Below are positions 1 to 24,064 of a DNA stretch of 24,064 nt, piece by piece; within the stretch, counting starts at the first letter, position 1; every line of letters begins with the position of its first letter. Origin of the DNA: a virus; the IMG/VR virus record IMGVR_UViG_3300027730_000146, positions 1-24,064 of that record; one strand, written 5' to 3'. Made by a program: the position numbers and the translations under genes. The notes beneath the pieces are model-generated. The model ran no database searches. It was given only the letters and a program-made list of their open reading frames with translations, and was not told the DNA's origin.

Positions 1-180
1 TTTCATATGTATGATATATCTTCTTGTTTACTAGCCAATGAGAAGAAGCTCAAAATGGGTACCTGGCCTATCTTTGTGGTGCACCATGGTCTGGGCAACT
101 CATTCATGACCCCGGAGTGGGAGGAGTCTAATAAGATTTTTAAAGAGAGTTGGCAGAATGCCTTGAAGAAATCTGAATAG
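1..180 (+). CDS. C-terminal fragment of a glycosyltransferase-like protein (partial)
   Basis: An open frame enters from the left edge and ends at TAG 178-180, giving 59 residues of a C-terminus. It contains FHMYDISSCLLANE followed by a WPIFVVHHGLGNS segment and a WEESNKIFKESW tail. This order (FHxYD, then a strand ending in VHH, then W-E-x-x-x-x-x-F-x-x-x-W) resembles the C-terminal end of the GT-A fold in family-2-like glycosyltransferases, where the His lies near the metal and sugar site. A glycosyltransferase would fit with the nucleotide-sugar enzyme at 9363, but the two are 9 kb apart. The start and catalytic core lie outside the window, so the assignment is tentative and rests on pattern memory. 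Confidence 0.5.
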   Translation, partial: FHMYDISSCLLANEKKLKMGTWPIFVVHHGLGNSFMTPEWEESNKIFKESWQNALKKSE

Positions 181-199
181 CCTTTATACTTTACACACT

Positions 200-787
200 A
201 TGATTATTAATAGAGAACAACTAAAAGAGTTAACTGGATCTGATTACTATTGCGGGAAAGCACTACATGAAAGGTTAGCTTATAAACTTTATAAGAAGGG
301 TGTTAACCCACTCGGCAATATTATTTCTTTTATTGCTCCTATGACTGTTATTGAGAATCTCATTGATCTCGAAGATTCTCTCAACAAGGATTATATCTAT
401 TCAGATTCTGCTATGAATTTCCTTATGGAGATTCCCGGTAAAGATCTTTGGGGCGGTATTTTGTTTCAGCGCTTGTTAAATGCTCAGGTTGGCTCCTTAC
501 TTTGTGAGAAGTATTTACAAACTGAAGGTTATGTAGATGGAGATGATATTATGGTTAAGTGGGGAGATGAGCATAAGAAGGCTTCAGTCAGTATTGCAGC
601 TGAGAAGAATGGTGCTGTTCTCATTCATCTTGGTATTAATATTAATGCTGGATCTAAAGCACCTCAATTTGCTTTTTCGACTAACCTTTCAGATGACAAA
701 GCTATTGAGTTTATGAAAGATGTTGAAGGTATCTTTTATTCAATTTTGCAGTCAGTTTGGGTAGCGACTACAAAAGTTGTTGTCTAA
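200..787 (+). CDS. Conserved phage protein, possibly DUF366-like
   Basis: A 195-residue protein of unknown function. It opens with LKELTGSDYYCGKALHERLAYK and ends with a VWVATTKVVV strand; in between are GDDIMVKWGDEHKKASVSIA and NLSDDKAIEFMKDV. This combination matches my memory of a protein common in T4-like cyanophages that is annotated DUF366, but I cannot run a profile search. There is no signal peptide or membrane segment. The TAA stop shares its last base with the next ATG (TAATG), so it is probably translationally coupled to the gp62-like gene, which hints at a replication-linked role. The start ATG lies 20 bases after the previous stop, without a Shine-Dalgarno sequence. Confidence 0.6.
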   Translation: MIINREQLKELTGSDYYCGKALHERLAYKLYKKGVNPLGNIISFIAPMTVIENLIDLEDSLNKDYIYSDSAMNFLMEIPGKDLWGGILFQRLLNAQVGSLLCEKYLQTEGYVDGDDIMVKWGDEHKKASVSIAAEKNGAVLIHLGININAGSKAPQFAFSTNLSDDKAIEFMKDVEGIFYSILQSVWVATTKVVV

Positions 788-1137
788 TGCTATTTGAGTA
801 CATAAAGGATCTAACAGTCAATAAGAAGGGCAATCTACCTTTAGAAGACTATATCCCCTTTCTTATTAATCGTTGGTTGTCATTTGTATCACCCTCTTCC
901 TGTCTAGGCATTAATGAATCTGTTAACATGTTAGGCAATATCGATAAGATGCTTCATTACAAGCTTCTATTAAAGCTTTTTCCTAAATCTAAACAGTCTC
1001 CCTTTATCAAATATATTAAGAAGGTTAAGGAAGAGAAGACTAAAGAGGATGATAAGGTAGAAATGCTGGCCTCTAATATGGAAGTGTCTAGGAGAGAGAT
1101 GAAACTATTACTTGAACTTAAACAACAATTTACTTAA
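787..1137 (+). CDS. 62: DNA polymerase clamp-loader small subunit, gp62-like
   Basis: A 116-residue protein. In T4 the gp44/gp62 complex loads the gp45 sliding clamp on DNA for the replicative polymerase; gp62 is the single small subunit that bridges the gp44 ATPases. The N-terminal half has YIPFLINRWLSF followed by a Ser/Cys-rich turn and a long helix, the pattern (F-x-x-N-R-x-L-S) typical of cyanophage-type gp62. The C-terminal helix has MEVSRREMKLLLEL, like the K-x-R-E-x-x-x-L-L ending of the family. T4 gp62 is longer (about 187), but marine T4-like versions are near this size. I start at ATG 787, inside the preceding TAA; an in-frame TTG at 757 is less likely. Genes 44 and 45 are not in the window. 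Confidence 0.72.
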   Translation: MLFEYIKDLTVNKKGNLPLEDYIPFLINRWLSFVSPSSCLGINESVNMLGNIDKMLHYKLLLKLFPKSKQSPFIKYIKKVKEEKTKEDDKVEMLASNMEVSRREMKLLLELKQQFT

Positions 1138-1149
1138 TTTATACTATAT

Positions 1150-1560
1150 ATGATCGCACACTCGATGGCTAGCCTAGATGCTGAAGTAAACGGAATTACA
1201 CCTGAAGATTACAAAGATGTACCTCTTCCAGAAGACTATGAAATTGTTGAACTTCTTTCAAATGTAATTTCAGTAGAATACGTTGATGTAGCTTCTGATG
1301 GTAAATCAATAATGCGCAATGGTATTATTTTACCTAACCAAGTTATTGATAATAGAGCTTGGCGGGTAGCAAGAGTTAAGCTTGCAGGCCCAGCTTGCAA
1401 GCAGGTTAAAGTGGGAGACGTAATTATCTTTCCTGGTGATAGAGGATTGCAGTCAATTCAAAGAAATGGCAAAATGTTAGTCTTTCTTTCTGAAGATCGT
1501 ATTTTTGGTATTTGTAAGCCTATTGAAAAGGAGGCAGACAAGAAGAAAAAGAAAAAATGA
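1150..1560 (+). CDS. GroES-like co-chaperonin (gp31-type role)
   Basis: A 136-residue protein with the GroES beta-barrel signature. The segment GKSIMRNGIILPNQ corresponds to the mobile loop that contacts GroEL, followed by a strand with WRVARVKLAGP and then KQVKVGDVIIFPGDRG, equivalent to the GroES VKVGDxVxF motif. The family caps the host GroEL chamber; T4 gp31 replaces host GroES to fold the large capsid protein gp23. An N-terminal extension of about 40 residues and a Lys-rich tail (KKKKKK) are unlike host GroES. Its final codons overlap the next gene by ATGA. No Shine-Dalgarno site precedes it; TTTATACTATAT lies just upstream of the ATG. Confidence 0.8.
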   Translation: MIAHSMASLDAEVNGITPEDYKDVPLPEDYEIVELLSNVISVEYVDVASDGKSIMRNGIILPNQVIDNRAWRVARVKLAGPACKQVKVGDVIIFPGDRGLQSIQRNGKMLVFLSEDRIFGICKPIEKEADKKKKKK

Positions 1561-1943
1561 GATTAGGCCGAGCAGCTCTAGCCCAGCTCTTAATGACTAA
1601 TGTTGTTGAGCTGAGGTTTAGAAGGAAAATAGAGAAGGCCGGATTTGGTGATTATAGACGTATGTTATGTACAAATGATAAAGGACTTTTAATGTCTCAA
1701 CTAGGTCGTAATATTTTAAATTATGAACCACCAACAGGGCAATTAAAATATAATCCTGCACAAAAGAATTTAATACCCGTATATGACATTTTTATGCAAG
1801 CATACCGAATGATTAACTGCAATGACGTTGAGGTAATTGCAGTTATTAACACCTCACCTGATCCTAAAGAATGGTGGCAGTATTTTAATGACTCAATTGC
1901 CCCAATGCCTGCCGGTCAAAAGGCCGGGTTTATGAACAAATGA
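1557..1943 (+). CDS. Small phage protein, possibly WYL_2/DUF2693-like
   Basis: 128 residues. An N-terminal helix is followed by VELRFRRKIEKAG and RRMLCTNDKGLL, and near the end come IPVYDIFMQAYRMINCNDVEVI. The pattern 'strand with VxLxF, then RxMxCT' followed by a strand leading into the end recalls the SH3-like WYL_2 (DUF2693) proteins found in T4-like phages, though an insert of about 45 residues separates the two halves. The match is from memory and weak. ATG overlaps the co-chaperonin stop (ATGA) and its own stop overlaps the next start (ATGA), so it is part of one coupled run from 1150 to 2320. The Trp-rich end (KEWWQYF) is unusual. Confidence 0.5.
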   Translation: MRLGRAALAQLLMTNVVELRFRRKIEKAGFGDYRRMLCTNDKGLLMSQLGRNILNYEPPTGQLKYNPAQKNLIPVYDIFMQAYRMINCNDVEVIAVINTSPDPKEWWQYFNDSIAPMPAGQKAGFMNK

Positions 1944-2320
1944 TATCTGTAGCATCCACATACCTAGAAGAGTTGCCCGGAGAGACTTTCCTCACTCGGC
2001 ATCTACAATCCCCTATAAAGTTTACCCTGGGTGAAAAGATTATTAAACAAGGAAGACTTGTACTATTTAAACGAGCTCATTATTACCTTCATGTAACTCT
2101 TATGACTGATAAGAGTAATAAAGAGTCATTTGAAATACCTATTCCTTTTAGAGTAGAAGAATATTTTCATGAAGGTTTAGCCTTTTTTGATTACCGCTTA
2201 CAGGGCCTATTAGGGTTGAAGAGTGAACTAAATGAAAAATTAGCTAAAGTTAGAATTAAAAACACAAATCCTTCTCAATACTATAATAAGATCTTAGAGA
2301 TTAAAGCACAAATTACATAA
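1940..2320 (+). CDS. Unknown phage protein, 126 residues
   Basis: Not recognised. The first two thirds look beta-rich, with alternating strands (SPIKFTLGEKIIKQGRLVLFK, then YYLHVTLMTD and FEIPIPFRVEEYF). The last third is a charged helix (LKSELNEKLAKVRIK). No membrane segment or metal-binding cluster. The start is coupled to the gene before it through ATGA. Its stop TAA is embedded in the late promoter-like CATAAATA at 2316-2323 that precedes the following gene, so the operon break probably lies here. Confidence 0.6.
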   Translation: MISVASTYLEELPGETFLTRHLQSPIKFTLGEKIIKQGRLVLFKRAHYYLHVTLMTDKSNKESFEIPIPFRVEEYFHEGLAFFDYRLQGLLGLKSELNEKLAKVRIKNTNPSQYYNKILEIKAQIT

Positions 2321-2323
2321 ATA
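2316..2323 (+). promoter_or_regulatory. T4-type late promoter-like site CATAAATA
   Basis: CATAAATA differs from the T4 late -10 consensus TATAAATA only at the first base. It ends 8 bases before ATG 2332, so transcription would begin within a few bases of the start codon. It serves the LTE-A protein gene, a likely late gene. Confidence 0.5.
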
Positions 2324-2331
2324 ATAAACAT

Positions 2332-3255
2332 ATGGCAACCAAGCAATTCGATTCTTTACTCAACGAGTATCTTTCACAACTTACAGAAGCACCAGTCTCT
2401 ACGGAGCTTGATGTAATGAATAGAACATTAAAATCAGGCATTGGACCAGCCCCTGGTGGTGGTTATCTTATTGGTAAAATTGCTGAAACTCTTTCTACTC
2501 TTCCTAAAAATAAAGAAAAACCAGTAACAAAAGAAGAAGTTGTTGACATGATTTCTCAAGAATTATTTGATAAAGTTTTCCCTGGTGGTACAAATAAAGC
2601 TAATAATGAAGAAGCTTATAGAGAATCTATTAAACAGGCTCTTATAGACATTGTTAAAGGTATACAAGAAAGAGAAAAAGTTAAAATACCAGGAGCGGGG
2701 GCAGCTGTTGCAGGTTATACGGCAAGACTTATATCTCAGCTTGTAGATGCTAAGAAAGAATACGGTGCTAGAGTTTCTAGAGAAAAAGTTGAAGCGGCCG
2801 TAGAAGATGCAGAGGGATCTGTTGAGAACGGTCAGCCAGCTGAACCTAAAGCACCTAAAGCAGCTCGCTTTATGGAAGACGCTGAGTATGAAATTTTAAC
2901 CCCTGATGAGATGTCAGCTGCTGGTGTTGAGCTCTCTGACGACCTTAAGACATATTATTCCAGAATTGAGAATATTGCCGATCAAGTCCAGAAAGGTAAA
3001 GATTTAGTCAAAGCTATTCAACGTGGTGGAGCTGATACAGGTTCTGCTATGAAAGCAACTTCAGCTCTCATTCGTGCAGGAGCTATTAAGTATGCAACAG
3101 CTGAGAATTCTGATCAGGACATTCAAGCCTTAGAACGCGAAGAGGGTGACATTGAGGATATCGGTCGTAAGGAGTTTGAGAAGTCATTTGGTAAAGTTTA
3201 TAAAGACTACATGGCATCAAAGCCTGAAGCTATGTCATATGGGTTTGAAGACTAA
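2332..3255 (+). CDS. Putative capsid-internal or scaffold protein with prohead protease-like site
   Basis: 307 residues, not recognised by family. The N-terminus, with LLNEYLSQLTE followed by AP, places an L-T-E/A motif at residues 17-20. T4 prohead protease gp21 cuts after Glu in (L/I)-x-E, and T4 internal proteins carry a short N-terminal capsid-targeting leader ending in such a site. The rest is largely helical and charged, with a Gly/Ala segment (PGAGAAVAGYTARL), an acidic Glu/Ala linker near residue 160, and an acidic C-terminal region (IQALEREEGDIEDIG). This fits a core, scaffold or packaged protein, by inference. It is followed after 8 bases by a 43-residue gene with the same motif, and is preceded by a late promoter-like site. 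Confidence 0.6.
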   Translation: MATKQFDSLLNEYLSQLTEAPVSTELDVMNRTLKSGIGPAPGGGYLIGKIAETLSTLPKNKEKPVTKEEVVDMISQELFDKVFPGGTNKANNEEAYRESIKQALIDIVKGIQEREKVKIPGAGAAVAGYTARLISQLVDAKKEYGARVSREKVEAAVEDAEGSVENGQPAEPKAPKAARFMEDAEYEILTPDEMSAAGVELSDDLKTYYSRIENIADQVQKGKDLVKAIQRGGADTGSAMKATSALIRAGAIKYATAENSDQDIQALEREEGDIEDIGRKEFEKSFGKVYKDYMASKPEAMSYGFED

Positions 3256-3263
3256 TTTATTAT

Positions 3264-3395
3264 ATGGAAATCAATACACCACATTTCAACGCCATCGCAG
3301 GACAATTCTTAACTGAAGCTAATATGTACGGTAAAAAGAAAGCTGTTAAGAAGCACATGAAGCCTATGAAGGCTGTTAAGTCTAAATCTAAGTAA
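3264..3395 (+). CDS. 43-residue basic peptide with prohead protease-like leader
   Basis: A short reading frame from ATG 3264 to TAA 3395. The leader includes FNAIAGQFLTE then ANMYG, so an L-T-E/A motif sits at residues 16-19, nearly the same place as in the preceding gene. T4 internal-protein leaders have a similar F-(I/L)-x-E-A ending. Cleavage would release a 25-residue peptide that is mostly Lys with Ala, Val, Ser and Met (KKKAVKKHMKPMKAVK), suited to binding packaged DNA. It follows the 2332 gene by 8 bases. Its end overlaps the convergent dCMP deaminase gene by 8 bases. The function is inferred from the motif and composition. Confidence 0.6.
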   Translation: MEINTPHFNAIAGQFLTEANMYGKKKAVKKHMKPMKAVKSKSK

Positions 3396-3795
3396 TCTGT
3401 ATTACAGATACGCTACACTTCTTAAGGAATTCTATTCCTGAATTATCTCTATAAAGAGTTTTATAGAACACTTTTTTAACCCCTGCACTATAAATCATCT
3501 TTGCACAATGTATGCAAGGTGCATGAGTTACAAACATTGTAGCGTCTTCTCCAGACATAAATGATTTTGCAAGTTTAGCAATACAATTTGCTTCCGCGTG
3601 TAATACCTCTGGTTTAGTTTCTCCGTTTTTATCCTCACAGTCATTTGACCACCCAGAAGGGGTTCCGTTATAGCCAATAGCGATTATTGAATCTCTTTTA
3701 ACTAATACTGCTCCAACTTTAAGTTTCTTAGCTGAAGAGAGCTGAGCAAAGCGCTCGGCAACATCCATGTAAGCTTGCCTCCACTTTGGCTTCAT
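3388..3795 (-). CDS. Deoxycytidylate (dCMP) deaminase
   Basis: 135 residues, a zinc-dependent cytidine deaminase-fold enzyme converting dCMP to dUMP. The zinc site is clear: HAE at residues 67-69 (His ligand plus the proton-shuttling Glu) and PCIHC at 93-97 (two Cys ligands). GYNGTPSGWSNDCE around 41-53 is the conserved substrate loop of dCMP deaminases, and the length is slightly below that of T4 Cd (193), which carries an inserted second zinc site and regulatory region. Here the region between GW and HAE is short, so allosteric control by dCTP/dTTP may differ. dUMP is the substrate of the ThyX encoded at 13658, giving a complete dCMP-to-dTMP route in the window. ATG overlaps the stop of the upstream 51-residue gene. 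Confidence 0.93.
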   Translation of the reverse strand: MKPKWRQAYMDVAERFAQLSSAKKLKVGAVLVKRDSIIAIGYNGTPSGWSNDCEDKNGETKPEVLHAEANCIAKLAKSFMSGEDATMFVTHAPCIHCAKMIYSAGVKKVFYKTLYRDNSGIEFLKKCSVSVIQIT

Positions 3796-3947
3796 TGAAC
3801 TTCTTCGTAAGCTGGAAGCTCTGCATCAGGTACAATCAAGAGACGTTCAATATCGTCAATTTTAAATTTAATCATACCCAATGATACTACAATTGCCAAT
3901 AGAAGCCCTACAACGGCAATTTTCCAAACAATGTTAAAGGTTTCCAT
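3792..3947 (-). CDS. 51-residue single-pass membrane protein
   Basis: A frame from ATG 3947 to TGA 3792 fills the gap between two minus-strand genes. After METFNIVWK it has a hydrophobic stretch (IAVVGLLLAIVVSLGMI, residues 10-26), then a charged segment with KFKIDDIERLLI and an acidic end. It overlaps the upstream gene's last 14 bases and the dCMP deaminase start by ATGA, which supports translation as a coupled middle gene. No function can be given; small inner-membrane peptides in phages include lysis and superinfection factors, but nothing here distinguishes among them. Confidence 0.6.
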   Translation of the reverse strand: METFNIVWKIAVVGLLLAIVVSLGMIKFKIDDIERLLIVPDAELPAYEEVQ

Positions 3948-4218
3948 CTTCGATTACTTTCTCCAACAAATCGTTAATAACTTCATTTACTGATACATCC
4001 CGTTCACAAGACTCTTCTATAAGCATTAATAGAACCTCTCTATCCCAGTTGCCTATTTCTAGCTCTACTTTAACAAAAGGTTCTAACTTTAGAGCCCCAT
4101 CTTCAATCTTACAAGAGAACTTCTGACCCTTCTCCATATTAAGGGCTTGAAGTTCTTCATCAGTGAATTCAATGTAGTGTTCTTCTTTTACTTTAACAGT
4201 CTTTGGAATAGATTTCAT
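3934..4218 (-). CDS. Small protein with AbrB-like and ribbon-helix-helix-like parts
   Basis: 94 residues. The first part (KVKEEHYIEFTDEELQAL, then MEKGQKFSCKIEDGALKLEPF) follows the AbrB/SpoVT swapped-hairpin pattern: a strand, a short helix, then G-x-K-(F/V) and DG-x-L-x-L-x-P. The second part ends in DVSVNEVINDLLEKVIE, like the second helix of CopG/ribbon-helix-helix proteins, where SVNEVI begins the helix. Both are DNA-binding folds of antitoxins and regulators, so a transcriptional regulator is plausible, but the match is by pattern only. It overlaps its upstream neighbour (ATGA at 4215-4218) and lies in a four-gene minus-strand operon with dCMP deaminase. Confidence 0.5.
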   Translation of the reverse strand: MKSIPKTVKVKEEHYIEFTDEELQALNMEKGQKFSCKIEDGALKLEPFVKVELEIGNWDREVLLMLIEESCERDVSVNEVINDLLEKVIEDGNL

Positions 4219-4511
4219 ATTAGTTTTTGGTTGAGTTCTTTGTTATTATAATGACTGTCAGAGGACTGGCAATGGAAATTTCTTTGTAATTCATTTTTAG
4301 TTTCTTGACAAAGATTAGCTTTAAAGAACTCTAGAAGTTTTTCTAGACCTTTATCCGATAAATGAAGCTCAACTTCAGATCCGTCGTATTCAGATCCGTA
4401 ACTACATTCTATCTTGACAGTAACAGGAACAGAGTCTTTAAATATTTTTCCAGAGAAGTCTGAATAGTAAATAGCCTCTTCTGATTGTTGAGGTTTGAGT
4501 ACTTTTTTCAT
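4215..4511 (-). CDS. Unknown phage protein, 98 residues
   Basis: Not recognised. It has YYSDFSGKIF near the N-terminus, a strand pair (VPVTVKIECSYGSEYDGSEVELHLSD broken at the Gly), a helix LEKLLEFFKANL, and a hydrophilic tail rich in Asn, Gln and His. It is the first gene of the minus-strand operon 3792-4511, divergent from the gene at 4560 across a 48-base AT-rich gap that presumably holds both promoters. The stop overlaps the next start by ATGA. Confidence 0.55.
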   Translation of the reverse strand: MKKVLKPQQSEEAIYYSDFSGKIFKDSVPVTVKIECSYGSEYDGSEVELHLSDKGLEKLLEFFKANLCQETKNELQRNFHCQSSDSHYNNKELNQKLI

Positions 4512-4559
4512 TCCAATATTTTGCTTGCTCTTCTAAAATAGTCCACTAATATATTAGGT

Positions 4560-5207
4560 ATGAACGTTGAAAAGATTATAGCCCGAGATCATAAGTTAAG
4601 GGAAGACTATTTGAAAGAAGCCAAGCTCAATGCCTGGCAGGAGCTTAATTTTAGCATCCGGTGTTGGCTTGATAAGCACTTTGGTGTCTGGGATATTTGG
4701 GATGTTGTTCCTTATAGATTCCAAAGACTTTACTACGATAATATCAAACCTATCTTTAAACCTAAACATTCAAGACTCCGTAAGGTTATTCCTCGTCAAT
4801 GGAGTGACTTAACTCACCTCATTGTTGTAGTTAATTTTGAATTTATTAAATCGTTCTACGAGGATGAATATTCAAACGGTCTTATTGACTGGGAATCTGA
4901 TGAACATCATAAAGCTTTTGCAGCCTGGTTAGAGTCTGCCTACAAGTACATTACTGTTGAACGTCCTGACTTAGAGAAGCAAATGGATGCAGCCTACCCT
5001 GAAGCAGACTTTGATAATCTGTTCGAAGAACCTAAAACTGACAAGCACGGTAATGTATCTCGCACTATAAAGACTTGTGAAGAGCGTTACGGAATGACCT
5101 ATGAAGAGGTATACAGAGAAGTTTATCGCCTAGAAGCTCTTATTGATAAGAAGGACACCAAAGTTATTACAGAGCTTATTAAGAACCGAGACTACTTTTG
5201 GACATGA
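4560..5207 (+). CDS. Conserved phage protein of unknown function, 215 residues
   Basis: A soluble, Trp- and Tyr-rich protein. Recognisable patches are RYG/RLYYDNIKPIF followed by RKVIPRQWSDLTHL and VNFEFIKSFYEDE, then a region with HHKAFAAWLESAYKYITVERP. The combination 'R-x-x-P-R-Q-W-x-D-L' and 'V-N-F-x-x-I-x-x-F-Y-E' recurs in many large-phage genomes as a hypothetical protein, from memory. No catalytic motif stands out. The stop overlaps the next gene's start by ATGA. An in-frame shadow on another frame at 4630 is not a gene. Confidence 0.65.
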   Translation: MNVEKIIARDHKLREDYLKEAKLNAWQELNFSIRCWLDKHFGVWDIWDVVPYRFQRLYYDNIKPIFKPKHSRLRKVIPRQWSDLTHLIVVVNFEFIKSFYEDEYSNGLIDWESDEHHKAFAAWLESAYKYITVERPDLEKQMDAAYPEADFDNLFEEPKTDKHGNVSRTIKTCEERYGMTYEEVYREVYRLEALIDKKDTKVITELIKNRDYFWT

Positions 5208-5428
5208 TTATTAGTATGGGCAAACTATCCTTCTGGGCCGGCAATATACCTTTAGTAGAGAACGTTTACTTTCCTCGGTTTTCTTACTTCGATGGAGGAT
5301 GTTATTGGAAGTTTTCTTTTCTTTGGCTAAAGTTTTTGCTTGAACTTTCCGGTTCAAAAATAGATAATAAGGTTTATAAAGAGGTATCTAAGGAAGAACT
5401 AGATACGATACTTAGTGAACTAAAATGA
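5204..5428 (+). CDS. Unknown small protein, 74 residues
   Basis: Not recognised. I start at ATG 5204, which overlaps the previous TGA (ATGA); an upstream TTG at 5198 is less likely. The protein is aromatic-rich (YFPRFSYFDGGCYWKFSFLW) with a short hydrophobic stretch FLWLKFLLEL and a charged helical C-terminus. Its own TGA overlaps the ATG of the lipoprotein gene. The tight coupling on both sides suggests it works with its neighbours, but not how. Confidence 0.5.
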   Translation: MIISMGKLSFWAGNIPLVENVYFPRFSYFDGGCYWKFSFLWLKFLLELSGSKIDNKVYKEVSKEELDTILSELK

Positions 5429-5727
5429 AACTTGTCTTAATAATAATCTTATTGCTTCTATTATGTTCTTGTACATACAACGACATGAGGAAGCTGTTTG
5501 TAGATAGGCCGGATGCTTATACTAAGATGTTAGGGGAGTTTGATTATACTAAAGATCAGAAAGAAAATGCTCGCAACAAGTTAGGTCTTGAAGTTAAGCA
5601 TCCTATTCATGAAACTAAAGACAAGAAAAGGCTTTACTATGTTGGAGGTAATGTGTATCATAACTATGATGTGTTCATGAATGCATATCATGTTAATGGG
5701 TTCGGTCAGGTGGGAATGGAATTTTAA
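5425..5727 (+). CDS. Putative lipoprotein, 100 residues
   Basis: The N-terminus is a lipoprotein signal: MK, then a run of Leu/Ile (LVLIIILLLLL), then C-S-C. The probable lipidated Cys is residue 16 in L-C-S-C (Cys at -2 is atypical), or Cys14. The mature part is charged and Tyr-rich, ending in a VYHNYDVFMNAYHVNGFG segment. In phages, small lipoproteins may be outer spanins, superinfection-exclusion or unknown envelope proteins; no inner-spanin partner is evident next to it. A lipobox implies a host that processes lipoproteins. The ATG overlaps the previous stop and the stop abuts the next start (TAATG). Confidence 0.62.
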   Translation: MKLVLIIILLLLLCSCTYNDMRKLFVDRPDAYTKMLGEFDYTKDQKENARNKLGLEVKHPIHETKDKKRLYYVGGNVYHNYDVFMNAYHVNGFGQVGMEF

Positions 5728-6584
5728 TGAAGACTTTAGTTATACCTGATGTTCATCAACGCATTAATAATGTTAAATGGATATTAGAAAATGAAAAAGA
5801 TTACGATGAAGTAGTTTTCTTAGGCGATTGGTTTGATTCTTTTTTTGATCCTCCAAAGGTTGCGGGGTTTGAAGAAACTTGTGAATATTTAAAGTATTTG
5901 ATATTAGAACATCCTAACAAAGATAAATTTGTATTCTTGTTAGGTAATCATGATTTGTCATACATTCATGAGAACAAAGATTTTTCTTGTAATAAAATTT
6001 CTAAGACATTAAAGTATTACTGTTCAGGTTTTACGGCTTCTAAGGCTAAGAAGTTCCGTCATGCTTTTTTTGATCACGGACTAAAAGATAAATTCTTTAT
6101 TGAACATTTTAATATAGTTCATCGCACACAAGGCTTCATTCTTTCACATGCAGGGTTATCTGATAAGCACATCCCGTATGGCTTAACTCCTGATGATGTT
6201 ATTGATAAGATTGTACCTGAGGTGTGGAAAAACTTTAGAGACTTCACTCGTCCTCATAACTATCTTATCTCAGGTGCTGGATATTGTCGAGGTGGGGACT
6301 GCAATGTTGGTGGTATATTGTGGCAGGATTGGAATCAAGAATTCTTAGCCTCCGAGGCTATCGGCAAACAGATTGTAGGACATACAACAACTAAAGAACC
6401 AGATTGTCTAGCTATGAATAAACCATATGAAAGCTGGAATATTGATACTGAGAAAGATTACGGTATAATACTAGATGGTAGATTTACAACTAAACGTATG
6501 CCAGAAGAAGAACCAAAATACAAACTTTCTTCTAGAGTTACAAATTTACCAGATTATAAAGGAACATTAAGATATGACAGTTAA
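5727..6584 (+). CDS. Calcineurin-like metallophosphoesterase
   Basis: 285 residues with the complete metallophosphoesterase motif set in order: DVH at 8-10, GDWFD at 33-37, GNHD at 73-76, a SHAG motif near 140, and GHTT near 218. These residues bind two metal ions and catalyse phosphate ester hydrolysis. The spacing resembles PPP-type protein phosphatases and diadenosine tetraphosphatases, to which phage lambda phosphatase also belongs, but substrate cannot be deduced. The C-terminal 45 residues after DYGIILDGRF are a hydrophilic extension. It sits in a coupled run of small phage genes, starts at TAATG and overlaps the next gene by 11 bases. Confidence 0.88.
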   Translation: MKTLVIPDVHQRINNVKWILENEKDYDEVVFLGDWFDSFFDPPKVAGFEETCEYLKYLILEHPNKDKFVFLLGNHDLSYIHENKDFSCNKISKTLKYYCSGFTASKAKKFRHAFFDHGLKDKFFIEHFNIVHRTQGFILSHAGLSDKHIPYGLTPDDVIDKIVPEVWKNFRDFTRPHNYLISGAGYCRGGDCNVGGILWQDWNQEFLASEAIGKQIVGHTTTKEPDCLAMNKPYESWNIDTEKDYGIILDGRFTTKRMPEEEPKYKLSSRVTNLPDYKGTLRYDS

Positions 6585-6786
6585 AGAACTAATAGAGGAG
6601 TTACAGAAACAAGACCCTGACAAACTTGTACTAGTTACAGCGTATGAGGAAGGGTATAACGAACTCAATAAAGTAGAACAAGTAAAAACGTTTTACAAGC
6701 CTACTGATAAGCATTGGGTTGGAGAGTATAGAGATTATCCGCTTGACGAATGTCTAGTATCCGCTATACTCCTACCTAGAAAGTAA
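6574..6786 (+). CDS. Small unknown phage protein, 70 residues
   Basis: Begins MTVKELIEELQKQDPDKLVL, a helix followed by a strand VTAYEEGYNELNKVEQV and ends in an ILLP strand. This 'ELIEELQKxDPDxLV' form is common among small phage and bacterial proteins of unknown function. It overlaps the phosphoesterase gene by 11 bases. It is one of the few genes here with a passable Shine-Dalgarno site, AAAGGAA about 9 bases before the ATG. Confidence 0.6.
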   Translation: MTVKELIEELQKQDPDKLVLVTAYEEGYNELNKVEQVKTFYKPTDKHWVGEYRDYPLDECLVSAILLPRK

Positions 6787-6792
6787 ATATAT

Positions 6793-7014
6793 ATGGCCGG
6801 AATATCTCAAAAAGAATATAACCAACAAGTTGATGAAGCTCTTATTATGTTCGGGGGCGGGGCTCCCTGTGCTAATATTGACCCAAGGATGTGGGGTGAG
6901 TTTAAGCACCTGTATAAAGAGTTCAATGATGCTGTTCCTAAAGTTATAAATTGGTCTTTTGATCAGGTAGATGATTGGATGAAGGGGTATGAGGAACAGC
7001 TAAAAGATAAATGA
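6793..7014 (+). CDS. Small unknown phage protein, 73 residues
   Basis: Not recognised. It contains a short Gly-rich loop (MFGGGAPCANIDP) followed by Trp-containing helices (MWGEFKHLYKEFND and WSFDQVDDWMKGYEEQL). The ATG follows AGTAAATATAT, which resembles a late promoter or an AT-rich leader. The stop overlaps the next start by ATGA, so it is coupled to the zinc-ribbon gene. Confidence 0.5.
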   Translation: MAGISQKEYNQQVDEALIMFGGGAPCANIDPRMWGEFKHLYKEFNDAVPKVINWSFDQVDDWMKGYEEQLKDK

Positions 7015-7568
7015 AGCCTGAATTAGAACAACAGCTAATCGCTAAGTACCCGAAGCTGTTTAGAGATGTAAATAAGTCTCCGCAAGAGACTTGTATGTGT
7101 TGGGGAATAGAATTTTCTGGAGACGGTTGGTATAAGATCTTTGATGACCTTTGTGATTATCTTACTGCACTTGCAGATCATCAAGAAATGTTTAAAGTCA
7201 AAGAAGAATTTAAGACCGAAGACAATAAAGGTTACATCTTCCTTTACCGTCCTTCTATATGTTTTTCTCAAGTAAAGGAGAAGTATGGTACTATCAGAGT
7301 GTATTGGATTGGTAACGGGTTAAAAGAGAATGAACAAGAACTCTTTGAACAGCTTTTACCTGAAGAGAAGACTAAAGCATTTAACAAATATTACGAACAG
7401 ATTGAAAACGCTATTGACTATGTTTCATATCTTTCTAGTAAAGTATGTGAAATTTGTGGAGAACCAGGCAAATTATACGATAATGGTTGGGTTATGTCCC
7501 GGTGTAAGAAGTGTATAGTGGAGCATTATGGCTTTGATCCTGACGACGAACCTACTACAAAATTTTAA
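7011..7568 (+). CDS. Zinc-ribbon phage protein, 185 residues
   Basis: An unnamed but frequent phage family. The N-terminal half carries ECGDGW-like CWGIEFSGDGWYKIFDDLC, the middle has FSQVKEKYGTIRVYW, and the C-terminal part has a zinc ribbon: CEICG near 148-152 and CKKC near 168-171, separated by a hairpin GKLYDNGWVMSR. The ribbon probably has a structural zinc. No catalytic residues are evident, and the function is unknown. ATG overlaps the previous stop; a stop (TAA) lies two bases before the GMP reductase start. Confidence 0.68.
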   Translation: MKPELEQQLIAKYPKLFRDVNKSPQETCMCWGIEFSGDGWYKIFDDLCDYLTALADHQEMFKVKEEFKTEDNKGYIFLYRPSICFSQVKEKYGTIRVYWIGNGLKENEQELFEQLLPEEKTKAFNKYYEQIENAIDYVSYLSSKVCEICGEPGKLYDNGWVMSRCKKCIVEHYGFDPDDEPTTKF

Positions 7569-7569
7569 T

Positions 7570-8553
7570 ATGCAAAGATCTCTTAACTACAAAGACATCC
7601 ATTTAATCCCTAACTACTCTGAGCTTAAGTCAAGAGCGTTAGCGGATACATTTGTAGACTTTGGAAAGTTTACTTTCAAGCTCCCTCTAGTGCCTGCTAA
7701 TATGGCATCATGTGTGGACATGACTAAGGCAACTTGGTTGGCACAGAATGGGTACTTCTACATCATGCATAGGTTTTATGAGTATGATGAGACCTTGAAC
7801 TGGATGCGCAGGATGAAAGATTGCAAAGATCTTCTTCCTTTTATTTCTATCTCAATTGGCATTAAGAAAAGAGATGTAGAGATGCTTAAGACTATTGTTG
7901 ACGAGAAGTTAAGGTTAGATTTCGTTACAGTAGATGTAGCTCATGGAGATCATGAAGAGGCTCTCTATATGCTTAGGTATTTGAGTGAGCTTAAGCAATT
8001 GCTTTACCCTGAACTGTTTATTATTGGAGGCAATATCGCAACACCTTCTGCCTTCTTTAGAATGGCTCCTTACGCAGACGCGGTAAAAATTGGCATAGCC
8101 TGCGGCGCAAGTTGTATTACTTACAATAAGACAGGGTTTGCCTCTCCTATGTTCTCAACTGTCAACACAATTAGACAGGCCAGAGAAGAGTACAACGAAA
8201 AAACGGCCCCTCTTATTATTGCAGATGGAGGTATTTCTTGTAACGGAGATATTGCTAAGGCTTTGGTAGCGGGAGCTGATATGGTTATGGCAGGTTCAAT
8301 GTTTGCCCGTTGTATTGATTCTCCAGCTATGGTTGATCCTACTGACCCTACTAAGAAGCTCTATTTTGGGTCTGCCTCTTTGATGAACGGTAACAAGAAA
8401 AATATCGAAGGACGAACACTTTCAATGCCTATGAATGGTATGACTTATGAACAAAAGCTTAAAGAGGTGCACCAAGATCTAACCTCTGCTATCTCTTATG
8501 CCGGAGGCAATGACCTGGAGGCCTTTAAAGAAGTTGAATGGTCTTTAATTTGA
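7570..8553 (+). CDS. guaC: GMP reductase (IMPDH/GMPR family)
   Basis: 327 residues, a TIM-barrel enzyme reducing GMP to IMP with NADPH. Seen motifs: FVTVDVAHG at 118-125, IIGGNIATP at 151-159, the active-site loop GIACGASCITYNKTG at 175-189 with catalytic Cys182, ADGGISCNGDIAKALVAGADMVMAGSM at 218-243 (cut here at its Gly residues), and a final EGRT plus a SAISYAGG region. The KTG after the Cys and the SCxGD after ADGG match GMP reductase rather than IMP dehydrogenase, and there is no CBS insertion. The usual Arg two residues after the Cys is Tyr. Start at ATG 7570; the in-frame ATG 7528 lies inside the upstream gene. It would shift purine pools during replication. Confidence 0.87.
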   Translation: MQRSLNYKDIHLIPNYSELKSRALADTFVDFGKFTFKLPLVPANMASCVDMTKATWLAQNGYFYIMHRFYEYDETLNWMRRMKDCKDLLPFISISIGIKKRDVEMLKTIVDEKLRLDFVTVDVAHGDHEEALYMLRYLSELKQLLYPELFIIGGNIATPSAFFRMAPYADAVKIGIACGASCITYNKTGFASPMFSTVNTIRQAREEYNEKTAPLIIADGGISCNGDIAKALVAGADMVMAGSMFARCIDSPAMVDPTDPTKKLYFGSASLMNGNKKNIEGRTLSMPMNGMTYEQKLKEVHQDLTSAISYAGGNDLEAFKEVEWSLI

Positions 8554-8556
8554 GCA

Positions 8557-9225
8557 TTATTTTTTTCTATAATTACTCGAACAACTATGTGAACAGAATT
8601 TTTGTTCTTTTAAGTGGGGCATTAATTCCATTTCTTTGCTACAAAATAAACAATTTTTCTTTGTAGTTTGTTTTCTTCTTACAAGGTGTTTACCTCTATA
8701 TTTGTCATAACATTCCATACAACAAAATACTTTTGAGGTATAACTTTTTTTAATAATTTTTTTATTACAATTTTTACAGTTTATTTCTATATCTTTTGCT
8801 GTTCTATTAGATTCTGTTAAACACTCTTTTGAGCAATATTTTTTAGTTTTTTCTAAATTTTTTACTACCAACATTTCTTTATTACAAACCTGACAATTTC
8901 TTTTTATTCTTTTATTCATGTAGTACTCATGAAATTTTCGTCTATAAATACTATAAGTTTTATTTTTTGGTTGTTTATGATACCATGAACATGAACTCAT
9001 AAACATAACCGCTCTTATTAATCCAATATTATTAGGGTGTAATCTCGAAAGAAGTAAATGACAAATATAATGTTCACTAGCGGTTAAGTGCACTAAATTT
9101 TCAGGTATGTCTTGACCACCCATACATTTTGGTTTAATATGGTGCAGCTCGTAATAATCATTATTATTAATTACTCTATTACGAGCACGAGTGATAATTT
9201 TGTTGTAAATACTTTGATAGTTCAT
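8557..9225 (-). CDS. HNH homing endonuclease with zinc-finger repeats
   Basis: 222 residues on the strand opposite its neighbours. The HNH core is ELHHIKPKCMGG (His28-His29), Asn43 and His52 in SEHYICH. Three C-terminal zinc-ribbon-like units follow, each pairing CxxC with CxxxC or CxxC: CQVC/CSKEC, CKNC/CCMEC and CLFC/CSHSC. This is a typical free-standing phage homing endonuclease. It is strongly AT-rich compared with GMP reductase, and its stop lies 3 bases past the GMP reductase stop. An AATAAATA site precedes it. The N-terminus (NYQSIYNKI) resembles that of the second HNH gene at 11172, so the two are related but not recent copies. Confidence 0.88.
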   Translation of the reverse strand: MNYQSIYNKIITRARNRVINNNDYYELHHIKPKCMGGQDIPENLVHLTASEHYICHLLLSRLHPNNIGLIRAVMFMSSCSWYHKQPKNKTYSIYRRKFHEYYMNKRIKRNCQVCNKEMLVVKNLEKTKKYCSKECLTESNRTAKDIEINCKNCNKKIIKKSYTSKVFCCMECYDKYRGKHLVRRKQTTKKNCLFCSKEMELMPHLKEQKFCSHSCSSNYRKK

Positions 9226-9231
9226 TGCAAT
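9214..9231 (+). repeat. 18-base direct repeat, copy 1 (second at 9277-9294)
   Basis: TTGATAGTTCATTGCAAT occurs here and again at 9277-9294, 63 bases apart. Copy 1 spans the start codon region of the HNH gene (CAT on the plus strand). Copy 2 sits wholly inside the loop of the hairpin at 9260-9321, and encodes a second short ATG-AAC-TAT start that stops after 13 codons. Confidence 0.75.
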
Positions 9232-9233
9232 AT

Positions 9234-9241
9234 TATTTATT
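9234..9241 (-). promoter_or_regulatory. Late promoter-like AATAAATA before HNH gene
   Basis: On the minus strand GAGAATAAATA occurs 8 bases before the ATG at 9225. The same GAATAAATA string precedes the second HNH gene and the tiny peptide gene near 13208. Confidence 0.45.
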
Positions 9242-9259
9242 CTCTACTTAAATACAATG

Positions 9260-9327
9260 CAGCTGGTATAAACGTATTGATAGTTCATTGCAATTTACTG
9301 TTAAACAATTTATACCAGCTGTTTTTT
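9260..9327 (+). terminator. Rho-independent terminator-like hairpin
   Basis: A perfect 13-base stem, CAGCTGGTATAAA at 9260-9272 and TTTATACCAGCTG at 9309-9321, followed immediately by six T (9322-9327). The loop is 36 bases, longer than usual, and contains the second 18-base repeat copy. It reads for plus-strand transcripts, that is, coming from GMP reductase, with the minus-strand HNH gene lying between. Confidence 0.55.
9277..9294 (+). repeat. 18-base direct repeat, copy 2
   Basis: Identical to 9214-9231. It lies inside the loop of the terminator-like hairpin (loop 9273-9308), consistent with a duplication of the HNH gene's start region. Confidence 0.75.
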
Positions 9328-9362
9328 CTTGATATTTTATAAAATGCTAATAATATAGTTTT

Positions 9363-10220
9363 ATGGTAACTGTTATTCTCGGTAAAGGTTTTGTTGGTAC
9401 GCATTTAGCACACTATTTTCGTAAAAATAATATTTCGTTTAAACATTTTTCTCAGTCAGAGCTTGATTATACTAATCCGTCTGTGTTTGAGAAATATATA
9501 AAAGAAAATAATATTGAAATTAAAGAAATTATTATAGCTTTTGGACTAACAGGGGTACCAAATGTTGATTTTTGCGAAGACAATAAAGAGCTCTGCTACA
9601 GCTACAATGTTTTATACCCTTTAAATGTTGTTCGAATTTGTCATACTTATGGTATCCCTCTTATTCATATAGGTTCTGGATGCATTTATTCCGGTTATGA
9701 AAAAGAATTTACTGAGGAAGATACACCAAACTTTGGAATCTACTCGAATGAATCTTCTTATTATTCAAAGTGTAAACATGTATTTGAGACTTTTGCTAAA
9801 GAATTTAACTGCTATGTTCTTAGAATTAGAATTCCTTTTACTGATATCTTGACTCGGAAGAACTATTTCAGTAAACTTCTCAATTACGACACCCTCATTA
9901 ATGAACTTAATTCAGTTACTTCTCTCAATGACTTTGATGAGTTTGTAGTTCGGTTTATTAGCGCCAAGCCTGATTACGGGATTTATAATGTTGTTAATCC
10001 TGAACCAGTAAAAGCCGAAGAGGTCGTTCAGATTATGAAGGAGAGAGGTTTAAAGAATTCAAGATGGCGGTTCATTGATCTAAAGGATCTTAATACTAAG
10101 GCTAATCGTTCAAACTGTGTCTTGTCTACTAAAAAGATTGATGACCTGGGACTGCAGCTTCCTAATACCCAGACATCGTTGCTCCGGGACATCTCTACCC
10201 TAGCCCGTAACTTAACATGA
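9363..10220 (+). CDS. NRS/ER-like nucleotide-sugar epimerase/reductase (RmlD-type SDR)
   Basis: 285 residues, a short-chain dehydrogenase of extended type. GKGFVG at 7-12 is the dinucleotide-binding glycine motif; IGSGCIYSG at 103-111 carries the Ser/Thr position, and YSKCK at 134-138 is the Y-x-x-x-K catalytic pair. VDFCEDN, EEDTPNF and RIRIPF-plus-KLLNYDTL closely follow plant NRS/ER and related giant-virus enzymes, which convert UDP- or dTDP-4-keto-6-deoxyglucose to the L-rhamnose form by 3,5-epimerisation and 4-reduction. Reaction and substrate are inferred from that likeness; a simple 4-reductase is possible. The stop overlaps the next ATG (ATGA). It may supply a sugar for glycosylation. 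Confidence 0.78.
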   Translation: MVTVILGKGFVGTHLAHYFRKNNISFKHFSQSELDYTNPSVFEKYIKENNIEIKEIIIAFGLTGVPNVDFCEDNKELCYSYNVLYPLNVVRICHTYGIPLIHIGSGCIYSGYEKEFTEEDTPNFGIYSNESSYYSKCKHVFETFAKEFNCYVLRIRIPFTDILTRKNYFSKLLNYDTLINELNSVTSLNDFDEFVVRFISAKPDYGIYNVVNPEPVKAEEVVQIMKERGLKNSRWRFIDLKDLNTKANRSNCVLSTKKIDDLGLQLPNTQTSLLRDISTLARNLT

Positions 10221-10789
10221 CAAATGTTCAAAAGCTAGTAGCTAAGGTTGCTACTGATTGCCAGAAGCATGGCATTGGGTTCCATCTCGTGCCTTCTAAA
10301 CATGTAGACACAGATGGTATTAAGTGCTCAGGATACTTTGATGATATCGATCTTAAAGTAGCAGCACAAAAAGAAGACTGGCTGGATGTCTTAGTCCACG
10401 AGTCCTGTCATATGGATCAGTTTTTAGAGAAGCATCCATTGTGGGGCAAGGCTGATGCTGGGATTACAATGATTGAGAAATGGTGTTCAGGTACAAAGTA
10501 TGCTGACGACAGACTTGTTCAGGCTTTCAAGGATACTATCGAGTTGGAGTGGGATTGTGAGAAGAGAACGGAGAAGAAGATTAAAAAGTTTAAACTAGAT
10601 ATTAATATGACCAAGTACCGTCAGCAGGTTAATTCATATCTTTTCTCTTATTGGGCAACGTATCGCAATCGCAAATGGTATCCCTTTCCTTACAACGATC
10701 CCAAGATCGTTCGTCGGATGCCAGAACAGATCTTACCCCTTGTAGAGTACCATAACCCTAAGACTGAGTATTTGAGATATTATAGGTAG
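10217..10789 (+). CDS. Zincin-like metalloprotein with HESCH motif
   Basis: 190 residues. VLVHESCHMDQF places HESCH at 61-65, a form of the HExxH motif in which two His bind zinc and Glu is catalytic. A possible third ligand is a Glu in the later helix ELEWDCEKR. The N-terminal half also has a strand-rich part with GIGFHLVPSK. The family occurs in T4-like phages without known substrate, as far as I recall. It could be a peptidase, or a structural zinc protein using the same fold. The start is coupled to the preceding gene by ATGA. The Trp- and Tyr-rich C-terminus (RKWYPFPYNDP) is distinctive. Confidence 0.65.
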   Translation: MTNVQKLVAKVATDCQKHGIGFHLVPSKHVDTDGIKCSGYFDDIDLKVAAQKEDWLDVLVHESCHMDQFLEKHPLWGKADAGITMIEKWCSGTKYADDRLVQAFKDTIELEWDCEKRTEKKIKKFKLDINMTKYRQQVNSYLFSYWATYRNRKWYPFPYNDPKIVRRMPEQILPLVEYHNPKTEYLRYYR

Positions 10790-10820
10790 CATTATTGTTC
10801 TATAAGCCATAATTGTTTTT

Positions 10821-11180
10821 ATGGTTGTTGACATAGAACAAATTAAAGAACAAGAGTTTATACTTTTTCGTAAAGCTATACGGAAGTTCTATAAGGGCCG
10901 TCAAAACCAGTACCTAGAGGGGTTTAGAGAAAAGATTGAATCCGGGGAGATTGATCCAGACGATCCAGATTATAAAGAGATTTGTAATGAGGATGCTAAG
11001 GAGTTTATGTCCTCCCGAGGCGGAGAAGTCTTAAAGTTTATTCAGAGTTATGTAGACCAGAGATCTAACGAGGTCTTAGATGCTGTTAATGCTAAGAAGT
11101 ATGTTAAGGGAAAGGCTAAAGTACAGCTCGAAGTTCTAAAGTATGTTTTAGAAGCCGGGGAAGAAGATTCTTTAAAGTAA
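10821..11180 (+). CDS. Unknown helical protein, 119 residues
   Basis: Not recognised. Mostly charged helix, with a short acidic turn (SGEIDPDDPDYKE) and a second half containing FIQSYVDQRSNEVLDAV. No Cys or metal-binding clusters. It stands apart from the previous gene by 31 bases and its end overlaps the convergent HNH gene by 9 bases. No promoter match is convincing upstream. Confidence 0.5.
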   Translation: MVVDIEQIKEQEFILFRKAIRKFYKGRQNQYLEGFREKIESGEIDPDDPDYKEICNEDAKEFMSSRGGEVLKFIQSYVDQRSNEVLDAVNAKKYVKGKAKVQLEVLKYVLEAGEEDSLK

Positions 11181-11939
11181 ATTATGTTTTAAAGCATAAG
11201 TGCGCTTATTAGATTCACTTATTTTACGGCGATGTTCTTCAGACATACTTTTACCTTTTCTATTTGAAGGTTGTCCTTTTCTTGCAGCACTAATCGCCTG
11301 TCGTTGTTTTTCTGACATAGGCCCGCGGGGACCCCTATTGGCTAACTGTTCAGGTGTTAGTTTTCTACCCATCATTGCTAAGCTTTGTTTGCGCTTTTGT
11401 TCTTCTGTTCTAGGTTTACCTATCTTAGCTAACCTAGCTGCTTCTTGTTTTGGTGTTAACGGTCTTCCCTTTTGAGCTGCTTTAATTTTAGCTATAACTT
11501 CGGGTGGTCTTGATTTACCGATTAAAGCTTTTTTAATGTTTTGTCGATGTTGCTCAGAAAGTTTTATTCCTTTTCTACTCTCAGCTATTTTTGATCTAGT
11601 TTGTTCTGATCTTTTTCTCCCTTTATGTGTTAAACTAGCAGCTATAGCACACTTTTTTCTCAACCAACCATATTTTTTGTTATTAGCTCTAGACCCATCC
11701 CTACTTACAGTCATCATATTAGCTGCATAAACTAAAGATTGATTATCAGGATAGATTTTAACAAGAAATAAATGAGCTATATAATGCTCTTCAGGTGTTA
11801 GATATGCAATTCCATCTGCATTAGTACCACCCATACATCGCGGTTTAATATGATGCCCTTCTGTATAATAGTTTAAAGGTTTTATTTTTGGTGCACGTTC
11901 TATAAGTTTGTTATAATGACGTGCGTAATCCATATACAT
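11172..11939 (-). CDS. HNH homing endonuclease with NUMOD3 repeats
   Basis: 255 residues from ATG 11939; the longer frame to 12032 overlaps the gp15-like start and is not used. GHHIKPRCMGG (His29-His30) and EHYIAH (His52) form the HNH core, similar to the gene at 8557. After about residue 100 there are several NUMOD3-type units, each of the form GKxxSEExRxKIxxSxKG (for example GRKRSEQTRSKI, GIKLSEQHRQNI, GKSMSEEHRRKI), which contact DNA. It lies on the strand opposite to both flanking genes. It likely arrived as a mobile element between the 10821 gene and the gp15-like gene. Confidence 0.88.
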   Translation of the reverse strand: MYMDYARHYNKLIERAPKIKPLNYYTEGHHIKPRCMGGTNADGIAYLTPEEHYIAHLFLVKIYPDNQSLVYAANMMTVSRDGSRANNKKYGWLRKKCAIAASLTHKGRKRSEQTRSKIAESRKGIKLSEQHRQNIKKALIGKSRPPEVIAKIKAAQKGRPLTPKQEAARLAKIGKPRTEEQKRKQSLAMMGRKLTPEQLANRGPRGPMSEKQRQAISAARKGQPSNRKGKSMSEEHRRKISESNKRTYALKHNLL

Positions 11940-11946
11940 ATTTATT
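11939..11946 (-). promoter_or_regulatory. Late promoter-like AATAAATA adjoining HNH start
   Basis: On the minus strand AGAATAAATATGTATATG runs straight into the two possible starts (11939 and 11933). Transcription from it would give a leaderless or almost leaderless message. Confidence 0.4.
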
Positions 11947-11964
11947 CTAGTTTCAAAGGAACTA

Positions 11965-11972
11965 CATAAATA
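11965..11972 (+). promoter_or_regulatory. Late promoter-like CATAAATA before gp15-like gene
   Basis: CATAAATA lies 5 bases before the GTG at 11978. With the divergent AATAAATA at 11939-11946 it makes a short bidirectional promoter region. Confidence 0.5.
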
Positions 11973-11977
11973 TAGTT

Positions 11978-12712
11978 GTGAGGAAATATACCTATTCGTT
12001 CGAAATCTCAACAATGATTCAGATGTTTGCAAGTGCCATGGACGATATTACGATCAAGCGCTATAATAACTTAAGAGAACCTCAGGATTCTATTCGTTGC
12101 CGCTTTGTCTATGCACCTAAGCAACGGGTACTGGCAGATTTATTAGATAAGGCTCAGAACCTTCAACTGCCTGTTATAGCTTTAACTAATGGAGGCATTT
12201 CAAGAGACCCTAATAGAGTTTTTAATAAGATTCAGGGCTCTTATATGACCTCAACTAGCCCAACTCAAACTAATAAACTTTTACAACCCGTACCTATTGA
12301 CCTAGCAATCAATATGACAATCTTAACTCGATTTCAAGAGGATTACGATCAAATTGTAACTAATTTTGTTCCTTATTTTGACCCTTATATTATCATATCT
12401 TGGCGTACCCCTTCAATGCCTGATTATGAAATTAGATCTCAAGTTGTTTGGTCAGGTAACATCACAGCAACCTATCCTTATGATATCAATTCAACAACAG
12501 TAGCTAGAGTAGAAGGTACAACTTCATTCACCTTTAAGGGTTGGTTGTTTAAATCAAAGCCTTCAGGCCCTGAAGCTACAATCTTTACCATTAATTCTAA
12601 CTACTCTACTGAATCAGGTCTCAACTCTATGCTCTCTCTTGACGCCCTTAATGAACTGACAACTGAACGCAAAGTTCTTTCAGCTCAACCTCAACCAAGT
12701 ATTATTAACTAA
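11978..12712 (+). CDS. 15: Tail sheath stabiliser/completion protein, gp15-like
   Basis: 244 residues (T4 gp15 is 272). In T4, gp15 forms the hexameric ring that caps the tail tube and sheath and joins them to the head. Aligned blocks by eye: an N-terminal helix with MFASAMDDITIKRYN (T4 LFSNIQIKR), a strand RFVYAPKQRVLADL (T4 ITYASKEHFMMKL), and a central PVPIDLAINMTILTRFQEDYDQ and FVPYFDP (T4 PIKMIYELSIFTRYEDDMFQI, LPYFQP), with FKGWLF in the C-terminal barrel. The start is GTG 11978; there is no SD. It overlaps its downstream neighbour by one base (TAATG). Confidence 0.82.
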   Translation: MRKYTYSFEISTMIQMFASAMDDITIKRYNNLREPQDSIRCRFVYAPKQRVLADLLDKAQNLQLPVIALTNGGISRDPNRVFNKIQGSYMTSTSPTQTNKLLQPVPIDLAINMTILTRFQEDYDQIVTNFVPYFDPYIIISWRTPSMPDYEIRSQVVWSGNITATYPYDINSTTVARVEGTTSFTFKGWLFKSKPSGPEATIFTINSNYSTESGLNSMLSLDALNELTTERKVLSAQPQPSIIN

Positions 12713-13128
12713 TGATATTTTTAACTAAACCATATACCCCAGTAGCTTTTGTAGGCTTATCTGCAACTTTTAACGTTTACGGCAAATCCTTTATGCAGCT
12801 ACAAGCAGTATATCTCTCCGGGGCGCCTCTCTCTGGCACTACATTTTATAACCCTTTTTCAGCTATTCCTAAACTATCTGCTAATAATCCAGGCTTTACA
12901 GCTTACAAGCTCTTACCTTCAAATTATTCAACTAATTTTGATAACACCTTAGTTATAAACATACCTCCACCAATTAGTACGGGTTATATCGATGTTATAG
13001 TCCAAAACCCGGCAGGTTATGGTAAACTAACTCAATATGCTGTTAAGTACCTGTATTCTGGAGAGCAGACACAACTTGAGCTTAGACCTTGGTCGTCTGG
13101 AATTTCTGTGCTAAGTGGCACCGATTAA
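12712..13128 (+). CDS. Virion-type beta-sandwich protein, possibly IPT/TIG-like
   Basis: 138 residues, almost wholly beta: short strands separated by Ser/Gly/Pro turns, including FVGLSATFNVYGKSF, LVINIPPP, and IDVIVQNPAGYG. This last turn is typical of IPT/TIG or Ig-like domains (VIVxNPxGxG). It is coupled to the gp15-like gene, so a neck or tail decoration is a reasonable inference. No signal peptide. No close family recalled. Confidence 0.5.
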   Translation: MIFLTKPYTPVAFVGLSATFNVYGKSFMQLQAVYLSGAPLSGTTFYNPFSAIPKLSANNPGFTAYKLLPSNYSTNFDNTLVINIPPPISTGYIDVIVQNPAGYGKLTQYAVKYLYSGEQTQLELRPWSSGISVLSGTD

Positions 13129-13208
13129 TCCTTTTTATTGCACTCCTTTAAAATTACAAAAGCAATAAAGATACAAAAGAGTATCGAAAAAGTAGCTTGT
13201 TCAAACAT
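13125..13208 (-). CDS. Possible 27-residue membrane peptide
   Basis: A short frame from ATG 13208 to TAA 13125: an N-terminal MFEQATFS, a hydrophobic run ILFCIFIAFVIL, and a charged end KECNKKD. The single hydrophobic run, preserved frame and upstream AATAAATA promoter-like site make translation plausible, but a frame this short can arise by chance. The stop overlaps the convergent stop of the 12712 gene. Confidence 0.35.
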   Translation of the reverse strand: MFEQATFSILFCIFIAFVILKECNKKD

Positions 13209-13213
13209 TTAAT

Positions 13214-13237
13214 AGCTCTTCAAAGACTAAAAGAGCT
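13214..13237 (-). other. Small stem-loop in the leader of the tiny peptide gene
   Basis: AGCTCTT at 13214-13220 and AAGAGCT at 13231-13237 form a perfect 7-base stem with a 10-base loop. It lies 5 bases upstream of the ATG at 13208 and inside the about 90-base leader that begins near 13297. No T-run follows, so it is not a classical terminator. Confidence 0.4.
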
Positions 13238-13296
13238 TATTCGAAGTTACGACAACAACAAATAAGCTTTATCTCTTAGTATTTCCGAGCTACTAA

Positions 13297-13304
13297 TATT
13301 TATT
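13297..13304 (-). promoter_or_regulatory. Late promoter-like AATAAATA
   Basis: Minus-strand TGAATAAATATTAG. It is followed by about 90 bases with a stem-loop before the 27-residue frame, which would make an unusually long leader here. Confidence 0.4.
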
Positions 13305-13308
13305 CAAA

Positions 13309-13455
13309 TTAGTACACATAAACCAGCTTTCCCTTCACATTCTTAGTGGGTTTACGCGGGTTCTTAGACCATTTAATTTGATCGAAATTCTTAATATATT
13401 TGGGTATTTTTACTGGACGGGGATCGTCTCCTTTTCCCGCTGCTGAGGAAGTCAT
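13309..13455 (-). CDS. 48-residue basic phage protein
   Basis: The frame from ATG 13455 to TAA 13309 was found by reading the gap. The sequence begins MTSSAAGKGDDPRPVKIPKY and continues with FDQIKW and a Lys/Pro/Arg-rich tail. Small proteins of the form GKGDxPRPV...Y...FD.I are widespread in tailed phages, from memory, and have no known function. CTAAATAATATG precedes the start. It follows the 63-residue gene by one base. Confidence 0.62.
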   Translation of the reverse strand: MTSSAAGKGDDPRPVKIPKYIKNFDQIKWSKNPRKPTKNVKGKLVYVY

Positions 13456-13456
13456 A

Positions 13457-13648
13457 TTATTTAGCTTTATACTGTTTTTCGTACAACTCTTGCTCTTCTC
13501 TGGACATTCTCATGTCCTGTTTAGTTCCTCTGTTAGATCGGTCTTCCTTAGTTGGGAAGTAAACAGAACGTTTTTCTTCTTTTGAAAGGAGAGGAAAGAG
13601 TTCATTAATTAGATAACGCTTATTAAGTTTTGGAAATCGTCCGTGCAT
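13457..13648 (-). CDS. Unknown small basic protein, 63 residues
   Basis: Not recognised. A charged protein with KEEKRSVYFPTKEDRSNRG and a helical C-terminus (SREEQELYEKQYKAK). It is separated from ThyX by 9 bases and from the next gene by one base, so it reads as part of the ThyX operon. The leader GGGGTTAATATATTATTATG has no SD at normal distance. Confidence 0.5.
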   Translation of the reverse strand: MHGRFPKLNKRYLINELFPLLSKEEKRSVYFPTKEDRSNRGTKQDMRMSREEQELYEKQYKAK

Positions 13649-13657
13649 AATAATATA

Positions 13658-14317
13658 TTAACCCCATTTTAAGGCTTTTGCAATATTAGGAAAGACTTCA
13701 CAGAAGACTTTTTTCATCTCAAGCGCTACCTCTCGATGCTCTTTCTGTGTCTCTTCCTTTGCTCTCAATTGAATATAATGAATAAAGGAACGACATGATC
13801 CACTCATATACAAAGTCGTCTGAGTGTTAAGTGGTAAGACCATCCGGGCACTCTCTCTTGCAATACCTTGTTGTATCATTTCATTGTATACGTTGATCTG
13901 TTCTTCTTGCAACTTATCTATTTTAGCAAAAAGTTTTGGATCCTCTTGTACAGTAAAGACCTCATCTCCTACCTGTCGGTTTGTTTTACCTTGTTTGCGT
14001 AACTCAAAAGGTTCAAGAAGAGTTGCTGTTGAATAGCGCTGGCTAAATTCCTGAAAGGTAAAGGAGCGGTGTCTCAATATCTGAGCTGCAACGGCTCTAG
14101 AAGTTTCAATTTCAAAGGTGCAGAAGGCTTGTTCAAATATAGACCAATGCTGATGCTTAATGCAGTAATTGATCAAACGGTCTGAGGTATCAGTATTAAA
14201 TTGATTTGCCGGATTGGATACCCGGGCACAATATACCATAAACCTTTCGGCATCGTTAATACCTTTTTCTTGGAGTTCCGGAGACGGACTAGTAATGGCT
14301 TTTAATGTAACTTTCAT
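13658..14317 (-). CDS. thyX: Flavin-dependent thymidylate synthase ThyX
   Basis: 219 residues. ThyX converts dUMP to dTMP using FAD, NADPH and methylene-tetrahydrofolate, as a homotetramer. The signature is RHRSFTFQEFSQR at 82-94, matching RHRxxSxxxxSxR apart from Thr in place of the first Ser. Also visible are SRAVAAQILRHR with an N-terminal HWSIFEQAFCTFEI strand, and ARMVLPLNTQTTLY followed by FIHYIQLR, the C-terminal dUMP and FAD site. It complements the dCMP deaminase at 3388, which makes dUMP. Its start overlaps the stop of the 14314 gene (ATGA). Confidence 0.95.
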   Translation of the reverse strand: MKVTLKAITSPSPELQEKGINDAERFMVYCARVSNPANQFNTDTSDRLINYCIKHQHWSIFEQAFCTFEIETSRAVAAQILRHRSFTFQEFSQRYSTATLLEPFELRKQGKTNRQVGDEVFTVQEDPKLFAKIDKLQEEQINVYNEMIQQGIARESARMVLPLNTQTTLYMSGSCRSFIHYIQLRAKEETQKEHREVALEMKKVFCEVFPNIAKALKWG

Positions 14318-14532
14318 AATTTTTTAGCGAGCATTCTTCTTTCTACTTCAATTTTGTTGTTAATATTGTTGAGCTCTTTTTCTAGCTCTGCAAGTTTATT
14401 ATCGTATTTTTCAAGTATTTTAGGATCGTCTTCATCTAGTAACAGCTCTCCTACTAAGACGGATTGTGCATGAATATCATCAATTTGCCTGTCAAGCCAG
14501 GCTAGAGTCTCTATGTGCATATTTGAATTCAT
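14314..14532 (-). CDS. Coiled-coil small protein, 72 residues
   Basis: Not recognised. The protein is a predicted helix with Leu/Ile at heptad spacing (LAELEKELNNINNKIEVERRML), ending in AKKL. It is the first gene of the minus-strand ThyX operon, overlapping ThyX by ATGA. The AT-rich leader has TATACTATATCTGTATG. Confidence 0.5.
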   Translation of the reverse strand: MNSNMHIETLAWLDRQIDDIHAQSVLVGELLLDEDDPKILEKYDNKLAELEKELNNINNKIEVERRMLAKKL

Positions 14533-14573
14533 ACAGATATAGTATATTATCGATTGAAGAATACCAGCCTAAC

Positions 14574-14581
14574 CTTAAATA
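14574..14581 (+). promoter_or_regulatory. Late promoter-like CTTAAATA before the portal gene
   Basis: CTTAAATA, one mismatch to NATAAATA in the core, ends 6 bases before ATG 14588. A portal gene is a classical late gene. Confidence 0.4.
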
Positions 14582-14587
14582 ATATAA

Positions 14588-16495
14588 ATGATTCATCAAG
14601 CATACACTTATAATAATGCTATCCCTGGGAACACTACCGGTCCCGTTCAAGATCAGGCCTTTCCCTCAACTACTTTACTTGGTGCTTTTGTTTCTCGGCT
14701 CCCATATGCTTATCAAATCTTAGACTCAATGATGCAACGGAACCCAAGGTTCCAGGACTTTAAGAGAGCAGCACCTAAAAGAGAAGAGATCATTCAAGAT
14801 CAGTCTGTTTTCCTAAATGACCCAGAACTTTCTTTTCAAGGCGGACCAGGGGCTCCAGGGGCTATTACGCTCAACAAGGATTACCAAGCATTTATCTATG
14901 CTAATGTAGATAAGGACAAGACTAGACGCTTACAGGATTATCGTCGTATGGCTGCTTTTGCTGAGCTAGCAGATTGTATCGACGAGATTTGCGATGAGTG
15001 TATCGTTAAGGATGACAATGATAATATTATACAGTTTAATTTAAGAGGGGATTATAGTAAAGAGGTTAAGGATACAGTTGAGAAAGAGTATAAGAAGTTT
15101 ATTGAAATATTTGACTTAGAGGACAAAGGCTGGGAGTACTTTAGACAGTTTCTTATTGACGGGGAGTTATATTTTGAGAATATTATTTTAGATGATAAGA
15201 AGGATTTAGGTATAGTGGGTCTTGTCTCTATTCCTTCTGAACTTATTAACCCTGTTTATCAGAACGTTCAGAATGAAATGGTTAAAGGCTTTTTAATTCG
15301 TAAGCCCGTTGTAGGTCCGGCTACATCAATGAATCGTAAGGATCAAGAAGAATTGTTCTTCATGAACAAAGCTCAGGTCACTTATATTAACTCTGGTATC
15401 TGGAACGAGTATAAGTCAATCCGTCTGCCCTTTATTGAGAATGCAAAGAGAGCTTACCGTCAGTTATCACTTGTTGAGGACTCAATTGTTATTTACAGAC
15501 TTGTAAGAGCACCTGAGCGTCTTCGCTTTACTATCTACACCGGTTCCATGCCACCACCTAAGGCTGAGGCTTATCTCAAACGTCTCATGCAGTCGTATTG
15601 GACTAAGAAGAATTTTGATTCATCGCAAGGCTCAGGAGGCCGGGTTACTAATATCTATGATCCTCAATCCATGCTCGATGCGTATTGGTTTACTAAAGAT
15701 GCCCAGGGCAATGGTTCTACTGTTGATTCTCTTCCTGCAGGTCAGAATTTAGGACAGCTTGATGACTTAAATTACTTCCTTAAGAAGCTTTATAACTCTC
15801 TTAAAGTGCCTACCTCACGTTTTATGTCAGAGGATGGAGGAGTGTTTAAGGACGGAGCTGAGATTACAAGAGAAGAGCTAAGGTTTGCTCGCTTTGTAAT
15901 GCGCATTCAAAGACAATTTGCAATGGGTATTCGAGACACCTTTATTGCGCATTTGAAGATGAAGGGTTTTTGGAAGCAGTACAAACTCAGAGAGCGTGCT
16001 GTACAGGTTGAGTTCAATGTTCCTACCTCGTTCATGGCAATGAGAGATCAGCAATTGCTGCAAATGAAGTTTGAAAACTTTAACTCAGCAACTCAAAACG
16101 ATTCTATAGCTAAATCTTATTCACAAAAATATTATTTACAGTGGTCAGATGAACAGATGAAAGAGAATAGAGAATGGCTTCGAAAAGATTCTGCTATGTT
16201 GTGGGAGCTTTCACAGATTCAGAATATGGGACCGAACTGGAGAGAGCAAATGGCTGCCCAGGCCGGGGTTGCCCCTGAAGGAGGAGAGATGGCAGGAGGG
16301 GCACCAGCACTCGGCGGAGGCGGTGGAGGAGGTTCTGAGATTCCTGAATTTGGAGGAACAGCTCCGGCACCTGAAGCCGGGGTAGAGACAGGAGCGGCAG
16401 GGCCTGGTGCAGAAGCCGGAGCAGGAGCACCCCCAGAATCCGGACCACCAACCCAGGCTACAGGAGCTTCAACACCTTCAACTCCTCCAGCGTAA
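14588..16495 (+). CDS. 20: Portal vertex protein, gp20-like
   Basis: 635 residues (T4 gp20 is 524). The portal is the dodecameric ring at one capsid vertex through which DNA is packaged and ejected. Matching blocks are YRRMAAFAELADCIDEICDE, YFENIILDD, IPSELINPVYQ, VEDSIVIYRLVRAPERLRF followed by MPPPKAEAYLKRLMQSYW, and the SLPAGQNLGQLDDLNYFLKKLYNSLKVPTSRF block (T4 LPGGQNLGEIDDIKYFQNKLYKSLNVPVSRL). After about residue 547 comes an added low-complexity tail of about 88 residues of Gly, Ala, Pro and Glu, absent from T4. It is preceded by CTTAAATA; the next gene follows behind CATAAATA. Confidence 0.95.
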   Translation: MIHQAYTYNNAIPGNTTGPVQDQAFPSTTLLGAFVSRLPYAYQILDSMMQRNPRFQDFKRAAPKREEIIQDQSVFLNDPELSFQGGPGAPGAITLNKDYQAFIYANVDKDKTRRLQDYRRMAAFAELADCIDEICDECIVKDDNDNIIQFNLRGDYSKEVKDTVEKEYKKFIEIFDLEDKGWEYFRQFLIDGELYFENIILDDKKDLGIVGLVSIPSELINPVYQNVQNEMVKGFLIRKPVVGPATSMNRKDQEELFFMNKAQVTYINSGIWNEYKSIRLPFIENAKRAYRQLSLVEDSIVIYRLVRAPERLRFTIYTGSMPPPKAEAYLKRLMQSYWTKKNFDSSQGSGGRVTNIYDPQSMLDAYWFTKDAQGNGSTVDSLPAGQNLGQLDDLNYFLKKLYNSLKVPTSRFMSEDGGVFKDGAEITREELRFARFVMRIQRQFAMGIRDTFIAHLKMKGFWKQYKLRERAVQVEFNVPTSFMAMRDQQLLQMKFENFNSATQNDSIAKSYSQKYYLQWSDEQMKENREWLRKDSAMLWELSQIQNMGPNWREQMAAQAGVAPEGGEMAGGAPALGGGGGGGSEIPEFGGTAPAPEAGVETGAAGPGAEAGAGAPPESGPPTQATGASTPSTPPA

Positions 16496-16498
16496 ACC

Positions 16499-16506
16499 CA
16501 TAAATA
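16499..16506 (+). promoter_or_regulatory. Late promoter-like CATAAATA
   Basis: CATAAATATAG begins one base past the portal stop codon and ends 7 bases before ATG 16514. Confidence 0.5.
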
Positions 16507-16513
16507 TAGGTAT

Positions 16514-16855
16514 ATGGCCTACACCTATAACTTTCCTAGACACAGAAGGGGTGATACTTGGGACGGAATTAATTCTATTGGTATTTCAGTCAATGGTGTA
16601 CCTGTAAATCTTTCTAACACTATTATAACAATAGAGTTAAGAGAAGATTATGATTCTCCGCCCGCTTTCTCTCTATCAACAACCACATCTACTATTTCTG
16701 TTTTACCTTCTCTTTCAGCATTTACTATTCCCGCTATCGTCATCGATATACCCCCTGCAACATATTTATATGATATTCAAATAACCTATCCCACAGGTAT
16801 TATAAAGACTTATATGGAAGGTAAGTGGGAAATTTATTTTGATATAACCAAATAA
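16514..16855 (+). CDS. Small beta-rich virion protein, possible fibre adaptor
   Basis: 113 residues, mostly beta. It starts [19 protein letters not shown] and later has [21 protein letters not shown] and a final strand pair. The F-x-R-G-D-T-W opening with an NG-x-x-x-(D/N)L turn resembles the N-terminal domain of BppU-type baseplate or fibre-linker proteins, by memory. It lies directly before the collagen-like fibre gene, ending one base before its ATG. A role as attachment adaptor is an inference. Confidence 0.55.
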
Positions 16856-16856
16856 T

Positions 16857-19800
16857 ATGGCTGCTGATACCTTTTTAATAGATCTCTCTACAACTGTCGA
16901 GAATGTAAATGTTAATGTGGCGTTGGTATCAGCTGAGTCTACAGTTATTGAGTATTCATTCCCTCAAGGTCCTCCAGGACCTCAAGGTATACCTGGTATC
17001 GGTAATAATAATAATACCTTTGAAGTAAGTAAAATTAATAACGATAATATTTTTAATGTATTAACCGGTATTAGTGCTCTTCGTTTTGATGACAATTCAG
17101 GTTTTGATGTTATAGATTTAAGTAGCGGTGCTGTTAAGATAGGTTTAAATAGTACATTTAAATTTTGGGAGGTAAGTGGCTATGATATTACTTCACCTCC
17201 TTTAACTGCTTTAGGTCTTGATACGGTAATTTTTATACCCGGAGATAATATCTCTATAACTACTGACCCGAGCGTTTTACCTCAAACAATAACATTTAGT
17301 ACTAATATTACAAGTATACAGGGTGTACAAGGTGTTGCTGGAGAACAAGGAATTCAGGGGGTTCAAGGTGTTCAAGGATTAATAGGCTCTCAAGGTAGTC
17401 AGGGGCTTCAAGGCTTGCAAGGTTTACAGGGGCTTCAAGGCTTACAGGGCACTCAAGGTGTTCAAGGCTTACAAGGCGCTCAAGGTGTTCAAGGCTTACA
17501 GGGCACTCAAGGTGTTCAGGGCTTACAAGGACTTCAAGGAATTATAGGAAATCAAGGAACTCAAGGAACTCAAGGTCTTCAGGGTTTACAAGGAGTTCAA
17601 GGCTTACAGGGCGCTTTAGGTGTACAAGGAACACTAGGGTTACAGGGGCTTCAAGGCATACAAGGTTTACAAGGTAATCAGGGCCTACAAGGAACACAAG
17701 GGTTACAAGGTACGCAAGGACTTCAAGGTGTTCTGGGGTTGCAGGGATCTCAAGGTGTTCAAGGAGTTCAGGGTATGTTGGGCATACAGGGGTTATCAGG
17801 TACTCAAGGACTTCAAGGACCATTAGGTTTACAGGGGTCACAGGGATCTCAAGGCTTACAGGGCATACAAGGCTTACAGGGCATACAAGGAGTTCAAGGT
17901 GCACAAGGCACTCAAGGTACTCAAGGTCTACAAGGCCCTCAAGGTGCACAAGGCCTGCAGGGTTTGCAGGGGTTGCAGGGCCTTCAAGGCTTACAAGGTC
18001 TTCAGGGGTTACAGGGACTCCAGGGTACGCAAGGCACACAGGGTCTACAAGGGTTATCAGGGGTTCAGGGAACTCAGGGTCTGCAGGGCACTCAAGGTAC
18101 TCAAGGGGTACAAGGTCTTCAAGGTGTTATAGGCATTCAAGGACTATCTGGTATTCAAGGATTACAAGGTGTGCAAGGAACTTTAGGTCTTTCAGGCCTT
18201 AGCATACAGGGAGTTCAGGGCTTACTAGGTATTCAAGGAGCACAAGGCACTCAAGGCACTCAAGGTCTGCGAGGTGCTACAGGTACAGCAGGTATTGACG
18301 GCACTCAAGGTACCCAGGGCACTTTAGGGCGCCAAGGCACTCAAGGAACCTCAGGAGAGACAGGAGGAATCGGTACCCAGGGAACTATAGGCTCTCAGGG
18401 TATTCAAGGCAGTACAGGTAGTACTGGTCTTTCTGGCTTTCAGGGTACACAAGGCTTACAAGGTTCTATAGGCTCTCAAGGCCTACAAGGGGCGTTAGGA
18501 CTTCAAGGTCTTCAGGGTTTGCAAGGTCTTCAGGGCTTGCAAGGGTTACAAGGAACTATAGGCCCTCAAGGCTTACAAGGCAATTTAGGGTTTCAGGGTT
18601 CTCAAGGCTTGCAAGGTCTTCAGGGCTTGCAGGGTGTAATAGGCTCTCAAGGTCTACAAGGGACTATAGGCCTGCAAGGTACACAGGGCTTACAAGGTAC
18701 ACAGGGCTTACAAGGCATTCAGGGTTTACAAGGCACTCAAGGCTTACAGGGTATATTGGGCGAACAAGGGGTTCAGGGATCTCAAGGTCTTCAAGGGCTT
18801 CAAGGGCTATTAGGGGATCAAGGCACACAAGGTCTTCAAGGTCTGCAAGGCATTCAGGGCTTACAAGGCATATTTGGTGAACAAGGTGTTCAGGGATCTC
18901 AAGGTATTCAAGGCTTACAAGGACTTATAGGGGATCAAGGCGTACAGGGATCTATAGGTTCTCAAGGTCTACAAGGAACTATAGGTTCTCAAGGTATTAC
19001 AGGCTCTCAAGGCTTACAAGGAACTCAAGGGTTACAAGGCTTACAAGGCGAGATCGGGGCTCAAGGTACACAGGGTGTTATAGGTTTTCAAGGAACACAA
19101 GGTCTTCAAGGGGTTATAGGTTCTCAAGGTTTACAAGGTACCCAGGGTACGATAGGTTTCGATGGTGATCAAGGTACTCAAGGCACACAAGGCTTACAGG
19201 GACTTCAAGGTGTTCAAGGTATAATAGGGCCGCAAGGTTTACAAGGCACTCAAGGACTTCAAGGTTTGCAAGGCTTACAAGGACTACAAGGCAGTCAAGG
19301 CCTTCAGGGACTACAGGGCATTCAAGGCTTACAAGGAGAGATTGGTGTTCAAGGTACTCAAGGTCTTCAAGGACTACAGGGCCTGCAAGGTCTTCAAGGC
19401 TTACAAGGTCTTCAAGGAGAGATTGGTATTCAAGGCACTCAAGGGCTGCAAGGCCTTCAAGGCTTGCAAGGTCTTCAAGGCTCTCAAGGTGTTCAAGGTA
19501 TTACTGGAGGTACAGGTGAATCAGGCGTTCAGGGAAGTATAGGCTCTCAAGGTACACAAGGCTTACAAGGTCTTCAAGGCTTACAAGGTGTTCAAGGTTT
19601 ACAAGGTACTATAGGCTCTCAAGGGGTTCAGGGAACAGTGGGCTCTCAAGGCACACAGGGAACTCAAGGTATAATAGGCTCTCAAGGCACACAGGGTCTA
19701 CAAGGTCTTCAAGGATTACAAGGCCTTCAAGGCTTACAAGGAGATCAAGGTACTCAAGGCATACAAGGTCTTCAGGGTCTACAGGGTATTATAGGCTCTC

Positions 19801-22800
19801 AAGGAGTTGAAGGCTCTCAAGGAACTCAAGGGTTACAAGGTCTACAAGGTCTACAAGGAGTTCAAGGCTTACAAGGTCTTCAAGGCACTATAGGTTCTCA
19901 GGGTGTTCAGGGAAGTATAGGCTCTCAAGGCACACAAGGCTTACAAGGTCTTCAAGGTTTACAAGGTCTTCAAGGTTTACAAGGTGATCAAGGGATCCAA
20001 GGGACTATAGGCTCTCAAGGCATACAAGGCACACAGGGCCTTCAGGGCTTACAAGGGCTACAAGGCTTACAAGGTGTTCAAGGCTTACAAGGTGTTCAAG
20101 GAACTCAAGGTATTCAGGGAGTTCAAGGGACTCAAGGTATTCAGGGCGTACAAGGGGTTATAGGTTCTCAAGGTTTACAAGGTCTTCAGGGTGTTCAAGG
20201 ACTTCAGGGTTTACAAGGTTTGCAAGGCGTTATCGGTATTCAAGGGCTTCAAGGTCTTCAGGGAGTTCAAGGCTTACAAGGAGTTCAAGGCACTCAAGGT
20301 ATAATAGGTTCTCAAGGCAGTCAAGGCCTACAAGGTCTTCAGGGCCTACAAGGTATTATAGGCTCTCAGGGGTTGCAAGGACTTCAGGGTTTGCAAGGTG
20401 TTCAAGGTTTGCAAGGCGTTCAAGGCGTTCAAGGCGTTCAAGGTACAATAGGTTCCCAAGGTGCTCAAGGTTTGCAGGGATTACAAGGATTGCAAGGTTT
20501 ACAAGGCACTATTGGTTCCCAGGGTATTATAGGTATTCAGGGTACCCAAGGTTTACAGGGTTTGCAGGGAACTCAAGGGATCCAAGGGACTATAGGATCT
20601 CAAGGACTGCAAGGCCTTCAAGGTGTTCAAGGTACTCAAGGTGTTCAAGGTACTCAAGGTTTGCAGGGAGTTCAAGGTACTCAAGGTGTTTCTGGTTTTA
20701 TTGGAGCTCAAGGTGCTATAGGATCTCAAGGAACTCAAGGTCTACAAGGACTACAAGGGGTTCAAGGTAGACAAGGAACTCAAGGTATTATAGGTCCTCA
20801 GGGTGTTATTGGTTCCCAGGGTAGTCAGGGTCTTCAAGGTCTTCAAGGCTTACAGGGTAAAGAAGGACAAGCAGCTGCTCAAGGTTCCCAGGGAACTCAA
20901 GGCTTACAAGGTACACAGGGAACTACGGGAGCTCAAGGGACACAAGGGACTCAAGGCTTACAGGGAACTCAAGGCTTACAGGGACTACAGGGCTTACAAG
21001 GTCTTCAAGGCACGCAAGGCACGCAAGGCTCTACAGGTTCTCAGGGTAGCCAGGGGCTTCAAGGCTTGCAAGGTTTACAGGGTCTTCAAGGCCTGCAAGG
21101 CTTACAAGGCAGAGAAGGGCAGGCGGCAGCTCAAGGCTCTCAGGGTACACAAGGTCTACAAGGTACACAAGGTGTTCAAGGCTTACAAGGAGTTCAAGGT
21201 CTTCAAGGTACACAAGGTGTTCAAGGCCTTCAAGGCTTACAGGGAACTCAGGGTGTTATAGGTTCTCAAGGTAGTCAGGGGCTTCAAGGCTTACAGGGAT
21301 TACAAGGTAGACAAGGAACACAGGGAATTATAGGCTCTCAAGGCAGTCAAGGCTTACAGGGAACTCAAGGCTTACAGGGAACTCAAGGTATTATAGGGCC
21401 TCAGGGTAGCCAGGGGCTTCAAGGCCTGCAAGGTTTACAGGGCTTACAAGGTATAATAGGTTCCCAAGGTGCTCAAGGCTTACAGGGCGCACAAGGCTTA
21501 CAGGGTGCACAAGGCTTACAAGGACTTCAGGGCAGACAAGGAACTCAAGGGGTTGTAGGTTCTCAGGGTAATCAAGGAACTCAAGGTCTTCAAGGCTTGC
21601 AAGGCGTACAGGGCACTCAAGGGGTTGTAGGTTCTCAGGGTAATCAAGGAACTCAAGGTCTTCAAGGCTTGCAAGGCGTACAGGGCACTCAAGGGGTTAT
21701 AGGCTCTCAAGGTAGTCAGGGCCTTCAGGGGTTGCAAGGTAATCAAGGCCTTCAAGGTCTTCAAGGCTTGCAGGGCACTCAAGGAACTCAAGGGATTATA
21801 GGGCCTCAAGGACTTCAAGGTAATCAAGGCTTACAAGGCACTCAAGGGGTTATAGGCTCTCAAGGAGCTACAGGTTCTCAAGGCAGTCAAGGTCTACAAG
21901 GCTTACAAGGACTTCAGGGCAGACAAGGAACTCAAGGTATTATAGGTTCTCAAGGAACTATAGGTTCTCAAGGCAGTCAAGGTCTTCAAGGCTTGCAAGG
22001 TGTACAGGGCACTCAAGGAGTTATAGGTTCTCAAGGAGCTATAGGTTCTCAAGGCAGTCAAGGTCTTCAAGGCTTACAAGGTAGACAAGGAACTCAAGGT
22101 CTTCAAGGCACTATTGGCTCTCAGGGTATCATAGGTTCTCAAGGAGCTACAGGCTCTCAAGGCTTACAGGGTCTTCAAGGCTTGCAGGGCATTATCGGGT
22201 CTCAGGGAATTGTAGGCTCTCAAGGTGCTACAGGCTCTCAGGGTGCTACAGGCTCTCAGGGTACCCAAGGTCTACAAGGCAGACAAGGCCTTCAGGGCAC
22301 CCAAGGACTACAAGGATTTACTGGTAGTGTCGGTTTATCTGGTATTCAAGGAACTCAAGGCACTCAAGGTCTTCAAGGCTTGCAAGGTAGACAGGGAACT
22401 CAAGGCACTTTAGGCTCTCAGGGCTCTCAAGGGTTACAGGGAACTCAAGGCACTATAGGGTCTCAGGGAGCAACAGGCTCTCAGGGCTCTCAAGGGTTAC
22501 AAGGCAGACAAGGAACTCAGGGGGTTCAAGGGCCAACAGGTGTTATAACTCCAACAGCAACTACTACTGGAACTCTTCACTATCCAATATTTGTACAAAG
22601 TGGAGATCTGTCAACACCTAGAATTCGCTCAGGGGTACCTGCTCTTATTTTTGATGCTGCTAATACTAGACTAGGTATTGGAGTACAACCTAATGTAACT
22701 CTTACCCTTTCAGGTAATCTTTCAGCCACTGGTACCGTCTACGCCCAACAGGGCAATTCCGGTGAATGGATTTCAAGAAACCAAGCTATAGCTTTCTCTA

Positions 22801-22811
22801 TAGCGCTATAA
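16857..22811 (+). CDS. Giant collagen-like (Gly-X-Gln) fibre protein
   Basis: 1984 residues. An N-terminal part of about 155 residues is beta-rich with a canonical [10 protein letters not shown] near residue 38. Residues 156 to about 1894 are Gly-X-Y triplets, roughly 580 of them. Y is almost always Gln, and X is mainly Leu, Thr, Val, Ile or Ser; Pro is very rare. Breaks include an IGSQG variant, GLSGLSIQG, and GQAAAQG twice (Ala replaces Gly near residues 1340 and 1424). The C-terminal about 90 residues form a globular cap with a final [15 protein letters not shown] part like tail-fibre trimerisation ends. It is probably a trimeric tail fibre or whisker, by analogy with phage collagen-like proteins. 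The ATG comes one base after the previous stop, with CCAAATAAT as leader. Confidence 0.9.
17322..22538 (+). repeat. 9-base degenerate tandem repeat encoding Gly-X-Gln
   Basis: About 580 units of GGN-NNN-CAR. The codon choices vary from unit to unit (CAA/CAG, GGT/GGC/GGA/GGG), so the DNA is less uniform than the protein. It reads open in several other frames, including the antisense strand, because few units give stops. Confidence 0.9.
21543..21686 (+). repeat. Exact 72-base tandem duplication inside the fibre gene
   Basis: 21543-21614 and 21615-21686 are identical over 72 bases (24 codons, eight triplets), starting ACTCAAGGGGTTGTAGG. Identity at all synonymous positions marks a recent duplication. 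Confidence 0.8.
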
Positions 22812-22814
22812 ATA
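22807..22814 (+). promoter_or_regulatory. T4 late promoter consensus TATAAATA
   Basis: An exact TATAAATA, overlapping the fibre gene's stop codon, with 10 bases to ATG 22825. Confidence 0.6.
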
Positions 22815-22824
22815 ATATAAGTTA

Positions 22825-23565
22825 ATGAAAGTTTTAGCAAATAGATACTCATTTTCGCCATCTACAAAGCAGGTATTTTTATCTGGTTTTACTACCAATA
22901 TAACTTTAGAGCAATTATTGCTTATAACTAATGTAGCAACTAATACTATTATCTATAATTTTGCCGACCCCGCAGCAGGGGCTAATATAGTTAATAATGT
23001 TATAACTCTATCTGCTGATACTACATCAATGGGGGCGTCTGATAGTTTGCAGATCTTTTTAGATGATTTTTTTGAACCACTCTTTGGGGTATATCAAGAT
23101 GCTACTACCTACTCCCCAGTTACTTCAGTATCTGCAGTACCTTCTCTAACCGGGGTCAATGCACCTCTTACCATAGACATACAAACAGGAGGAGCTGTTG
23201 CGTTGCAGGGAGACTTAGATAAAGATATTGACAGTGTAACTATTTTTGATGTTGGTTATGCCTCTATCTCTAATTACCTTTCGGGTGAAACTACAGGTAC
23301 AGTAGCTTCAGGTACCGGTGTTCAGGTATTATCAGCTAATGCTAACAGAATTACTTTATTCGGTCATAATCTAGGTACTAGTCCTTTATTTGTCAAATAT
23401 GGTCTAGGGTGTAACCCAACATCGTTTAATTTTGTTTTATACCCCGGAACAGCTGTTGGAGACGGTAGAGGAGAAAAATTTTCTGATGACAGATACAAAG
23501 GAGACATATCTGTTAATACTACAGCAGGAGTTTTAGCTCAATATATATTCTGGGAGGGGGTGTAA
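22825..23565 (+). CDS. Virion structural protein between two collagen-like genes
   Basis: 246 residues. The N-terminal part (MKVLANRYSFSPSTKQVFL, then GFTTNITLEQLLLITNV) resembles a domain seen at the start of several phage structural proteins. A Ser/Thr/Gly-rich middle follows, and the C-terminal half has ANANRITLFGHNLGTSPLFVKYG, a jelly-roll-like stretch, and ends in a GDISVNTTAGVLAQYIFWEGV strand. It lies between the two Gly-X-Gln genes, so it may be a fibre base, cap or chaperone-like partner; which one cannot be told. The promoter TATAAATA precedes it. Confidence 0.6.
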   Translation: MKVLANRYSFSPSTKQVFLSGFTTNITLEQLLLITNVATNTIIYNFADPAAGANIVNNVITLSADTTSMGASDSLQIFLDDFFEPLFGVYQDATTYSPVTSVSAVPSLTGVNAPLTIDIQTGGAVALQGDLDKDIDSVTIFDVGYASISNYLSGETTGTVASGTGVQVLSANANRITLFGHNLGTSPLFVKYGLGCNPTSFNFVLYPGTAVGDGRGEKFSDDRYKGDISVNTTAGVLAQYIFWEGV

Positions 23566-23568
23566 GCT

Positions 23569-24064
23569 ATGGCATTAATTTTTAGCGGTACTGGAGCATT
23601 AGGACCTCAAGGTGTTCAAGGTGTTCAAGGTGTTCAAGGCCTGCAAGGTGTTCAAGGCTTACAGGGTAGACAAGGAACACAAGGTACTACAGGAGCTCAA
23701 GGAACTATAGGTTCCCAAGGCACTATAGGTGCTCAAGGTCTACAAGGCTTACAGGGCAGACAAGGTACTCAGGGTATTATAGGCTTACAGGGTTTACAAG
23801 GTCTTCAAGGCTTACAAGGCTTACAGGGGTTTACAGGTGGAACAGGTATACAGGGAACTCAAGGTCTACAAGGTCTTCAGGGCACTCAAGGCACTCAAGG
23901 CACTCAGGGTATTATAGGCTTACAGGGTAGTCAGGGTTTACAAGGTCTTCAAGGCTTACAGGGGTTTACAGGTGGAACAGGTATACAGGGAACTCAAGGA
24001 ACTATAGGCTCTCAAGGCACTATAGGTGCTCAAGGTCTACAAGGTCTTCAGGGCACTCAAGGCA
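23569..24064 (+). CDS. Second collagen-like Gly-X-Gln protein (truncated by the window)
   Basis: Begins MALIFSGTGALGPQG and enters Gly-X-Gln triplets almost at once, with no separate N-terminal domain. X is mostly Leu, Thr, Val or Ile; the sequence runs open to the right edge, 165 codons so far. It includes non-Gln interruptions (GFTGGTG). A paralogue of the 16857 gene; the short N-terminus would pair with a different attachment partner, or the C-terminus may carry the globular part. GGGAGGGGG about 10 bases before the ATG is a possible SD, but these bases also encode the end of the preceding gene. Confidence 0.85.
   Translation, partial: MALIFSGTGALGPQGVQGVQGVQGLQGVQGLQGRQGTQGTTGAQGTIGSQGTIGAQGLQGLQGRQGTQGIIGLQGLQGLQGLQGLQGFTGGTGIQGTQGLQGLQGTQGTQGTQGIIGLQGSQGLQGLQGLQGFTGGTGIQGTQGTIGSQGTIGAQGLQGLQGTQG
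23767..24036 (+). repeat. 135-base tandem repeat in the second fibre gene
   Basis: Units 23767-23901 and 23902-24036 share 27 identical bases at the start and a 47-base identical block (23818-23864 and 23953-23999, containing the GFTGGTG interruption), with divergence elsewhere. The unit is 45 codons. Confidence 0.65.

Follow-up and report, generated by a model that had tools for sequence, protein, structure and literature searches.

The gene at positions 16,857–22,811 (+) of the window, by which we mean the whole 24,064-nucleotide stretch of virus record IMGVR_UViG_3300027730_000146 that was analysed, encodes an extreme variant of the phage collagen fibre and is a member of a numerous phage class, termed GXQ (Gly-X-Gln) below. 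We regard it as rather probable that its product is a modular homotrimeric virion fibre of a T4-like phage, with an exchangeable triple-helical shaft of about 0.5 µm. The preliminary description of this gene had its coordinates, its length of 1984 residues and its frame exactly right. Collagen is usually held to owe its stability to Pro and hydroxyproline (Hyp), and in Hyp-free collagens to Pro together with charge pairs. A natural shaft nearly devoid of these stabilisers and many times the length of model peptides offers a direct test of what a triple helix needs, and possibly a hydroxylation-free building block for materials. The features of the locus are as follows.

14588..16495 (+): T4-type portal gp20, 635 aa, conserved, upstream of the variable gene slot (PF07230, E = 1.3e-99; phrog_213)
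16514..16855 (+): 113-aa protein phrog_1084, conserved, directly before the slot (44–73% identical homologues in sister phages)
16857..22811 (+): collagen-like fibre gene of GXQ type, 1984 aa (PF01391, E = 2.2e-268; tail-fibre PHROGs)
16857..17003 (+): N-terminal anchor with a short canonical collagen run, aa 1–49 (56% identical to the slot protein of locus L271, 45% to that of L256)
17004..17321 (+): β domain directly before the shaft, aa 50–155 (relatives 44–51% identical; all-β in AF2)
17322..22547 (+): Gly-X-Gln shaft, aa 156–1897, 578 triplets
18204..18209 (+): two-residue IQ insertion, aa 450–451 (GLS-IQ-G), sole phase break of the shaft
20874..20882 (+): AAQ triplet, in phase, Ala for Gly, aa 1340–1342
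21126..21134 (+): second copy of the AAQ triplet, aa 1424–1426
22548..22811 (+): C-terminal tip, aa 1898–1984 (weakly similar to the fibre-type proteins of L262 and L265)
22825..23565 (+): 246-aa virion structural protein flanking the slot (phrog_5838, E = 2.6e-12; 82% identical homologue after the L260 slot)
23569..24064 (+): second GXQ collagen-like gene, cut by the contig end (PF01391, E = 1.8e-25; translation)
14577–14585, 16850–16858, 22810–22818 (+) and 9230–9238 (–): AAATAATAT sites

Composition and repeat structure of the shaft

The match of the protein to PF01391 lies far above the cut-off, and Gly recurs at every third residue over the 578 triplets of the shaft, which are split into four runs of 98, 296, 27 and 157 triplets by the two-residue insertion and by two in-phase Gly-to-Ala triplets (GQA-AAQ-G), the latter within a duplicated unit. 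The earlier count of about 580 triplets therefore holds, both for the shaft and for the 582 triplets obtained when the short N-terminal run is included. In this larger set the Y position is occupied by Gln in 470 triplets (81%), by Ile in 54 (9%), by Thr in 16, Leu in 13 and Pro in 2, whereas Gln is found only twice at X, where Leu (212), Thr (106), Ser (79), Val (66), Ile (46) and Pro (10) occur; Leu, Val and Ile together account for 56% of X, and Thr and Ser for 32%. Gln at nearly every Y position, as first proposed, is thus correct as to the dominant residue and overstated as to its extent, Ile at Y being a second theme that is followed by GSQ in 35 cases. The most frequent triplets are GLQ (200), GTQ (84), GSQ (71), GVQ (48) and GIQ (23); the four originally singled out are all common, GSQ having been missed. 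Imino-acid-rich X and Y positions are usual in collagens, although not strictly required; here Pro fills 12 of the 1164 X and Y positions (about 1%), in agreement with the near absence of proline noted at the outset, and the shaft contains 30 charged residues. PHROG matches within the shaft may be an effect of composition. A long-range period was looked for in the shaft and no clear one emerged.

The repeat is neither a chance product nor a simple recent DNA repeat. Gly is encoded by GGT (226), GGC (187), GGA (108) and GGG (61), Gln by CAA (347) and CAG (123), and 34 of the 48 possible nonamers are used among the 200 GLQ triplets. With wobble bases scrambled and third codon positions freely used, the codon data document that the Gly and Gln pattern has been selected in the protein. 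Inside the gene there are local tandem arrays with units of 18–117 bp, mostly with 65–85% matches and one at 94%, which suggests that the shaft has grown by duplication.

The exchangeable slot and the domains flanking the shaft

The 24-kb record carries a T4-type gp20 portal, gp15, a dCMP deaminase and ThyX. Both the portal (PF07230) and the gp15 tail completion protein (PF16724) point to a T4-like source, the best-ranked named portals being 28–33% identical to that of the window. The GXQ gene starts 1 bp past the phrog_1084 gene, which itself comes after the portal, and its location is among late structural genes (portal, gp15 and virion-protein neighbours). Elsewhere in the window, weak to clear matches were obtained to the GroES-type co-chaperonin, NinI-like phosphatase, homing endonuclease and nucleotide-sugar epimerase families at 1150–1560 (+), 5727–6584 (+), 8557–9225 (–) and 9363–10220 (+). 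A megablast search with the window and tblastn searches with the N- and C-terminal parts of the protein gave no match among named phages.

A portal search recovered 25 loci; we call sister phages those with a portal 66–94% identical to ours. In the sister phages the portal is followed by a phrog_1084 homologue (44–73% identical, in some cases after one extra small gene) and then by one variable protein, of 330 aa in L260, 346 in L256, 729 in L257, 769 in L264, 1134 in L266 and 1383 in L269. These are virion or tail-fibre proteins of 330–1383 aa unrelated to the GXQ shaft. The case of L260 is the clearest: with its counterpart of the 246-aa neighbour 82% and its phrog_1084 homologue 60% identical, the slot protein is what differs. 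The slot proteins of L257 and L269 match tail-fibre PHROGs and, more weakly, head-decoration families, so that the fibre could sit on the tail or on the head of the virion. A GXQ protein of 708 aa is also encoded near the slot in L269. Some slot or neighbour proteins, in L263 (15902–17230), L264 (13780–16089) and L271 (12665–13540), contain short repeats (NNFLGxxAG and GNYSFVGGG, for example) that by eye resemble the trimeric repeats of YadA-head type; a Pfam search with the slot proteins of L264 and L271 gave no match.

The anchor is shared with two slot proteins of the sister phages. Its matches span aa 3–47 or 8–47 (56% identity with L271, 45% with L256) and are fainter in other slot proteins, the bodies of the proteins being different. 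As in fibres, an N-terminal region common to virion proteins of the same gene position is thus combined with a variable distal part. At the other end, the last residues of the tip resemble the slot proteins of L260 and L258.

The β domain preceding the shaft is probably a trimerisation or nucleation cap. It is predicted by AF2 to be all-β, at low confidence (pLDDT 56). Relatives with 44–51% identity are found in three further families (L097, L042/L120 and L077/L029/L092), in all of which a short linker separates the end of the domain from a GXQ shaft. Another relative in this identity range is that of L011, whose gene comes directly after gp20 and encodes a charged conventional collagen segment as well. 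A weaker match (34.5%, E = 2e-5), made through L097, links the domain to a collagen-like protein of the T4-like cyanophage Synechococcus phage S-CAM7 (AOV62205.1, annotated as hypothetical), in which the related domain also precedes a collagen shaft; unlike ours, that shaft uses Thr in the Y position, and its X residues are Ala, Ser or Pro. The occurrence of the same β domain with GXQ and with ordinary collagen shafts argues that both shaft types are equivalent, and the shared cap provides the best comparative argument that the Gln-type shaft, too, may be a triple helix. A match of the β domain to cyanophage gp23 was discarded as it runs antisense to that gene, and L109 was not retained as an independent relative because it is part of the same contig as L010.

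AAATAATAT occurs 10 times in the window against 0.61 expected, four times within 0–7 bp of a start codon, and looks like a T4-type late promoter placed unusually close to the start codon. The portal, phrog_1084 and 246-aa genes are closely preceded by elements of the ATAAATA type, which we take to resemble the T4 late promoter; those before the portal are kept in sister phages. Such putative promoters fit late expression of the fibre. In the window TATAAATA alone occurs at chance level, and the cyanophage-type CTAAATA below it.

A candidate triple-helical fibre and alternative readings

We propose that the gene is probably expressed late and that aa 1–49 would attach its product to the particle. 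The β domain (aa 50–155) would probably trimerise the chains and start the helix, in aa 156–1897 three identical chains would wind into a collagen-type triple helix about 0.5 µm long with Gln at most Y positions, and the 87-aa tip would end the fibre. The shaft would be an exchangeable module enlarged by local duplication, and the whole may serve as a long, thin, nearly uncharged fibre for reach or adhesion, as thought for other phage collagen-type fibres. The length of about 500 nm given in the preliminary description follows correctly from 1742 residues at 0.286 nm each, provided that the helix is unbroken. Its view of the protein as an unusual phage collagen-like fibre gains support from PF01391, the tail-fibre PHROGs, the modular slot and the presence of the β domain before other collagen shafts.

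Among known systems, the closest are phage collagen-like tail fibres (PF01391; PHROGs 6320, 5073, 819 and 1806) such as EPclPs of an E. coli prophage, which likewise have a Gly-X-Y shaft between non-collagen domains and favour Gln at Y (PMC3368898). However, EPclPs has 48% Pro and 36% acidic residues at X, and 31% basic residues and 14.5% Gln at Y (PMC3368898), whereas the present shaft has about 1% Pro, almost no charge and 81% Gln at Y over 578 triplets. Streptococcal and other bacterial collagens of the Scl2 type are also free of Hyp and carry a non-collagen trimerising domain; they differ in being cellular surface proteins based on Pro and on charged or polar residues, and in our case the triple helix is a prediction. 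The best sequence match among solved chains is that of a spindle and axial fibril (PDB 8zxl/9ius), which contains GSQ and GLQ triplets but has GAP in every other triplet; we regard the resemblance as compositional only, and no mention of these two PDB codes was found in the literature searched.

With almost no Pro, no Hyp and few charges, low stability would be expected by the usual rules. The AF2 model of a shaft piece, which came out unfolded, also speaks against the helix, within the limits of a one-chain prediction. Tentatively, and with more doubt than for the fibre itself, a continuous ladder of Y-position Gln with occasional Ile may replace Pro, Hyp and salt bridges, as a separate chemistry evolved by phages that allows near-neutral helices of at least 0.5 µm; the hydrogen-bond network of Gln side chains put forward in the preliminary description is likewise a hypothesis. 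In host-guest work, Gln and Ile count with the better residues at Y among those that are neither charged nor imino acids, and their use as the two Y residues here would agree with that. Gln at Y can make favourable axial contacts, as shown for Gln-Phe pairs (PMC9599227), and recombinant bacterial collagens of more than 150 residues, which lack Hyp but contain Pro and charged residues, reach a plateau of 36–39 °C (PMC7824840).

Two other structures for the shaft appear unlikely, and to the same degree. The first, already raised in the preliminary description, is a bundle of the polyglycine-II type, in which backbone hydrogen bonds together with Gln side chains would keep extended chains in place of a three-chain superhelix. 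Such Gly-rich domains are present in phage adhesins (gp38 of phage S16), where they are short and folded within one chain with turns, and for lack of Pro the collagen helix is deprived of its usual driving force. The present shaft, although Gly-rich and possibly also adhesive, runs over 1742 residues with a strict three-residue period and no turns; its X and Y positions are strongly unequal (470 Gln at Y against 2 at X), and the same β domain precedes ordinary collagen shafts. Moreover, AF2 left a 300-aa piece of the shaft, modelled as a single chain, unfolded and with no confident intrachain fold (pLDDT 39.5), although this is a weak test. The second is a flexible tether, rich in Gln and Gly and mostly unfolded or helical only in part, that would link the anchor to the tip; the same single-chain prediction and the scarcity of Pro and charge would agree with it, but in a tether there would be no need for 578 of the 580 in-phase triplets to begin with Gly, or for Gln to be confined to Y.

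Returning to the virion fibre, it is improbable, more so than either of these structures, that the collagen-like protein acts outside the virion, for instance released onto the host surface: the gene belongs to a structural cluster, and the slot that it fills serves for virion and tail-fibre proteins, with which its product has the anchor in common. An assembly artefact is very improbable since, even though the repeat sits in a metagenomic contig whose end cuts the second GXQ gene and related contigs also end nearby, contigs 3300028557 and 3300028559 (possibly samples of one site) match the window at 99.87–99.93% over 17,181 bp, so that three assemblies agree through the repeat, the frame is open for 1984 codons with diversified codon use, and the tandem arrays are only local and mostly diverged (65–85% matches, one at 94%).

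Gly-X-Gln shafts in viral and cellular sequences

Other Gly-X-Gln phage proteins, a search for which had been suggested in the preliminary description, do exist: at least 33 IMG/VR loci, near-identical contigs included, have at least 100 triplets with at least 80% Gln at Y and at most 5% Pro. A search of IMG/VR for five consecutive GLQ triplets returned at least 120 viral stretches, and 109 of the 120 listed are in GXQ reading frames. When genome contigs from 84,980 species of bacteria and archaea were scanned with the same pattern, 87 stretches were obtained, 7 of them GXQ frames, and no shaft of at least 100 triplets with at least 80% Gln at Y was found in the species scanned. The viral and cellular collections differ in kind and size, so that this is a contrast and not a rate; it indicates that the Gln-rich shaft class is phage-centred. 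No mention of a Gly-X-Gln collagen class was found in the literature searched. A class so frequent in viral contigs and so rarely encountered in cellular genomes may also tell how some phages reach their hosts.

An unbiased viral set of 120 GXY stretches, collected with a pattern fixing Gly alone, places the present shaft at one end of a range. With equal weight for each stretch, the commonest Y residues are Thr (24%), Gln (19%) and Ser (12.5%), with a median of 19% Pro at X, which does not bear out the initial statement that phage collagens are usually rich in Pro or charge. At least 50% Gln at Y is found in 11 of the 120 stretches, and at least 70% Gln with less than 5% Pro in only one; Gln at Y is not correlated with GC content in this set. 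A published table reports Gln and Thr as enriched at Y in viral and Gram-positive collagens, with Gln at 13% and 18.4%, respectively (PMC3368898). Gln at Y in the present shaft is thus a known tendency at its extreme, combined with the loss of Pro and charge. When 75 viral GXY stretches with 30 or more triplets are taken without selection (L134–L253), the Y position is less variable than X (median entropy 2.15 vs. 2.52 bits, Wilcoxon p = 1e-5), and in 37 of the 75 one residue, mostly Thr, Ser or Gln, makes up at least 50% of Y.

Several individual viral proteins are of other types. L223 (IMGVR_UViG_3300046010_015054) is of Gly-Pro-Ile type: of its 308 GXY triplets, 88% have Pro at X and 61% have Ile at Y. 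In the GXY stretches of L204, L168, L201, L238 and L232 the X residue is Ser or Thr and the Y residue mostly Ser, Pro being absent; these are possibly not collagens. Long Pro-poor GXY proteins are found in L188 (646 triplets, mainly of Gly-Ala-Thr type) and in L184 (284 triplets, with Lys at 57% of Y).
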